In this document: one piece after another, positions 1-64,000 of the stretch
Layout: every line of letters begins with the position of its first letter
How positions within the stretch are numbered: position 1 is the stretch's first letter
Source of the DNA: Thiorhodovibrio litoralis
GTDB taxonomy: Bacteria; Pseudomonadota; Gammaproteobacteria; Chromatiales; Chromatiaceae
Reading direction: 5' to 3'
Length of the DNA: 64,000 nt
Assembly: GCF_033954455.1 (NCBI RefSeq)
Contig: NZ_CP121473.1
Location: forward strand, 4,016,501-4,080,500
Translations under genes and position numbers: made by a program
The notes under the pieces: generated by a model
What the model was told of the DNA's origin: nothing
Database searches by the model: none
What the model saw: the letters and a program-made list of their open reading frames with translations, nothing else

Positions 1-859
1 AGCGCTGGGATTCTGGCCCGGGGCGTTCATGGCTGGGGTAGCAGTAGAGGACGAAGCGCTCGCGATCGAGCGCGCGCAGCCAGCTCAAAAGAAAATGCGC
101 GACCGGATGGCGGCCGAATTCAGCCGACAGCAGGCCCAGGCGCAGGCGTCGATCGCGCCGCGGCCGGCTGGAAAATTGCCGCTGGCGTGCCTCGGCCCGT
201 TCATTGGGGCCCAGGACTTCGCGTTCCCACAGTTGCGCTTCCTGGCGTTGGCGCTCTGGTGTCAGGGCGGCGGTGAAAGACTGGGAGAACAAGAGATTGC
301 TGCGCGCGCGGCCGTTGTCGGGGGCCAGGGCCACTGCTTGGCGAAAGGCGAGCATGCTTTCGTCCAATCGGTCGAGGTCGCGCAGGGCGGTGCCGAGGTT
401 ATTCCAGGCTTCGGCCAGCGTTGGAGCGCTCTTGAGCGCCTGGCGCAGGGTGGTTTCGGCCGCAGCGGGCTGGCCCTGCATGATCTGCACGATGCCGAGC
501 AGATTGAGGGTTTCTGGTTCCTCAGGGGCGCGTTCCAGCGCTTCGCGCAAAGCCTGCTCGGCCTCGGCCAGTCGCCCGGCGCGCTTGAGCAGGAGGCCGA
601 GGTAGGACCAGTGCCAGGCTGATTGTGGATCGCGCGCGCAGAGTTGTTGGGCGGCCGTGGCAGCGGCGTTCCAGTCGCGCTCGCGCTCGCGCGCCTTGGC
701 GAGAATGGTCCAGCCGGCTGGGCAGTCGGGCCATTGGGTGACATAGTGCTCGGCCGCGGCGCGGAGTTGCTGTTGATCGCCCTGATGGAAAAGTGTGCGT
801 AGGCTAACCAGCGCTTCACTCTGGGGGGCGTCTTGCGCTGCGATCGCGCTTGGCGTCAT
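1..859 (-). CDS. TPR + O-GlcNAc-transferase-like glycosyltransferase (SPINDLY type), N-terminal part
   Basis: The frame is open from ATG at 859 to the left edge, so only about the first 286 residues are present and the C-terminal catalytic half lies outside. The visible part is a run of TPR helices with motifs such as AWHWSYLGLLLKRAGR and AEAWNNLGTALRDLDR. It then enters the start of a glycosyltransferase-41-like region (RLGLLSAEFGRHPVAHFLLSW; LYCYPSHERPGQNPSA at the edge). Known relatives transfer sugars to Ser/Thr of cytoplasmic or flagellar proteins. It is closely similar to the copy at 5006-6817 and keeps a Cys codon (TGC) where that copy has TGA. Debris of further copies lies upstream. 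The substrate is unknown. Confidence 0.8.
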   Translation of the reverse strand, partial: MTPSAIAAQDAPQSEALVSLRTLFHQGDQQQLRAAAEHYVTQWPDCPAGWTILAKARERERDWNAAATAAQQLCARDPQSAWHWSYLGLLLKRAGRLAEAEQALREALERAPEEPETLNLLGIVQIMQGQPAAAETTLRQALKSAPTLAEAWNNLGTALRDLDRLDESMLAFRQAVALAPDNGRARSNLLFSQSFTAALTPERQRQEAQLWEREVLGPNERAEARQRQFSSRPRRDRRLRLGLLSAEFGRHPVAHFLLSWLRALDRERFVLYCYPSHERPGPESQR

Positions 860-885
860 ATATGTCCCCTTTGATTTCGACGGAC

Positions 886-1531
886 TCAAGCTAGAGGCTT
901 TTTGGCATCACGCAGGGCTTTGACCGCGTCCTCCGTCAAGCCGGAAGCGGCCGCAATCTGCTCGTCTGTCAAGAGGTTCATGGTCATCAGGTTGCGCGCG
1001 ACCTCTTCGCGACCGTTTTGCAATCCCTGCTCCAATCCCTGCTCCAAACCCTGCTGCAACCCTTCCCGCTTGGCTTCATTCAGGAAGGAGACTTCGTCGT
1101 GCAAGGCACGCTCGCGCACGAAGGCGAGGCGGCGGGCTTCTTCGTCGGCGCTGAGGTCGCGGATGCGGCTCATGGCTTGCTTAACGGGTTCATGGGCGAC
1201 GGTGGCCATGGTGAGCTCCTCCTGCCAGTGTTTGAAAAAGGTGATCCAGGCGCGCGAGGTAGAACTCTCCGCGCTTGTGCTAGGCGCCATGGCGGCGCAC
1301 TTGAATCTCGACATTGTAACAATGGCCGTCGGCGTCCCGAGCCAGCACATCGAGGATGATGTATTTGCCGGTGATCTCACTGGGCTCGATGGTGGGGTTG
1401 CGGATCTCGGCCGAGGTCATCTTAGGCAGGTCCGGGCGCAGGTCATTGATGAGCGCGACCAGCAGGTTGGGGGCTTCGACGAACAGACGTTTGAAGACGT
1501 AGTCGTTGGTGGGGTCGAGCAATGTTGGCAT
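886..1531 (-). pseudogene. Rpn/PD-(D/E)XK family nuclease (transposase-like), internally deleted
   Basis: The N-terminal half begins at ATG 1531 (MPTLLDPTNDYVFKRLF) and continues through ITGKYIILDVLARDADGHC and YNVEIQVRR, the catalytic-core region of Rpn/PDDEXK_2 proteins. The frame is then lost near 1280. The C-terminal half reappears in another frame from about 1249 (AWITFFKHWQEEL) and ends at 886, with the typical Gln/Gly/Leu-rich EGLQQGLEQGLEQGL stretch. The central part of the family, roughly 80-100 residues, is missing. Rpn proteins promote recombination and carry a DNA endonuclease activity; this copy should be inactive. Confidence 0.8.
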
Positions 1532-1618
1532 GGCGAATTGATAGATCAAGACCAGACTCGGGGATGCCGCCAGCAAGCGAGCATTTGCTGGACGCTGTGC
1601 TCCAAGGCGCGGGCGAGG

Positions 1619-1717
1619 CTATTGGTCTCCCTGATGGAAAAGTGTGCGTAGGCTAACCCGCGCTTCAGTCTGCGGGTCGCCGTAAGGAGGGGCGTCTTGC
1701 GCCGCGGGCGCGCTCAT
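1619..1717 (-). pseudogene. 5'-end remnant of a SPINDLY-type glycosyltransferase gene
   Basis: A 32-codon frame from ATG 1717 ends at TAG 1621-1619. Its translation contains VSLRTLFHQGDQ, the same N-terminal stretch as the gene starting at 859. About 29 bases (1628-1656) match 781-809. This is a leftover of a duplicated 5' end, now separated from the intact copy by the Rpn pseudogene. It is unlikely to be expressed as a useful product. Confidence 0.7.
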
Positions 1718-1767
1718 GAAGTCATGTGCCTGGAAAGAATTTTGTTCGTTGTTAAATGCCGCCTCCC

Positions 1768-2355
1768 TCATGCTCGATCTTGGGGCATCTCGATCTTATC
1801 GTAGACTTCGGCCAGCAACAGATGCGCGCCGATCGCCACGAGCGGCACCTGCTGCGCGAGTTGGTCGTAGCTTCGCAGCAACCAGGCGCCGTCATCGGCG
1901 CGGGTATAGAGTTCGGCCTGGACCCGATCCTGCGCGACGAGAAGATAGGCCATCAGGCTCGGCAGGGTCCGGTATTGAGCGAATTTGTCGCCACGATCAT
2001 AGGCCTCGGTGGAATCGGACAGAACTTCGACGATCAGCACCGGGTTAGTGACCACATCCCGGCGCCCGTCGAAATACTGATGCTCGCCGCAGATTGCCAT
2101 CACATCTGGATAGGCGCTGGCGTCTGCGGCTTCCATGCGGACTTTCAAATCGCCGGAATAGACGCAGCAAGGGCGGCCCTTAAACTGATTGCCCAACTCC
2201 CTGACGATATTGGTCGCGATCAGATTGTGCTCGCGCGAGCCACCGGACATGGCAAACACTTCCCCGCGAACGTATTCAGTGCGCCCTTCGGTTTGCAGGC
2301 GCTCCCCGGCGAGCCAGTCTTCAAACGTCTCACGCAAGAGGGGCTGAGATGACAT
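1768..2355 (-). CDS. Uma2 family endonuclease-like protein (DUF820)
   Basis: A complete 195-residue protein of usual Uma2 length. It shows the family pattern: an N-terminal helix with FEDWLAGERLQTEGRTEYVRGEVFAM (quoted in part only as EYVRGEVFAMSG), the conserved HNLIATNIV, CCVYSGDLKVRM, YPDVMAICGE and PVLIVEVLSDSTEAYDRGDKF. The D and ExK-like positions of a PD-(D/E)XK fold are the YPDVM Asp and the LIVEVLS Glu. Uma2 proteins are abundant in cyanobacteria and Chromatiaceae. Their biological role is unclear; a nuclease link to mobile elements is inferred from the fold. It stands alone inside glycosyltransferase debris and looks intact. Confidence 0.85.
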   Translation of the reverse strand: MSSQPLLRETFEDWLAGERLQTEGRTEYVRGEVFAMSGGSREHNLIATNIVRELGNQFKGRPCCVYSGDLKVRMEAADASAYPDVMAICGEHQYFDGRRDVVTNPVLIVEVLSDSTEAYDRGDKFAQYRTLPSLMAYLLVAQDRVQAELYTRADDGAWLLRSYDQLAQQVPLVAIGAHLLLAEVYDKIEMPQDRA

Positions 2356-2435
2356 TTTCGGTCTCCGTTTCGTTCAATGTGGCGTCTTTCGGAGCGACGG
2401 GTTCCTCAGCGAAAAGCATGGATCCATTGCACTTT

Positions 2436-2713
2436 TCAAGTGTTTTGTTTGGCACGGGTATCGCCACCGCCGCCCTGGAACCAGCGATCAAACATGGTCT
2501 CGAACGGCGGTTCCAGCGCACGCGCCAATCCCCGGCCATCGCAGAGCTCGCTCGCGCGCATCCGCTGCCGCTGGGTCTCGCGGACTGGTTGCGCAGGGTG
2601 TGCCAGTGATCGGCGAGCGCTGCGGTGGTGGCGCTGTTGAAGGGAATGGTTTTGGCGAATATGCTGACGCTGCGCGGCATCGTGAGCAAGAGCGGCCAAG
2701 CTGTCGACGAATT
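2436..2713 (-). pseudogene. C-terminal remnant of a SPINDLY-type glycosyltransferase
   Basis: The translation starts with FVDSLAALAHDAAQRQHIR, matching the C-terminal part of the copy at 5006-6817 (FVDIVSALAHDATQRRHIR). An in-frame insertion of about 24 codons follows, then RETQRQRMRASELCDGRGL, ARALEPPFETMFDRWF and the end. There is no N-terminal part. It is the downstream half of a gene whose upstream half is the fragment at 3089-3342; the DUF1640-like gene at 2727-2996 lies between the two pieces. Confidence 0.75.
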
Positions 2714-2726
2714 GACATCTCCCAGC

Positions 2727-2996
2727 TCAAGGGAAAAACGATTTTAAGATCAATGCCACGACGCCCCCAAGTAAAATACCCAACAGCCATTTCATGAGCG
2801 TCATTTCGCCCGCTAATCGCGTATCGACCCTGACCAGCTGTGCCTCTAAGCGCTCGATGTCCCGTTTCGTCGCGATCTCCGCCTCGCCGGATGCGTCACG
2901 GTAGGCAGCAGCAATGCCTTTTGCTTGCTCATCATTCAACCCATGGTCTTTAAGCGTTTCAACGAATCTGAGCGTATCGAAAGATATTGCAGTCAT
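2727..2996 (-). CDS. DUF1640-like small coiled-coil membrane protein
   Basis: An 89-residue protein starting MTAISFDTLRFVETLKDHG. The N-terminal FVETLKDHGLNDEQAKGIAA module is characteristic of the DUF1640/CCDC90-like family. A short coiled coil follows (ATKRDIERLEAQLVRVDTRL), then one C-terminal membrane helix (WLLGILLGGVVALILKSFF). The function of bacterial members is unknown; an inner-membrane anchor with a cytoplasmic coiled coil is predicted. It sits exactly between two halves of a broken glycosyltransferase gene, and a decayed second copy of its N-terminus is found at 4934-4995. Confidence 0.75.
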   Translation of the reverse strand: MTAISFDTLRFVETLKDHGLNDEQAKGIAAAYRDASGEAEIATKRDIERLEAQLVRVDTRLAGEMTLMKWLLGILLGGVVALILKSFFP

Positions 2997-3088
2997 GATT
3001 GATTCCTGTCAGATAAAGAATATCCGGCGACTGAGTGGATTATGGCATGTATCTGCGGCTGACAGGCTCAGATTAGCACACGCCCCCA

Positions 3089-3342
3089 TGATTCCACTCC
3101 GGGCACCCGAGTCCGGTGAGGATGGAGACGGCCTGGCGCCCGGCAAGTTGGTCGCCAAGCAGGGTGACCAGTGGGGTACCCATCCAGAGGGCGTCGCAGG
3201 CGGTGCTGGCGCTGTTGAAAGGTATGGTATCCAGTGCGATGTCGATGTGGTTGTAAAGCGCCATGTGCTCGCTCCAGGAGGGGGTGCAGGCAAAGGAGCC
3301 GATTCGCTCGCGGCTGATGCCGTGGCTATGCATGACCATCTT
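3089..3342 (-). pseudogene. Internal fragment of a SPINDLY-type glycosyltransferase
   Basis: The translation has SHGISRERIGSF, then MALYNHIDIALDTIPFNSAS and DALWMGTPLVTLLGDQLAGR, and ends near LTGLGCPEWN. These are the UDP-sugar-binding motifs of the GT41 catalytic domain, matching DIALDSLPFNSATTGFDALW and MGTPLITLTGDRLAGR in the copy at 5006-6817. Both ends are broken. The 5' side is fused to a truncated toxin gene and the 3' side stops where the DUF1640-like cassette begins. Confidence 0.75.
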
Positions 3343-3550
3343 GGTAAGTGCATACTAAACGATGTTCGTCATTGATTCGCCGACTCCAAAAACCTGACCA
3401 TTCATGTTTAAGTGGCTCGGGTTTTCCGATTCCCTCGAAGGGGTTGCGCTGGACATCCTTAACCAATGCGTTGACACGCTTCAAGATACGTTTATCTTCT
3501 TGCTGCCAATACAAATAATCCTCCCATGCTTGCGGATGCCAGCTAATCAT
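3326..3550 (-). pseudogene. YoeB/Txe-type toxin, C-terminally truncated
   Basis: ATG at 3550 (ISWHPQAWEDYLYWQQEDKR) gives 74 residues of the RelE-superfamily YoeB/Txe fold, including LKRVNALVKDVQRNPFEG, WSRRINDEHRLV and TYQDGH. Known YoeB toxins end with a strand carrying the catalytic His-Tyr (a CRYHY-like motif). Here the frame stops just before that segment, where it runs into glycosyltransferase debris, so the ribosome-dependent RNase is probably dead. It overlaps the antitoxin gene at 3543-3782 by 8 bases in the order antitoxin then toxin. Confidence 0.75.
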
Positions 3551-3782
3551 CAATCAAGGCCCGTTCCTCGAAGCGCCCGCGTCTGATGTCCCCAATTGCC
3601 TGATCAAGTCGCTCGCGGTTGCGTGCCGAGCTTTTCAGATACGCGGTTTCAAGATACGCACTCTGGTGATCAATCCGCTCTTCAAGCATCTCCAGAGCCA
3701 ATTGCTCGGGCGTTTGCTCCGCAAGAGTAGCGATGGCAGCGATCTTTTCCCTCAAACGATCAGGAATTTCGATGTTAAGCAT
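3543..3782 (-). CDS. Probable antitoxin partner of the truncated YoeB-like toxin
   Basis: The ATG at 3782 is preferred over the upstream start at 3821 because an AGGAGC Shine-Dalgarno lies 5 bases before it. The 79-residue product (MLNIEIPDRLREKIAAIA, EQTPEQLALEMLEERI) has a short beta-helix N-terminus, then a long acidic helical tail (ERLDQAIGDIRRGRFEERAL) like antitoxins that wrap their toxin. It is not clearly a YefM/Phd protein. The role is inferred from its overlap with the toxin gene. The antitoxin looks intact although the toxin is truncated. Confidence 0.6.
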   Translation of the reverse strand: MLNIEIPDRLREKIAAIATLAEQTPEQLALEMLEERIDHQSAYLETAYLKSSARNRERLDQAIGDIRRGRFEERALIDD

Positions 3783-3841
3783 GGCTTGCTCCTGTTCAAA
3801 CGGCGTCATATTCAACCTCACATATTATCGCGCGCATGGCT

Positions 3842-4100
3842 TTAAGCCAGATCTGGCTGCCAGGGAAGCCCGATCACGCACGGAGCATCGAACGGATGGT
3901 CGGGCCGCATGCCAAAGCGCAGCAGGTTGCGGCGACCGACCTCGTCGGCGATGTGCTCGGCTAACTGGCGCACGGTGATGGGGATGCCGGAGCAGATGTT
4001 GACCGGCCCCTGTTGTTCGCCGAGCGCGACTTCGGCAATCTACCGACAGGCCTCGCGGACGTCGAGGAAGTCGCGGATTTGAAGCGTCGGCCGCCGCTGG
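3842..4100 (-). pseudogene. C-terminal remnant of an NAD-dependent epimerase/dehydratase
   Basis: The frame gives LQIRDFLDVREACR, an in-frame TAG at 4042-4040, IAEVALGEQQGPVNICSG, IPITVRQLAEHIADEVG and a tail CVIGLPWQPDLA. The RDFLDVRE and PVNICSG patterns belong to the C-terminal half of extended short-chain dehydrogenases that make nucleotide-activated sugars. The Rossmann N-terminus is absent and the stop replaces a likely CAG codon. It fits the idea of a decayed sugar or glycan locus. Confidence 0.65.
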
Positions 4101-4146
4101 TCTGGAAGGCTGGTTGTAGCTGATGCAGGGTTTCATTTAGCACGCA

Positions 4147-4362
4147 TCAAGCCGCGTCAAGCTGAGTCAAGGGCAAGCAGTTAACCGAAAGCTTGGCTAG
4201 GTCGGCCTGGTGGCTGGCGTGTTGAATGTCGATGCCGACCAGCGCGCCGGCGGCATCGTAGTCGAGGACCACGCCATTGGCAATTTCGTCGGAATCGACG
4301 GAGGCACGGTCGCTCAGGTGGATGTAAAGCGAGTCCGTAGCGGCGTCGTAGTTAATCTTCAT
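4147..4362 (-). CDS. DUF2283 family small protein (antitoxin-like)
   Basis: The start at ATG 4362 gives 71 residues beginning MKINYDAATDSLYIHLSDR, the signature of DUF2283, followed by EIANGVVLDYDAAGALVGID and a C-terminal tail. The ATG overlaps the stop of the upstream 80-residue gene by four bases (ATGA), which implies translational coupling. DUF2283 genes are often the second gene of a two-gene unit with a small RelE- or DUF4258-like protein. An antitoxin role is an inference from that context. Confidence 0.75.
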   Translation of the reverse strand: MKINYDAATDSLYIHLSDRASVDSDEIANGVVLDYDAAGALVGIDIQHASHQADLAKLSVNCLPLTQLDAA

Positions 4363-4601
4363 GGCCGAAATCTCCGGTCCGGAAAGGCGTTGTGGATTGT
4401 CTGCCCATCGGCCAGGGTCACCACCCGCAGGTAACGATCTAAGGCATCGATCCATATCCAGTGCCGGATGCGCCCGTCGTCCGCTTGCACTTCCCGGCGA
4501 ATGGGATCGCGAACGGCAGCCTCGCACCATTCGCGCTGGATATAGGGTCGCTTAACCAAGACATTGTCACGGAAATAGTCCGTAATGGGCAGTTCTAGCA
4601 T
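4359..4601 (-). CDS. Small hypothetical protein paired with DUF2283 (toxin-like)
   Basis: 80 residues: MLELPITDYFRDNVLVKRPY, then REWCEAAVRDPIRREVQADD, GRIRHWIWIDALDRYLRVV and TLADGQTIHNAFPDRRF. The predicted alternating short helices and strands, basic residues and a C-terminal VTL-x-DGQTIHNAFPDR strand resemble small RelE-superfamily or DUF4258-like proteins. I do not recognise a named family with certainty. It is first in a two-gene unit and overlaps the DUF2283 gene by ATGA. Confidence 0.6.
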   Translation of the reverse strand: MLELPITDYFRDNVLVKRPYIQREWCEAAVRDPIRREVQADDGRIRHWIWIDALDRYLRVVTLADGQTIHNAFPDRRFRP

Positions 4602-4620
4602 GAGTGCTTGAATGAAGCTG

Positions 4621-4866
4621 TCAATTCGCCTGTACGCGAAGCGCGGGCACTGCGGTGAAAAAACGCGTGCCCCGTTCAGCCAGATCGGCCAGTTGCGCCT
4701 TCACCTCCTCGGCAATATTCCAGGGCAAAATCAGCACCGCGTCCGGTGGCGCCTCGCGCAGCGCCGTCGGCGGGTTGATCGGGATGCGACTGCCGGGCAA
4801 GTAGCGGCCTTGTTTGGAGGGCGCGGCGTCGCAGACGTACGGCAGCAGATCAAGCATGAATGTCAA
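4621..4866 (-). pseudogene. C-terminal remnant of a C-methyltransferase
   Basis: The readable part is LDLLPYVCDAAPSKQGRYLP, GSRIPI, APPDAVLILPWNIAEEVKAQ and ERGTRFFTAVP. This is the C-terminal domain of SAM-dependent C-methyltransferases of the sugar and polysaccharide type (SKQGRYLPGSRIPI and LPWNIAEE motifs). The catalytic SAM-binding domain is missing, and the upstream sequence switches to a DUF1640-like remnant. The end at 4621 appears to be the natural C-terminus. Confidence 0.7.
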
Positions 4867-4933
4867 TTCTGCATTTCGGGACGGTGTAAATGCCGTGCTT
4901 GATTGCGTTTTCCGCATCACCCGAAGCGGCAAT

Positions 4934-4995
4934 ACGCAGCGACAATGCCTTTAGCCTGATCATCTTTTAACCCATGGTCTTTTAGGGACAGCAGT
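4934..4995 (-). pseudogene. Remnant of a DUF1640-like gene N-terminus
   Basis: About 20 codons read LSLKDHGLKDDQAKGIVAAY, nearly the same as LKDHGLNDEQAKGIAAAY in the intact gene at 2727-2996. The frame ends a few codons later. It lies between the end of the SPINDLY-type pseudogene (5006) and the methyltransferase remnant, so the same cassette type landed twice in this region. Confidence 0.6.
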
Positions 4996-5005
4996 TTTGT
5001 CTTCA

Positions 5006-6817
5006 CTATTCTTGATGCTTGATCGCTTTATTTTCAAACCAAGCATTTAACATCATCTCGAATGATGCTTCGAGCGCGCGCGCCAGGCTTGGGCCATTAC
5101 AAAGCTCGCTGCCGCGCATCTGCTCCCGTTGGGTTTCGCGAATGTGCCGGCGTTGAGTTGCATCATGCGCTAGGGCGCTCACGATGTCCACGAAGGCATC
5201 GGCATCCCGCACGATCCATTCCGCGCGTCCGAGGCCTGTCAGCAAGGAGGCGGCTTGGCGGCCGGCGAGGCGGTCGCCGGTCAGGGTGATCAGCGGGGTG
5301 CCCATCCAGAGGGCGTCGAATCCTGTGGTGGCACTGTTGAATGGCAGGGAGTCGAGCGCGATGTCGATGCTGTTGTAGGCGTCCATGTGGTCGGCCCACC
5401 TGGCACTGGCACCGTGGAATTCGATCCGGTCGGGGTGGATGCTCTGCTCCTGTAGGCAGGTCAAAATGCGCGTCTGCACGCTCTGATCCAGGGCGCGTTT
5501 GTCTTTCAAGATCAAACGCGCCTGGGGGAGTGCTCGCAGCACCTGGCTCCACAGGAGGAGGCTTTCCTGGCGGACCTTGGTGAGGTTATTGAAACTGCCG
5601 AGGCGAAGCTGTCCCTGCGGGTGTGGTTGCCAGCGCGGGTCGGGGGCCTGCAGCAGGGGCTCGCAGGCATAGCGGGTCCGTGGCAGTCTCCAGACTTGTT
5701 CGCTGAAGTGGCTGTCTTGCTCGGGCGGGATCAGCAGAGCGTCCCCGATGAAATAGTCCATCTCGGTGAGGCCGGTGGTGGCAAAGTAGCCGATGTAGTG
5801 ACGTTGCACCGGTGCCGCGCGCCGGGCAATCACGCCGAGGCGGTTGTTCTCCATGTGGCCGCTGGTTTCAATCAGCACGTCGATTTTGTCACTGCGAATC
5901 TGTTGCACGGCTTGGACATCGCTCAAGCCATCAATGGGCAACCAGACATCGGCCAATTCGCGAAAGCGCGCGGATTCTGGCTCCGGGCGCTCGGGGCTAG
6001 GGTATCAGTAGAGCGCGAAGTGTTCGCGGTTGAGGGCGCGCAGCCAACTCAGCAGAAAATGCCCGACTGGGTGACTGCCGAATTCCGCCGATATCAGGCC
6101 CAAGCCCAGGCGTCGATCGCGCAACGGCGCAGGGGAGAACGAGCGCCGGCGTGCCTCGGCCCGTACCTCGGTGCTCAGGACCTCGCGTTCCCAACGTCGC
6201 GCTTCCTGGCGTTGACGCTCGGGCGTTAGTGCGGCGGTATAGGCTTGCGAGAATAAGAGATTGCTGCGTGCCCGCCCGTTCTCCGCAGCCAGGGCCAGCG
6301 CTTGGCGAAAGGCGAGCATGCTTTCATCGAGTCGGTCGAGATCGCGCAGGGCGGTGCCAAGGTTGTTCCAGGCTTCCGCCAGCATGGGCGCACTTTTCAG
6401 CGCGCGGCGCAGGGTGTCCTCGGCCGCGCCGGGTTTGCCCTGCATGATCTGCACGATGCCGAGCAGGTTGAGGGTTTCTGGCTCCTCGGGGGCGCGCGTC
6501 AGGGCTTCGCGCAGGGCTCGTTCGGCCTCGGCAAGCCGGCCTGCCCGTTTGAGCAGGAGGCCGAGGTAGGACCAATGCCAGGCTGACTCTGGTTTGCGTT
6601 CGCACAGTTGTTGGGCTGCCGCCGCGGCGGCGTTCCAGTCGCGCTCGCGCTCGCAGGCTTTAGCGAGGATGGTCCAGCCGGTGGGGCAGTCGGGCCATTG
6701 GGTAACATATTGCTCGGCCGCAGGGCGTAATCGCTGTTGATCGTCGCGGTTTAAACCTACACGCAGCGCGGCTATCGCTTCGCTTTGGCTGGGGAAGAGC
6801 GCTTCTGAGGCGGTCAT
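5006..6817 (-). pseudogene. TPR + O-GlcNAc-transferase-like glycosyltransferase (SPINDLY type), interrupted by an in-frame TGA
   Basis: One continuous frame of 604 codons is broken only by TGA at 6007-6005. Residues 1-270 are TPR repeats (SAWHWSYLGLLLKRAGRLAE, AEAWNNLGTALRDLDRLDES) plus the linker. The part after the stop carries the GT41 catalytic motifs: DVLIETSGHMENNRLGV, VQRHYIGYFATTGLTEMDYF, SFNNLTKVRQESL and DIALDSLPFNSATTGFDALW. The copy starting at 859 has TGC (Cys) at the stop position. Family members are usually 550-750 residues, so the frame is otherwise full length. The stop is a nonsense mutation, a sequencing error or, less likely, recoding. Confidence 0.8.
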
Positions 6818-6907
6818 AAACGCGTGGCAAATTGACTTCGGGCAATCCAGCCCATCCGGCCGCTTGCTAGCTCACCGAGTCGACGGCAGGACGGAGGTTG
6901 CATCGGT

Positions 6908-7154
6908 TTAACGGTGCGGCAACGCCTGAGCCAATTGCTCGGCAGCCGCCGAGCTGAGCGCAACGCCGTCGAACCAGGCTTGTGGATACAGATAGTCTTC
7001 GCCCGATTCGTCAATGAGCCGTATCATGTCATGACCAGCGTTTTTTTCGACGACTTCATAGAGCCGACCGAGTTGGAGGTCGTCGCCGGAGATGTCGCCG
7101 GCATTTCCTTGTGTAAGCAGACTACGAATTCTAAAGCCATCGTTTGACCTTCAT
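6908..7154 (-). pseudogene. Small hypothetical protein, probably frameshifted near its start
   Basis: An open stretch ending at TAA 6908 encodes RSLLTQGNAGDISGDDLQLG, RLYEVVEKNAGHDMIRLIDE and SGEDYLYPQAWFDG. It has the look of a real soluble protein but lacks an in-frame ATG. An ATG at 7154 (MKVKRWL) lies in the neighbouring frame and stops after seven codons, so a one-base frameshift near 7120-7150 is likely. The family is not recognised. An upstream 62-codon frame (7151-7339) overlaps it by ATGA and is also unidentified. Confidence 0.35.
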
Positions 7155-7470
7155 TTTGGCCTTGCAGGCAACCCGGCGAGGTGTCGGCGTTCGACTTCCA
7201 GCGGTTGACCGATCATGACGATATCCTCAATCGTTTCGCGTGGGCGCGGGCAATTTGCTGGAAAGGGGAAGCCGTCGCAGTGGAATATCTCTTTTGATCG
7301 GAAGCACCGACTATCGCTCCCATCAGCAGCTTTGCCCAACCAGCGCTGAAACCTGCGATCATGCTAGATCAGCAAGAGCAATGAAGTAAACTCTCCTCAT
7401 AAGTCTAATTCCAAATAGGCCGAGAAAACGCGACTAAAGCGTTAGCGCATCAGATCAAGGAGAACAGACG
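7155..7470. other. Intergenic stretch without a recognised gene
   Basis: The minus strand has one open frame (7151-7339; ends EVERRHLAGLPARPK) of unknown nature that could be a decayed small gene. The last 100 bases before 7471 are AT-richer and should hold the promoter of the coiled-coil gene. I cannot define its -35/-10 boxes with confidence. Confidence 0.4.
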
Positions 7471-7902
7471 ATGGCACTTGCCCAAGAAGACCTTCACCAG
7501 ATTGGCGACTACGTCAAAGAACACATCAGCGACTGGCTGGCCGAGCAAAGCCTGGGCAAGCCGCCCGTGGTCTACGAGATCGAGCTGCGCGAGCGGATGG
7601 TGCGCGTCGAGGAAGAACTCAAGCACCAACGGGAGATAATGCGCCAAGGCTTTGAGCGCATGGACGAACGCTTCGTCGCGATGCGCGAAGACATGGACAA
7701 ACGCTTCGCGCAGGTCGATACGCGTTTCGAGCTGATGCAAGCCGACATGAACAAACGATTCGAACAAGTTGACAAGCGCTTCGAGCAAGTTGACAAGCGC
7801 TTCGATGAGATGCTCAAGCGCCACGACCAACACTTCTTATGGCTGGTCGGGTTCATCGCCACAGGCGTTGGCCTGGTCATCACCGCCATGCGCTATCTCT
7901 AG
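7471..7902 (+). CDS. Repeat-containing coiled-coil protein with C-terminal membrane anchor
   Basis: 143 residues, with AAGGAG ten bases before the ATG. The N-terminal module reads DYVKEHISDWLAEQSLGKPP, then YEIELRERMVRVEEELKHQR. A long coiled coil follows, built of MDERF/DKRFEQV units, including a perfect 21-base duplication (DKRFEQV twice). It ends in one hydrophobic helix (FLWLVGFIATGVGLVITAM). The N-terminal module and architecture are shared with the protein at 60236-60769. A membrane-tethered cytoplasmic coiled coil is predicted; function is unknown. Heptad and hendecad repeats of this kind occur in DUF1640-like and Bdr-like proteins. Confidence 0.8.
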   Translation: MALAQEDLHQIGDYVKEHISDWLAEQSLGKPPVVYEIELRERMVRVEEELKHQREIMRQGFERMDERFVAMREDMDKRFAQVDTRFELMQADMNKRFEQVDKRFEQVDKRFDEMLKRHDQHFLWLVGFIATGVGLVITAMRYL

Positions 7903-8091
7903 GGGATCTGTTTCGCCTGCTCGCAGAATTGTGTTTGCGTGCTTGCCGCACTGGGAATGTCACAGGTAGCGGGCTTTGATCAACGGACCAATAGGCGCGT
8001 TAATGTTAGTGCGTCGGGCCTTGGTCTTGGCTCATGTCATGGTAGAAGGCGATTTATTGGATTCGATCTAATTATAGCAGCTCTTTGGTGC
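7903..8091. other. Intergenic, convergent region
   Basis: Between the coiled-coil gene (plus) and the hvf operon terminator (minus). No credible open frame is seen on either strand beyond short shadows. Confidence 0.4.
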
Positions 8092-8113
8092 AAAAAACCC
8101 GCCAGGCGGCGGG
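8092..8113 (-). terminator. Intrinsic terminator downstream of the hvf operon
   Basis: On the minus strand CCCGCC, a four-base loop GCCT, GGCGGG and then six T form a perfect 6-bp GC stem with a T tail. It lies about 110 bases after the stop of the DUF2063 gene and would end the hvfABC transcript. Confidence 0.8.
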
Positions 8114-8205
8114 ACTGCTTCTCTTCTGTCGGTGTCGGTTAGGTGTCCCATGGTCTGCCTCATCTCGTCGGTTTTCATCCACCCGAGTGAGCTGCCTCAA
8201 ATTTC

Positions 8206-8227
8206 CATCTAATCTAATCTAATCTAA
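8206..8227. repeat. Pentanucleotide tandem repeat at the end of hvfC
   Basis: About four copies of AATCT run through the last bases of the DUF2063 gene, including its TAG stop (8226-8224). A change in copy number outside the stop would not alter the protein; loss of the last unit could extend it. Confidence 0.7.
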
Positions 8228-9018
8228 ACCCCGCGCAGTGCTCCGAGGATCACGCCGCGGCTGCGCAGATCTTCGAGCAGGCTGGTGCCGAAGGCGATGA
8301 CTTGTTGCGGTTGCAGGTGGCCGAGTTCGGTGGCGATTTGGTCGAGCGCGTCCTGGCCGTTGGGGGCGGGTTGCTGTTGCAGCAGTATGAGCAGGCGCTG
8401 GGTGACGGCGTTGAGCTCCATGAAGCACACTTGCTCGTTGCGGTCGAGATAGACCAGTAGATGGGTTGGCTGTTCCGGGGCTTGCTGGGGTTGGTAGTCG
8501 GGGCCGATGCGATGGACGGGGTAGCGGTAGCTCAGGTTCCAGGCGCGCGGCGATAGCACGGGGCGCCCGGTGAGCAGGTCGCCATCGGGCATCAGATCAG
8601 CGGGGGGGTCATTTGGCACGCCGTCGCTTTGTTGCAGGGCCACTTCGACCCACTCGTAGTGCGCCAACTCGAGCAGGAAGGGCGGGTCGCGCGGGTCATC
8701 GCGACGGTGATGGCTGAGGAAGTCAAGAAACTCGCGCGGCAGTTCGGGGAACAGCGGTGAGACGGCGCGATGGCGGCGCAGAAAATCGCGCACCAGCTCG
8801 CGCCAATGCTCGCGCGGTAGCAGGCGGTAGACGACAGGGAAGTTGCCGGCGAGCAGCGAGGAGAGGTTGTTGAAGATCAAGTCGCGATAGATCTTCATGC
8901 GGCGGTCTTCGATGTCTGCCGGAGCCTTTGCCCGCTCGGGGTCGCGCAGATGGGTGGTGAAGCGCTGCTGCTGGCGCATGAAGTCCGGCATGGCTGACTG
9001 GGGTGTCGGGGCATTCAT
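8224..9018 (-). CDS. hvfC: DUF2063 family RiPP-maturation partner (HvfC-like)
   Basis: 264 residues beginning MNAPTPQSAMPDFMRQQQRF. The N-terminal MRQQQRFTTHLRDPE segment and the ERMKIYRDLIFNN-like helix (DRRMKIYRDLIFNNLSSLLA) are typical of DUF2063. A C-terminal domain contains LSPRAWNLSYRYPVHRIGP and HLLVYLDRNEQVCFMELN. DUF2063 proteins are the obligate partners of DUF692/MNIO enzymes and are thought to bind the precursor leader and present it to the enzyme. The gene is 26 bases after hvfB in the same operon. A DoxX-like gene (hvfD), frequent in other hvf operons, is absent downstream. Confidence 0.85.
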   Translation of the reverse strand: MNAPTPQSAMPDFMRQQQRFTTHLRDPERAKAPADIEDRRMKIYRDLIFNNLSSLLAGNFPVVYRLLPREHWRELVRDFLRRHRAVSPLFPELPREFLDFLSHHRRDDPRDPPFLLELAHYEWVEVALQQSDGVPNDPPADLMPDGDLLTGRPVLSPRAWNLSYRYPVHRIGPDYQPQQAPEQPTHLLVYLDRNEQVCFMELNAVTQRLLILLQQQPAPNGQDALDQIATELGHLQPQQVIAFGTSLLEDLRSRGVILGALRGV

Positions 9019-9044
9019 TCCTGATTAACCGGCCATGCAGTGCC

Positions 9045-9959
9045 TCAGCAAGTCGCCAGCGCGGGTTGCTGCGTGGCGCTTTGCGTCTCGCTTTGGTTCG
9101 CGGGGGCCGTGGCTGCCGAGCGGCTCGCGTAAGGCCGCTGAATGGCGCGAATGTGGTCGACCTCCCGCAGCATTTCATCGAGCGGCGGGATGTTGAAATC
9201 CCGCTCGAGCAGCGTCGGGAAGACGCCGAAGGCTTGGTAGGCAGCGTCGAGCAGTGCCCAGACCGGGTCGATCACCTCGGCACCGTGGGTGTCGATGCGC
9301 AAGTCTTCGGCCTCGGCATGGTGTCCGGCAATATGTCCATAGCGAATCCGCTCGCCGGGCAGGCTGTGTAGAAAGGCGAGCGGGTCATAGCCATGGTTGA
9401 TGGAATTGACGTAAATGTTATTGACGTCGAGTAGCAGGTCGCAATCGGCCTCCGTCAACACCGCGCGGATGAAGTCGCTCTCGGACATTTGCTGGCCTGG
9501 GGCGGCGTAGTAGGAGGCATTTTCCAGCGCGATGCGGCGCTCAAGAATATCTTGTACCTGACGGATGCGCGCGGCAACGTGCTGCACGGCTTCCTCTGTG
9601 AAGGGGATGGGCAGCAGGTCGTAGAGTTGGCCGTCGTCTGCGCAGTAGGTCAGGTGCTCGGTGTAGTGCTCGACCCCGTGCTGATCGAGAAAGCCTTTGA
9701 GCTGGCGCAGAAAGTTGGTATCCACTGGCGCCGCACCGCCGATTGACAGCGACAGCCCATGACAGACGAACGGAAAACGCTCGGTCAGAGCGTGCAGCAG
9801 GCGCCCCTTGCGCCCACCGACACCGATCCAGTTCTCGGGCGCGATCTCGTAGAAGTCGACCTGTCCAACTGGTGGAGCCTCGGCCAGGTCGCTCAGGAAG
9901 GAGCGCCGCAGGCCGAGGCCGGCGCCGGCGCCGGCGATGGTCTTATGCCGGCTTATCAT
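9045..9959 (-). CDS. hvfB: DUF692 multinuclear non-heme iron oxidase (MNIO, HvfB-like)
   Basis: 304 residues with a TIM-barrel fold and the family motifs in order: [97 protein letters not shown] and [14 protein letters not shown]. The His, Asp, Glu and Asn in these motifs ligate two or three irons in characterised MNIOs (MbnB, HvfB, bufferin enzymes). Related HvfB enzymes oxidise Cys residues of EGKCG motifs to oxazolone/thioamide groups. The gene lies 17 bases after the precursor gene, so the four Cys of HvfA are the expected substrate. Confidence 0.9.
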
Positions 9960-9976
9960 CAGCGTGGCTCAGGTGC

Positions 9977-10249
9977 TCAGCTGCTGCCACCGCACTTGCC
10001 CTCGCCGTCCTTCTCGCCATCGTCACCGTCCGAAGAGCCGCACTTGCCCTCTTCGCCCTTGCTGCCGCATTTTCCTTCCTCGTCTTTGCTGCCGCACTTA
10101 CCCTCGGTATCGGCTTCGGCCAGCTGCATGTAGCCGGTGCCGAGATCCTGAGCGACGAAGGGATTGCCTTCTTCAGCCTGGGCGATACCGATGGAACCGG
10201 CGAGAGCGATACCAACCAATGCGGTGGCGGAGTCTTTGGTCATATTCAT
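9977..10249 (-). CDS. hvfA: EGKCG-repeat RiPP precursor (HvfA/bufferin-like, DUF2282-like)
   Basis: 90 residues. Positions 1-25 look like a signal peptide ending AQA, so the product should reach the periplasm. A short leader follows (NPFVAQDLGTGYMQLAEAD), then a Gly/Lys/Glu-rich core with four EGKCG motifs at residues 49-53, 58-62, 67-71 and 83-87. The only Cys residues are those in the motifs. In known HvfA peptides each EGKCG Cys is modified by HvfB-HvfC, and the products are linked to copper handling; metal binding here is inferred. AAGGA lies before the ATG. It is first in the operon hvfA-hvfB-hvfC. Confidence 0.9.
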   Translation of the reverse strand: MNMTKDSATALVGIALAGSIGIAQAEEGNPFVAQDLGTGYMQLAEADTEGKCGSKDEEGKCGSKGEEGKCGSSDGDDGEKDGEGKCGGSS

Positions 10250-10460
10250 GGCAATTTATCCTTCTTTCAAAGCAGAATTTTTTGATGATGATGTGGGTCT
10301 GTCGTCTGCAGGAGCCCCCTGGTGGAGCGAGGCATAACCGACCCGCATGGTCAGGTATGGCGCCGGAAACCCGCGATTCAATGACAAACCGCAAATTTCC
10401 TGACGAAATTACCGGGGTATTATTTGACGCTGACACGAGCAAAGCCCGGGCGCAGTGATC

Positions 10461-11777
10461 TCAGCTCGTTGCCTCAGTAGCGGCGGGCGCCTCGGGCTGC
10501 GCCGCGGTCGCTTCATGCGGTGCCAACCCCGGATAGCGCACCTCGACGCGGTTGCGCCCGAGCTCCTTGGCCCGATACAGCGCCTCGTCGGCCTGCTTGA
10601 TCAGCGCTTCGTGATCCGGGTTGGTCGGATCATCGGTTGCCACGCCCATGCTGATCGTGACGATGCCCTGACTGGAGCCGGGATGGCGCATGCCTAGCCC
10701 GGCGACCGCTTCGCGCATGCTCTCGGCGACTTTGACGGCATTGGCCAGCGAGGTGTCCGGCAGCACCACAACAAACTCCTCCCCGCCATAGCGCGCGCAG
10801 AAGTCGCCGCCGCGCTTGAGCCCATCGCTTAAAGTCTGGGCCACCGCGCGCAGGCAGCGGTCACCGGCCTGATGGCCGAAGGTGTCGTTGTAGCTTTTGA
10901 AGTTATCGATGTCAGAGATAATCAAGGACAAGGGCATGCCCTGACGCCGACCGCGACGAAACTCATCGACGAGATTTTCGGTAAAGTAGCGCCGATTGGG
11001 GATGGAGGTCAGGGTATCGAGTATCGCTTGCTGCTTGAGCCGCTCGTGGGACTGCTCCAGCATGCGGGTGGTGAGCAAAATCAATCCGCCGCCGATCAGT
11101 CCGATGAGCGCATGGCTGATTATCAGCGACATGGCCGGCACCAGAGCCACGTCCGGCAGAGTCACGCTGATGCCACCGCGCACGTCGCCAAGCTTGTAGC
11201 CCTGGTCTTCGTGGCATTTCAGGCAGGGCTTCTCAGTAACCAATGGGGCCATGTAGCGATAGAGCTGGCGCTCGCCAGATTGCATGAACTGCCCGACCTC
11301 CGGCGCGCCTTGCTCGAACCGCGCTAGAGCGGCACGCTCCCAGGGCTCAGCGCGATTCTCGGGGCGAATGGGTTTCAGGCTAGTGATGTGGAAATGCACG
11401 CCGCTGGTGTCGTCGGCGATCTCGGCCAACTGCCGGGTCATGAAAGCCGGATTGATCGCCGTTAGCGTGAGATCATCCGACACGCGGATATCACGATCTT
11501 CAATCTTCAGGTAGGGATTGGGCTGGGTATTATCGGTCACCGGCACATAGACGCCGCCGTGCTGCGCATTCCACTGCCGCGTCAGCACCACCTGCTCGAA
11601 AAAGGACCGCGCCGTGCGCAGCGCCAGCTCAGAGCGCGCGTCGTAGGCTTGATGCAGATTCCAGCCCAGGGACGCCAGCACCAGCGCAGTCCAGATCGCA
11701 AGCAGCAGCCAGGGTTTGAGCAGTAGTTTCACGTCGGCGGCAGTGGTGTGCACATCGTCTGAATTCTCTTGATGCAT
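10461..11777 (-). CDS. Membrane diguanylate cyclase with periplasmic DUF3365 haem-motif sensor
   Basis: The start at ATG 11777 (MHQENSDDVH) with GGAGGAG upstream is preferred over the far upstream start, giving 438 residues. A TM helix lies near 21-40, then a DUF3365 (Tll0287-like) periplasmic sensor with one CxxCH motif (CLKCH, residues 185-189), then a second TM near 215-237. A GGDEF domain follows with the intact GGEEF site at 331-335 and the DNFKSYNDTFGHQAGD segment. It should make c-di-GMP in response to a redox or gas signal at a c-type haem. The haem is inferred from the motif. Confidence 0.85.
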   Translation of the reverse strand: MHQENSDDVHTTAADVKLLLKPWLLLAIWTALVLASLGWNLHQAYDARSELALRTARSFFEQVVLTRQWNAQHGGVYVPVTDNTQPNPYLKIEDRDIRVSDDLTLTAINPAFMTRQLAEIADDTSGVHFHITSLKPIRPENRAEPWERAALARFEQGAPEVGQFMQSGERQLYRYMAPLVTEKPCLKCHEDQGYKLGDVRGGISVTLPDVALVPAMSLIISHALIGLIGGGLILLTTRMLEQSHERLKQQAILDTLTSIPNRRYFTENLVDEFRRGRRQGMPLSLIISDIDNFKSYNDTFGHQAGDRCLRAVAQTLSDGLKRGGDFCARYGGEEFVVVLPDTSLANAVKVAESMREAVAGLGMRHPGSSQGIVTISMGVATDDPTNPDHEALIKQADEALYRAKELGRNRVEVRYPGLAPHEATAAQPEAPAATEATS

Positions 11778-11874
11778 GGCAACGCCCACTCCTCCGGCGC
11801 GATTGCCGCGAGCAACCCATTTCCGTACAAGTTTAGCGCAAGCTGGCGGTTGTCGAGCAGCCAAGGTGGAGGAA

Positions 11875-12118
11875 TCAGCCGGGGCGCTGATCGCCCGAAA
11901 AATCGTCGATCGCCAGCAGCACGCCGAGATCGCGTAGCCCTGAGAGCACCTCAATGCAATGCTGGGGGTCCGCCATCAGCGAGCTCTCGGTTAACTCCAG
12001 ACACAGGGTCGCAGGCGGCAGTTTCCATGCCTCGAGCAAAGCTTTCACGTCCTCCACCAGGTGTGGCTCGTCAAGCTGGCGCACCGAGAGATTCACCGCA
12101 ACAAAAAACCTGCCAATG
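11875..12118 (-). pseudogene. EAL-domain (c-di-GMP phosphodiesterase) remnant
   Basis: The frame reads IGRFFVAVNLSVRQLDEP, LPPATLCLELTESSLMADP and LRDLGVLLAIDDFSGD. These are central EAL motifs (NLS.RQ, ELTES, IDDF). The catalytic EAL loop upstream and the C-terminal third downstream are missing. It lies just upstream of the diguanylate cyclase gene on the same strand and may be what is left of a cyclase-phosphodiesterase neighbour. Confidence 0.75.
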
Positions 12119-12241
12119 AAATCCGTTTTTCCGGACGGTGTTACCGCGCCAGCCGCGCAACCAAGCGGTGCCGACTTGGCGCTGAACCTGCGTTGAACTG
12201 GCGCTTAACCGGCGCTGACCGGTCGCTGATTGGGCGCCGAA

Positions 12242-13321
12242 TCAGCTGTCTTGTTTGGTCGTCTCCAGCAGCAATTCAACCCGTCGGTTCTGCTCGCGGC
12301 CCTCGGGCGTGGCGTTGTCAGCGATGGGCTCCTGCTCGCCGCGCCCCTCGGCGCTGAGCTGCTCGGGACTGACTCCCGATGCGATCAACGCCTCACGCAC
12401 CGCTTCAGCCCGCTCCGCGGACAGCGCCTGATTCGCGTCTTCGCGACCACTAGCGTCGGTATAGCCGATCACCCGTACCTGTAGATCGGGATAATCGTCG
12501 AGCCAGGCCGCGAGCGCCTGCAAGCGCTCGCGGTCTGTGTCTTCCGTCAAGTCAGCCGAGCCGCTGGCAAACTGCAGATCGCCTGAAGACAGCGCAATGC
12601 GCAGCCCCGAGTCAGTGAGTCGGGTATTCAGATCCATGGCACCAAGATCCGCCAGCAAGGCGCCGCAGCGGGCCGCACCGGCGTTTGCCTGCGCGGCCTC
12701 AAGCTGACGTTGCGCCTCCATGATGGCCAGTTCGCCGCTTTCGAGTGCGGACTGATGCTCGGCCAGATCCTCACGCAGGCGCTCGCCTTCCCGCTCAAGC
12801 TCGGCGATGCGCTGTTGGGCATCCGCCAGGGCTTCGGCATCTGTCGCCGCGCCAGAATCCCTACCAGAATCCGCATTTTTAGAGTCCGAGTCCGCGCCAG
12901 TCGACTCAGAACTGGCCACTTCCGCATTTGCCGCCTGCACGGAGGTTTCCCGGACCTCGACAACCAATTCCTGCGCTTGAGCGCTAGCCCCCAGCGGAGC
13001 GAGATCCTGCGACTGACGAACCCGATAGACGGCCTCCATCGCAATCAGCCCAACGCCAAACAGCGCCGCCAGCAAGCTGAGAATGACCGAGGTGCGCAAG
13101 CGAATCTGGCGCTCGCAGGGATCGGCTGATGATGGATCGGCTGATGATGGATCGGCTGATGATGGATCGGCTGATGGTGAAGTGGCAGCGGCCGGATTGG
13201 CAGCGGCTGGCTCGCCGCTGGCGACGCTCTTGCTCCCGCTGGCTGTTTGATGAGTCTTCCCGGTCATGATCTTGGCTCCGTTGGCTGATTCGCGCGTTTT
13301 CGTTGCTTCTTCTCGGCTCAT
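12242..13321 (-). CDS. Inner-membrane-anchored OmpA-family protein
   Basis: 359 residues. The N-terminal 65 residues are low complexity with four SADPS units. One TM helix follows (SVILSLLAALFGVGLIAMEA), then a Ser/Asp-rich linker and a coiled coil (RIAELEREGERLREDLAEHQ). The C-terminal OmpA/MotB peptidoglycan-binding domain has LQFASGSADLTEDTDRERLQ, RVIGYTDASGREDANQALSA, ERAEAVREALIASGV and AEGRGEQEPIADN plus the NRRVELLLE end. Its ATG overlaps the stop of the SLAC1-like gene by four bases (ATGA). This predicts coordinated synthesis and perhaps a channel that is tethered to the wall. Confidence 0.85.
   Translation of the reverse strand: MSREEATKTRESANGAKIMTGKTHQTASGSKSVASGEPAAANPAAATSPSADPSSADPSSADPSSADPCERQIRLRTSVILSLLAALFGVGLIAMEAVYRVRQSQDLAPLGASAQAQELVVEVRETSVQAANAEVASSESTGADSDSKNADSGRDSGAATDAEALADAQQRIAELEREGERLREDLAEHQSALESGELAIMEAQRQLEAAQANAGAARCGALLADLGAMDLNTRLTDSGLRIALSSGDLQFASGSADLTEDTDRERLQALAAWLDDYPDLQVRVIGYTDASGREDANQALSAERAEAVREALIASGVSPEQLSAEGRGEQEPIADNATPEGREQNRRVELLLETTKQDS
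13119..13178. repeat. Four tandem 15-bp units inside the OmpA-like gene
   Basis: The unit GGATCGGCTGATGAT occurs four times, the last with one mismatch, and encodes SADPS repeats on the minus strand in the cytoplasmic N-terminal tail. Such units can change number by slippage without breaking the frame. Confidence 0.85.
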
Positions 13322-14424
13322 TCAGGGATGCAGATGCCACGCTCACGCACTGCGTTTGCGGTGCTGACCGAGAGCATCGCCACAATGCCGGTCAGCAGGG
13401 TTAGCAGCGCGAAGCCAAGGTAAGCATAAAACGCCGCTCCGGTCTGATCGAACATCCGCATGCTGGCGATACTGACCGCCGCGAGCGGAAAGGAGTAAGC
13501 CCACCAGGAGAGGAAAAAATCCAGCCGAAAGAACCGTTGTGCCTGACTGAACAGCAGCACGGTTAAGAACACGCCGACAAAGTAAAGCGCCTGCGCGAAC
13601 ACATCGAGCCCGCCATTGAGCTGAAGATAGGCGATGAAGGCAACGGCCGGCGGCGCGATGAGAATAAAGAGCGTCGGCATCAGGCGCGCGTCGATTGATT
13701 GATGGAACAGCACCCGGTAGAAAACGATGGTCATCAGCACCGACCACAGCAGCACACCGATGCTAAAGAAAAACCAGGAGATCTCGACGAACCCCAGCGG
13801 CACTCCCGCGATAGGCACCAGCACATTACCAACCGCGGGGATAAACCAGGACGGGTTCATGTGGTGAATCTGAAAATGCTGGTGGTGCATCCACACCGAG
13901 ACGATGTAGAGGGTAAAGCCAAGCTGCACCGTGGCCCCTGTCGCCCACAGCGTCAGGCTGACCACCGGCGGCGCCGTATGCAGCAGCGCGATGGAGAGCA
14001 GTAGCAAGCTGATGGAAATGGTCGGCATGAAACTCAGCCTGACCGGGTGTCTGAGCTCGGCCAGCACCGCACCGGGATGGAAGGCGAGCTTTGCCGCATA
14101 AACGCCAAACAGCAGGACAAAGACCAAAACACTCAACCCGATCAGCCAGGGCACCAGGCTGAGCTGAACATCCAGCATGGACGCTGCCTTTTCCCACGCA
14201 ATGGCCAGACCCGCGAGGCCCATGACCATGGCGAAAAAGGACACCGGAAACTGGGCCAGACGCGACGCTGGAAGCGCCGCTCCAGATGCTTGTGGGCCCG
14301 ATACCGATGGACTAGGTGCCGATGGAGCAGATGCCGATGGACCAGACGCTGGTCGGCCAGTCACTGATGCACCAGACGCTGGTGGAGAGGTTGGCGAATC
14401 CGCCTTCCGGGTCACTGTGCTCAT
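13318..14424 (-). CDS. SLAC1/TDT family transporter (tellurite-resistance/dicarboxylate type)
   Basis: Start at ATG 14424, with GGGAGG and AGGA upstream; 368 residues. The first 70 residues are a Ser/Pro/Gly/Ala-rich tail, followed by about ten TM helices. Typical SLAC1/TehA features are LAQFPVSFFAMVMGLAGLAI, FMPTISISLLLLSIA, HMNPSWFIPAVGNVLVPIAG and FLSWWAYSFPLAAVSIASM. The family contains anion channels and sulfite or C4-dicarboxylate exporters; in a sulfur-oxidising host sulfite export is plausible but not shown. It is first in a two-gene unit with the OmpA-like gene. The disordered N-terminus is longer than in most bacterial members. Confidence 0.85.
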   Translation of the reverse strand: MSTVTRKADSPTSPPASGASVTGRPASGPSASAPSAPSPSVSGPQASGAALPASRLAQFPVSFFAMVMGLAGLAIAWEKAASMLDVQLSLVPWLIGLSVLVFVLLFGVYAAKLAFHPGAVLAELRHPVRLSFMPTISISLLLLSIALLHTAPPVVSLTLWATGATVQLGFTLYIVSVWMHHQHFQIHHMNPSWFIPAVGNVLVPIAGVPLGFVEISWFFFSIGVLLWSVLMTIVFYRVLFHQSIDARLMPTLFILIAPPAVAFIAYLQLNGGLDVFAQALYFVGVFLTVLLFSQAQRFFRLDFFLSWWAYSFPLAAVSIASMRMFDQTGAAFYAYLGFALLTLLTGIVAMLSVSTANAVRERGICIPE

Positions 14425-14790
14425 TTTCCTGCCTCCCAAATGAATTCGATCGCCAAATTGCTTTACGCCAGTTCGCTGCAGGACAAATCGCTGCACGCCA
14501 AGTCAAGTCGCACATCACGGGCGGCCGGTCTGTTACCTGGCCCGGGATGCGCTGAAATCCAGCCTGATTTGCGCATGCCAAGCCAGCGCGCAACTCCAAG
14601 CCCGCGCGCATTGGAAAGTGAAAGTTTAGAAACCCCGACACCAGCGTGCATTGATAAAACCCCGAGTAAGACACTCGGGTTTAGCCAGATTCTCCAAGCC
14701 GCCGACGGCGAAACCCGCCGGAGGCCAAAACCGTTATACTCAGGCATTGGCTGTTATCGTCAAACATGTCCACCCCGGGAATGGCCCTGT
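14425..14790. promoter_or_regulatory. Divergent intergenic region between SLAC1-like and phytochrome genes
   Basis: 366 bases separate the two divergent start codons and should hold both promoters. The only clear structure is the hairpin at 14661-14679. No reliable -10/-35 pair or operator was recognised. Confidence 0.4.
14661..14679 (-). terminator. Terminator-like hairpin in the divergent region
   Basis: CCCGAGT and ACTCGGG form a 7-bp stem around a five-base loop. On the minus strand it is followed by GTTTTA, so it could stop leftward transcription or act as a 5' leader element of the SLAC1-like gene. Confidence 0.4.
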
Positions 14791-16383
14791 ATGACCCCCG
14801 AAGCACCCCTGCAAGGTTTTATCGACGAATGCGAGCGCGAGGAGCTGCACCTGACCCGCTTCATTCAGCCCTTCGGCCTGCTGCTGGCCGGGGATACGGG
14901 TGACGCACGTATTCGCCACGTCAGCGCCAATGCCGCCGACTGGCTGGGGAAGCCGCCTGAGGATCTGCTCGGCGTCCCACTGCCGGTCGCCATACCGGAA
15001 TTTCCCCCGCAGGACCCACAAAAAACCGAGAACGCCACCGAGCGCGCGCGCTGGATGTACCCGAGCGCCGACAAGCAGCTCTTCCCCGAGCTCTACAAAG
15101 GCCCCGATGGCCCCATGGACGCGTGGTTCTCCTGTACCGACAACAACTGGGTGCTGGAGCTGGAGCATGCCCTGCCGGAGCATCAGCGTCTCAACGCCTA
15201 TCGGCCGATTCCGCACCGGCTGTTTCGCATGCCCTCGAGTGACGGCGACTGGGCGGCGTATTGCCAGTTTCTGGCCGATACCTTGCGCGAGGCGAGCGGC
15301 TTCGAGCGGGTGATGATCTATCGCTTTCGCGACGACGAAAGCGGCGAGGTGATCACCGAGAGTCTGGAGCCCGGCCTTGACCCCTACCTCGGCTTGCGCT
15401 ATCCGGCCTCTGACATCCCGCTGATCGCGCGCGAACTTTACCTGGCCAACGCACACCGGCAGATTCCCGACCGCGGCGCCGAGCCGGTGGCGATTGTGAG
15501 CGCACCCGCCGCGTCCAAGGCCAGCGCGCCCCAAGCGGCGACGCTCGACCTGACCCTGTCGGATCTGCGCGGCGTTTCTCCGGTCCATCTCGAATATCTG
15601 AAGAACATGGGCGTCACCGCGTCCCTGTCCTTCTCGGTCGTTCTGGGCCAGCGATTGTGGGGGCTGATCGCCTGCCATCATCGCCAGCCGCGCGATCTGC
15701 CGCTGCCGATACGCGAGCGCTGCGCGGCCATGTGCCAAGCATTTTCGCTGGCAATCTCAGGCTATCAGGGCGCGCGCCGGCTGCTTGAGCTCAGCGAAAG
15801 TGACGAAGATATCACCCGCCTGCACGAGGCCCTGCGCAAGACTGAGGAAGACGATGCCCGCGGCGAAATCGGCGCCTCAGGGCCCGCTCTGGGAACAATG
15901 CTACTGGAGTTGGTGAGTGCCAGCGGTGCCGCCCTGGTCGACGGGGACCACCTGATCCAATTCGGTCAGGCGCCGGACGAGCACGCCATCCGCGATCAGG
16001 TCAGCTGGCTGTTGAGCGAGAGCCGGGAACCGATCTTCGCGACCGATCACCTGCCCCGGCTATGCCCGGCCGCCGGCGCTGACATCGCGACCTGCAGCGG
16101 GCTCCTCGCTGTGCGGGTGACACAATTCAGCGAAGAGGGCGAGCGGCTCTTTCTGTGGTGGCGTCCGGAGCAGCCGCAAACGGTGACCTGGGCTGGCGAC
16201 CCGCGCAAAAGCGCGCTCAGCGACCAGGGCCACCAGATGCTCTCGCCGCGATCGTCCTTCGAGCACTGGGTGGAAACCACCACCGGCCATTCCGAGCCCT
16301 GGTCCATCAGTGATCTGCTGCGCGCGCGCAAGTTCCGCAGCCTGCTGCTGCGCGACATCAACGCCGACCTACTATCCCCCTGA
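14791..16383 (+). CDS. Bacteriophytochrome photosensory module without an output domain
   Basis: The start at ATG 14791 gives 530 residues. The order is PAS-2 (FIDECEREELHLTRFIQPFG; the Cys near residue 14 is the likely biliverdin anchor), GAF (YLGLRYPASDIPLIAREL, SPVHLEYLKNMGVTASLSFS, WGLIACHHRQPR) and PHY (tongue motifs TWAGDPRKSA and LSPRSSFEHW). The protein ends at LLLRDINADLLSP, right after the PHY domain. There is no histidine kinase, GGDEF or other effector. It should bind biliverdin and change state with red/far-red light, and probably signals by contact with a partner. The convergent phytochrome kinase gene overlaps its 3' end by 12 bases. Confidence 0.9.
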   Translation: MTPEAPLQGFIDECEREELHLTRFIQPFGLLLAGDTGDARIRHVSANAADWLGKPPEDLLGVPLPVAIPEFPPQDPQKTENATERARWMYPSADKQLFPELYKGPDGPMDAWFSCTDNNWVLELEHALPEHQRLNAYRPIPHRLFRMPSSDGDWAAYCQFLADTLREASGFERVMIYRFRDDESGEVITESLEPGLDPYLGLRYPASDIPLIARELYLANAHRQIPDRGAEPVAIVSAPAASKASAPQAATLDLTLSDLRGVSPVHLEYLKNMGVTASLSFSVVLGQRLWGLIACHHRQPRDLPLPIRERCAAMCQAFSLAISGYQGARRLLELSESDEDITRLHEALRKTEEDDARGEIGASGPALGTMLLELVSASGAALVDGDHLIQFGQAPDEHAIRDQVSWLLSESREPIFATDHLPRLCPAAGADIATCSGLLAVRVTQFSEEGERLFLWWRPEQPQTVTWAGDPRKSALSDQGHQMLSPRSSFEHWVETTTGHSEPWSISDLLRARKFRSLLLRDINADLLSP

Positions 16384-19300
16384 GTTCTGCGCCGCAGTGA
16401 CATCGAGCCAGAGGCTCAGCTTGGCATCGAGCTCATCGAACAGAACCGGCTTGGCGAGCAAGTCATCCATACCGGCAGCCAATGCCCGTTCGCGATCCTC
16501 GGCAAAGGCGGCCGCAGTCAGCGCAATAATCGGCAGGCGACGATCGGGCTGCTGTGCCTCTTCGGCGCGTATCGCCCGCGTCGTTTCATAGCCGTCGAGC
16601 TCGGGCATGCGGCAATCCATCAGGATCAGATCGGGTGCCAAGCCCTCTTGCAGCGTGTCCAGACACTCCCGACCATTAGCGGCCTCGGCCACCCCGTAAT
16701 GGAGCTTTTTCAGCAGCGCGCGCATCAGCTTGCGGTTGGTCGGCTCGTCATCAACCACAAGAATGCTGGCGCGCACCGATGCTGATTGCCTTGCCCCGTC
16801 GGCAGCGGGCGAGTGTTGGCTGGATGCGTGTCCAGCGGCAGGCTCAACCGACAGCGGCTCCAACCGCTGTTTGCTTTGCTCGTCGGACTGGCTTGGTAGT
16901 GAGGCCTCGGACTGGGTGACACGCTCGGCGGGTATCCGCACCCAGAATCGGGAGCCCTCGCCCTCCTCGCTCTCCACGCCCGCCTCGCCGCCCATCAAGC
17001 GCGCCAGTCGCTTGACAATCGACAGGCCCAACCCGGTCCCGCCGAACATCCGCGCGGTGGAACTGCCGATTTGTGAAAACGGCTGAAACAGATCCCGCTG
17101 ATGATCCGCCGGAATGCCCGGGCCGCTATCGACCACGGCAAACTCGAGCATCGGGCGCTGACTGCCCGTGCGCGGCTGGCTTCCGGCAACGGTGAGCTCG
17201 CCACTTTCGATGCGCACGAAGCCGGTTTTGGTGAATTTGATTGCGTTATTGACCAGATTCGACAGCATCTGCCGCAGCCGATGCGCATCGGCGCGGTAGA
17301 AGCAGTCCGGCTCGCCGTTCCAGACCACCTCGTAGTTCAGTCCTTTATCGCGCGCCGACTCGGCAAACAGCCACTGGATCTCGCGCAGCACGGTGGTCGG
17401 CTTGAAGTGCACGGCGTCGATTTTCAGCTTGCCGGCCTCGACCTTGGACAAATCGAGAATGTCGTTCAGCAAGGTGAGCAGGGATTTACTTGAATTGAGC
17501 AAGGTATTGGCATAATCCTGACGCTCCTCATCGTCGATATCCGCGCGCATCAGTAGTTGTGCCATGCCGGTAATCCCATTGAGCGGCGTGCGGATTTCGT
17601 GACTGATGGTGGCGACGAAGCGGCTCTTGGCCATATTGGCTGATTCCGCAGCCAGTCGCGCCTGATGCAGCTCGGTCACATCGACGCGAATCCCCACATG
17701 AAAGCCATCCGGCGTGCGCCGCTCGCGCACATTGACCCAGCGCCCGTCGTCGAGTTGCTGCAGGGCCTCGAAGCGCTCCTTATGGTGATCGCGCAGGCGC
17801 TCCGCCAGCCATTCTTCCTCGCGCCCGACCGCCTCTGGATATTGTCCGCGCGAGAGACCGTAGCGAAGGATCTCTTCGAAGTTTCGCCCCGGCTCAATGA
17901 TGGCCGCCGAGGTGCGGTAGAGATTGAGATACTCCTGATTACAATGCACCAGGCGGTCTTGCGGGTCGTAGACAGCAAAGCCCTCGCCAATGGTCTCAAC
18001 CGCGGCTTTCAGCACAGTTTCGGTGCGACGGAGACTTTCTTCCGCCTCTTTACGCAGCTCCAGGTCAATCAGTCCGCCCAGCTCCAGCGCCGACTGGCGC
18101 TGCTCCAGCCACCAGCGGCGGCTGCGCAGCCGCACCGTCTGGCTCCAGGCATCAAAGGACTTGCGCGGGTTGATGCGCCCGTCATCGCCCACCTCGACCG
18201 GCTTGTCGGGATTGCCGCCCCAGGAAATCTCGCGCAACTGCTCGCCGCGAAACCACATCAGCGTGACATGGCTCGCGGGATCGAGCGAAAACATGGCCAC
18301 GCCAGCGGCCTGCCCGGCCCATTGACTCATGTCCGGAAGATGCTCGCTGAGGCAGTCGGTGACATAGAGCGGCGACATCTCGCTGGGGCGTCGCGCGCGC
18401 AGGCCCTCCAGAATCATCAGCACCTGCGACTCCGGCGGTGTCTGCCCGCCCAGCACCACATCGCGACCGCGCACCAGGGCAACGCCGTCGGCTCCCACGG
18501 CACCGAGCAAATCCGCCCGCCCGGGACCGCGCACGATGTCGGTCAGGCGCGCGCCCTTGCGCATGGCAGCCAGCACGCGCTCACGACTCTGCTTGAGATG
18601 CTCCCGCTGCTGGCGACGGCGATCTTGCTCCGAGAGCGTGATCTGGGTGGACAAATCCTGCGCCATCCAGTCGGCTAGCTCGCGCACCGCGAGCGAGATG
18701 GGACGCGGGGCGCGATGATGGCAGGCAATCAGCCCCCACAGCTCACCATCGCGCAGCAGCGACAGCGTCAGCGACGCCGCCACGCCCATGTTGCGCATGT
18801 ACTCGCGGTGCACCGGCGAGACGCTGCGCAGCAGACTGAGTGACAGGTCGAGCGACAGCCCCGCAGGCATCTCGGCGCTGGCCAGCAAGGGCGAGGGATG
18901 GTAGTCGGCATCGACAATCACCCGGGTGCGATTGAGCACGTACAAATGCCGCGCCTGGGCCGGAATGTCCGACGCCGGAAAATGCAGTCCGAGATAGGGC
19001 GAGAGATCGTGCGCCTTGGCCTCGGCCACCACTTCGCCGTGCCAGTCGACCTCATCGAATCGGTAGATCATCACCCGGTCATAGCCGGTCAGGCGCCGAA
19101 ACAGCGCGGAGGCGGTCTGCAGTTTTTGCTCGAGCTGCGCCTGCGCGCGCACCGGCGCGAAACCACGCACGGCCTCCCCAAGGGCATCGCCCAAAGCATC
19201 CGGCAGGGCATCCGACTCCTTTATCGGCTCGAGCTCAAGCACGATCAGCCCCTCACCCTCGGTGGTGGAGGCCTCATGCACATAGCCGGTGAACTCACCC

Positions 19301-19608
19301 CGCTCGTTCGGCTCGGACCAATGAAAGGGCACCGGCTCCGTGGGCTGACAGCGAAAACACACGGCCGCATCGCGCACCAGGTCCGCCAGAGCCGGCCCCA
19401 GCGCATCGCCGAGCGCTCGCCCGAGCAAATCGGCGGCCTTCACACCCAGATGCGCCTCGGCGCTTGGCGTGGCGATGGCGATATTCAGTCCATCCAGCGT
19501 CAGTGCCAGCAGCACCCCATGCGGCTGAATCGCACCGGCCAGGTGAATGGGCTCAGCCTCGCACAGGCTAAGTTCCGTTGTTGGGGCTGTCCCAATCTCG
19601 ACACGCAT
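16372..19608 (-). CDS. bphP: Bacteriophytochrome hybrid histidine kinase
   Basis: The start at ATG 19608 with GGGGAGA seven bases upstream gives 1078 residues. The order is PAS-2 (LCEAEPIHLAGAIQPHGVLL with the biliverdin-binding Cys), GAF (YLGLHFPASDIPAQARHL, SPVHREYMRNMGVAASLTLS), PHY (SWGGNPDKP, NPRKSFDAW), a PAS_7-type PAS, HisKA ([20 protein letters not shown]), HATPase (LVNNAIKFTK, GGTGLGLSIVKRLARLMGG) and a C-terminal receiver (ILVVDDEPTNRKLM, LILMDCRMPELDGYE). It is a red/far-red light sensor that can autophosphorylate and pass phosphate to its own receiver. No haem oxygenase gene for biliverdin synthesis is nearby. Confidence 0.93.
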   Translation of the reverse strand: MRVEIGTAPTTELSLCEAEPIHLAGAIQPHGVLLALTLDGLNIAIATPSAEAHLGVKAADLLGRALGDALGPALADLVRDAAVCFRCQPTEPVPFHWSEPNERGEFTGYVHEASTTEGEGLIVLELEPIKESDALPDALGDALGEAVRGFAPVRAQAQLEQKLQTASALFRRLTGYDRVMIYRFDEVDWHGEVVAEAKAHDLSPYLGLHFPASDIPAQARHLYVLNRTRVIVDADYHPSPLLASAEMPAGLSLDLSLSLLRSVSPVHREYMRNMGVAASLTLSLLRDGELWGLIACHHRAPRPISLAVRELADWMAQDLSTQITLSEQDRRRQQREHLKQSRERVLAAMRKGARLTDIVRGPGRADLLGAVGADGVALVRGRDVVLGGQTPPESQVLMILEGLRARRPSEMSPLYVTDCLSEHLPDMSQWAGQAAGVAMFSLDPASHVTLMWFRGEQLREISWGGNPDKPVEVGDDGRINPRKSFDAWSQTVRLRSRRWWLEQRQSALELGGLIDLELRKEAEESLRRTETVLKAAVETIGEGFAVYDPQDRLVHCNQEYLNLYRTSAAIIEPGRNFEEILRYGLSRGQYPEAVGREEEWLAERLRDHHKERFEALQQLDDGRWVNVRERRTPDGFHVGIRVDVTELHQARLAAESANMAKSRFVATISHEIRTPLNGITGMAQLLMRADIDDEERQDYANTLLNSSKSLLTLLNDILDLSKVEAGKLKIDAVHFKPTTVLREIQWLFAESARDKGLNYEVVWNGEPDCFYRADAHRLRQMLSNLVNNAIKFTKTGFVRIESGELTVAGSQPRTGSQRPMLEFAVVDSGPGIPADHQRDLFQPFSQIGSSTARMFGGTGLGLSIVKRLARLMGGEAGVESEEGEGSRFWVRIPAERVTQSEASLPSQSDEQSKQRLEPLSVEPAAGHASSQHSPAADGARQSASVRASILVVDDEPTNRKLMRALLKKLHYGVAEAANGRECLDTLQEGLAPDLILMDCRMPELDGYETTRAIRAEEAQQPDRRLPIIALTAAAFAEDRERALAAGMDDLLAKPVLFDELDAKLSLWLDVTAAQNSGG

Positions 19609-19906
19609 TGCTGTCTCCCCCCGAAGCAGCCATCGCTCGCCGCCCCTGCGCGCGACCAGCGCCCGAGCAAGGTGCGGCCAAACGAATTCCCGACCGACTG
19701 CGGATAAACTGTTATTTTTGTCTTCTTGCGCCTGACCTGCGCTCCAATGATCCCGGGTCAAGAAACGATGGACAGGCGCAGCCACAGGCAAGATAATAAG
19801 CGCTTATCAGCGATTCGCCGCACGCTGCACAGCATAATACCCAATTTTCGCATAGGAAATACAGGATTAGGGCCTGCAATGGTCAGCGCGCGACGCGACA
19901 GAACAA

Positions 19907-19983
19907 GCGCCCGTAGCTCAGTTGGATAGAGTACAGCCCTCCGAAGGCTGGGGTCACAGGTTCGAATCCTGTCGGGCGCGCCA
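19907..19983 (+). tRNA. tRNA-Arg (anticodon CCG)
   Basis: A 77-base cloverleaf. The acceptor stem GCGCCCG pairs with CGGGCGC. The D arm holds AGCTCAGTTGGATAGAG, the anticodon loop CTCCGAA sits in a CAGCC/GGCTG stem and the T loop is TTCGAAT. The CCA end is encoded. Anticodon CCG reads CGG codons. Confidence 0.97.
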
Positions 19984-20361
19984 ATTCAGTCAGCCGATTC
20001 AGTCAGTCGATTCAGGCAGCTGATTTAGGCAGTGGGCCAGCTGGCAATCATCTCCCCTCTCTGTACCTGACTTTATCGTGACGCGGCATCCAAGGCCGGG
20101 TAACGCCCACGGGCGACCGCCGGGAAGCCCCCCCCCTTTAGGCTTCCCGGCAGGCTTCCCAGCGGCCTCCTGCCACTTGTGAGACCCCCGCGACCGCGTT
20201 AACCGGGCCCAAGACCAAAAGCTCCTTTGTGACGGCTATACCTGAGGCGCGGCCTGTTATGATCCGCCAAGAGCTGCGGTGGTTGCATGCTGGCATCCAG
20301 TAGCTCCTACTGGCACCCGTTGGCCAAGCCGCCAAGTTTTCATCCGATTGAGGAAACACTG
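19984..20361. other. Intergenic region after tRNA-Arg
   Basis: No credible gene. Directly after the tRNA is a run of degenerate GATTCAGTCAG-like units (19985-20031), then the long hairpin at 20119-20151, and finally the presumed promoter of the YSC84 gene. No integrase or duplicated tRNA 3' end was seen, so there is no sign of an attachment site in use. Confidence 0.45.
20119..20151. repeat. Perfect 11-bp inverted repeat
   Basis: GCCGGGAAGCC and GGCTTCCCGGC flank an 11-base loop containing a run of C. A partial third copy of the arm (AGGCTTCCC) follows at 20152. The stem is strong enough to be a transcriptional stop or a processed hairpin, but there is no T tail. Confidence 0.6.
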
Positions 20362-21075
20362 ATGACCATTCGATCCTACTTAGTGCTCTTTGGCCTGATA
20401 CTCCCCGCCGGGGTTCTTGCCCAGGGCTTGGTCGGGCAACTCAAGGAAGGCGCGAGCGAAGCTGTCACCGCCGTGGGTGTCGCGGGCAGCGGCGCGGTGA
20501 AAGCAGTCGGCGAGGCTGCTGGTCAGGCCACCGGCGCGGTGCAGGGCACCATCGACTCCGCCAAGCAGAGCCTGGGCAACGAAGCAACCCCCGAGGAGAC
20601 GCGGGAAAAGCTTGATCAGATGGCCGCAACCACACTCGAACGGCTGTTTACCGACCACCCCGAGAGCCATGAGCTGTTCGAGCGCAGCGTGGGCTATGCA
20701 GTGTTTGACAGACGCGAGGCGAGTTTCTACGTCGTTGCCGGCTACGGACGTGGCGTTGCGGTTGACCGCGAAACCGACGCGCGCACCTACATGAAAATGG
20801 CCACCACCGGTGCCGGAGTTGGTTTTGGTCTCGGTGGCTTTGCCTCCCAGGTTGTCATCCTGTTCGAGACCAGCGCCGGTTTTGAGCAGTTCATTCATCA
20901 GGGACTCGACGCATCGGCCAAGATCGGCACCATGACGGGTGATCAAACAGACCAACTTAACCTGCGCTTCGATAACGGCAAGGCCGTATTCGTGCTCACC
21001 GGAAAGGGCTGGAAGATCGCCGCCCAACTGACGGGAACGCGTTATTGGCCAGACAAGCTTCTTGATAGCGATTGA
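20362..21075 (+). CDS. YSC84-type lipid-binding-like secreted protein
   Basis: The start at ATG 20362 with AGGAAA upstream gives 237 residues. Residues 1-20 form a signal peptide ending VLA. An Ala/Gly-rich amphipathic stretch follows (AVTAVGVAGSGAVKAVGEAA), then the Ysc84 domain: SVGYAVFDRREASFYVVAGY, GRGVAVDRETDARTYMKM and VILFETSAGFEQFI. In eukaryotes this domain binds phosphoinositides and actin; bacterial versions are periplasmic and of unknown role. The downstream GlcF-like gene follows closely. Confidence 0.8.
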   Translation: MTIRSYLVLFGLILPAGVLAQGLVGQLKEGASEAVTAVGVAGSGAVKAVGEAAGQATGAVQGTIDSAKQSLGNEATPEETREKLDQMAATTLERLFTDHPESHELFERSVGYAVFDRREASFYVVAGYGRGVAVDRETDARTYMKMATTGAGVGFGLGGFASQVVILFETSAGFEQFIHQGLDASAKIGTMTGDQTDQLNLRFDNGKAVFVLTGKGWKIAAQLTGTRYWPDKLLDSD

Positions 21076-21169
21076 GCCTTACCGGCATGGGTCGCATGAC
21101 GCATTCCGCCCTTGGCCGTTGCCGTTCAAGCTCAGATCAGCTGTTGTGCAGCCTGATGTCCCCGCGCTC

Positions 21170-22537
21170 ATGCCCGAGCCACGCGAACTTCTCAAACTCG
21201 CCGATCAGTGCGTCAAGTGCGGTTACTGCCTGCCTGCCTGCCCGACCTTTCGCCTACAGCATAGCGAGGCGGAATCGCCGCGGGGCCGCATCGCGCTGAT
21301 CCAAGGCTGGCTGTCGCAGGAGCTCGCGCCCACGGCAACGCTGTTTCAGCATCTCGATCAGTGCCTCGAATGCCGCGCATGCGAGGCCGCCTGCCCCTCA
21401 TTGGTGCGCTTTGGCACCCTGATGGACGGCGCGCGCATGATTCGCCAGCGGCGGCGCCCCTGGTGGCAACGCAGGCCGCGACAACTCTGGCTTGGCGCAC
21501 TTAGCCAGCCAGGCTGGCTGGCGGTCTTTGCCTGGTTGGGAGCAGCCCTGCGGCATCTGGGCCTGTGGCGCTGGCTCGAGCCACGCTGGCCAGGGCTGGC
21601 GCTGATGCAGCGTCTGGGACAAACCCTGCGCGCGTCGCGCCAACCACAGGGTCTGGCACGTCACCCCCAAGCACCCGCAAACCAGCAGCAAGCAGACGCG
21701 ATCGCCGATAACCGCGCGGAGACTGCTTCGCAACAGGCGGCAGAGCTGCCTGAAAGAGCGCCGCCCCAGCCACCCGTGGCGCTGTTCCTCGGCTGCATCG
21801 CGCGCGGCACCCAGGGCGCGACCATCGATGCCGCGCGGCGGCTCTTAGACCAGCTCGGCATTGCCTATCAAGAGCCAGCGCAGCAAGGCTGCTGCGGCGC
21901 CTTGCAGCGTCATCATGGCTTTGCCGCCGAGGCCGATCGTCAGCGCGCGCACAATGCCGAGGCCTTTCGCGGCCTGACAGTAGTGGGCTTCGCCAGCGCC
22001 TGCGTGCTCGAATTACAGGGCGACGCAGGCATCGACGCACAAGAGATTTGCGCCTTTCTGGCCGACTCGCGCGCGCTCGCCCAGGCGAGCCCGCGCCCCC
22101 TCCCGGCGCGCGTGCTGGTGCACGAGCCCTGCTCTCAGCGCTTGTTAGCCGGCGGGGCCAGCGCCATCTATCGGCTACTGGGGCAGATTGCGGACCTGGT
22201 GGTGGAGCCCTTGCCGGGAAACGACAGTTGCTGCGGCGCGGCCGGCACCTATCTATTGGAGCATCCGCGCACCGCGCTGGCGTTGCTCGCGCCCAAACTC
22301 GAAGCCGTGCGCACGCGCCACCCCGATTATGTGGTCACCACCAACAGCGGCTGCGCTCTGCACCTTTCTGGCGGCTTGGCGGCCGCCGGGCTGGACATTC
22401 CGGTACTGCACCCGATTGAATTGCTCGAGCGCCAACTCCGGCATCAGGGCGCATCGCCTCAGCCTCACCACCGACCGACGCCCAAGGCACCCGGATTCGC
22501 CGGCCCAAAGCCGAAAATGCAGATGCCATCGGTATAA
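21170..22537 (+). CDS. glcF: Glycolate oxidase iron-sulfur subunit (GlcF-like)
   Basis: The chosen ATG at 21170 gives 455 residues; a TTG at 21062 in the same frame is possible and neither has a clear ribosome site. The N-terminus carries two 4Fe-4S motifs (CVKCGYCLPACP and CLECRACEAACP). The rest has the CCG domains of the GlcF/LutA family (GCCGALQRHHGF; DSCCGAAGTYLLEHP; VTTNSGC). It would pass electrons from a glycolate or lactate dehydrogenase to the quinone pool. No glcD/glcE lies next to it. A related fused dehydrogenase is at 60785-64000. It carries a Gln/Ala-rich insert in the middle. Confidence 0.8.
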   Translation: MPEPRELLKLADQCVKCGYCLPACPTFRLQHSEAESPRGRIALIQGWLSQELAPTATLFQHLDQCLECRACEAACPSLVRFGTLMDGARMIRQRRRPWWQRRPRQLWLGALSQPGWLAVFAWLGAALRHLGLWRWLEPRWPGLALMQRLGQTLRASRQPQGLARHPQAPANQQQADAIADNRAETASQQAAELPERAPPQPPVALFLGCIARGTQGATIDAARRLLDQLGIAYQEPAQQGCCGALQRHHGFAAEADRQRAHNAEAFRGLTVVGFASACVLELQGDAGIDAQEICAFLADSRALAQASPRPLPARVLVHEPCSQRLLAGGASAIYRLLGQIADLVVEPLPGNDSCCGAAGTYLLEHPRTALALLAPKLEAVRTRHPDYVVTTNSGCALHLSGGLAAAGLDIPVLHPIELLERQLRHQGASPQPHHRPTPKAPGFAGPKPKMQMPSV

Positions 22538-22632
22538 TCGCTCCTGACCAGGGCCGAGCCAGAGCCAGAGCCACAGCCCGAGAAGCATCCGACCAGCAAC
22601 TTAAAACCGCAGCACCGTCCCCTATTTGCACG

Positions 22633-23283
22633 ATGAATAATTCAGCTTCACACCACCATCCCATCGACCGGGCGATTCTGCAATTCGATACCGCCCTGCG
22701 CACCCTGTTTGGCAAGCCGAGCGTGACCGAGCGTGACAACCCGGCTCAGGCGTTTCCCGAGATTGAGCTCAGCGGCGATGAGCGCCAGCATGCCGGGCGC
22801 CTGATGCGCGTCAACCACACCGGCGAGGTCTGCGCCCAGGCACTCTACCAGGGCCAGGCGCTAACCGCGCGCGACTCCGACGTACGTGCCCGGTTCGAGC
22901 GTTCGGCGCAGGAAGAAAACGACCACCTCGCCTGGTGCGATCAGCGCCTGCATGAGCTCGGCAGCCGCAAGAGTCTGCTGAATCCGTTGTGGTACGGCAG
23001 CTCACTGACGCTTGGCGCCGTCGCCGGGCTCAGCGGTGACAAATGGAGCCTGGGCTTTGTGGTGGAAACGGAGAATCAGGTGGAAGATCACCTGGCCGAG
23101 CACATCGAGCGCCTGCCGATCGCCGACCAGCGCAGCCGCGCGATTCTCGAGCAGATGAAGCGCGACGAAATCCACCATGCCAATGTCGCCCGAGATGCCG
23201 GCGCAGCCGAACTCCCCACTCCAGTCAAATGGGCGATGAAGGCGGTGTCCAAGGTCATGACGCGCGGCGCTTATTGGGTTTAG
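22633..23283 (+). CDS. coq7: Coq7-type ubiquinone biosynthesis monooxygenase
   Basis: 216 residues starting at ATG 22633. The di-iron carboxylate ligands are in RVNHTGEVCAQALYQGQAL, QEENDHLAWCDQRL, ETENQVEDHLAEHIERL and RDEIHHANVARDAG, the ferritin-like pattern of Coq7/Clk-1. It hydroxylates the demethoxy-ubiquinone precursor at C6. The ring is a peripheral inner-membrane enzyme. In Pseudomonas the gene lies beside speD; here about 2.2 kb of debris separates the two. Confidence 0.93.
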   Translation: MNNSASHHHPIDRAILQFDTALRTLFGKPSVTERDNPAQAFPEIELSGDERQHAGRLMRVNHTGEVCAQALYQGQALTARDSDVRARFERSAQEENDHLAWCDQRLHELGSRKSLLNPLWYGSSLTLGAVAGLSGDKWSLGFVVETENQVEDHLAEHIERLPIADQRSRAILEQMKRDEIHHANVARDAGAAELPTPVKWAMKAVSKVMTRGAYWV

Positions 23284-23426
23284 GCTGAGCCTTTAACTGG
23301 CGACACGGGCAGGACGAAACCGTTCTCTGACCAATTAACTGAGAGTAGAAGAACTTACCCTCGCATCTGCACATTTCCCCCGTCTGGTTCAAACTGCCGG
23401 CCAATATTGATTGGCGAGGCGGCGCG

Positions 23427-24012
23427 ATGAACCTGCACGAGATCACCCTGCGTCTGGTCGCCCCGGATGAAGGGCCGCGCTTCAAAGCCCTGCTCGATGC
23501 GCACACTACCTGGGCTCGGCAGCAAAGATCGGTCATACCCTCTGGTACGTCGCCCTCTGGCGGGATCAGTGGCTGGCGTTGCTGGTACTCAGTGCGGCGG
23601 CCTGGAAGTGCGCCGCCCGTGATCGCTGGATCGGCTGGGATCGGCGTTACCAGTTCGACCGTCTGCATCTGATCGCTAACAACGCCCGCTTTCTGATTCT
23701 GCCCCAGTGGCATGCCCCGAATCTTGCCTCTCGGGTGCTGGGGTTGTGCGAGCAGCGTGTTGGCGCCGATTGGCAGGCGCGTTTCGGGTATCCGCTGTGG
23801 CTGCTGGAGACCTTCGTCGATCCGCGTCGGTTTACCGGCACCTGCTATCGCGCCGCCAATTGGCTCGAAGTCGGCCAGACACGCGGTTACCGACGCACGC
23901 GCGCCGGCTACAGCGACCGGCCCGATGGCGCCAAGCTCGTTTTTGTCCGCCCCTTGATCGCGCATGCCCAGGCACGCCTGGCCCATCCAAGGCTTGATCC
24001 CCTGTACCACTA
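23427..24012 (+). pseudogene. DruA-like (DUF4338) gene, frameshifted and fused to an IS110 tail
   Basis: The start MNLHEITLRLVAPDEGPRF and LLDAH lie in one frame. The continuation YLGSAAKIGHTLWYVALWRD, SAAAWKCAARDRWIGWD, LHLIANNARFLILPQWHAP, LLETFVDPRRFTGTCYRAAN and KLVFVRPL lie in another. One base was probably lost near 23500. DUF4338 is the DruA component of Druantia anti-phage systems and is also seen in stand-alone and transposon-linked genes. No other druantia gene is present. After LDPLYHY the frame runs directly into an IS110 transposase end. Confidence 0.75.
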
Positions 24013-24319
24013 CCGGCGCAAGAGCGCACGCGCGCGCAAGGGCAATCCCTATGTCCGACGGATTCTCTGCGAGGCCGCCCATGCGGCCAGCCGCACCCGC
24101 TATGCGTTGGCTGAGAAGTTCAAGGTCTTGCTCGTTCGTCGTGGGCGAAAACGGGCTATCTTCGCGCTGGCCCACAAAATTCTGAAAATCGTCTTCGTGT
24201 TGATCCACCGTGGCGATTATTACCGGGATGCCACGGTCAACTACGAAGCCATCAGCGTTGAACGCAACGCACCGCGTTGGATTCGGATGCTCAGGAAGTA
24301 CCACTACATTCCAGCCTAA
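24013..24319 (+). mobile_element. C-terminal fragment of an IS110-family transposase
   Basis: The frame continues from the DruA-like part and reads GNPYVRRILCEAAHAASRT, RRGRKRAIFALAHKILKIVF and NYEAISVERNAPRWIRMLR. This is the Transposase_20/C-terminal end of IS110/IS1111 enzymes. The DEDD catalytic N-terminus is absent, so it is only a remnant, probably left when an element inserted into the DruA-like gene and was then partly deleted. Confidence 0.75.
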
Positions 24320-24488
24320 GCCGCCGCGACAATCCTTTTTTTTCAGGCCGCCAAGCGGTCAGCGGGTGGTTTGTCTCAAGCTACCTGCATCTTTCACGGT
24401 AACAGCTCACGTCGGCTAGAAAGGATTTGCCGCGGTGGTCAATGCTCATCAGCTTGGCAAACCTTGCCAACAGCGGTAGCCTTGCCCC

Positions 24489-24728
24489 ATGAGCACAATG
24501 AACATTTCCCTCCCCGAGCCCTTGCGGGTCTTCGTTGACGAACAGGTCGCCAACCGCGGCTATGCCAGTGGCAGCGAGTATCTGCGTGAATTAATCCGCG
24601 CCGACCAGGATCGCCAGCATCTGCGCCAATTGCTCCTCGAAGGCGCCCAGTCGCCTTCCACAGTGACCGCCGATGCCGCCTACTTCGCCCGTCTGCGCGA
24701 GGGTCTGATCACCGGCGCGAACGCGTGA
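24489..24728 (+). CDS. parD: ParD-like antitoxin
   Basis: 79 residues with an N-terminal ribbon-helix-helix: MNISLPEPLRVFVDEQVANR, YASGSEYLRELIRAD. A flexible C-terminal tail binds the toxin (YFARLREGLITGANA). The gene ends four bases into the next gene. It should bind its own promoter together with ParE. Confidence 0.88.
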   Translation: MSTMNISLPEPLRVFVDEQVANRGYASGSEYLRELIRADQDRQHLRQLLLEGAQSPSTVTADAAYFARLREGLITGANA

Positions 24729-25060
24729 AGCGCAAACCGGCCGTCCTGCGTGCGCGGGCCGACGCCGACATTGAGGCGGCCATTGCCTATACCCGCACTG
24801 CGCATTCCCCAACCACCGCCCTGGCGTTGCTTGACGCCCTCGAACAAGCCTTCGTGCTCCTCGGCGAACAGCCCGGGGTCGGCTCGCCGCGCTACGCGGA
24901 ACTCCTCGACCTGCCTGGCCTGCGCGTCTGGTCGCTGTCCGGCTACCCTTATCTGGTGTGCTATCTTGAGCGCGCCGATCACCTCGATATCTGGCGCGTT
25001 CTTCATGCGAAGCGCGACATCCCCACCTCGCTGCGCGACCCGGACTCAGAGATAGGGTGA
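24725..25060 (+). CDS. parE: ParE/RelE-superfamily toxin
   Basis: 111 residues from a GTG that overlaps the stop of parD (GTGA). Motifs are RADADIEAAIAYTRT, LLDALEQAFVLLGEQPGVGS, LPGLRVWSLSGYPYLVCYLE and DIWRVLHAKRDIP, the ParE pattern. ParE toxins poison DNA gyrase. The pair looks intact and lies inside the debris between coq7 and speD, where it may stabilise the segment. Its 3' end overlaps the terminase remnant on the other strand. Confidence 0.88.
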   Translation: MKRKPAVLRARADADIEAAIAYTRTAHSPTTALALLDALEQAFVLLGEQPGVGSPRYAELLDLPGLRVWSLSGYPYLVCYLERADHLDIWRVLHAKRDIPTSLRDPDSEIG

Positions 25061-25480
25061 CGGAATCGCCCGCCGTCGCCGGGGTGTCGGCTTCAGCGGT
25101 GGGGTGATGGTGTTGGTCAGGCCGGTCGCTGGCCTGCGCTGGCTCATCGGTTTCTCAGGCAAGGCATCCACCCGCCGATTCAGCGCCAGGCCCATTGCAA
25201 TCAGTCCGTACAACCCCGCATAGGCATACACCCGGCAATCCAAGGCTTCGTTGCGCCGGTTGTCCGGCTTCGACCAGAACTGCTGGGCGAAGCCATTGAC
25301 GTAGCGGGTTCGCTTACGCTCAGCGGTCAGCTGCTCGAAATACTGCGCATCGCGATCCAGCGGGAAGTGCGTCGTTCCCGCGCCGGGCGGTGTCTTCTTT
25401 AGCCGCGCGAGGATCGCCTCCTTGGCCGCATCGACGCCAACGGAGAACAGATTCACCTTGGCCACACGGGAATTTGGGTT
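25046..25480 (-). pseudogene. C-terminal remnant of a phage terminase large subunit (GpA type)
   Basis: The minus-strand frame reads LFSVGVDAAKEAILARLK, TTHFPLDRDAQYFEQLTAER, TRYVNGFAQQFWSKPDNRRN and EALDCRVYAYAGLYGL. This is the nuclease-domain end of lambda GpA-like terminases (the EALDCRVYAYA motif is diagnostic). The ATPase part is missing. No other phage gene is seen nearby, so it is a lone scrap of a former prophage. Confidence 0.8.
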
Positions 25481-25490
25481 GCTTTGGCAC

Positions 25491-26342
25491 TCATTCCTCT
25501 GGCAGGACAGGTCGGCCGGACGTGGTCCAGCGCTCAATTTCCCGGCTCAGATTGCGGCCGTAGTAGATCTCCATCATCTCCCGACGCACTAGCCGCTGAA
25601 TACGCTGACGCTCCTTATCGGACAAATCGGCGGCATTGATGCAGAACAGGTAATCGTCCAGGCGAAAATCATTCACCACCATCTTGGTGTGGAATAGATT
25701 CTCCTGATACACGTTCACATCGATCATCTGATAGCTGTTCTTGGTATCACGCGACAGATAGTTCTGGATGGAACTGATATTGTGATCGATGAAATGCTTA
25801 CGGCCTTTCACGTCGCGGGTAAAGCCGCGCACCCGGTAGTCCATGATGACAATATCGGATTCAAGCGCGTGAATCAGATAATTCAGCGCTTTTAGCGGTG
25901 AGATCAAGCCGCAGGTGGATACATCGATATCTGCACGAAATGTGCTAATCCCATTGTGCGGGTGGCTTTCCGGGTAGGTATGGACCGTTATATGGCTCTT
26001 GTCGAGATGTGCCACCACGGCTTCAGGCAAAGGGCCGGGGGTCGCGGAATTACTGATGCTCTCCCCGCCTGGATGCTCCTCGGCGATCAGCATAGTGACG
26101 GACGCACCCTGGGGGTCATAGTCCTGGCGCGCCACATTGAGCACATTGGCACCGATGATACTTGCGACTTGGGAGAGGATGGCCGTCAGGCGCTCGGCGT
26201 TGTAGGCCTCGTCGATATAGGCAATATAGGCCTGGCGCTGCTCGGGCGAGTCCGTATAGCAGACATCATAGATATTGAAGCTCAGAGACTTCGTCAGATT
26301 GTTGAAGCCATGCAGCTTCAGACGCTTCAATGACTGCGGCAT
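25491..26342 (-). CDS. speD: S-adenosylmethionine decarboxylase proenzyme (SpeD)
   Basis: The start at ATG 26342, preceded by GGGAGGGGAG, gives 283 residues of the E. coli-type SpeD, slightly longer than the usual 264. The self-cleavage site is [19 protein letters not shown], between Lys115 and Ser116; the Ser becomes the pyruvoyl group. Other conserved segments are [20 protein letters not shown] and [19 protein letters not shown]. It makes decarboxylated SAM for spermidine synthesis. About 300 bases upstream (26343-26641) hold no recognised gene and should contain its promoter. Confidence 0.95.
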
Positions 26343-26641
26343 CGCTCCCCTCCCAAAAAGAGCGCGAACGTTACTCCCCCCGGCGCTGGGAAGCAACAGA
26401 TTCCATCAGCCTTCCGGGCATCCCGTTAGAGGCCCGGGTTGGCCATCCCTTCGCCGCCGGCTCTTAGCGACCCCAATGAGGCCTCGGTTTTGGGCCGGGT
26501 GACGGGTGCGGGGGTGTTCGATCGCCCTACTCTGATCGGGCGACGCGATCGCAAGCCTACAGGGACGTATTCACGGCGCCCCCGCGACCGTCACGCGGTC
26601 CAAAACGAACCACAAGTCCAAGCTTGTCCCGACAACCCGCA

Positions 26642-27058
26642 TCAGGCCGCGCGAATTTCAAAATCGTGCGTCACCTCGGCGCTCGCGCCCAGCATGATCG
26701 AGGCCGAGCAGTACTTTTCGGCACTGAGCTTGATCGCGCGCTCAACATGACGTTCGCTCAGGTCATGGCCGGTGACGATAAAATGCGCATGGATGCGGGT
26801 GAAAATTTTCGGGTCCGTCTCGGCGCGCTCTGCCTCAAGCTCGACCACACAGTCGGTCACCTGCTGGCGGGCACGGCCCAGAATCAGCATCACGTCGAAC
26901 TGCGTGCAGCCGCCCATGCCGAGCAACAGCATTTCCATCGGCCGCACACCGAGGTTGCGCCCGCCGAACTCCGGCGGACCATCCATAACCAGCGCATGGC
27001 CAGATTCCGACTCGGCCATCATCGCCACACCTTCGATCCACTTCACACGCGCCTTCAT
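26642..27058 (-). CDS. OsmC/YhfA family protein
   Basis: 138 residues with the OsmC fold: MKARVKWIEGVAMMAES, PPEFGGRNLGVRPMEMLLLG, MGGCTQFDVMLILGRARQQV and SAEKYCSASIMLGASAEV. The two conserved Cys (MGGCT and KYCSAS) are the redox-active pair that reduces organic peroxides in characterised members; this YhfA-like branch is less well studied. It is divergent from crp with about 180 bases between, the same arrangement as in enterobacteria and pseudomonads, so both may share regulation. Confidence 0.9.
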   Translation of the reverse strand: MKARVKWIEGVAMMAESESGHALVMDGPPEFGGRNLGVRPMEMLLLGMGGCTQFDVMLILGRARQQVTDCVVELEAERAETDPKIFTRIHAHFIVTGHDLSERHVERAIKLSAEKYCSASIMLGASAEVTHDFEIRAA

Positions 27059-27238
27059 CAGCCGACTCCAATATTAAAAGACAATGAAACAGAGTGTTCT
27101 CGCAGTCAAAACGCACGCTCGATGCCTTGTTCCATGAAAGACCCCGCTGCTTAGGTATATACTTTGACGGACTCCTTGCAGATGACCATCACCTAAGATT
27201 CCGCATGAGACCGATCCATCCAACCCCCAGGAATCGCG

Positions 27239-27889
27239 ATGTCAGCGTACGTTCCTCCGCGCGAGCCTGACTGGCTTGCTCCTTTTCTTAGCTATTGCCA
27301 TGTCAAGAGCTACCCCAAACGCATCGATGTCCTGCGGCCCGGCACCTCGGCCGAGACCATGTATTACCTGATCGATGGCTCGGTAGCGGCTTTGATCGAA
27401 GACGACGACAATCACGAAATTACCCTCGCCTACATCAACCATGGCGAGTTCATCGGCGAGATGGGGCTTTTCACCTCCCAACCGCTGCGCTCGGTGACTG
27501 TGCGCACCCGCGTACCCTGCCGCATTGCCGAGATTTCCTACCAACGACTCAGCCAGCTGCTCGAACGCGAGCTCAAACCCCACGCGACCGGGCTGCTGTT
27601 TGCCATCGGCCGTCAGCTCTCATCGCGGCTGCGCCAGACCAGCCGCAAGGTCGGCGATCTGGCCTTTGTCGATGTGGCCGGACGCATTGCCAGCGCGCTG
27701 CTTGACCTGTGCAAACAGCCCGATGCCATGACGCACCCAGACGGCATGCAGATTCGCATCACCCGCCAGGACATCGGACGCATGGTCGGCTGCTCGCGCG
27801 AAATGGCCGGCCGGGTGTTGAAATCGCTTGAACAAGAAGGCGTCCTCAGCGTTTCAGGCAAAACCATCGTGGTGTTCAATACCCGTTAG
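27239..27889 (+). CDS. crp: cAMP receptor protein family regulator (CRP/Vfr)
   Basis: 216 residues. The N-terminal cyclic-nucleotide domain shows EITLAYINHGEFIGEMGLFT and the phosphate-binding Arg in QPLRSVTVRTRVPCRIAEIS. The C-terminal winged helix has ITRQDIGRMVGCSREMAGRV, LKSLEQEGVLSVSGKTIVV. Its length and motifs fit Vfr/CRP rather than FNR: there are no N-terminal cluster Cys. It probably responds to cAMP and controls many operons. It is convergent with trpC and divergent from the OsmC gene, the pseudomonad order. Confidence 0.92.
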   Translation: MSAYVPPREPDWLAPFLSYCHVKSYPKRIDVLRPGTSAETMYYLIDGSVAALIEDDDNHEITLAYINHGEFIGEMGLFTSQPLRSVTVRTRVPCRIAEISYQRLSQLLERELKPHATGLLFAIGRQLSSRLRQTSRKVGDLAFVDVAGRIASALLDLCKQPDAMTHPDGMQIRITRQDIGRMVGCSREMAGRVLKSLEQEGVLSVSGKTIVVFNTR

Positions 27890-27970
27890 CAAGGTCTCGC
27901 CGCACTTAGTCCCGCAGCTCTCAGGTCCCCCTCGCACTCAGGCCCCGACCGTTATCAGGCTCCGCAGCTC

Positions 27971-28774
27971 TCAGGCAAAAAGGGTCTGCAACTGGGCACC
28001 CGGCTCAGACGCACGCATAAAGGCCTCGCCCACCAGGAAGGCATGGATGCCTTGCTCCCGCATCAGGCGAACATCGTCTCGGGTATGTATACCACTTTCG
28101 GTCACTAGCATGCGCCCTTGCGGCACCTGCTCGCGCAAGGCCAGGGTGGTCTCGAGTCGCACATCAAAACTGCGCAGGTCGCGGTTGTTGACACCCAGGA
28201 CGCAAGCCTTCGGCAGCTTCAGTGCGCGCTCAAGCTCCGCGGCGTCATGGACTTCGACCAGCACATCGAGCTCAAGCTCCAGCGCCAGCGCGGCGAAGTC
28301 TTGCAACCGGGCATCGTCGAGACAGGCGGCGATCAGCAGCACGCAGTCCGCACCCAGCACGCGGGATTCCGTGATCTGATAGGGATCAATGATGAAATCC
28401 TTGCGCAGTGCGGGCAGATCGCAGGCCGCGCGGGCTTGCTGTAGATAGGCGTCCGCACCCTGAAAGAAATCCTGGTCGGTCAGCACCGACAAACAGGTCG
28501 CGCCGCCGGCCGCATAGCTCTTGGCGATGTCGGCGGGGACGAAATCCTCGCGCAGCACGCCTTTGCTCGGGCTGGCTTTCTTGACCTCTGCGATGACCGC
28601 CGCACCGCCGGCGTTAATGCACGCATCCAGCGCGGCAGCAAACCCGCGTGGCGGGTCGAGCTCGGACAATTGGGTGATTAGCTCATTGAGCGGCCGACGC
28701 GCGGAGCGCTCGGCTACTTCGCTCACCTTGCGCGCGACAATGGTCTTTAGGATGTCCGGTGTTTCCATATCCAT
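27971..28774 (-). CDS. trpC: Indole-3-glycerol phosphate synthase
   Basis: 267 residues. Motifs along the TIM barrel are [77 protein letters not shown] and [16 protein letters not shown]. The catalytic Lys is in [11 protein letters not shown] and the Glu in TESGI. It closes the indole ring of carboxyphenylaminodeoxyribulose phosphate. It is the last gene of trpGDC, seven bases after trpD. Its final bases lie in a 13-bp repeat (27963-27975) also present at 27913-27925. Confidence 0.96.
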
Positions 28775-28781
28775 GCCGCGG

Positions 28782-29801
28782 TTAGAAGCTCTGGGTCAGC
28801 TTGACCAGGGCATCGAGCCGGGCCTTGGCCGCGCCGTCCGCCAGGACTTTTTGCGCCTGCTCGACCCCCTCACGCAAGCTCGCGGTGCGTCCGGCGACAT
28901 AAATGGCCGCGCCCGCATTTAAGGCAACGATGTCGCGCGCAGGGCCGGGTTTATTCTCAAGCGCAGCGCGCAGCAATTCCAGGCTGGCTTCCGGTCCATC
29001 GACCTGCAGCCCGTCGAGCGGGGCTGTTGTCAGGCCGACGTCCTCCGGATTGAACTCGGAGTCCTTGATGCCCTGATCGCTCAGCTCGGCCACTCGGGTG
29101 GGCGCGCCGATGCTGATTTCATCGAGCCCGTCGTGCGAATGCACCACCATGGCATGGCGCGCGCCCAGGCGCTGCAGCACCTCGGCCAGGGGCACGACCA
29201 ATGCATCGGAGAAGACACCAAGCACCTGATTGGGCACCCCGGCCGGATTAGTCAGGGGCCCCAGCACATTAAAGAGCGTGCGCACCCCAAGCTCCCGGCG
29301 CGGGCCGATGGCATGTTTCATCGCCGTGTGATGAGCGGGCGCGAACAAAAAGCCCACGCCCACTTCGCGCACGCAGCGCAGGACCTGATCGGGCGTTAGA
29401 TCGAGCCGCACGCCGGCCGCCTCGAGCACATCGGCGCTGCCAGAGCGCGATGAGACCGACCGATTGCCATGCTTGGCGACATGGCAGCCGGCCGCCGCTG
29501 CGACAAACATGCTTGCGGTCGAGATATTGAACAGCCCGGCGCAATCACCCCCGGTACCGACGATATCGACCGTAAAATCCAAACCGGACACATCCACGCC
29601 CAGCGCCAGCTCGCGCATCACAGCGGCGGCGGCGGCGATTTCCTCGGTGCTCTCGCCCTTCATGCGCAGCGCAACCAGCATGCCGGCAACCTGCGCGGTG
29701 GTGGCGGCACCGGTCATGATGGCGCGCATGACCGAGGTCATCTGTTCCGCGTCCAGATCCTGGCCGTCGATTACCTGGGAAATGGCTTGTTTAATATCCA
29801 C
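28782..29801 (-). CDS. trpD: Anthranilate phosphoribosyltransferase
   Basis: 339 residues from a GTG preceded by GGAGGAG. It has the conserved [20 protein letters not shown] phosphate loop, [38 protein letters not shown] and the [19 protein letters not shown] segment. It transfers phosphoribosyl from PRPP to anthranilate. Encoded as a stand-alone enzyme, not fused to TrpG. The order trpG-trpD-trpC matches pseudomonads. Confidence 0.96.
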
Positions 29802-29941
29802 TGGACTGAACTCCTCCGCATCACTGGAGCTGTTATCGCAAATGTTGTAAGCGCAAATTCACGCTGAATTTCGATTTCGGGTCATTGCGGCCCCGGTCTC
29901 CGGGATTAGGGGACCCAACCCCGCCAGACCGCAAGCCGCAT

Positions 29942-30532
29942 TCAGGACTCGAGAAAATTTTTCAGCAGCTCGTGTCCCTGCTCGCTTGAGATGGATTCCG
30001 GATGGAACTGCACCCCTTCGATCGGCCAGTCGCTATGGCGCACGGCCATAATTTCATCGCGGGTCCCCTTGTGCTCGCCATCAGCGTGCGCGGTCCAGGC
30101 CGTCACCTCCAGGCAGTCGGGCAAGCTGTCGGCCGCGATCACCAGCGAATGATAGCGCGTCGCAGTCAGCGGATTAGCAAGCCCGGCAAAAACACCCTGC
30201 CCTGCGTGATGAATGGGCGAGGTCTTGCCATGCATCACCTCGCGCGCCTTCACGATCTGCCCGCCAAAGGCCTGGCCGATTGACTGATGCCCCAGGCAGA
30301 CCCCCAGCACCGGCAGCCGACCAGCCGCGGCCTCGATCAGCGCCACCGAAATCCCCGCCTGATCCGGCGTGCAGGGCCCAGGCGAAATGAGGATACGCTC
30401 GGGGTTTAGCGCCAGCGCCTGCTCAACGTCAATCTCGTCGTTGCGCACGACCTTGACCTCCGCCCCCAACTCGCCAAGGTATTGCACCAGGTTGTAGGTG
30501 AAGGAATCGTAGTTGTCGATCATCAGCACCAT
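29942..30532 (-). CDS. trpG: Anthranilate synthase component II (glutamine amidotransferase)
   Basis: The start at ATG 30532 ([20 protein letters not shown]) fits the family; an upstream start at 30607 would add a non-conserved tail. 196 residues with the oxyanion strand [17 protein letters not shown], the nucleophile Cys in [19 protein letters not shown] and the His-Glu pair in GVQFHPESI. It supplies ammonia from glutamine to TrpE. trpD begins about 140 bases further on. trpE is 9 kb away, next to rpe and gph. Confidence 0.95.
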
Positions 30533-30782
30533 GGCATCAAGACCCTTCGCATCGGTGATATCGCCTGTTTTCGCTGCCGCTATTCTAGCAGGAGACAGTG
30601 CCTCCATACTCCCAATCGGCTAAGGTTCATGGTGCGGCACCACCCCGGAGGATGAATCTGCTGTTTCACAGTAAACTTGCCCCAGGACCACCGACGGAAA
30701 CAAAGGGTTCGAGTTCTTTCAACGGCTCGCGCCAATAAGAGACTGACCATGGCCCAATGAATCCCCCATTTGTAGATTGCGC

Positions 30783-31052
30783 ATGGAACAGAACAAGAAG
30801 CATCCCTTAGTGCATCGGCCCAGTGCGGAAATCGCCACGCGGGGCCGTCGAACCAGTCGGGTCATGGCGACGGTGACCAGAGACATCCTGGCGCGTGCCC
30901 AGGCGCTCAGTGCGGCTCGCTTCCCCATCGGCGAGTATCTGCTGCGCGAGCAGGACTATCGGCAAATCCTGGACTGGGCGGATCACCTCAGCATGGAGCC
31001 GGAGGCCGTCATACAGCACCTTGCTCGTAGCCGTAAGATACTTAGTGCCTGA
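30783..31052 (+). CDS. Hypothetical protein of 89 residues
   Basis: Starts at ATG 30783 (MEQNKKHPLVHRPSAEIATR). A basic, probably disordered head of about 25 residues is followed by helices (RDILARAQALSAARFPIGEY, LLREQDYRQILDWADHL, EPEAVIQHLARSRKIL). No family is recognised. The codon use and amino-acid make-up look coding. It lies next to a transposase remnant in the variable interval between trpG and trpE. Confidence 0.5.
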   Translation: MEQNKKHPLVHRPSAEIATRGRRTSRVMATVTRDILARAQALSAARFPIGEYLLREQDYRQILDWADHLSMEPEAVIQHLARSRKILSA

Positions 31053-31231
31053 CCGAAAACTCGATTTTTTGACAATCCCTTGCCGGAGCCAGCAGCGGAA
31101 AGCACGGTTAGTCTACGGCTTTTCTTTGCTGGCAGCGGCGCGGACGCGCTTATTGCGAATAATTCTCATAAATGGCAAGCTCCAGACAGACAACCCCCTG
31201 GGACCGCTTGGCAGCGCCCCGCGGAATCGCT

Positions 31232-32008
31232 TCAGGCGGCGCGTTTTAGGCGCTCGCGTTTGCGTCGCTGGCGCTCAGCCTCCGCATCGCGGGCAATCAG
31301 GACGGCCCCAAGGCGATGGATGTTGCGCCCCAGCACCGCAAGAGCGACATAGCGCTCGAAGCCCTCTTCGCCATGGTCGGGACAGCGGTCAAGACCATGG
31401 GCTTCTAAGGCGTTGATCGCCGATTCGACCGCCGAGTGCTGGCGTTTGCGCCGGCGGAATTCGGGATCCTGTTCGCGTTCAAGTTCGGCGGCGTTGCACT
31501 TGCCTTTCTTGGGCAACACCGGGAAGTCGATGACCTCGGCGAGCTGCTTTTGGTTGCTGGGACTGTGGAAGCCTTTGTCGAAACTGAGGCTTTTGATGCG
31601 CGGGTAGCAGGCGCTCAAACGGGTGGCGATGGGCACCGCGACTTGATCGTCGGTTTCGCCGAACATCACCCGATGGTGAAGGATAAAGCCGAACTGATCC
31701 TCGCTGATGGCCACACGCACGCCGAGCTCCACCGGGGTGCCGGCCTTGCCTTTAGCGATCCATTCGGTATGGGGCTCAAAGATAGAGAAGACTTTCTCCT
31801 CATGAGGAATGCGCTCGCTCTGCAGGACGCGACGCTCGATCTGGTCAATGAGCAGCTCGGCATAGGCGATGCAGTCATCGAGCAGGGTGAATTGTTCAGC
31901 CGGGACTGGACAGCTCAACCGGGGCCGATGATCCTTTTGGTGACTAGAGCGATCACCAGCGCTCTTCGTCGGAATCAAGGCGTCCGTATGGATGAGCTGA
32001 TCGGCCAC
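31232..32008 (-). mobile_element. C-terminal part of a DDE transposase (ISNCY-like)
   Basis: The frame gives EEKVFSIFEPHTEWIAKGKA, PVELGVRVAISEDQFGFILH, IKSLSFDKGFHSPSNQKQ, RRKRQHSAVESAINALEAHG, LDRCPDHGEEGFERYVALAV and LGRNIHRLGAVL. It resembles the second half of ISNCY-type transposases, with the catalytic Asp in SFDKGFHSP and Glu in HSAVESAIN. The N-terminal half, normally about 200 residues with the DNA-binding part, is missing, so the element is defective. No matching inverted ends were identified. Confidence 0.7.
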
Positions 32009-32143
32009 TAGGGCAAGTATCGCAAGCTCACGCCGACAGCTGCGAGGTTGCCGGACGACAGCCGAGGTCCTGATGAATCATCTCAATGCCGCTTGGGGTG
32101 CGAGTAAAATCCCGCGACTCCTCTCCTATCTGGACGACGTCAC

Positions 32144-32863
32144 ATGTTTCTTGATTCTTTCCATGCCGACGAAGCTGGCGCCATCCGCATCTCCGCTGCG
32201 CAGGGCAGCGCCTTCGCCAAAGATGTCGCGGGTGATTTCAATCCGATCCACGATGCTGACAATCCGCGCTTCTGCGTTCCGGGTGATCTCCTGTTCGCGC
32301 TGGTACTGGTAAAGCATGGGGTCGCCAGCCGCATGGAGCTTCGTTTTACCGGGATGGTCGGTGCGGACGTTCCGGTCGCTTTCATCGCGAGGGATGAAGG
32401 CGTGACGGTCATCGACGCTGCGGGTAAGTCCTGTCTGGAAGTCGCATCCAGCGGCCCGGTCAGCCGAGATCGCAGCCTGGTCGAGTCGCTGGTGCGCAGT
32501 TATGTGGCCTTTTCGGGCCAGAATTTCCCGCATATTCTGGTGCCGCTGATGGAAACGCACGCAGTGATGATCAACCCGGAGCGGCCGCTGGTGATCTATG
32601 AGCGGATGTCATTCGAGCTCGACCGGCTGGATAGCGAGCAATTGGACGTGACGCTGGTCGACAGCCAATTGAATGTCACGGGCCGCCGCGGCGAGGCGCG
32701 GTTGGAATTTCGACTCAGCGCCGATGCCGAGCCGGTCGGCCGGGGTGCAAAAACGCTGCTGCTGAGCGGCTTGCGTGCGCATGACACCGCCGCCTTGCAG
32801 GGATTGGTGGAGCGTTATGAACAGCGCAAGGCGGGATATCTGGCCGCTGCTCAGGTTGCCTGA
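32144..32863 (+). CDS. DUF3581 family protein
   Basis: 239 residues starting MFLDSFHADEAGAIRISAAQ. The AKDVAGDFNPIHDADNPRFC segment resembles the DFNPIH active site of MaoC-type hot-dog hydratases. GDLLFALVLVKHGVASRMEL and GMVGADVPVAFIARD follow. The protein is of a kind conserved in gammaproteobacteria. A hydratase or thioester-binding role is suggested only by the motif; there is no experimental function that I know of. It stands alone. Confidence 0.75.
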   Translation: MFLDSFHADEAGAIRISAAQGSAFAKDVAGDFNPIHDADNPRFCVPGDLLFALVLVKHGVASRMELRFTGMVGADVPVAFIARDEGVTVIDAAGKSCLEVASSGPVSRDRSLVESLVRSYVAFSGQNFPHILVPLMETHAVMINPERPLVIYERMSFELDRLDSEQLDVTLVDSQLNVTGRRGEARLEFRLSADAEPVGRGAKTLLLSGLRAHDTAALQGLVERYEQRKAGYLAAAQVA

Positions 32864-32894
32864 TCTCAGGCTTTGTGCGTAGCTGCGCTTGTCA

Positions 32895-34256
32895 TCATGG
32901 CCCATCCGCTGGAAACGTCCAAGTCACCCGGCCGGTCTTGACCAGCTCCCGCCCCGGCTGCCCCAACTTTTTGCCGTAACGGATCAATTCGATCAGATCG
33001 GAGCTCACCTGCGGATTGGTGGTGAAGTAGGAGTGGCCGAACAGGTCCGTGCGCTTACCCTCGTAGGAAATCAGGTCGATGCGCCCGACGGCCTCGAAAT
33101 AGCGCTGGGCACTTTCAGGGATGTCCTCGGTGCGGAGCTGACCGACGCGGTTGCGACTGCGGAACAGGATGCGGGAAACCAGCAGGGCGCGGTCCTCCGG
33201 CGAGGCGTAAATGGTCAAGCGGCCACTGAGCGCGCGCGGCAGCCGCCCCTCGGGCCAGACCGTCATCAGCTCCGGATCGGAGAGGAAGCCGGTGATCTGC
33301 TGAGCGGCGATATCGACGTCGATGTCCGGCGACAGCAGCACCAGATTGTCGATTTTGTAAAGATCCACAGGCTCCTTGCCGGCGGCGATGGCCTCCGTCA
33401 CCAGTTCGCTCACGGCGCGCAAGGTTAGGGCCGTGCCGCGGCTGTGGGCAAGGATTTGCAGCCGCTCGAGCCCCGGGGTACTCGCGAGGGTGCGGATGGT
33501 CTTCTTGAGATGCGCGACTGCGTAATCGGCCGATTCTGTGGTGGTGGTGTAGGAGATCAGGAAGTTGCCGGTGGTGGAGGCCGGCCAGGTGAAGAAGGCG
33601 CAGGCCTGCTCGCGGCCGAGGAAGTGGCATAGCTCCGCAGCAGTAAAGGCCGCGGTGGCGAAGGTCTCGTTGAAACCGTGCACGTAGAGCATGAGCTCTT
33701 TCTTCGGCACCGCAGCAAGCCTGCGCTCCACCTCGCCCTGAAGCGCAGCCTTGGCATTGAAATGGCGCGCAAGCTCAGCACGGTCGCGCAGGACCTTGCC
33801 GTCGTCGCCCCTGATCACCGAGTAGGGCTCTTCCGGATAGACCCCCAACTCCCGCACCTGACCGAGTTCAAGATTGACCTCCTCGGTGCGCTCCGCAAGC
33901 TGGCTCTGCTCGCGAAGCGTGTTCCAGCCCAACGCCGGGACCATCTGTACCTGGGCGGAGCCGAAGGCGATGTGCCGGGCACGTCCTTGGCCGTAAGGAA
34001 GCGGCGTCTCGTCCTTGGCTTGCGCCTCGAGCTCTGCGGGCGTTGGCGGAGCGCGGTCGGTAACATAAAGGAGATCAATGTCCTGACTTTGCGCGAGACC
34101 CTGACGCGCCTCCACGGCCGGCTCGAACACCGCCTGGCCGCCTGGAAGCTGGTACAGGGTCGGGGTCGGCATCAGTTGGCGCGCGCTGCTGGCGCAGCCG
34201 GCAAGCAGGGCAGCGGTCAGCAGCGCGCTACCGAGCTTAAGGACAGGTTGTTGCAT
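32895..34256 (-). CDS. Lipoprotein alpha/beta hydrolase (DUF900 type)
   Basis: The start at ATG 34256 (MQQPVLKLGSALLTAALLAG) places a lipobox LLAGC near residue 20, so the protein should be lipid-anchored in the envelope. 453 residues. The hydrolase part has DIDLLYVTDRAPPTP, MLYVHGFNETFATAAF, FFTWPAS and the nucleophile elbow LQILAHSRGTALTL, then DNLVLLSPDIDVD. DUF900 proteins are serine hydrolases of unknown substrate. The C-terminal SYEGKRTDLFGHSYF supplies the likely catalytic His. It overlaps no neighbour and is convergent with DUF3581. Confidence 0.85.
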   Translation of the reverse strand: MQQPVLKLGSALLTAALLAGCASSARQLMPTPTLYQLPGGQAVFEPAVEARQGLAQSQDIDLLYVTDRAPPTPAELEAQAKDETPLPYGQGRARHIAFGSAQVQMVPALGWNTLREQSQLAERTEEVNLELGQVRELGVYPEEPYSVIRGDDGKVLRDRAELARHFNAKAALQGEVERRLAAVPKKELMLYVHGFNETFATAAFTAAELCHFLGREQACAFFTWPASTTGNFLISYTTTTESADYAVAHLKKTIRTLASTPGLERLQILAHSRGTALTLRAVSELVTEAIAAGKEPVDLYKIDNLVLLSPDIDVDIAAQQITGFLSDPELMTVWPEGRLPRALSGRLTIYASPEDRALLVSRILFRSRNRVGQLRTEDIPESAQRYFEAVGRIDLISYEGKRTDLFGHSYFTTNPQVSSDLIELIRYGKKLGQPGRELVKTGRVTWTFPADGP

Positions 34257-34586
34257 AAGATGGTCTCGGGCGTTAGTCGTTCTTGATGAGCGAACCATGA
34301 CGGCGGAAAAAGGTATCCTGAATAAAAGTTATCCGGAATTGTCTTTGGGGTCTAGTTGACGGGGTCGGATCGCCGACTGCGAGCTCCCCGTCCATGGTCG
34401 CCATGCGCTGATGGTTCATAATTTGCGCAGAAGTATTAACCTGACCGACAGCTGCCGAGCGCCAAGTGACGACTGCATTGATCGGCGGTATGATGCGGCG
34501 TGACAGTGTGGCGATAACATTGAGCAGGTGTCGCCACGACACCATTGCAGAGTCCACTCCAAGGTCAAGGCTCGAGCAGCCATGCC

Positions 34587-37500
34587 ATGATCTCCAGCAG
34601 CAATTCGCCCGCGTCGACAATCGACCCAGATTCGCACGGAACGCCCGCGGCGCCTTCCGGTGAAACGCCGGCGTCCGCCCCCGGGGATGCTCGAGGCCAA
34701 GGGCCTGCGGTTGCCCTCTCGCCGCTGCAGCAGGCCCTGCGCCAATTCGTCCAGACCCATCCCGGACTCACCACCCGGGCCCTTGCCGAGGCCTTTGGCC
34801 TGCCGCCACCGCAGTGCGCGGAACAATGCGCACTGCTGCGGGACGCTGGACAATTTGTCTGCCAGCCCGATGCGCGCTGGTACGCAGCCGCTGCTGACCA
34901 ACACACACAGGACCGCGAACTTCCGGCCAATCTCGACCCCCGACATCTGGCCATGCTGTTCGAGCAGTCGCTCGATGGGCTGTTTTTTATGATGCTCGAC
35001 GAGCCGGTCCGCTGGGACGACGACGTCGACAAGGAGCAGGTGCTTGATCAGGTGTTCGAGCATCAGCGCACGACCCATGTCAACGACGCCATGTGCCGGC
35101 AGTACGCCGCCCAGCCGCAGCAATTGCTTGGCCTGCGACCGGGGGACTTCTTCGCCCACGATCTCGCCGAAGGGCGGCGCCAATGGCGCCGTCTGTTCGA
35201 CACCGGCCGGCTGCACACCGAAACCGACGAGCGCCGCTTTGACGGCACCCCGATTTTCATCGAGGGCGACTACCGCTGCCTGTACGATCACCACGGACGG
35301 ATTCTCGGCCATTTCGGCGTGCAGCGTGACATGACCGAGCGCAAGCTCGCTCAGCGGCAACTCGCCGAGAGCGAGGCGCGGCTGCAGGACATTATCGCCA
35401 GCACCGCGGATTTTATCTGGGAAGTCGACACCCAAGGCCGCTTCCGCTTTGTCGCCGGTCAGGTCGAGGAACTGCTCGGTTATCGCTCCGAAGAGCTGCT
35501 CGGCAAGACGCCGTTCGAGCTCATGGACCCGGACGAAGCCGCGCGCATTCAGGCCGTTGTCGAAAGTGCGCGGGTTGAGCGCCGCGCGCTTGGCAAGCAC
35601 CAGAATTGGCTCAACGCCAAGAATGGCGACAAGCGCTGCTTTGCTTTTGCCGGTGTGCCCATGTTTGACGACCATGGCCAGGTGACCGGCTTTCGTGGTC
35701 TTAATCGCGATATTACCGAGCGAAAACGCAGCGATGACGCACTGCGCCACTCCGAACAGCGCCTACGGATGCTGTTTGAGATGTCGCCCGAGAGCATCTT
35801 GATTCTCGACCCCGAGACCACCCTGCCACTGCATTTCAACCGCGTCGCCCATGAGCGTTTGGGCTATAGCGCCGAAGAGTTCGCGCGGGTGCCGATTGCC
35901 GAGTACGACGCCACCGAGGACGCCAGGGACGTGCGCACCCATGTCGAGAAGATTCGCAAGCATGGCCGCGACGACTTCGAGACCCGGCATCGCTGTCGCG
36001 ACGGCCGCCTGCTGAATATCATCGTCTCGGTACAGTCGACGGAGATCGACGGACGCCCGGTGCTCTATGCGATGTTCCGCGACGTGACCGAGCTGCGCAG
36101 CCTGAGTGAGCGACTGGTGCTTGCCACCAGCGCCGGCGGCATCGGGATTTGGGCGTGGACAATCAACGCCAGCACTCTGTCCTGGGATGAGCAGATGTAT
36201 CGGCTGTATGGTCTGCCACCCGGTGATGGCGAGGAGCCTTACGCGCGCTGGCTGCTCGCGCTGCATCCCCAGGATCGCCCGCGCATGGAGCGCGAGGTGC
36301 AGCAAGTGCTTGAGACCGGGGTCGATCTGAACTCGGAATTCCGCATCCTGATTGGGGATGAGGTCCGCTGGCTGCGTGTCGCCGCGCATCTGGTGCGCGA
36401 CACCGCAGGCCGACCGATCAAAATGATCGGCTGCAATTGGGACGTGTCCGAACCGCATCAGGCAGAGGAACGCATGGCCCGCAGCGAGGCTCAGTTTCGC
36501 GGCGCCTTTGCGATTGCCCCCAACGGAATGGCATTGGTCGATGCCGAGGGCCGCTGGCTGCAGGTCAATCAGGCACTGTGCGAAATGCTTGGCTACAGCG
36601 CCGCAGAGCTGCTGGCGCTCGATTTTCAGTCCATTTCCCACCCCGATGACCTGGCCGCCGATTTTGTCTATCTCGATAGTCTGCTGAGCGGTCGGGCCGA
36701 TCAGGTCCAGATCGACAAGCGCTATCTGCACAAGACGGGGCACGATATTCCGGTTCTCGTCAGCGCCTCGGCGGTGCGAGACGACCAAGGCGAGCTGTCC
36801 TTTATGGTGGCCCATTTGCTGGACCTGAGCGAGCGGCGCGCAAGTGAAGCCGCCATGCTCGCCGCCAAGGAGGCGGCCGAGGCGGCCAATCGCGCTAAAA
36901 GCGAGTTCCTGGCCAACATGAGCCACGAAATCCGCACGCCGCTCAATGCCATGATCGGTCTGACCGAGCTGACCCTCGACACCGAGCTCGACCAGCGCCA
37001 GCGCGACTATCTCAGTAAGGTCCGCCAGAGCTCGCGCGCCCTGCTCGGTATTCTTAACGACATTCTGGACTACGCCAAAATCGAGGCTGGGCGGATCGAA
37101 CTGGACCAGGCCCAATTTCGCCTTGAGGAACTGCTCGAGCAGCTCAGCGCACTTTTTTCCAGCGCCGCCGACAGCAAAGGGCTGGAGCTGTTCTACCGGA
37201 TCTCGCCCGAGGTGCCGCGCGAGCTGATTGGCGACCCCATGCGCATCGGACAGGTCCTCAACAACCTGGTCGGCAACGCGGTGAAGTTTACCGAGCAGGG
37301 CAGCGTCGAGTTGTCCATCGGCGTCGCACACGAGCATGAAGACCGCATCGAGCTTAAGTTCGCGGTACGCGATAGTGGTATCGGCATGGCACCCGGCATC
37401 GTTCAGCGCCTGTTTCAGGCCTTCACCCAGGCTGACAGCTCCATCACCCGCCGCTACGGCGGCACCGGGTTGGGCCTGACCATCAGTCAACGGCTAGTCC

Positions 37501-38750
37501 TGCTGATGGGCGGTAGCATCCAGGTTGAAAGCGAAGAAGGCCATGGCAGCGTGTTTCGCTTCAATTCCTGGTTCAAGCTTCCAGCAAGCACTCCGCAGCG
37601 CGTCGGCGCGCCTCCCCGCCCACTTGAACAGCGCCATGTGCTGATCATCGACGATCGGCCAGTCGCCCGCCGCTTGCTGGCCGACATTCTCACATCCTGG
37701 CGCATGGAGGTCACCGAGGCCGATTCTTGCCATTCGGCCACCCGCGCGCTGGCCCAGGCCACTGCCGACGGCAAGCGGGTCGATATCGTCATGCTCGATA
37801 TCCGCAGCTGCCAGGCATGTCATGAATGCAAGGTGACTGATACGCCACCTGCCAAGCGCGGCATAGCACCGAAAATGTTCGGCGCCCCAGCCACGCCGAT
37901 CATCCTGCAGGTGAGCTGTGCCGAGCACTCCGAGCTTCTGACCCAAGCCAGCGCCGCCGACCTGCCCCAGCTGTTGGTCAAGCCCGTCACGCCCTCGGCG
38001 CTGTTTGACGCCATTGCCAGCATGACGGTCGATGCATCTGAAACCGACAGGGCCAATGCACTCGCCAATAAGACCGCCAATGCACAGCTGGTCGAAGCCC
38101 CAGCTGAAGCCGGGGCAAGCATGCGTGGCAAGCGCATTCTGGTGGCGGAGGACAACCCGATCAATCAGATGGTCGTGCGGGAGCTTCTGACCAAGGCGGG
38201 GTATCAAGCCGTCATCGCCGGAAATGGCCGCGAAGCGGTGGATCTTGTCTGTTCGCAGCCCTTCGATGCCGTGCTGATGGATCTGCAGATGCCGATCATG
38301 GACGGTTTCAGCGCCACCGCGGCAATTCGCGCGCAACACCCAAAGCTGCCGATCATTGCGCTAACAGCGGCCGCCTTCCCGGCTGATCGCGAACGCTGCC
38401 TGGCAGCCGGCATGAACGACCACCTTGGCAAGCCGATTCAACCCAAGCGGCTGATCGAAGCGCTCACTCATTGGATCGAATCAGCACCCGAGACGTCAGC
38501 GCATGCACCCGCGGAGGCGGCCATTCCTGTTGAGCAGATTGATCAGCTGCGCGAGCTATTGGTTGAAAACGACTATGTTCCTCCCGAGCTACTGGCCGAC
38601 CTGCGTGACAATGCCCCGCCTCAGATACAACAGGCGGTCGCCAACATCGAGCATGCACTGGCACAATTCGACTATGAAGCAGCTCTAAAAGCGCTCGATC
38701 GGCTTCTCGCATCCGCCGAGTCCGGCACCGCGAAGGCCGGGCCAAAGTGA
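34587..38750 (+). CDS. Multi-PAS hybrid histidine kinase with two receivers
   Basis: About 1387 residues from ATG 34587. A Ser/Pro-rich head and a winged-helix-like stretch ([20 protein letters not shown]) precede about five PAS domains ([54 protein letters not shown]). Then come HisKA ([20 protein letters not shown]), HATPase ([30 protein letters not shown]) and two receivers. The second receiver is canonical ([31 protein letters not shown]). The first keeps DIVMLDIR but is followed by [10 protein letters not shown] and lacks the MPxMDG loop. No TM helices are seen, so it is a cytoplasmic sensor. A REC-GGDEF gene follows. Confidence 0.9.
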
Positions 38751-38919
38751 TTTAGAGCAAGGCGTGATTCACGGCAACAGCAAGTCGCGACTCCAGGCAT
38801 GGCACAGCTCAGCACAGTGTGCCCAAGCCCAAGTGCCGTGGATATGCACGTCGCCTAGATAATCTCCAGATCCCGACAATCTCCAGCAAGGCCTACAGAA
38901 TCCGATGCGGCAGGACACC

Positions 38920-39825
38920 ATGATTTCCAACGCCTCTGTTTTAATCGTCGATGACGTACCAGCCAACATCCAGTTGCTCGCCGAAGCGCTGAAATCCGAC
39001 TATCGCCTGCGCATCGCCAATCATGGCGCCAAGGCGCTCGAGATCGTCAACTCCGAGACGCCGCCCGACCTGATTCTGCTCGACATCATGATGCCCGGCA
39101 TCGACGGCTATGAAGTCTGCCAAAAGATCAAAGAGAACCCGCGCACCAGCAATATCCCGATTATCTTCGTCACCGCCAAGAGCGATGTCGATGATGAAGC
39201 CTATGGCCTGAACCTTGGCGCCGTCGACTATATCCCCAAGCCGTTTCACTTTCCCGTGGTGCGCGCCAGGGTCAAGACGCACGTCAACCTCAAGCTCAAG
39301 ACCGATCTGCTTGAGAACCTGGCGCTGATCGACGGCCTGACATTCATTCCCAATCGGCGCCGATTCGACCAACTACTCATCCAGGAATGGGACCGCGCGC
39401 GCCGCGAGAGCCAATCGCTGGCGCTGGCGATGATCGACGTGGATCACTTCAAGGCTTACAACGACCACTATGGCCATGGCGCCGGTGATGACTGTCTGCG
39501 CAAGCTGGCCGGCGCGCTCAAGCGCAGCTTGCAGCGGCCGGGAGATGTGGTCGCGCGCTATGGCGGCGAGGAGTTCGTCCTGCTGCTTCCCAATACCGAC
39601 GAATCCGGCGCCTGCGCCACAGCCAAGCGCGCCAGCGATGCCGTGTCAGAGATGAAACTGCCGCATGAGCGCTCGGGCACTGCCGATCATGTCACCATCA
39701 GCATTGGCATCGCCGCCACCCATCCGCAAAACGGCGGGCAGGAGGCCCTGCTGAAAGCCGCCGATGACGCGCTTTATGACGCCAAAGGTGCCGGGCGCAA
39801 TCAGCTGGCCAGCATCACTGTTTAG
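38920..39825 (+). CDS. Response regulator with GGDEF output (diguanylate cyclase)
   Basis: The ATG at 38920 is preferred to 38905 because AGGA lies five bases upstream. 301 residues. The N-terminal receiver has VLIVDDVPANIQLLAEAL, LILLDIMMPGIDGYEVCQK, IPIIFVTAKSD and AVDYIPKPFHFPVV. The C-terminal GGDEF has LIDGLTFIPNRRRFDQLL, MIDVDHFKAYNDHYGHGAGD and the active-site loop ARYGGEEFVLLLP. It would make c-di-GMP when phosphorylated, most likely by the hybrid kinase encoded just upstream on the same strand. Confidence 0.92.
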   Translation: MISNASVLIVDDVPANIQLLAEALKSDYRLRIANHGAKALEIVNSETPPDLILLDIMMPGIDGYEVCQKIKENPRTSNIPIIFVTAKSDVDDEAYGLNLGAVDYIPKPFHFPVVRARVKTHVNLKLKTDLLENLALIDGLTFIPNRRRFDQLLIQEWDRARRESQSLALAMIDVDHFKAYNDHYGHGAGDDCLRKLAGALKRSLQRPGDVVARYGGEEFVLLLPNTDESGACATAKRASDAVSEMKLPHERSGTADHVTISIGIAATHPQNGGQEALLKAADDALYDAKGAGRNQLASITV

Positions 39826-39959
39826 GTTGATTTTACAATCAGACAGACAACGGCCCGTCACAGACTCAGTTTGGCGATTCGCTCAAGATCAACCACCACT
39901 CCGACACCTGTTCGGGATTGAGAAATCGCTAGGTCAGCAGCGCGGTGCGGCCCTGAGAT

Positions 39960-41465
39960 TCAATCCTCTGCCCCAGCGCCCACGCAGGGATGTTGTTCGA
40001 TACCGGCTTCAGCCATGGCCACGGCGCGGAAAATCGCCCGGCCTTTGTTCATGGTCTCCTTCCACTCCATCTCCGGGATCGAGTCGGCGACCACGCCGGC
40101 ACCGGCCTGGATGTGCAGCTCGCCGTCCTTGATGACTGCGGTGCGGATGGCGATGGCCGTGTCCATGTTGCCGTTAAAGCCGAGATACCCGACCGCGCCT
40201 GAGTAGATGCCGCGTTTGACCGGCTCGAGCTCGTCGATGATCTCCATGGCGCGAATCTTGGGTGCGCCCGAGACGGTTCCGGCCGGGAAGGTGGCGCGCA
40301 GCACGTCCATCGCGGTCATGCCCTCGCGCAGCTGCCCGATCACATTGGAGACGATGTGCATCACATGCGAATAGCGCTCGACGATCTTCTGATCCGTCAC
40401 CGTCACCGAGCCGACTTCCGCCACCCGACCGCAGTCGTTGCGGCCGAGATCGATCAGCATCAGATGCTCGGCAAGCTCCTTGGGGTCAGCCAGCAGCTCG
40501 GCCTCGAGCTCCTGGTCCTCCTGCTCGGTGTAGCCGCGCCGGCGCGTCCCGGCGATGGGGCGCACGGTGACAACGCCATCCTCGAGCCGGGTCAGAATCT
40601 CGGGCGAGGAGCCGACGATCTGAAACCCGTCGAGATCGAGAAAATACATGTAGGGCGAGGGGTTCAGGCCCCGCAGCGCGCGGTAGAGGTCGAGCGGACG
40701 GGCGTGGAAGGGAATGGATAGCCGCTGTGAGAGCACCACCTGCATGCAGTCACCAGCGAGGATATAGTCCTTGATGCGCGCAACAGCCTGCTCGTAGCCG
40801 CCGCGGCTGAAGCCAGACACAAAGTCCTGCTCGCTGACTGGACGGCCTACCTCCGCCGGATTTCGCGGCGCGCCGCGCTGCATGCGCTGCACCAACTCTT
40901 GGATACGGGCATGGCCGCTGTGGAGATCGTCACCGGCATCCGGGTTGAGATGCACGATGATATAAATGCGCCCGCTCAGGTTGTCGAAAACGACCACCTC
41001 CTCAGACAACATGAGCAGGATGTCCGGGGTGCCGAGCTGGTCCGGGTTGGGACAGTCGCGCAGCTTGGGCTCGATGTAACGAATGCTGTCGTAGCCAAAG
41101 TAGCCGACCAGACCGCCGGCAAAGCGCGGCATCTCCGGGTGCTCGGCGACGCGGAAGCGTTTCTGGAAGGACTCGATCCAGGCCAGTGGGTCTTCCGACT
41201 CAATCTCCTCGATCAGTTGGCCATCGCGCTCAATGCGCAGGGTGCGACCAAACACCTTGAGCACGGTGCGACAGGGCAGACCGATAATGGAGTAGCGACC
41301 CCATTTCTCCCCGCCCTGCACCGACTCGAACAGGTAGGAATAGGGCCCTTCGACCAACTTGAGATAGCAGCTAAGCGGGGTGTCGAGGTCGGCTAAGACC
41401 TCACACACCAGCGGAATGCGGTTATAGCCCCGGGCGACCAGCGCGCGATATTGCTCGGGCGTCAT
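39960..41465 (-). CDS. trpE: Anthranilate synthase component I
   Basis: 501 residues. The N-terminal feedback region has [20 protein letters not shown]. The chorismate-binding part has [93 protein letters not shown] and [19 protein letters not shown]. It makes anthranilate from chorismate with ammonia from TrpG. The ATG overlaps the stop of gph by four bases, so rpe-gph-trpE is one operon. Confidence 0.96.
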
Positions 41466-42226
41466 GCGGCGACTCCGTGCGCAAGGTCCCGCGCGTCAGC
41501 CAGAAAATCCGCCAGTTGCGGCAAGGTATCGATGACCGCATCGGGCTGGGCGTCGCGAATATCCTGTCCATGATTGTAGCCGTAGCTCATGCACACGATG
41601 GAGAAACCGGCCGCGCGGGCAGCCTTCACATCGCTGATCGAATCGCCCACCATCAGCGCCTGCCGGGGCTCGACGCCGAAATGCTCGGCCGCATGCAGCA
41701 GCGGCAGCGGACTCGGCTTCTTTTCGGGCAGGCTGTCGCCGCTGATCACGATCTCAAAAAGCCCGCGCAGATCGAAGTGCGTCAGCAAGGGCTCGGTAAA
41801 ACAGGCCGACTTGTTGGTCACACACCCCAGCCGGAACCCTTGGGCATGCAGCCAGCCAAGCCCTTCGCGCACGCCAGGATAAAGCACCGAGCGCTGGCAA
41901 TAGTGCTTGGCGTAAAACTCGACGAAAATCGGGTAGGCGCGCGCGTATTCCTCGGGACTCGGACGATCCTCAAGCGATCCGCTCAGCGCGCGCGACACCA
42001 GCCGCTCGACGCCATTGCCGACCCAGTTGCGCACCGCCTTCTCGCCCCGGGGCGGACGCCCGATTTGCTCCATCATCTGATCTACGCAATAGGACAGGTC
42101 CGGCACACTGTCGACCAGGGTGCCGTCCAGGTCCATGAGCACCAAACCGGGTCGAAATCCATCGGGCAGCATGGGTTGGAGTATCTCGGGCAAGTTCAAG
42201 AACGGGTCAGGGTCAGCAACCCGCAC
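41462..42226 (-). CDS. gph: Phosphoglycolate phosphatase
   Basis: HAD-superfamily enzyme with motif I in [18 protein letters not shown], motif II in [16 protein letters not shown], the Lys in [16 protein letters not shown] and motif IV in [20 protein letters not shown]. The GTG at 42226, just after the stop of rpe, gives 254 residues; an ATG at 42172 is also possible and would shorten the non-conserved head. It removes phosphate from 2-phosphoglycolate, which autotrophs form by the Rubisco oxygenase reaction. It overlaps trpE by ATGA. Confidence 0.93.
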
Positions 42227-42922
42227 TCAGGCCGCTTTCGCCAGCTCGTCGCGCATCTTGGCGATAATGCTGTTGTAGCGGTTGGGGTCGCTGTCCGAAC
42301 CCTTGCCGAAGATGCCCGAGCCAGACACGAAGGTATCGGCGCCCGCGGCCTTGATCTCGCCGATGTTGTCCGCTTTGACGCCGCCGTCGATCTCCAGGCG
42401 AATCTCCCGCCCACTCGCCTTGATCAGTTCGCGCGCCTGGCGCAGCTTGGTCAAAGCCGAGGGGATGAAGCTCTGCCCGCCAAAGCCTGGATTGACCGAC
42501 ATCAGCAAAATCATGTCGATACGTTCCATCACATACTCGAGCGCATCAAGCGGAGTAGCCGGATTGAACACCAGCCCAGCCTTGCAGCCCTCGGACTGAA
42601 TTAGCTGGAGCGTACGGTCGATATGCTCGCTGGCCTCGGGATGAAAGGTGATGTAAGTCGCGCCAGCAGCGGCGAAGTCGCCAACAATGCGGTCGACCGG
42701 CTTGACCATCAGATGCACATCGATGGGGGCGGTCACGCCATGCTTGCGCAGCGCCTCGCACACCAGCGGGCCGATGGTCAGGTTGGGAACATAATGGTTG
42801 TCCATCACGTCGAAATGCACAATGTCCGCGCCGGCGGCAAGCACATTGTCGACTTCCTCGCCAAGCTTGGCGAAGTTGGCAGAAAGGATGGACGGGGCGA
42901 TCAGGTTATCAAGAGCGGCCAT
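42227..42922 (-). CDS. rpe: Ribulose-phosphate 3-epimerase
   Basis: The ATG at 42922, preceded by GGAG, gives 231 residues. Motifs are [97 protein letters not shown] and [20 protein letters not shown]. The metal-binding His and catalytic Asp residues are all present. It serves the pentose phosphate and Calvin cycles. First gene of rpe-gph-trpE. Confidence 0.96.
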
Positions 42923-43299
42923 GGCGACATCTCCGCGGCTGACAGTCAGGTGGGCGAGACGCCGCCGAAGCGGGCGTCGCGAAAAATCCAAGCGTATTTC
43001 ACAATCCGCTACTTTACCCGATCAGTGCGGCTTTTCACCAGCACCCTGACGGAGGGATCAGGAAAAACCTGCCAGAATCACGTCAATTTGCGCTGCGGCT
43101 GACGGTGTCCAGCCCGCCAAGGCGCGCAATCTGATCGCGGCCGACTGGCGGCGCCTGGACTGAGCTGCACCGACGCACCGCACCGCAGCTGAACCGGCTT
43201 CGCGCCATTCGAAACACTTGGGGTAAACTCGCGCCCTGAAGAAGATCGGACCCGATCAGCCCAGCACAGACCAACCCATTACCCGCACGCGAATCGTCC
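42923..43299. promoter_or_regulatory. Divergent region between rpe and the DAB operon
   Basis: 377 bases that must contain the promoters of rpe-gph-trpE (leftward) and of the DAB operon (rightward). A short frame (43083-43301, minus) looks like chance. No LysR-type operator or clear -35/-10 pair could be defined. No regulator gene is adjacent. Confidence 0.4.
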
Positions 43300-44973
43300 A
43301 TGGCTCCCCTTGCTTATGCCCTGCCCCTAGTGATGCTGGCATCCATGCTGGCGGTTCGGCTCAGTGCCGCGCGCCTTGGCGAGTCGGTCGCGCGCATCAG
43401 TGTCGGCGCGAGCGCCCTGACACTCGCCCTCGCCCTGGTGCTGTTCGTCGATCAACTCGGCGCTGATTCGGCCCGGCTGGTCGGTGTCGGGCTTGGGCTG
43501 TTCACGCTCTACGTCGACTGGCTGAGCACCCTTATGGCGCTTTTGGTCGGCGGCGTCAGTCTGGTGGTGCATGTGTTCTCGGTGCGCTACATGCAGGATG
43601 ATCCGGCCTATGTCCGCTTCTTTATCCTGCTCGATGGCATCGTTGCGGTGATCCTGCTGATGGTGATGGCCGGCGACCTGCTCACCCTGCTGCTCGCCTG
43701 GCATCTGGTCGGCGTCTTTTTGTATTTTCTGCTCAACCACGACACGCGCCGACCGGCCTCGACGCGCTATGCGTTCTGGACGCTGTTCACGCACCGGATC
43801 GGCGACCTGCCGCTGCTGGCGGCGGTCGCGCTCATTCATCATGCCTTCGGCACCCTGAGCCTGCCAGCGGTGTTCGCGGCCATGGCGGCGACGCCCGGCA
43901 CCACCACCCTGCTTGGGCTGCCGCTGGCCGAGACCCTGGGCGTGCTAATCCTGATCGCGGCCTTTGCCAAATCAGCCCAGTTCCCGCTGCATACCTGGCT
44001 ACCCTATACCATGGACGGACCAACGCCGGTCTCGGCACTCATGCACGCCGGCATCGTCAACTCGGGCGGCTTCCTAATCAACCGCTTCGCGCCCGTTTTC
44101 GTGCACACCGACGGGGTGCTCCTGCTGGCGCTGGGGATTGGGCTCATCACCACCATCATGGGCTCGCTGATGATGCTGATGCAGAGCGACATCAAAAAGG
44201 CGCTCGGCTACTCGACCATGGGCCAGATGGGCTACATGGTGATGGAATGCGGTCTAGGCGCTTTTTCGCTGGCGATCTATCATCTGATCGCCCATGGTGT
44301 GTTCAAGGCGACCCTGTTCCTCGGCTCCGGCGCCATCATCGGCAAGGCGCGCAAGGACCCGAATATCCCTGAGGGGGAGATCTACAAGTTCATGGTCGAA
44401 CGCAAGGTGCCGCATCCGCCCGTGTCCTGGGTGATCTTCGCCGGCATTACCATCACGGTGCCGCTACTGATCGTCTTTGGCGCCCATCAATTGGTGGATG
44501 AGGGCTTTCTGCATCACCAGGGCGCGCTCATCCTGCTGTTGTTCGGCTGGATCACCGGCGCGCAGACGCTGTTCTTCGTCTACAAGATTGGCGGAGAGCA
44601 ACCCTTCAAGCTGCTGCTCTATGTGGTGTTGTCCTTCGGCCTGGTGATTCTCACCTATGTGCTGGTCGGCCACGCCTTCGATGCCCTGCTCTACCCGGAC
44701 CCGGCCTTCCGCGAGGCGCTTTACCGGGCCGCCTCGATCAACTTCGCCTCCTTCCTGCCGGTGCTGCTGGTGCTGATTGCCTTGATCGCCGGCGGCTGGC
44801 TGCTGGTGTTCCGCGCTACGGCTGAACCTCTTAACAGGCGTTGGCGCGAAGCCTATATCAGCCTCTATGCACTGATGTCGCGCGAGTTTTACATCGCCGA
44901 TCTCTATAGCCGCGCCGGCGAGACCTTGCTGGCCGCCTCCAAGCGCGTGAATGCGCGGCTGCGCTGGCTTTAG
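43300..44973 (+). CDS. dabB: DabB-like membrane subunit of a DAB inorganic-carbon transporter (NuoL/MrpA-type)
   Basis: 557 residues with about 14 TM helices. The proton-conducting antiporter-like motifs are LTLLLAWHLVGVFLYFLLNH, FAKSAQFPLHTWLPYTMDGP, TPVSALMHAGIVNSGGFLIN, QSDIKKALGYSTMGQMGYMV and LIAHGVFKATLFLGSGAI. The Lys and Glu residues of proton-transfer paths are visible. It resembles NuoL but no nuo genes are near. Downstream are a small membrane protein, a split DabA and a PII-like gene, so the DAB reading is favoured: DabB uses the proton gradient to drive CO2 hydration by DabA. Confidence 0.88.
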   Translation: MAPLAYALPLVMLASMLAVRLSAARLGESVARISVGASALTLALALVLFVDQLGADSARLVGVGLGLFTLYVDWLSTLMALLVGGVSLVVHVFSVRYMQDDPAYVRFFILLDGIVAVILLMVMAGDLLTLLLAWHLVGVFLYFLLNHDTRRPASTRYAFWTLFTHRIGDLPLLAAVALIHHAFGTLSLPAVFAAMAATPGTTTLLGLPLAETLGVLILIAAFAKSAQFPLHTWLPYTMDGPTPVSALMHAGIVNSGGFLINRFAPVFVHTDGVLLLALGIGLITTIMGSLMMLMQSDIKKALGYSTMGQMGYMVMECGLGAFSLAIYHLIAHGVFKATLFLGSGAIIGKARKDPNIPEGEIYKFMVERKVPHPPVSWVIFAGITITVPLLIVFGAHQLVDEGFLHHQGALILLLFGWITGAQTLFFVYKIGGEQPFKLLLYVVLSFGLVILTYVLVGHAFDALLYPDPAFREALYRAASINFASFLPVLLVLIALIAGGWLLVFRATAEPLNRRWREAYISLYALMSREFYIADLYSRAGETLLAASKRVNARLRWL

Positions 44974-44986
44974 GAGGCGGCGCCCG

Positions 44987-45784
44987 ATGATGCTCACGCT
45001 CATTCTATTCCTGCTCGCCGGCACGCTGCTGCCGCTGTTCCCGCTCAGCATGGGCACGAACTGGCTACTGCAAGCCGACCACCCGGGGCGGCTCGGCGAA
45101 ACCCGCACCCTGGCCGCGCTGCTGTTGCTGATGCCGCTGCTTGGTGTTGGCCTGATCGCGCTCGGCCTGGCGCTTGCTGAGGACCGAGCCGCCGCGCTAA
45201 CCACCCCGTTCGCGCTCTGGGGCGGAGCCAGCTCGCTGTTTTATGCCTTCCGCCTGCTCAGTGTGCGCGACGGGCGCATCTGGCTCGCCCAACTTTACAG
45301 CTCGGCCCTGGCCTTGATCTGGGTCGGCATCGCTCACCAGGTGCCGCCCTTGCTGCCCGCACTCGGACTCACGCTCTCACTGCTGCCGCTGCTGTTTCTG
45401 TTCGACAGCCTGGCGCGCCGCTTTGGCATTGCCCGCGCCGGTCTCTACCCCGGTCTTGCTTCGCGCATGCCGCGCTTCTCGGTGCTCTTTGTCGGCGCCG
45501 TGCTCTGTGCCGTTGCGGTGCCCTTCTCGCCCGGCTTTTTCGCTATCGTCGATCTCGCCTTCGGCGGTGTCGGCCGCAACGAGTTGCTCACCCTGTTGCC
45601 ACTGGGCCTGTCCTGGCTGCTGTGGACCTGGGCCGGCATCCAGCTGCTCGGCGGCATCGTTTTTGGCAGCCCGCGCGATGACCTGCGCTATCGCGATCTC
45701 GAGCCCGCGGCGGCGCGCGCCCAGAGTGCCGGCCTGCTCGCACTGGCCGTCTTCGGACTCTTTCTGGTGGAAACCGCCCTATGA
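44987..45784 (+). CDS. Membrane protein of the DAB operon, function unknown
   Basis: The ATG at 44987 follows AGGAGG by ten bases and gives 265 residues with roughly seven hydrophobic helices (LTLILFLLAGTLLPLFPLSM, LAALLLLMPLLGVGLIALGL, LLPLGLSWLLWTWAGIQLL). It has the look of a shortened Nuo/Mrp-like subunit but no diagnostic proton-path motif. It starts just after dabB and its stop overlaps the start of the dabA N-terminal frame by four bases (ATGA). A structural or gating subunit is inferred only from context. Confidence 0.75.
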   Translation: MMLTLILFLLAGTLLPLFPLSMGTNWLLQADHPGRLGETRTLAALLLLMPLLGVGLIALGLALAEDRAAALTTPFALWGGASSLFYAFRLLSVRDGRIWLAQLYSSALALIWVGIAHQVPPLLPALGLTLSLLPLLFLFDSLARRFGIARAGLYPGLASRMPRFSVLFVGAVLCAVAVPFSPGFFAIVDLAFGGVGRNELLTLLPLGLSWLLWTWAGIQLLGGIVFGSPRDDLRYRDLEPAAARAQSAGLLALAVFGLFLVETAL

Positions 45785-46326
45785 GCAGCCAGATCCAAAT
45801 CGCCGCCACGTCGACAAACACGGACGCCCCGAGCCTGGGTCAGCGCCTCAAGATCCGCTCCATGGTGACCATGGCCGGCGAGGTGCTGCCGTTCTTCTGG
45901 CCGATGCGCAATTTCATTCACCACAACCCGCTGCACGGGCTTGAACATCTACCGTTCGAGCAGGCCGTGGCCGAGGCCAGCCGCCTGTTCCATGCGCGCG
46001 GCTGGCTGCCGCGCACCGAGTATCAGCGCATGCTCGCCGCCGGCGATATCGACCTGGCGGTGCTCGAGGCCTTGGTCAGCGAGCAGGTCGATGCCTGGCT
46101 CGCCGCGCACGACGACCAGGTCCCCGTCCGGGATAGCGCCAAAGAGGACGCCGAAAAGGACGCCAAAGAGCGGACCGAAAAGAGCAACGCAGCGGTCGCC
46201 CAAGAAGGCGCGCTGCTGAAACGCCTGCTGATGGCCATGCTAACGGAACTGGATCAGCCGGCACCTGGGGATCGCGCGCCGAGCGCAACGGACGTGCTTG
46301 CCTGTCTGCGCGAACCGATCTCATGA
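45781..46326 (+). CDS. dabA: DabA (DUF2309), N-terminal part as a separate frame
   Basis: 181 residues. It contains VLPFFWPMRNFIHHNPLHGL and EHLPFEQAVAEASRLFHARG, the conserved opening of DUF2309/DabA proteins. A Lys/Glu-rich linker and a helical segment (LLKRLLMAMLTELDQPAP) follow. The frame stops at TGA 46324-46326, overlapping the ATG of the next frame (ATGA). Normally this segment is joined to the rest of DabA in one chain of about 800-1100 residues. Here it could be a true two-subunit DabA, or an assembly frameshift. Confidence 0.8.
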   Translation: MSSQIQIAATSTNTDAPSLGQRLKIRSMVTMAGEVLPFFWPMRNFIHHNPLHGLEHLPFEQAVAEASRLFHARGWLPRTEYQRMLAAGDIDLAVLEALVSEQVDAWLAAHDDQVPVRDSAKEDAEKDAKERTEKSNAAVAQEGALLKRLLMAMLTELDQPAPGDRAPSATDVLACLREPIS

Positions 46327-49142
46327 ATCCCGACATGATTCGCATCGACACTGCCAGCGCCGATCGTCCGGGCGCTGATCATCCCGACGTCGATTGCCCA
46401 AGCGCTGACGCTGCGAGCGCAGGCACCCCGGGCGCCGTGCCACTCAGCCCCGGTTCCCCAGCGCCCTTAGCCACCGAACTCGGCCACGAGCTGACGCTCT
46501 ACGATGCTGTCGATCAACTCTTCGGCACCCGCATCGGCGACACCCTGAACGAGCTGCTGATCAAAGGCCTGATGGACTTCTTCGACGAAGGCCAGTCGGT
46601 GTGGCCCATGCCCGGGCGCCGCCAGGGCCTGTTCCGTGCCTGGAGCCGCATCGCGCGGCGCAATCGGCGCTTGAACATGCGCGGCATGGACGTGAGCGCG
46701 ATCCTCGCCGATAGCAATCAGCCCGAGGTCCTGATCGACCGGGTCATGCGCCGCCTCGGCATTCCCGAAGACCACTGGATGGACCACTTTACCCTGGAGC
46801 TCAGCAAGCTCCACGGCTGGGCCGGCTTTGTGCGCTGGCGCGCCCAGGCCCGGCACTATTACTGGCAGGAACGCAACCCGGCCGATCTGGTCGATTTTCT
46901 TGCCATCCGGCTGGTGCTGGCCCTGGCGCTGCTTGAGGATGCCGGGCGCCGCCTCAAGCGCGAGCTGACCTGGCCGGCGCTCACGGCCTTCATGGACACC
47001 CATACGCGCGAGTGCCTGCTGCGGCGCGAGCTCAATGCGGGCACCGTGTTGCCGGAGTTCGCACACCGGGTAGAGGTCGCGCTTGAGCGCGGCGACCCGG
47101 CCCGGATCGATGCACTCTATGTCGAGTACGAGGATGCCAAAGGCTCCGGCGAGGCCCGCACCCGCGCGCGCCGCATTCTGGCCATGGCCGAGCGCGCGGG
47201 TCTATCGCACGAGCAATTGCTGGCCTATCCCGAAGACAGCCTGCTCAAACTCATCGACGGCATCTACAGCTTCAAGGCCAACGAGGGTATGTTGTGGACG
47301 CGAGCGCTGGAGCAAAGCTACACCGCACCTCTGCTCACCGCCATCGGCCCGCGTCTAGCCGACACCCGAGCACCCACACCAGAGCGCACCCAGGATGGCG
47401 CCGACGGCGTCCAGGCGCTGTTCTGCATCGATGTGCGCAGCGAGCGCCTGCGCCGCCAGCTCGAGGCGCTCGGCGACTACCAGACCTTCGGGGTCGCCGG
47501 ATTCTTTGGCATTCCGCTCAGCTTTATTGAATTCGGCAAGGGCCATGAGACCGCGCTCTGTCCCGCCGTGGTGCAGCCGCGCAATGTCGTGGTCGAGATG
47601 CCGCACACCCACACCGAGGCGGACCACTCGCTCTATGACCTGGCCCATGAGGTTGTCCATGACCTCAAGAACACCGTGCTCGCACCCTATGTCACGGTCG
47701 AGGCTGTCGGACTGCTGTTTGGCTTCGACATGGTCGGCAAGACCTTCGCGCCCCGCGCCTACAACACCTGGCGTCAGCGACTGGAAAGCGACAAGCCGCC
47801 CGCACGCCTGCTGATCGACAAAATCGGGGCGGACGAAGCGAGCGAGCTGGTCATCCATCTGCAAGACGAGATGATCATCCGCGCCATTGAGCGACATTTC
47901 GGCATCAAGCGCGAGGCACTCACCAGCCCAATGATCCGCGAGCTGCGCGAGATCGCACTCGGGCAAGGCCAGAGCCGGACCGCCTTTGCCCAGGGATTCG
48001 ACATCGAGCCGGCGACTGAGGCTGTCTTCATCCGCTCGCTGCAGGTGGAATACCGGGTCAACCCGGACCAGGCGCGCATCCAGCTCGAGCATCTGGCCAA
48101 GATCGGGTTTCGCCATCAGCGCCAGGCCCAGTTGGTGGGCACCGCGCTGCGCTCGATCGGCCTGACCTCGGGCTTCAGCCGCACCGTCCTGATCGTCGGC
48201 CACGGCAGCACCTCGGAGAACAACCCCTACGAATCGGCGCTGGATTGCGGCGCCTGCGGCGGCGATCAGGGGCTCATTAACGCGCGCATTTTCGCCGCCA
48301 TGGCCAATCGCCGCGAGGTGCGCGCCCTGCTCGCCGAGGATGGCATCCTGATCCCGGAGGACACCTGGTTCATCCCGCTGCTGCACGACACCACCACGGA
48401 TGAAATCGAGCCGGCCGATCTCGACCAACTGCCGCCCGCCGTGCTCACGCGCATGACCCGTATCCAGGAGGATCTGACAGCCGCCGGGCGCCTGTGCGCG
48501 CTCGAGCGCTGCCGGGAACTCGGCGAGCAGGCTGTCGACAGTCCCGCGACCGCCGCCCGGCGGGTGAAGCGTCACGCGCTCGACTGGACCCAGGTGCGCC
48601 CCGAATGGGGCCTGTCGAAAAATGCCAGCTTCATCATCGGCCGCCGCGCCCTGACCCAAGGGCTGGACCTGGACGGGCGCGCCTTCCTGCATTCCTACGA
48701 CCATCGGCTCGATGCCGACGGCCGCCTGCTCGAGAGCATCCTCTCAGGCCCGCTAATTGTCGCCCAGTGGATCAACCTGGAGCATTATTTCTCGGTGGTC
48801 GACAACGAGGGTTTTGGCAGCGGCAGCAAGGTGTTCCACAACATCACCGGGCGCTTCGGCGTGATGAGCGGCAACCTGAGCGATCTGCGCACCGGGCTCC
48901 CTGCGCAGACGGTGCAGAAGGGAAAGCACGCCTATCACCGCCCGATGCGCCTGGTCACGGTGATCGAGGCACCGCCGGCGCTGGTGCGCGGCCTGCTCGA
49001 TCGGCTCTACAAACCCCGCGAACTGGTCCACAACGGCTGGATCAAGCTCCTGGTTCTTGACCCCGAGAGCGGGCGCATCCACGGCTTCGAGCAGGGCGAC
49101 TGGACGCTGATCGAGCCAGGCGCTCTTAGTACACTGCCCTAA
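46323..49142 (+). CDS. dabA: DabA (DUF2309), catalytic part
   Basis: 939 residues. The first 45 are Ala/Asp/Pro-rich, then the family begins with LTLYDAVDQLFGTRIGDTLN and FDEGQSVWPMPGRRQG. The zinc site is intact: CIDVRSE supplies Cys368 and Asp370, and GHGSTSENNPYESALDCG supplies His627 and Cys642. The spacing (2 and 15 residues) equals that of characterised DabA. It is a carbonic-anhydrase-like protein that, with DabB, traps CO2 as bicarbonate in the cytoplasm. It is followed by a PII-like gene 14 bases on. Confidence 0.9.
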   Translation: MNPDMIRIDTASADRPGADHPDVDCPSADAASAGTPGAVPLSPGSPAPLATELGHELTLYDAVDQLFGTRIGDTLNELLIKGLMDFFDEGQSVWPMPGRRQGLFRAWSRIARRNRRLNMRGMDVSAILADSNQPEVLIDRVMRRLGIPEDHWMDHFTLELSKLHGWAGFVRWRAQARHYYWQERNPADLVDFLAIRLVLALALLEDAGRRLKRELTWPALTAFMDTHTRECLLRRELNAGTVLPEFAHRVEVALERGDPARIDALYVEYEDAKGSGEARTRARRILAMAERAGLSHEQLLAYPEDSLLKLIDGIYSFKANEGMLWTRALEQSYTAPLLTAIGPRLADTRAPTPERTQDGADGVQALFCIDVRSERLRRQLEALGDYQTFGVAGFFGIPLSFIEFGKGHETALCPAVVQPRNVVVEMPHTHTEADHSLYDLAHEVVHDLKNTVLAPYVTVEAVGLLFGFDMVGKTFAPRAYNTWRQRLESDKPPARLLIDKIGADEASELVIHLQDEMIIRAIERHFGIKREALTSPMIRELREIALGQGQSRTAFAQGFDIEPATEAVFIRSLQVEYRVNPDQARIQLEHLAKIGFRHQRQAQLVGTALRSIGLTSGFSRTVLIVGHGSTSENNPYESALDCGACGGDQGLINARIFAAMANRREVRALLAEDGILIPEDTWFIPLLHDTTTDEIEPADLDQLPPAVLTRMTRIQEDLTAAGRLCALERCRELGEQAVDSPATAARRVKRHALDWTQVRPEWGLSKNASFIIGRRALTQGLDLDGRAFLHSYDHRLDADGRLLESILSGPLIVAQWINLEHYFSVVDNEGFGSGSKVFHNITGRFGVMSGNLSDLRTGLPAQTVQKGKHAYHRPMRLVTVIEAPPALVRGLLDRLYKPRELVHNGWIKLLVLDPESGRIHGFEQGDWTLIEPGALSTLP

Positions 49143-49156
49143 GGAGGTATTCGATC

Positions 49157-49495
49157 ATGCAGCCGCTCAAGCAAAGCGCAATGAAAAAACTGGAGATCAT
49201 CGTCCAGGGGGAATACCAGGAGTTCGTCATCGACCTGCTCGAGCGCGCCGGGGTCAGCGGCTGGACAGTGGTTCACAACTTGTCAGGAAAGGGCTCGCAT
49301 GGCAGCCATGAGGGCCATCTGATGTTCAATGCCGACGACGTGCTGGTGATGATCATCACCGCCATCCCCGAGGAACTGGCCGACCCGATTCTGGAAGGAC
49401 TCACGCCCTTCTTTAACAAACACATGGGCGTGGTCTTCACCAGCGACATTTCGGTGACCCGACTCGACAAATTCCACCAGCCCGCGCCGGGCTAG
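49157..49495 (+). CDS. PII-like regulator of the DAB operon
   Basis: 112 residues from ATG 49157, with AAGGAGG nine bases upstream. The MKKLEIIVQGEYQEFVIDLL start, VSGWTVVHNLSGKGSHGSHE T-loop region and DDVLVMIITAIPEELADPIL fit the PII fold. The T-loop is short and lacks the uridylylated Tyr of GlnB, so it is closer to PII-like proteins linked to carbon uptake (SbtB or carboxysome-associated types). It probably senses an adenine nucleotide or bicarbonate and gates the DAB complex. That role is an inference from operon position. Confidence 0.85.
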   Translation: MQPLKQSAMKKLEIIVQGEYQEFVIDLLERAGVSGWTVVHNLSGKGSHGSHEGHLMFNADDVLVMIITAIPEELADPILEGLTPFFNKHMGVVFTSDISVTRLDKFHQPAPG

Positions 49496-49578
49496 AGCGG
49501 CGTTTCAGGCGGCAGATGAGCGGCTTCCTCCCAGCCGACTGCAACGGGGCAGCGATAACGCCCCCGCCCGAGCGCACC

Positions 49579-50502
49579 TCAGCGCGGGCGAATCCCCAAC
49601 AGATTGCGCACCCGCTTAAACGGGGGCATCACCACAGCCTCCCCTTCAGGACCATCGGCGAAGAAAAAGCCGGTTGAAGAACCACCGTCGAGATTGATCG
49701 CGCGCTCCACCGGCCAGTCGGTCAAACAGCCGGTGGTGGCCAGGCAATCGGCCAGATCGGCCAGGCTGATTGGGTTGCGCGTCGCCCCCAGCGCCCAGTG
49801 ACCGCGCCAGTCGGTCGCGGCAAAGGTGCGCCGCGCTGGCGGCGTGGTCGACAACCCACGCACCGCCCGGCCGTGCTCGACCAGATAAGGGCCGGTCTGC
49901 AAGAGCGCGTCAATGCCAGCATGGTCGCGAAAGGCCGCGTAGCGCACCAGATAGTTACCGCCGGGGTCGCTGTAAAGCACACCGCTCAGCAGCTTGGCGC
50001 GTTCAAGTCGGTGAATGCGCTGCCCGTCAGCGATCACCAGCCCCAGCGGTCGCCAGTCCGGATGAAAAAAGCCGCCATTGACGCCGGCCGGAATCCCGGC
50101 GGCGAGAAAGGCCTTATCCATGCGCGCTCCATCGGCGTTCAGGCTCGGCTCAAGATCAACCACCGCGAGCCGAAAGGCGCGGGAATGAAACAACGCCAGA
50201 TGGGCGGTGACGCGCTGATCGTCGGACTGGCGCTGGGCCGAGGCCTCGGCGTAAGCCAGCTCCGCATCCACCGGGGCCAGTGGTCGCGGCTCCAACGGCT
50301 GCCAGTCCGCCGCGAGCGCTGGCGCCAGGACCAGCGCCAGCCCGGGCATTAGGCGCGCAAGCCAGGGCCGTCCGCGCAACTGGCGCCCGGGTGAGTTGCG
50401 GCGAATTGCCAATCCGCTCAACAACGCGACAACGGCGAATAGATTCGCCCCTAAACATTGACCGCCGCGATCTTTGTTCGCGGCAATGACCTCAGCCGCC
50501 AT
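49579..50502 (-). CDS. Phosphodiester glycosidase family protein (NAGPA/DUF2233)
   Basis: Start at ATG 50502 gives 307 residues. A hydrophobic segment (LFAVVALLSGLAI) and a second near LMPGLALVLAPALA suggest a signal peptide or anchor; translation could also start at 50350. The domain has GVNGGFFHPDWRPLGLVIAD, LQTGPYLVEHGRAV, RRTFAATDWRGHWALGATRN and INLDGGSSTGFFFADG. The last motif is typical of the family that removes GlcNAc-phosphodiesters or related sugars. The start overlaps the end of the MmeI-like gene by 11 bases, which suggests co-transcription; a functional link is not obvious. Confidence 0.8.
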   Translation of the reverse strand: MAAEVIAANKDRGGQCLGANLFAVVALLSGLAIRRNSPGRQLRGRPWLARLMPGLALVLAPALAADWQPLEPRPLAPVDAELAYAEASAQRQSDDQRVTAHLALFHSRAFRLAVVDLEPSLNADGARMDKAFLAAGIPAGVNGGFFHPDWRPLGLVIADGQRIHRLERAKLLSGVLYSDPGGNYLVRYAAFRDHAGIDALLQTGPYLVEHGRAVRGLSTTPPARRTFAATDWRGHWALGATRNPISLADLADCLATTGCLTDWPVERAINLDGGSSTGFFFADGPEGEAVVMPPFKRVRNLLGIRPR

Positions 50503-53257
50503 GCAGCATCTCCTCATAGCGCGCCAGCAGATGTTCCACCCGCTCACGCTCGCTGCTGAAGCCACCGCTGAGATAAAGCCTGTCCACTGCGCGGTCGAGT
50601 GCCTGATGCGCCCGGCGCAACGCAGTCGGCATCAGGTTGGGATCATAGAGGTCGGCCAGGGTCGCATCTGGGTGCGCGGCACGCGCATCGAGCACTGCCT
50701 GCGCCAATGGCTCGAGCTTGGCGAGCCGGTCTTCTCGGGCCTGTGGCAGCGGGAAGGTGTTGTACACCATACCGATTGAATAACGATAACGACTTTCCAG
50801 CCGGCCGCCAATGCGCCGCAGCCAGCTCATGTGCATAGCTGAGGTTAGGAACGCGAAAAGCGTAAAGTTTGCATCTGAAAGTACAAAAACCAGGTCGCTC
50901 GGGATGACCGGCGGCTCTAGCCAACCAATGGGGACATAATCACGTCGCTCAGAGCTGACTTTTGGAATCACCAGAAAGGGCGAGGTTGGAATCACATTGA
51001 CATGATACTGTAGGGGCGTTTCAGCCAGTTTTTTCGTCGGCTTGCTTTTGCTGCTCTCGCGAAATGCACGCACCGCCGCAACCCGCTCGCGCACCCTTGG
51101 TAAGCGCTTAATCAAGGCGGGCTCGGCGCGATGCAGCGCCAGAATCCAGCGTTCGCCGCCGTTCAAAAACTCCTGACTACCGATGTAAGGCCGCAGAAAA
51201 GGCTCAGCCTCCGGCTCGGCGACGAGCAGTTCGGCTTTTTCGGCGGCATTCAGAATATAGTGCCCGCCGTCGATTGGCTTGGAGCCGATAATGAGTTTCG
51301 GCAGGCCGTTGATGGGCTGGCCTTGCTCACGCACCACCAGATGCGGGTCGACAAGCTGGCTGGCCTCGAACAAATAGGGCGACAGCGTCTTGAGCGCGGT
51401 TTCATGCGGCGCGCCACCGGGGTTGGAATAGTCGAACAGTCGCCTGGGCTCGGGCAGGTCAGCCGCCGGCGCGAGCCCGACAATCACCACGTGAACATGT
51501 GCTTTCCCACGCGCGTCGGAGCCCCAGGCAAAGGTCCGATGCGCGAATGCAATCTCCACTCCTTGCTCGAACAGCCGCGGCCAGAGCTGGGCGACTTGCT
51601 CGCCCTGAGTGATGGAATTGGTGGCAACAAAGCCGATGCGCGGCCGGTTGTGCGCGGGAACGCCACTCAAATAGGCCGCCGCAGTAATGAACCAGGCAGT
51701 GACATAATCCAGGGTGCCGCCGGATGCCCCCAGATTGGCAATGCCTCGGACCTGGGCACGTTGTTTCTCACTTTGGTATTTGGCACCAACAAAGGGCGGG
51801 TTACCCAGCAGATAATGGCAGCGCGCCGGCGGCAGCAACTCAGCCCAATCCATTTCCAGCGCATCGGCATTCAAGATATGGGGCGCGGTGCGCAGCGGGA
51901 TGCGAACATAGCTCTGGCCAAATTCCAGGCTCAGACGCGTGTTCATGATGTGATCCATCATCCAGAGCGCCGTCTCAGCGATGCGCGCCGGGAACTCGAT
52001 GATCTCGATACCGTAGAACTGATCCACGTTCAGCATCGACAGCTCCGCGGCATCCAGCTCCTGCTGACCGCTCGCCACGCTGTAAGCTCGCAGCTCGCGA
52101 ATGACCTCGATCTCCAGCAGGCGCAGCTCCCGATAAGCAATGATCAAAAAGTTGCCGCAACCGCAGGCCGGATCGAAAAAGGTCAGGGACGCGAGTTTGC
52201 GCTGGAAATCCTGCAGTCGTTTTCGCCGATGGGTGTCACGACGTGCCTTTAGCGCAGCCAGCTCCGCGCGCAAACCATCGAGAAACAATGGCTCAATGAC
52301 CTTGAGAATATTCTGCTCCGTGGTGTAGTGCGCGCCCTGGCGCCGTCGCTCATCGCGATCCATCACCGACTGGAACAGCGAGCCGAAAATGGCCGGTGAA
52401 ATTCTCGACCAGTCGAAGGCGCAGGCATCAAGCAGGCGCTGACGCATCCCGGCATCGAAAAACGGAATCAGCAGCGGCTCGCGAAACAGCGCGCCATTCA
52501 CGAAGGGAAAGCGTGCCAGATCCTCATCGAGATGGGGTGAGCGCTGCTCAGGCGGCGTGTTCAGTATCTGAAACAGACTATTTAGCGAAGCCCCGAGAGT
52601 GGTGCCATCCGCATCCGTGCGCTGCTCAATTAGGTCGAGAAAAATATCGCGCGGCTCAAAAATGCCGGTATCGTCAGCGAACAGACAAAACACCAGCCGC
52701 ACCAGAAAGAGCTCCAGGTCGTGGCCGGTGTAGCCTGACGCCTTCAAGCCATCATGCAGCCGCCCAACCAACTCCGATGCGGCGATATTGACCGGGTCCT
52801 GGTCCTTAAAAGACCGTTTTTGCACTCCAACAATGAAGCCGAGCTTCTCGACATGCTCGGGCAACTCAGCCAGGCTAAAGCGGGCCTGCTCGTCCTCCTC
52901 AAGATCGTAGAGCTCGAAGCTCTGAAAATCGCTCAGCAGCAGGTAGCGCGGCAGCTCCACATCCTTGAGCCCCGGAAAATAGGTAAAGGCCTGCTCCTTG
53001 GCGATGGCCAGATCGCGCCCCAGGCTCTTCTGCTCGACCAGCAGTACCCCTTTCCAGAACGAATCAATATAACCACGTCGATCGCCGAGCTTACGCACCG
53101 GCGCCTCGAAGCTCGCCACCCGGCGCACCGGCACCCCAAAGACATCGAACAGATCGCGATAAAAGAGCTGGGTCTGGCCCTTCTCGTAGCCCTGACCGGC
53201 CCAGTCACGCGCGAAGGTGGCAGCGCGGGTGCGAATTTCGTTCCAGGACAGATGCAC
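50492..53257 (-). CDS. Single-chain Type IIL restriction-modification enzyme (MmeI-like)
   Basis: 921 residues from a GTG. The N-terminal nuclease domain has RRGYIDSFWKGVLLVEQKS, a PD-(D/E)XK site (Asp, Glu, Lys). A helical spacer follows, then the gamma-type adenine methylase: LTFFDPACGCGNFLIIAYRE (motif I) and CHYLLGNPPFVGAKYQ (motif IV, NPPF). A target-recognition domain (PYIGSQEFLNGGERWILAL, WLEPPVIPSDLVFVLSDAN) and a C-terminal helical domain end the protein. Such enzymes cut and methylate with one recognition domain, so only one strand of the site is methylated. It looks intact. Confidence 0.88.
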   Translation of the reverse strand: MHLSWNEIRTRAATFARDWAGQGYEKGQTQLFYRDLFDVFGVPVRRVASFEAPVRKLGDRRGYIDSFWKGVLLVEQKSLGRDLAIAKEQAFTYFPGLKDVELPRYLLLSDFQSFELYDLEEDEQARFSLAELPEHVEKLGFIVGVQKRSFKDQDPVNIAASELVGRLHDGLKASGYTGHDLELFLVRLVFCLFADDTGIFEPRDIFLDLIEQRTDADGTTLGASLNSLFQILNTPPEQRSPHLDEDLARFPFVNGALFREPLLIPFFDAGMRQRLLDACAFDWSRISPAIFGSLFQSVMDRDERRRQGAHYTTEQNILKVIEPLFLDGLRAELAALKARRDTHRRKRLQDFQRKLASLTFFDPACGCGNFLIIAYRELRLLEIEVIRELRAYSVASGQQELDAAELSMLNVDQFYGIEIIEFPARIAETALWMMDHIMNTRLSLEFGQSYVRIPLRTAPHILNADALEMDWAELLPPARCHYLLGNPPFVGAKYQSEKQRAQVRGIANLGASGGTLDYVTAWFITAAAYLSGVPAHNRPRIGFVATNSITQGEQVAQLWPRLFEQGVEIAFAHRTFAWGSDARGKAHVHVVIVGLAPAADLPEPRRLFDYSNPGGAPHETALKTLSPYLFEASQLVDPHLVVREQGQPINGLPKLIIGSKPIDGGHYILNAAEKAELLVAEPEAEPFLRPYIGSQEFLNGGERWILALHRAEPALIKRLPRVRERVAAVRAFRESSKSKPTKKLAETPLQYHVNVIPTSPFLVIPKVSSERRDYVPIGWLEPPVIPSDLVFVLSDANFTLFAFLTSAMHMSWLRRIGGRLESRYRYSIGMVYNTFPLPQAREDRLAKLEPLAQAVLDARAAHPDATLADLYDPNLMPTALRRAHQALDRAVDRLYLSGGFSSERERVEHLLARYEEMLHGG

Positions 53258-53338
53258 TTTGTCAGGGCTCGTTATTACACCAAACTCACTTGAACTTCTT
53301 TACGTTCCGCGCCGAGACCATGAAGGTTACCGGAGCGG

Positions 53339-54430
53339 TCAGACGTTGAAGCGGAAGTGGACCACATCGCCATCCTTGACGATATACTCCTTGCCCTCCG
53401 AGCGCAGGCGCCCGGCGTCCTTGGCGCCCTGCTCGCCTTTGTAGCTGACGAAATCGTCGTAACCGATCACCTCGGCGCGGATGAAACCGCGTTCGAAATC
53501 TGTGTGGATCACACCGGCGGCTTGTGGGGCGGTGGCGCCGTGGGGGATGGTCCAGGCGCGCGCTTCCTTGGGACCGGCGGTGAAGTAGGTTTCCAGCCCC
53601 AACAGCCGATAGCCGGCGCGCACGACGCGGTTCAGGCCGGGCTCGGCGAGACCTAGATCGGCCAGGAACTCGGCGCGGCTGTCGGCGTCGAGCTCCACCA
53701 TCTCGGACTCAATCGCGGCGCAGACGGCGACTGTCTCGGCGCCTTCACTCGCGGCCTGGGTCTGCACGCGCTCAAGCAGTGGATTGTTGTCGAAGCCATC
53801 CTCGGCCACGTTGGCGATGTAGAGCACCGGCTTGGCAGTCAGCAGGAACAGATCGCGCAGAGCAGCGCTCGCCTCCGCGTCCAGGCCGAGCGTGCGCACC
53901 GGTTGACCCTCGTTCAGATGCGCGGCCACCCGTTCGAGCAAATCGCGGCGGGCAGCGGCCAGCTTGTCGCCGGTCTTGGCCTGGCGCGCCGCGCGATCGA
54001 GCGCCTTTTCGACCGACTCCATATCGGCCAGTGCCAGCTCAGTGTTAATGACGTCCATATCGCGCAGCGGGTCCACGCTGCCCGCGACATGCACCACATC
54101 GTCGTCTTCGAAGCAGCGCACGACCTGGGCAATGGCATCCGTCTCGCGAATATTGGCAAGAAACTGATTGCCCAACCCCTCGCCTTTGGACGCTCCCGCG
54201 ACCAGCCCGGCAATGTCGACAAACTGCATGCTGGTCGGCACCACCTTGGCGGGTTTGACAATACCGGCGATCACATCCAGGCGATCATCCGGCAAGGGCA
54301 CCACGCCGACATTGGGGTCGATGGTGCAGAAAGGGTAATTCTCGGCCGCGATGCCGGATTTAGTCAGTGCATTGAAAAGCGTCGACTTGCCCACGTTCGG
54401 CAGGCCGACAATGCCGCATTTGAAACCCAT
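53339..54430 (-). CDS. ychF: Redox-regulated ATPase YchF
   Basis: 363 residues, the usual length. The OBG-type G domain has [20 protein letters not shown] and [20 protein letters not shown]; a coiled-coil insert lies in the middle. The C-terminal TGS domain carries [20 protein letters not shown] and [20 protein letters not shown]. YchF prefers ATP to GTP and acts in ribosome-linked stress control. The pth gene that usually precedes it is not here. Confidence 0.96.
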
Positions 54431-54779
54431 GGTCCTGATTCTATAGCTGGTTGGAGAACGGAAAGCCGGCCATCATAGCCGATGCGGGAAGTCCCCGCCT
54501 GATCAGCGGACCACTAACGATCGCGCGAATTAGACCTACGCCAAAGCTAGACGATTTTCCACCGCTCGGATCGCTATCGGCTATCAAGCATCTCCGCCGG
54601 ACCGTCAAGCCGCTATTTTCGTGGGCTTGCCGAAAGGGTGAGGATGAGATCTCCACCGTGGACTCAGCCGCGTCGGATGCACAGTCGCACGGGTCGAGAC
54701 ACGATGGCAGTGGCGGGGATCAGCCTCGGGCGCTAGACTCCGGAATTCCCGCTGTAGCGCCAAGGAGTAACAACAGATC
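54431..54779. other. Intergenic region upstream of ychF
   Basis: About 350 bases with no credible gene on either strand. It should hold the ychF promoter (leftward) and the start signals of the zinc-ribbon gene (AAGGAG near 54760). Confidence 0.4.
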
Positions 54780-54935
54780 ATGGACACCAACCCCGCCGCG
54801 CTGTGCCCCGGCTGCTTCCAATCCAAAGGCAGTGCGAACCCCTGCCCGCACTGCGGCTTCGATGAAACCGCCCCGCGTCCGGTGCAAGCGCTGCCATTAG
54901 GCACACTGCTCCACGATCTTGGCTTGATGGAATAG
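54780..54935 (+). CDS. Small zinc-ribbon protein, possibly a remnant of a Ser/Thr kinase N-terminus
   Basis: 51 codons from ATG 54780. CPGCFQSKGSANPCPHCGFD contains two CxxC knuckles for one zinc. The following RPVQALPLGTLLHD resembles the stretch that leads into the kinase fold of bacterial Ser/Thr kinases with an N-terminal zinc ribbon. The frame then stops at TAG, with no kinase domain downstream. Too short to be in most gene calls. It is either a stand-alone ribbon or a broken kinase gene. Confidence 0.5.
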   Translation: MDTNPAALCPGCFQSKGSANPCPHCGFDETAPRPVQALPLGTLLHDLGLME

Positions 54936-55172
54936 CGCGGCAGCGGTTATCCGCGTATGACGCGCGCGATGCGACAATTCAATGGCACTGCGCCCAACCT
55001 AGAGCAGGATCGCGAAGAACCCTGGGTTCGGGTGACACTGTGGCGGACACCGCCGGAAACGGTCGCATAGACCGTTCAGGTGGCAGACTCACCCGGAATC
55101 GCTCTGGTGACAAGCTGTCATCGCACAATGTACTATGACTCCTTCTTCACCCAAACTCGAAAGAGGTCGTTG

Positions 55173-55424
55173 ATGTCCATTTCAGCCAAACTGTTTATGA
55201 GCGGTCGGAGTCAAGCGATTCGTTGGCCAGCGAAACTTCGCCTCAACGCCAGTGAAGTGTTGATCGACCTAGTTGGCGAAGGCTATTTTGTGCAGCCGAA
55301 ACGAGAACCTCAGTCCAACTTGGGAGAGTGGCTGCGCAACTTTTATGTCACAACTGAGCCGTTGCCAGACGACTTTCTCGCTGAACGTAACGACACGCGA
55401 CCTCAGTCACGCGACTGGGACTAA
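55173..55424 (+). CDS. vapB: VapB-like antitoxin (AbrB/SpoVT fold)
   Basis: ATG at 55173, with AAGAGG upstream, gives 83 residues: SAKLFMSGRSQAIRWPAKLR, LNASEVLIDLVGEGYFVQPK, then an acidic tail. The SGRSQAIRWP segment is the swapped-hairpin DNA-binding motif of VagC/VapB proteins. It ends five bases before vapC and should autoregulate the pair. Confidence 0.85.
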   Translation: MSISAKLFMSGRSQAIRWPAKLRLNASEVLIDLVGEGYFVQPKREPQSNLGEWLRNFYVTTEPLPDDFLAERNDTRPQSRDWD

Positions 55425-55429
55425 AAAAC

Positions 55430-55828
55430 ATGCGACGCACACTGGACACCAACATTTGCAGCTATATTCTGCGCAGGCGCCCAGAGATGGTGATCGAGTA
55501 TTTCGCCGCCCTCAGTCCCGATCAAATTTGGCTGTCGGCGATTGTTGCGGCCGAATTACGTTTTGGCGCCGCAAAACTGGGCACTGCGAAATTCGCGGCG
55601 GTTATTGAAACCTGGCTGGCTGGCTTCGACGTGCGGCCCTGGCCGATTGAAGCGACTTATCACTATGCACAGGTACGCGCCGCGCTGGAACGCCAAGGCC
55701 AACCCATCGGCAACATGGATCTCATGATTGCCGCCCATGCACTGGCCGAAGAGAGCGTCATCATTACCAACAACGCGCGCGAATTTGAGCGGGTGCCCGG
55801 TCTCGCCGTCGAAACTTGGATGTCTTGA
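55430..55828 (+). CDS. vapC: VapC-like PIN-domain toxin
   Basis: 132 residues. The PIN acidic residues are in RRTLDTNICSYILRRRP (Asp6), IVAAELRFGAAK (Glu), PIGNMDLMIAAHALAEESVI (Asp) and IITNNAREFERVPGL (the ITNN motif). PIN toxins are magnesium-dependent RNases that cut tRNA or rRNA; the target here is unknown. It forms a complete pair with vapB. Confidence 0.9.
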   Translation: MRRTLDTNICSYILRRRPEMVIEYFAALSPDQIWLSAIVAAELRFGAAKLGTAKFAAVIETWLAGFDVRPWPIEATYHYAQVRAALERQGQPIGNMDLMIAAHALAEESVIITNNAREFERVPGLAVETWMS

Positions 55829-56031
55829 CGATCCTGGCCGAGGCTGGCACCTCCATGCGAGATAGCGAGGCATTGGAAGCCGCTGACGCACAACCCCAGC
55901 CAGTAGACTCACAGATACAGCCTCCAGCGGTTCCGCCATCGAAAACTAAAAACATGGAAGCTGAGAAGTCAGTGCCCGCACCCCAGCCAGAGGATAAATA
56001 GAGGGCCTGAAACAAAGCCCGGGCGCTCGGA

Positions 56032-58395
56032 TCAGGCGGTGTCTCCTGTGCCGTTCGGATCGAGCAGCGCATGCAGGTTATCGCTGTCGGCGGCTCGCTG
56101 GCGCAGGCGCTTGGCGTAACTGGCCTGATTTTTGGTGCAAACCAGAGTATAAGGTCGGCCACGCTTATCTGTCGTCAAGTCCAAATCGCATCGGGCCGTG
56201 CGGATTTGGTGGCTGACGTGGTCGCGGGCCTGTTGCCCGGCCTTCAATCGCCAGGTGGAATCGCTCGGCGATTCGAGGAAGCGGCTCAGCTCCTGGCAAT
56301 GGGTGCACTGGCACTTGAGCTTGGCGGGACGGCGCCAGTCGGCGGGTGGCTCGAGCGCTTCGGCAATGCGCTGGCGCAAGAGCGCAATCATGGCGTCCTT
56401 GAGTTGCTCAGCCAGAGGAGTGTTGGCAGCCAGTGGAGCCTCGCCGGTCTGCACTGCGCGCGCGGCTGGGATCAGGATTTGGTCGGGATCATAGGTTTCC
56501 GGGTGTGTGAGAAAGCGCTCGAGTGCCTGTTGCGCGAGCGGATTGACTGATGCCGTGTCAAGTGCCCGGTCGAGGTGCTGGAAAGCCGCTAGGGTCGCGG
56601 TCACCAGTTCGGGCGTCATCTTTTCTGGCGCACCATAGTAGCTCCGGGCAGGGGGCGCGATCGGCAGCGCGTCGAGGAGTGCCATGGCCGCCGGCTTGAA
56701 CGTCTCGGCGGTTAACTCCGGCTTGCCGGCAACCACCTTGGCGAACAGTTCGGCACAAGCACTGGGATCGCGCTGGGCATTGCCGGTGATTAGGCTGTTC
56801 AAAATCGCCCCGGCGTGCTCGGCGGGCAGTTCACCGAGGATGGCCAGCAGTGGCGCGTTGTCCTGCGCGCTGTAGCCACCAGCGGCGGCGACCTTGGCGA
56901 TAAAGTCAACCGTGGTGCGGGTATCCCCAAGCCGATGCAAGGCGTTTAGGAATCGCGCGCTCTTGCCATTGCGGCTGGCAAAGTATGTTGAATGGTCGGA
57001 CGCTGGCCAACCGGCGCAGATGGCTTGTGCGAGTTGGCGCGCCTCGGCCAGTATCTCGGCATCGGCCCCCGCGCTAGCATCCGCGTCCCCGATTAGCTCG
57101 CTCAGCCGAGGCAGGCTGACATCCAGTCCGCCAGCGGCAAGCACGGCACTGCGTTGCCGGCGCGGCCAGAGCACCAGGGCCGCGCACTGGTACTGACGCT
57201 CGAAGCTGGCGCCCGCGTTACCGGTGGCTTCGTGGAATTCCGCCTCGGCATCGGCGATCTCCTCGAGCATCGAGGGCGGACAAAGCTCGTGATCGGTGAA
57301 GGGCAAGGCCCCCATGGCCGACGAGCGACCATCCGGTCGGCGCCAGCTGTGTAGTTCCTGCACCCGCTCGTCCACCTCGCCGACCTCGAGGTCGTCACCC
57401 CAGCGACTGGAGCCAGTGTATTCCGCCCAGCCGGTTTCTTGCACACTGAGCATGGCCAGATGCAGATCGCAGTTGGAGGCGGCAGCTGCATCCCGCACCA
57501 GGGCGGCGAGCGTGGCATCGATGCCCTTGAGCGCGCGAAAGCCGAGCTCGGCCTCGGTGTAGGCGTGCTCCAGGGGTAGCACCAGCTTGCGCGGCCAGTT
57601 GGCTTGATCCTGATGGTCGCCCTGCCCTTCGCTCCGAGCCTCTCCACGATCCTGACCCTGATCCTGGCTCTGATCTGGCCTGCCGCTCCACAGGCTGAGC
57701 AGCCGGGTCAGCTCGGTGCGCGCGCTGTCATGATCCGGTGCTTGCGGCAGCGGGCCGCCATCCCGACGGAACAAGTTGTAGATCAACGCCAGCCGGCAGC
57801 CGTCGGTGATCGGCAACACCTGATGGCGGCAGTCGGCATAGAAGGCGGCATAGGCGATGGCGGCTGGATCATCGCGGCGCAGATCCAGGCTCACTTCGCG
57901 GTCTTGGTGCTGCACGATCAGCTCGCCGCCGCTGAACTCGGATGGCAGGATCATCACCAGGGTGGCGAACATCCCGGGGCATTTCTCTGTGTCGCGGTGG
58001 CTGACGAAAAAACTCCCCTGGTCGTAAATCAGCAGCTTGTACAGCTCCGCCTCGACCTGCCCGGCAACCCCGAGGCCCTCGGCAACGCGCGGCATCAGGG
58101 CATTGAGGTCATCCAACCAGCGCTGGCCCTCGAGTGTCAGACGGGTAGCGTCGATCTGCCAGGTGCGACGCACTTCGGTATCGACCAGGGTCTCGCTGCC
58201 ACGGCCATAGGGGGCCTGCTCGGCGACTTCGATCAGCTGCGAGGCCTGCACCGGCAACAAGGGCAGCGCGATGGTGCCGACGCCCTCCACCCGCAGCCGC
58301 GGCGGGTGCATGTCGAGCGTGCCGGTTGCGTAGAAATCCCCAGGGCGGTCGACGCGCTCCAGCAGCGCGGCGAGTTGTTCTTGAATGTTTGGCAT
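56032..58395 (-). CDS. Large 2-oxoglutarate/Fe(II) dioxygenase-like protein with unknown C-terminal region
   Basis: 787 residues. The N-terminal 250 residues hold a prolyl-hydroxylase-like jelly roll: LYKLLIYDQGSFFVSHRDTE with the iron-binding HxD, SGGELIVQHQDREVSLDL, and the distal His/Arg in YADCRHQVLPITDGCRLALI. After a Gln/Asp/Gly-rich linker come about 500 residues with no recognised domain, ending with a Cys cluster (LKCQCTHCQELSRFLES) that could bind a metal. Most bacterial 2OG hydroxylases are 200-300 residues. The role is unknown; a hydroxylase acting on protein, as in similar large eukaryote-like proteins, is a guess. Confidence 0.75.
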   Translation of the reverse strand: MPNIQEQLAALLERVDRPGDFYATGTLDMHPPRLRVEGVGTIALPLLPVQASQLIEVAEQAPYGRGSETLVDTEVRRTWQIDATRLTLEGQRWLDDLNALMPRVAEGLGVAGQVEAELYKLLIYDQGSFFVSHRDTEKCPGMFATLVMILPSEFSGGELIVQHQDREVSLDLRRDDPAAIAYAAFYADCRHQVLPITDGCRLALIYNLFRRDGGPLPQAPDHDSARTELTRLLSLWSGRPDQSQDQGQDRGEARSEGQGDHQDQANWPRKLVLPLEHAYTEAELGFRALKGIDATLAALVRDAAAASNCDLHLAMLSVQETGWAEYTGSSRWGDDLEVGEVDERVQELHSWRRPDGRSSAMGALPFTDHELCPPSMLEEIADAEAEFHEATGNAGASFERQYQCAALVLWPRRQRSAVLAAGGLDVSLPRLSELIGDADASAGADAEILAEARQLAQAICAGWPASDHSTYFASRNGKSARFLNALHRLGDTRTTVDFIAKVAAAGGYSAQDNAPLLAILGELPAEHAGAILNSLITGNAQRDPSACAELFAKVVAGKPELTAETFKPAAMALLDALPIAPPARSYYGAPEKMTPELVTATLAAFQHLDRALDTASVNPLAQQALERFLTHPETYDPDQILIPAARAVQTGEAPLAANTPLAEQLKDAMIALLRQRIAEALEPPADWRRPAKLKCQCTHCQELSRFLESPSDSTWRLKAGQQARDHVSHQIRTARCDLDLTTDKRGRPYTLVCTKNQASYAKRLRQRAADSDNLHALLDPNGTGDTA

Positions 58396-58642
58396 GGCAC
58401 GAGATTCTGGTGATTCCTAAGTCGGTTGAAACATGATTAACTCAGAGGGAGCCAAAGTCACGCAAATCACAGTCGTTCCAGCAATTCCCGCTGCTCCCCA
58501 TTCGGTCGCGCGCCCGTCGATTGAGCGAGCGTTGCGAAACCCCTGGGCAGAGGAAAACCTCACGGGTAAGCCGTGATGGTGCAAGCTGGCTGTTGGTTAT
58601 CCCCTGAACATCATCACACGAGCGCTCGGTCACGGCGGTCGT

Positions 58643-59947
58643 CTAGGAAGTATCCCAGGTCAGGACGAGTTTGGGCGGATCGAAGATGGAGCGATACAGG
58701 GCCTCCCAATTTGGGATCAGGCAGAGATTGAAGCGATGGCGTAGCTGATCCCACAACCGGATCTTGCTCTGCGCCGCTGTCATTGCGGTTTGAAACAGCC
58801 GACAACAGCGTTGTTGGATCTGGTCGATGAGAAACGCCAGCATCATCAGATGCATCAGCACGGTGCTTAAGTGTTGATCGCCGTGACCGAAGTTGTGCTC
58901 GAAGTGATAGCCTTGATTTTTCAGGGTGTTAAAGGTTTCGTTCTCGATTTTCCAGCGGGCGCGGGCTCCTCGCATCAAAGTCATCAGGTTGGTGTCGTCG
59001 ATGGGAATGTCGGTGACCCAGGAGAAATGGGTCACCTTGCCATCCGGGGCGTGCTCCCAGTACTCGAGGAAATTGACCTCCAGGTCAAAATTGGACTCAT
59101 TCAATGGGGCACCGTTGAGAGAGCGAAAGCGGTGGCGCGTGCCGTCTTCGTCCTTGTACTCGCGCACGATCGTCGTTGGGGTGTTGGCCACCCAGTCGAA
59201 CAGAAAGCCATGGTCGCTTTCCTTGGCACCGAGGATGAAGCGCATGTTCAACGCCTGAAGATGGCGGATGTGCGGGGCGTTGGACGCCAAGGCATCCTCA
59301 ATGACGATGAGTTTCAGGTGCGGATGCTCGCGACGCACATCGCTTAACAACCGCTTGCTGGCGTTGCGCTCGCAGTCGTTTTTCTTCGCCCCATCGGCGC
59401 GCATAATGGGCTCTGGTGCCAAGGGAAAGACCTCGCGCTGATCGGGGTGGACCAACACCGCCGCCAGCGCCTGATGGTAGTAGGTGATGGTGCCGTCGCG
59501 GTGGTGTTTCTCGGCGCAGTGCTGGCAATGGATGCTCTGTGAGGAGAAGTACCCGGTGCCGTCGAGCGAGAGCAGGTAGTGCCCGTGCAGATAGGCAAAC
59601 CCTTCCAAGCCCTTGCCCCGCTGCAAGGCGGCCAACAACGCCTTGTACAAGGGGCGCAGATGCTTGGGGTCCATCACATCGAGACGTTGGCGAAACCAGG
59701 TATCGCTCGGGGCGCGCTCAATGCCGTAGAGCGTGCGCAGATTCGCTCGCTTGGTTGCATCCTTGCGGTCTTGGTCGAATTGCAGCAAGGAGGGGTATTT
59801 CAGTCCGAACAGCGCCAGACCGGACATCAGGTGATCGACCAGCGGGATGTCGCTCGCCGCTTCATCCGGGATTTTCCCGAAGACCGATCGCGCGGTGCGC
59901 AGCAGTCCGGCGGCACTCAGCGATTGACGACCAAAAGGCGCACTCAT
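58643..59947 (-). mobile_element. IS4-superfamily-like DDE transposase, intact frame
   Basis: 434 residues with a complete DDE pattern: Asp in YLLSLDGTGYFSSQSIHCQH, Asp in LKLIVIEDALASNAPHIRHL and Glu in RARWKIENETFNTLKNQGYH. The RWKIENE-x-FNTLKNQ segment matches the third catalytic block of IS4-like enzymes. The head (LLRTARSVFGKIPD) and the CQHC motif are as in related uncharacterised elements. Flanks 58396-58642 and 59948-60235 hold no genes. I could not identify terminal inverted repeats or target duplications by eye, so the element borders are open. Confidence 0.8.
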
Positions 59948-60235
59948 CAGTTCTTACCTCGCAACCTGAGCTTTGCGAGATAATACCCTGATTCTGTGAG
60001 AAAGTTTACGAAAACATTTTTCCCACAATCATGCAGTGCATTGTTTTTAAAGCAAATAATTCTTCAACGGGAATTGCTGCAGTCGTTCTTGCACTCGCCG
60101 CTCAAACCACGGACGGAATCCTCCGCGGCGCGCCGGTGTAAAAATGTGACTGACAGCAGGTGCGTGGTCTTGCGGCAGGTGGAGCAAAGCTTCAGAATCA
60201 CTTCCATTGGTCGCATTTTTCATGAAACACCGGCA

Positions 60236-60769
60236 ATGATTATAGGCGCTGAAGATATCGATTTCATCAAGGCCCACATCGGTGAATGGTTGGCCGAGGA
60301 GTCGCTCGGCAAGCCACCGAAGGTCTATGAGCTTGAGTTGCGCGAGCGCTCGGTGCGAATCGAGGAGCAGCTCAAGCATCAACGCGACCTCATTCAAACC
60401 ATTATCGAGCAGAACGATAAGCGTTTCGATGCCTTGCAGCGGCAGATCGATCAGCGCTTCGAGGCTACGTGGTCGCAGATGGATCAGCGCTTCGAGGCTG
60501 TACAGTCGCAGATGGATCAGCGCTTCGAGGCCATCGAAAGGCGCTTCGAGGCCATGCAGACGCAGATGGATCAGCGCTTCGAGGCCATGCAGACTCAGAT
60601 GGACAAGCGCTTCGATGCCGTTGACAAGCGATTTGAAGCCCTGGACAGGAGGTTCGAAGCACTCACGCGGCGCATCGATCGCTTCATGTTCTGGTCCCTG
60701 GGCCTGACGATCAGCGTTGCCGGACTGATTATCGCCATGATGCGCATCTGGCCCGCATTTGCGGCCTGA
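60236..60769 (+). CDS. Repeat-expanded coiled-coil protein with C-terminal membrane anchor
   Basis: The ATG at 60236 is chosen because homology to the gene at 7471-7902 begins just after it; the open frame extends upstream to 59996 but without similarity. 177 residues. The shared head is DFIKAHIGEWLAEESLGKPP, then YELELRERSVRIEEQLKHQR. The coiled coil has about eight 7- or 11-residue units of the QMDQRFEA type, and a single TM helix (FWSLGLTISVAGLIIAMM) ends the protein. Function unknown. Compared with the paralog it has extra repeat units. Confidence 0.75.
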   Translation: MIIGAEDIDFIKAHIGEWLAEESLGKPPKVYELELRERSVRIEEQLKHQRDLIQTIIEQNDKRFDALQRQIDQRFEATWSQMDQRFEAVQSQMDQRFEAIERRFEAMQTQMDQRFEAMQTQMDKRFDAVDKRFEALDRRFEALTRRIDRFMFWSLGLTISVAGLIIAMMRIWPAFAA

Positions 60770-60784
60770 TGCGGCTCGCGGGCG

Positions 60785-63700
60785 TCATAAGAGCACCTGC
60801 TCGATTCCTCCCGCACGGAGATTCTCAGTAAACCGCTGCTGCCAATCCTCGCCAAGCTGCCGACGCGCCAGCTCGACCACAATGTAGTCCGTGTCAAGCC
60901 CGGTCTGGTCGGTGAACTTGGCCAAGCCCTGCTGGCAGGCGGGGCAGGAGGTCAGCAGTTTTGCCTGGCCATCAGTTGCGCGCGTTTCGCCGGTTAGCGT
61001 TTTCAGCCCAGCCGCCAGTTCCTCGGCTTTGCGCAAGCGCACCTGGTTGGCGATGTCCGGTCTGGCGGTGCCCAGGGTGCCGGCTTCACCGCAGCAGCGC
61101 TCGGACAGGGTAACCGGCTGACCCATGAGTTTGCTGGCCACCGAGATGGGCTGGTAGGCCTTCATCGGCGTGTGGCAGGGGTCGTGGTAGAGGTATTGCG
61201 TCCCGTCGGTCGGGGTGAGCGCCACCTTCTGTTCCATCAGATACTCGTGGATGTCGAGCAGTCGGCAGCCGGGGAAGATGCGCTCGAACTGGTAGCGCGT
61301 GAGCTGGTCCATGCAGGTGCCGCAGGAGACTAGCACGGTGTGAATGTCGAGATAATTGAGCGTGTGGGCGACGCGGTGGAATAACACCCGGTTTTCCATG
61401 GTGATGCGCTGACCGCGCTGTTCTAATCCCGCACCGCGTTGCGGATAGCCGCAGCAGAGATAACCTGGTGGCAGAATGACCCGCTCGCCCTGGTGGTAGA
61501 GCATGGCCAGAGTCGCCAGGCCGATATCGGAGAACAACCGCTCGGAGCCGCAGCCAGGGAAATAGAACACCGCCTGATCATCCTCGCCGTGGGCCCCCTG
61601 GGGATCGCACAGAATAGGGATGCGGGTTTTGTCCTCAAGCTGCAGCACCTCCCGATAACCCTGCTTGGGCGGCTCGACCCGGATCGGCCGGCTGATGAGC
61701 TGACGCACCTGATCGACCGGTTGCGGCCGGCCGGTGGTGGCGCCGGGGGCCATGGTCGGCCCTTTGGTCAGGCCCAGGCGCGCCGCAAACCGATGCGCCA
61801 GGTTGAGACCGGCGAAACCGCCCCGGCCCAGCACTCGGCGCATCAGACGCACCAGGCGCGGGTCGTGCGCATTGAGGAACTGCATCGCCGCCCAGGCGCC
61901 GGGGTTGCTGCGTTTTTTGCCGCGCTCGACCAGCATGCGGCGCAGACGCATGGTGACATCGCCAAAGTCGATATTCACCGGACAGGGCGGCTGGCAGTGA
62001 TGGCAGATGGTGCAATGGTCGGCGATGTCGTTCATCTCGGCGAAATGCCGCTGGGACAGACCGCGACGGGTCTGCTCCTCGTACAAAAAAGCCTCGATAA
62101 TCAAGCCGGTGCCGAGAATCTTGTTGCGCGGCGAGTAGGACAGATTGGCGCGCGGCACATGGGTCATGCACTTGGGCTTGCATTTGCCGCAGCGCAGACA
62201 GTGCTTGACGTCATCGTTCAGCGCGCCGAGCTCGGTTTCCTCCAGAATGATGGCCTCGCGCTCAACCAGCCGCAGCGAGGGGGTGTAAGCAAGCTCCAGT
62301 CCGCTACCGGCAAGCAGCTTGCCGGGGTTGAAGCGCCCATTGGGGTCGACCCGCTCCTTGTAGGCGGCAAAGGCGGCGAGCCGGTCGGGCTCCAGATAGC
62401 GCACCTTGGTGAGCCCAATGCCATGCTCGCCGGAGATGACACCGCCCAGGTCGGACGCCAACGCCATGATGCGATCGACGATGCGGTCGGCCTCATGCAG
62501 CATCTCGTAGTCGGCGGAATGCACCGGAATGTTGGTGTGCACATTGCCGTCGCCCGCGTGCATGTGCAGGGCGACGAACAGCCGCGAGTCGCGAATCTTG
62601 CGGTGAATGCCGGCGAGATGCTCGCGCACCGCCGAGAGCTCCTGGCCGGAGAAGAGCTCATTCAGCCGATTGGCGACCTCCTTGCGATAGCTCTGGCGCA
62701 GATCGCGGCGCAGCAGCATGGCGAGCAGGGTGTCGTTTCGATTGCTACCTTGATCGCGATCAGGACGCACCAGCCCACGTTCCTTTTCACGCAGCAGGTC
62801 GAGGTGGTTCGCGGCCGGTTCATCCAGTGCGGCCAGGATTCGCTGCCAGCGCGCGCGTGCCTCAGCGACCGCCTCGCGCGCCGCCTCGCACTTGGCGGCG
62901 AGAATGGCCTGGCCCTCGGCCGAGTCTTCATGATCCAAGGGCGCCGCCTGGGGCATGGGGCCAGACAGATAGTCCAGCACCGCCGCCATGATGCGGTCTT
63001 TGTTCTCGATGGACTGCTCGATATTGATGCGCTCGATGGCGCGACTGTAGTCGGCCAGGCGCTCGAGCGGGATGACCACGTCCTCGTTGATCTTGAAGGC
63101 ATTGGTATGGCGCGAGATGGCCGCGGTGCGGGCGCGGTCGAGCCAGAAGCGCCGGCGCGCCTCGGGGCTGGTGGCGATGAAGCTCTCGCCATCGCGCGCG
63201 GTGACGCTTTCGCGCACGGCCGCAGCCGCAGCTCCCAACGCCGCATCGTCATCGGACACCAGATCGGCGAGCAGCACCATCTTGGGCAGCTCGCGCCGCG
63301 CGGCCTTGGTGGAATAGTTCACCGCGCGGATGTAGCGCTCGTCGAGATGCTCGAGCCCGGCGATCTGGACCTTGGCCAGGCCATCGATCATGTCCTTGAT
63401 CTCGACGATGGCCGGCACCGCGCGCTCCAAATCGGCGCCGAAGAATTCCAGGCACAGCGTCAGGGTATGCGCCGGCATGCGATGCAGAATGAAGCGCGCC
63501 GAGGTGATGATGCCGTCGCAGCCCTCCTTCTGCACCCCGGGCAGATTACACAGCGCCTTATCGGTCACATCCTTGCCCAGACCGGCCTTGCGGAAGCTAC
63601 TGCCCGGCACGTCGATCAGCTCCGGCTCGCCGATGGGCGTTTGGCCATCGGTGCCGAAGCGCTGGACGCGAAAGCGCACCCGCTCGGCATCCTGCAACTT

Positions 63701-64000
63701 GCCCAGGTTGTGCCCGAGGCGCTCGACCGTCAGCCACTGGGCCTCGGGCGTGACCATGCGCCAGGAGGCGAGATTATCCAGCGCAGTGCCCCAGATGACG
63801 GCCTTCTTGCCGCCGGCGTTCATGGCCACGTTGCCGCCGATGCAGGAGGCGTCCTGCGAGGTGGGATCGACCGCGAAGGCAAGCCCCCGGGATTCGGCAC
63901 GCTCCGCCACCCGGCGCGTCACCACCCCGGCGCCGCAGTGCACCGTGGCAACCGGCTCAGCAACGCCAGGCAGCGCGATGGTCTCCACCTGCGACACCGC
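60785..64000 (-). CDS. FAD-linked oxidase fused to Fe-S/CCG domains (DUF3683-type D-lactate/glycolate dehydrogenase), 5' end beyond the window
   Basis: Open to the right edge, so the N-terminus, including most of the FAD domain, is missing; 1071 codons are visible. The order is FAD-binding part (AVDPTSQDASCIGGNVAMNA), oxidase C-terminal (LFVALHMHAGDGNVHTNIPV, ISGEHGIGLTKVRYLEPDR), two 4Fe-4S motifs (CLRCGKCKPKCMTH and CTICHHCQPPCPV) and CCG repeats (YLCCGYPQRGAGLE, CGTCMDQL, SERCCGEAGTLGTARPD, SCPACQQGL). It resembles GlcD and GlcF joined in one chain. It probably oxidises a 2-hydroxy acid and passes electrons to quinone; the substrate cannot be read from the sequence. Confidence 0.85.
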   Translation of the reverse strand, partial: AVSQVETIALPGVAEPVATVHCGAGVVTRRVAERAESRGLAFAVDPTSQDASCIGGNVAMNAGGKKAVIWGTALDNLASWRMVTPEAQWLTVERLGHNLGKLQDAERVRFRVQRFGTDGQTPIGEPELIDVPGSSFRKAGLGKDVTDKALCNLPGVQKEGCDGIITSARFILHRMPAHTLTLCLEFFGADLERAVPAIVEIKDMIDGLAKVQIAGLEHLDERYIRAVNYSTKAARRELPKMVLLADLVSDDDAALGAAAAAVRESVTARDGESFIATSPEARRRFWLDRARTAAISRHTNAFKINEDVVIPLERLADYSRAIERINIEQSIENKDRIMAAVLDYLSGPMPQAAPLDHEDSAEGQAILAAKCEAAREAVAEARARWQRILAALDEPAANHLDLLREKERGLVRPDRDQGSNRNDTLLAMLLRRDLRQSYRKEVANRLNELFSGQELSAVREHLAGIHRKIRDSRLFVALHMHAGDGNVHTNIPVHSADYEMLHEADRIVDRIMALASDLGGVISGEHGIGLTKVRYLEPDRLAAFAAYKERVDPNGRFNPGKLLAGSGLELAYTPSLRLVEREAIILEETELGALNDDVKHCLRCGKCKPKCMTHVPRANLSYSPRNKILGTGLIIEAFLYEEQTRRGLSQRHFAEMNDIADHCTICHHCQPPCPVNIDFGDVTMRLRRMLVERGKKRSNPGAWAAMQFLNAHDPRLVRLMRRVLGRGGFAGLNLAHRFAARLGLTKGPTMAPGATTGRPQPVDQVRQLISRPIRVEPPKQGYREVLQLEDKTRIPILCDPQGAHGEDDQAVFYFPGCGSERLFSDIGLATLAMLYHQGERVILPPGYLCCGYPQRGAGLEQRGQRITMENRVLFHRVAHTLNYLDIHTVLVSCGTCMDQLTRYQFERIFPGCRLLDIHEYLMEQKVALTPTDGTQYLYHDPCHTPMKAYQPISVASKLMGQPVTLSERCCGEAGTLGTARPDIANQVRLRKAEELAAGLKTLTGETRATDGQAKLLTSCPACQQGLAKFTDQTGLDTDYIVVELARRQLGEDWQQRFTENLRAGGIEQVLL

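Follow-up and report, generated by a model that had tools for sequence, protein, structure and literature searches.

In Halothiobacillus neapolitanus, a nuoL homologue, a gene for a putative transmembrane protein, a gene for a 1046-aa DUF2309 protein and a PII/SbtB homologue are described in this order within an expanded carboxysome locus (PMC4633670). A 2026 paper presents DAB1 as a three-subunit complex of Hneap_0907, Hneap_0908 and Hneap_0909 (PMC13144422). DAB1 with its interstitial PF00361 gene was reported to rescue carbonic-anhydrase-free E. coli, and a rebuilt CO2-concentrating strain no longer grew in air when DabA1 carried an active-site mutation (PMC7714395). A natural single-subunit DAC occurs in Acidimicrobium ferrooxidans (PMC13144422). 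As a fusion of DabB and DabA, it indicates that the number of chains in the complex can change.

Herein, we analyzed an operon in which the change goes the opposite way to that fusion, toward a split DabA. It lies in a 64,000-nucleotide stretch (the window) of a genome consisting of a single 5.47 Mb contig. The operon is likened to DAB1 of H. neapolitanus (Hneap_0907, DabA1; Hneap_0908; Hneap_0909, DabB1) by its gene order and by PF10070/PF00361 kinship. However, DabA1 of H. neapolitanus is one chain of 1046 aa within the expanded carboxysome locus, whereas the window has two chains and its genome carries shell genes about 0.7 Mb away. With DAB2 of the same species (DabA2/DabB2, PDB 9rd0), the window shares the zinc ligands, the Asp-Arg dyad, the finger glutamate and the counterpart of Leu658; DabA2, in contrast, is a single shorter chain in a two-subunit complex. 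We estimate a probability of about 0.87 that the operon serves CO2 uptake of the DAB1 type, with a DabA1 synthesized as two polypeptides that reassemble into a CO2-hydrating pump. The complex is a known one, here in a two-chain variant, and not a new kind of system.

The operon and its two dabA frames

Five closely spaced genes on one strand occupy positions 43300-49495 of the window, with the following features.

43300-44973, + strand: dabB (DabB1-like, PF00361/PF00662), predicted proton-channel membrane subunit by Pfam match
44987-45784, + strand: small membrane protein, positional counterpart of Hneap_0908; GGAGG precedes 44987
45781-46326, + strand: dabA-N, 181 aa, predicted first part of the DabA N-terminal domain (PF10070 positions 2-91)
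45919-45939, + strand: HHNPLHG motif within dabA-N, from the ORF translation
46323-46326, + strand: ATGA stop/start overlap of dabA-N and dabA-C, from the sequence
46323-49142, + strand: dabA-C, 939 aa, predicted remainder of the N-terminal domain, both beta-carbonic-anhydrase-like domains and the membrane finger (PF10070 positions 85-747)
47424-47438, + strand: zinc-site codons Cys368, Asp370 and Arg372, by alignment position
47700-47702, + strand: Glu460, counterpart of the DabA2 finger residue Glu444, by comparison with DabA2
48201-48248, + strand: zinc-site codons His627 (48201-48203) and Cys642 (48246-48248)
49157-49495, + strand: PII-like regulator gene, 112 aa (PF00543, E 1e-22)

The original prediction of a tight operon of dabB, a small membrane protein, dabA and a PII-like gene was borne out by the ORFs and the Pfam matches. 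The small membrane protein has an alternative in-frame upstream ATG at 44951, and its boundary with dabA-N is likewise an ATGA. Among solved chains, the dabB product matched DabB2 (9rd0_B) at E 6e-47, with NuoL/NdhF chains scoring above DabB2. The closest solved chain to the PII-like product was 5d4n_A (E 3e-40), which we take to be the carboxysome-associated CPII.

The order typical of DAB1 (dabB, small membrane protein, dabA, PII) is present in the window. Two other usual traits are missing: DabA1 is not one chain, and the operon does not lie beside carboxysome genes, a location also absent in some fused relatives. Because the chain number of DABs varies naturally, a single-chain DabA1 was not counted as defining DAB1. 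Judged from gene order and domain matches, the operon is of the DAB1 type, an assignment that goes beyond the original prediction, in which the type had been left unplaced.

An ATGA cut had also been predicted to divide DabA into a HHNPLHG-containing part of 181 residues and a second part of 939 residues, and the ORFs agree with it. Both parts exceed the PF10070 cut-off of 25 bits, dabA-N with 71 bits (E 7e-20) and dabA-C with 771 bits (E 1.7e-231). Considering that the former matches profile positions 2-91 and the latter 85-747, the two halves jointly cover the profile about once. The zinc site expected of a DabA (Cys, Asp-Arg, His, Cys) is present, with Cys368, Asp370, His627 and Cys642 all at the positions first proposed. 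The DabA-like spacing proposed for them held in part. The steps from Cys to Asp (2) and from His to Cys (15) equal those of DabA2, whose zinc residues are C351, D353, H524 and C539 (PMC13144422), but the Cys-to-His spacing is 259 versus 173. The spacing of 259 was also found in a fused relative (L011).

A profile of dabA-N with its relatives matched DabA2 residues 8-97 (E 5e-6), and dabA-C aligned to DabA2 from residue 133 onward (E 7e-95). On the solved DabA2 structure, these alignments place the cut within the N-terminal domain, which is helical. Only the profile found DabA2; a phmmer search of the PDB with dabA-N alone did not, and the model of dabA-N alone was poor (pLDDT 62), giving no meaningful structural match. 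In nine sampled class genomes, a compact unbroken DabA lacks profile positions ~50-105, the stretch around the cut, indicating that DabA is variable here. These compact proteins of ~700-800 aa are encoded in one frame in L179 (G528:C1) and in eight further class genomes; that of L179, read directly, is a single frame of 752 aa.

Distribution and junctions of the split

To see how widespread the split is, 210 genomes of the window's family were searched with the C chain as the query (E 1e-120), and a search at the level of the taxonomic order drew the same 210. This DabA type occurred in 32 of them: 18 split, from six genera, 13 fused and one undecided at a contig end (G044). All 18 split calls and 10 of the 13 fused calls were read directly from the loci, and the other three fused calls (G186, G187 and G191) were judged from one PF10070 match over positions 3-747. 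Open-frame length was a poor sign of fusion, as split loci reach 1204 aa from stop to stop; since it was misleading in this respect, the class sample was repeated with PF10070. In the class sample of 369 genomes, the C chain had matches at E 1e-120 in 35, not counting G000 and G110. A single PF10070 match spans the junction in 33 of the 35 (13 were also read directly); G399 runs on without a break past the junction until its contig ends, and G371 is undecided. Outside the family, none of these sampled genomes showed a split of this DabA type.

The original prediction had proposed looking for the same split in relatives, and the 17 other genomes closest by DabA all carry it. Split relatives with a full-length match have 63-85% DabA identity to the window, and continuous relatives 48-54%. 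The suggestion that DabA could be a true two-chain protein is supported: continuous relatives exist, but the closest 17 are all split. In these the break falls between the same blocks while the frame relations differ, which makes a stronger case than was first put forward.

A tree of the C parts was calculated from 46 of the 52 rows (L081, L082, L096, L144, L155 and L156 were omitted as incomplete). It separated the 16 split rows from the 30 fused rows by a branch with a support of 100/99, recovered in 200 of 200 bootstrap trees. The tree is unrooted; a single split is the simpler reading, because the distant Nitrospirota rows are also fused. Matches to dabB, the small protein and PII adjoin dabA in 15 of the 18 split rows and 27 of the 30 fused rows. 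Of the other split rows, L081 and L092 stop at contig ends and L083 has no PII match. The other fused rows (L014-L016, Nitrospira) have dabB downstream and neither small gene, and thus represent another operon type.

All 18 split loci are broken between the same two aligned conserved blocks, those around LACLR and LTLYD. The frame of dabA-C relative to dabA-N is 0 in 2 loci, +1 in 6 and +2 in 10, and the chosen C start lies between -8 and +210 bases from the N stop. The junction is an ATGA in nine loci, a slightly longer overlap in one (L083) and an offset of 28-210 bases in eight. The C-chain starts are putative, being chosen in-frame ATGs; in L083 a further ATG lies upstream of the one chosen. 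GGAG precedes the C start in six of the eight gapped loci and GGAGG in two of the nine ATGA loci, and no recognizable ribosome-binding site was found before the start of the window's dabA-C.

Since frame relations and offsets vary, no single frameshift or readthrough event suffices to explain these junctions, whereas two separately translated chains do. Programmed ribosomal frameshifting or stop readthrough, yielding one fused DabA, would suit the window itself, where the two frames openly overlap by about 190 bases. However, the shift required is not kept in the relatives, all three relations occurring among the 18 loci, and in L173 (Lamprobacter) several stops and a 210-base offset would have to be passed. 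We therefore regard this explanation as extremely unlikely.

One might suspect that a sequencing or assembly frameshift has broken an ordinary single-chain DabA, given that fused relatives exist and that isolated breaks do occur in other DabA types (L036/L091, and G250 within lysine codons). But the split is common to 18 of the 32 family genomes, in six genera and one clade, with differing frame relations, and in two loci the N and C parts share a frame and are parted by stops and a spacer. An error of this kind is barely credible. In this branch of purple sulfur bacteria, the split appears to be ancient and inherited.

Several breaks in other DabAs were observed as well. In L036/L091 (Ca. Thiodiazotropha), a frame break affects a different DabA type in one genome, and the sister loci are fused. 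The compact DabA of L177 (G250:C13:887500-892500) is interrupted within consecutive lysine codons where its N-terminal domain ends, owing either to an error or to a switchable run of A. G521, which like G250 is outside the family, has a broken DabA without the N part. The breaks in G250 and G521 look like single-genome events, and neither concerns the present DabA type.

Selection on the two chains

In 14 chosen pairs, dN/dS ranged from 0.11 to 0.53 for the N chain and from 0.06 to 0.33 for the C chain, indicating that both are under purifying selection. The value was higher for N than for C in 13 of the 14 pairs, and thus the N chain is under weaker constraint. The identities of the two chains correlated closely (r 0.93 over 136 pairs of 17 loci, with L096 omitted and L081 represented by a partial C part) compared with at most 0.30 in 200 permutations. 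Cys368, Asp370, Arg372 and the finger glutamate are kept in 16 of 17 split rows, L096 being gapped there, and His627, Cys642 and Leu764 in 17 of 17; L081 was omitted from both counts. All these residues are kept in the 30 fused rows, except that the finger glutamate is Asp in three.

These results bear on whether the gene is decaying, so that only the C chain, or neither chain, works and the genome's other DabA does the job. That second DabA, encoded elsewhere, is unsplit (925 aa from stop to stop) and matches DabA2 at E 8e-213, the split C chain doing so at the weaker E 7e-95. Decay would also fit the weaker constraint on the N chain, the damaged look of L096 and the finding that the other two of the three genomes in the window's genus lack the operon. 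The relaxed selection expected of a pseudogene was nevertheless not seen in the 14 chosen pairs, in which dN/dS stayed below 0.53 (N) and 0.34 (C); moreover, the zinc residues are kept in 16 of 17 split rows, and N and C diverge in step. Decay of the gene is thus very unlikely.

L096 (G161:C60:20500-29500) is a split operon without the Cys368-Glu460 region, in which the small-subunit gene is broken over several frames. It is either decayed or misassembled.

Small subunit, proposed assembly and genomic setting

The PF00361 kinship of the DAB1 interstitial gene has been published (PMC7714395). Herein, PF00361 was matched by 5 of 22 members of the small-protein family (best E 3e-5), and the window's own small membrane protein had no PF00361 match in Pfam. 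A profile of the 22 relatives matched residues 239-492 of 8e9g_M best among PDB chains (E 2e-9), and the first eight of its nine matches were NuoM/ND4-type chains. Compared with proteins of the same genome, this profile matched NuoM with P 3e-4 and a probability of 40; DabB (P 0.15) and two other controls (P 0.56 and 0.16) gave no match. A phmmer search of the PDB with the small protein alone returned no relevant solved chain. Its structure model was weak (pLDDT 55): the top five PDB matches were complex I or Mrp chains, none reaching E 0.001. From the profile matches, the small membrane protein resembles a NuoM C-terminal half. Of its invariant columns, just two hold charged residues, Arg101 and Asp249, and we therefore infer a structural rather than a proton-carrying role.

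Two conserved genes of one split clade, both under selection and with intact active-site residues, would yield the pump as follows; coupled translation, chain pairing, CO2 hydration and PII control are the steps that we infer. In the window, the ribosome would end the N chain and start the C chain at the ATGA, probably by coupled re-initiation. The N chain would provide the first part of the helical N-terminal domain, and the C chain would add the remainder of that domain, the membrane finger and both beta-carbonic-anhydrase-like domains, which hold the zinc site. The two chains would presumably associate noncovalently and dock on DabB and the small NuoM-like subunit. The proton motive force would power the complex in converting CO2 to bicarbonate, and PII perhaps tunes the pump.

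It is also conceivable, though unlikely, that the separate N chain is a detachable and possibly PII-controlled activating subunit, which completes the N-terminal domain when CO2 is to be hydrated and not otherwise. These purple sulfur bacteria would then have protein-level control over whether a DAB pump runs. For the preferred reading of two chains reassembled into one pump, a naturally two-chain DabA marks where the protein tolerates a cut, and the chains could be expressed, tagged and titrated separately, offering a handle on the role of the N-terminal domain. Such split dabA genes should not be annotated as broken genes. We found no mention of a split DabA in the open-access literature; the 2019 paper naming DABs lay outside this search, and an earlier mention is possible.

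Among the matches listed, carboxysome-type shell genes occurred in 15 of the 18 split genomes (not G123, G158 or G161) and in all 13 fused genomes. They lay within 15 kb of dabA in six of the 13 fused genomes (G023, G069, G185, G186, G192 and G193) and in none of the 18 split genomes, draft contigs included, again among the matches listed. Where both were on one contig, the distances from dabA were 0.7 (G000), 1.6 (G114) and 1.0 Mb (G116); in the window's genome, the shell genes are near 3.347 Mb and the operon near 4.06 Mb. On this count, the DAB1 operon seems to have left the carboxysome locus in the split clade. Reaction-centre genes matched in all 18 split genomes. Phototrophy alone was rejected as the cause of the split, because these genes also matched in 3 of the 13 fused genomes.

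Three genes on the opposite strand flank the operon. A ribulose-phosphate 3-epimerase gene (42227-42991, - strand) is divergent from dabB, and a phosphodiester glycosidase (NAGPA) family gene (49579-50565, - strand) lies just downstream of the operon. The next gene (50492-53257, - strand) encodes a single-chain MmeI-like restriction-modification enzyme, which is matched by five MmeI domain models.
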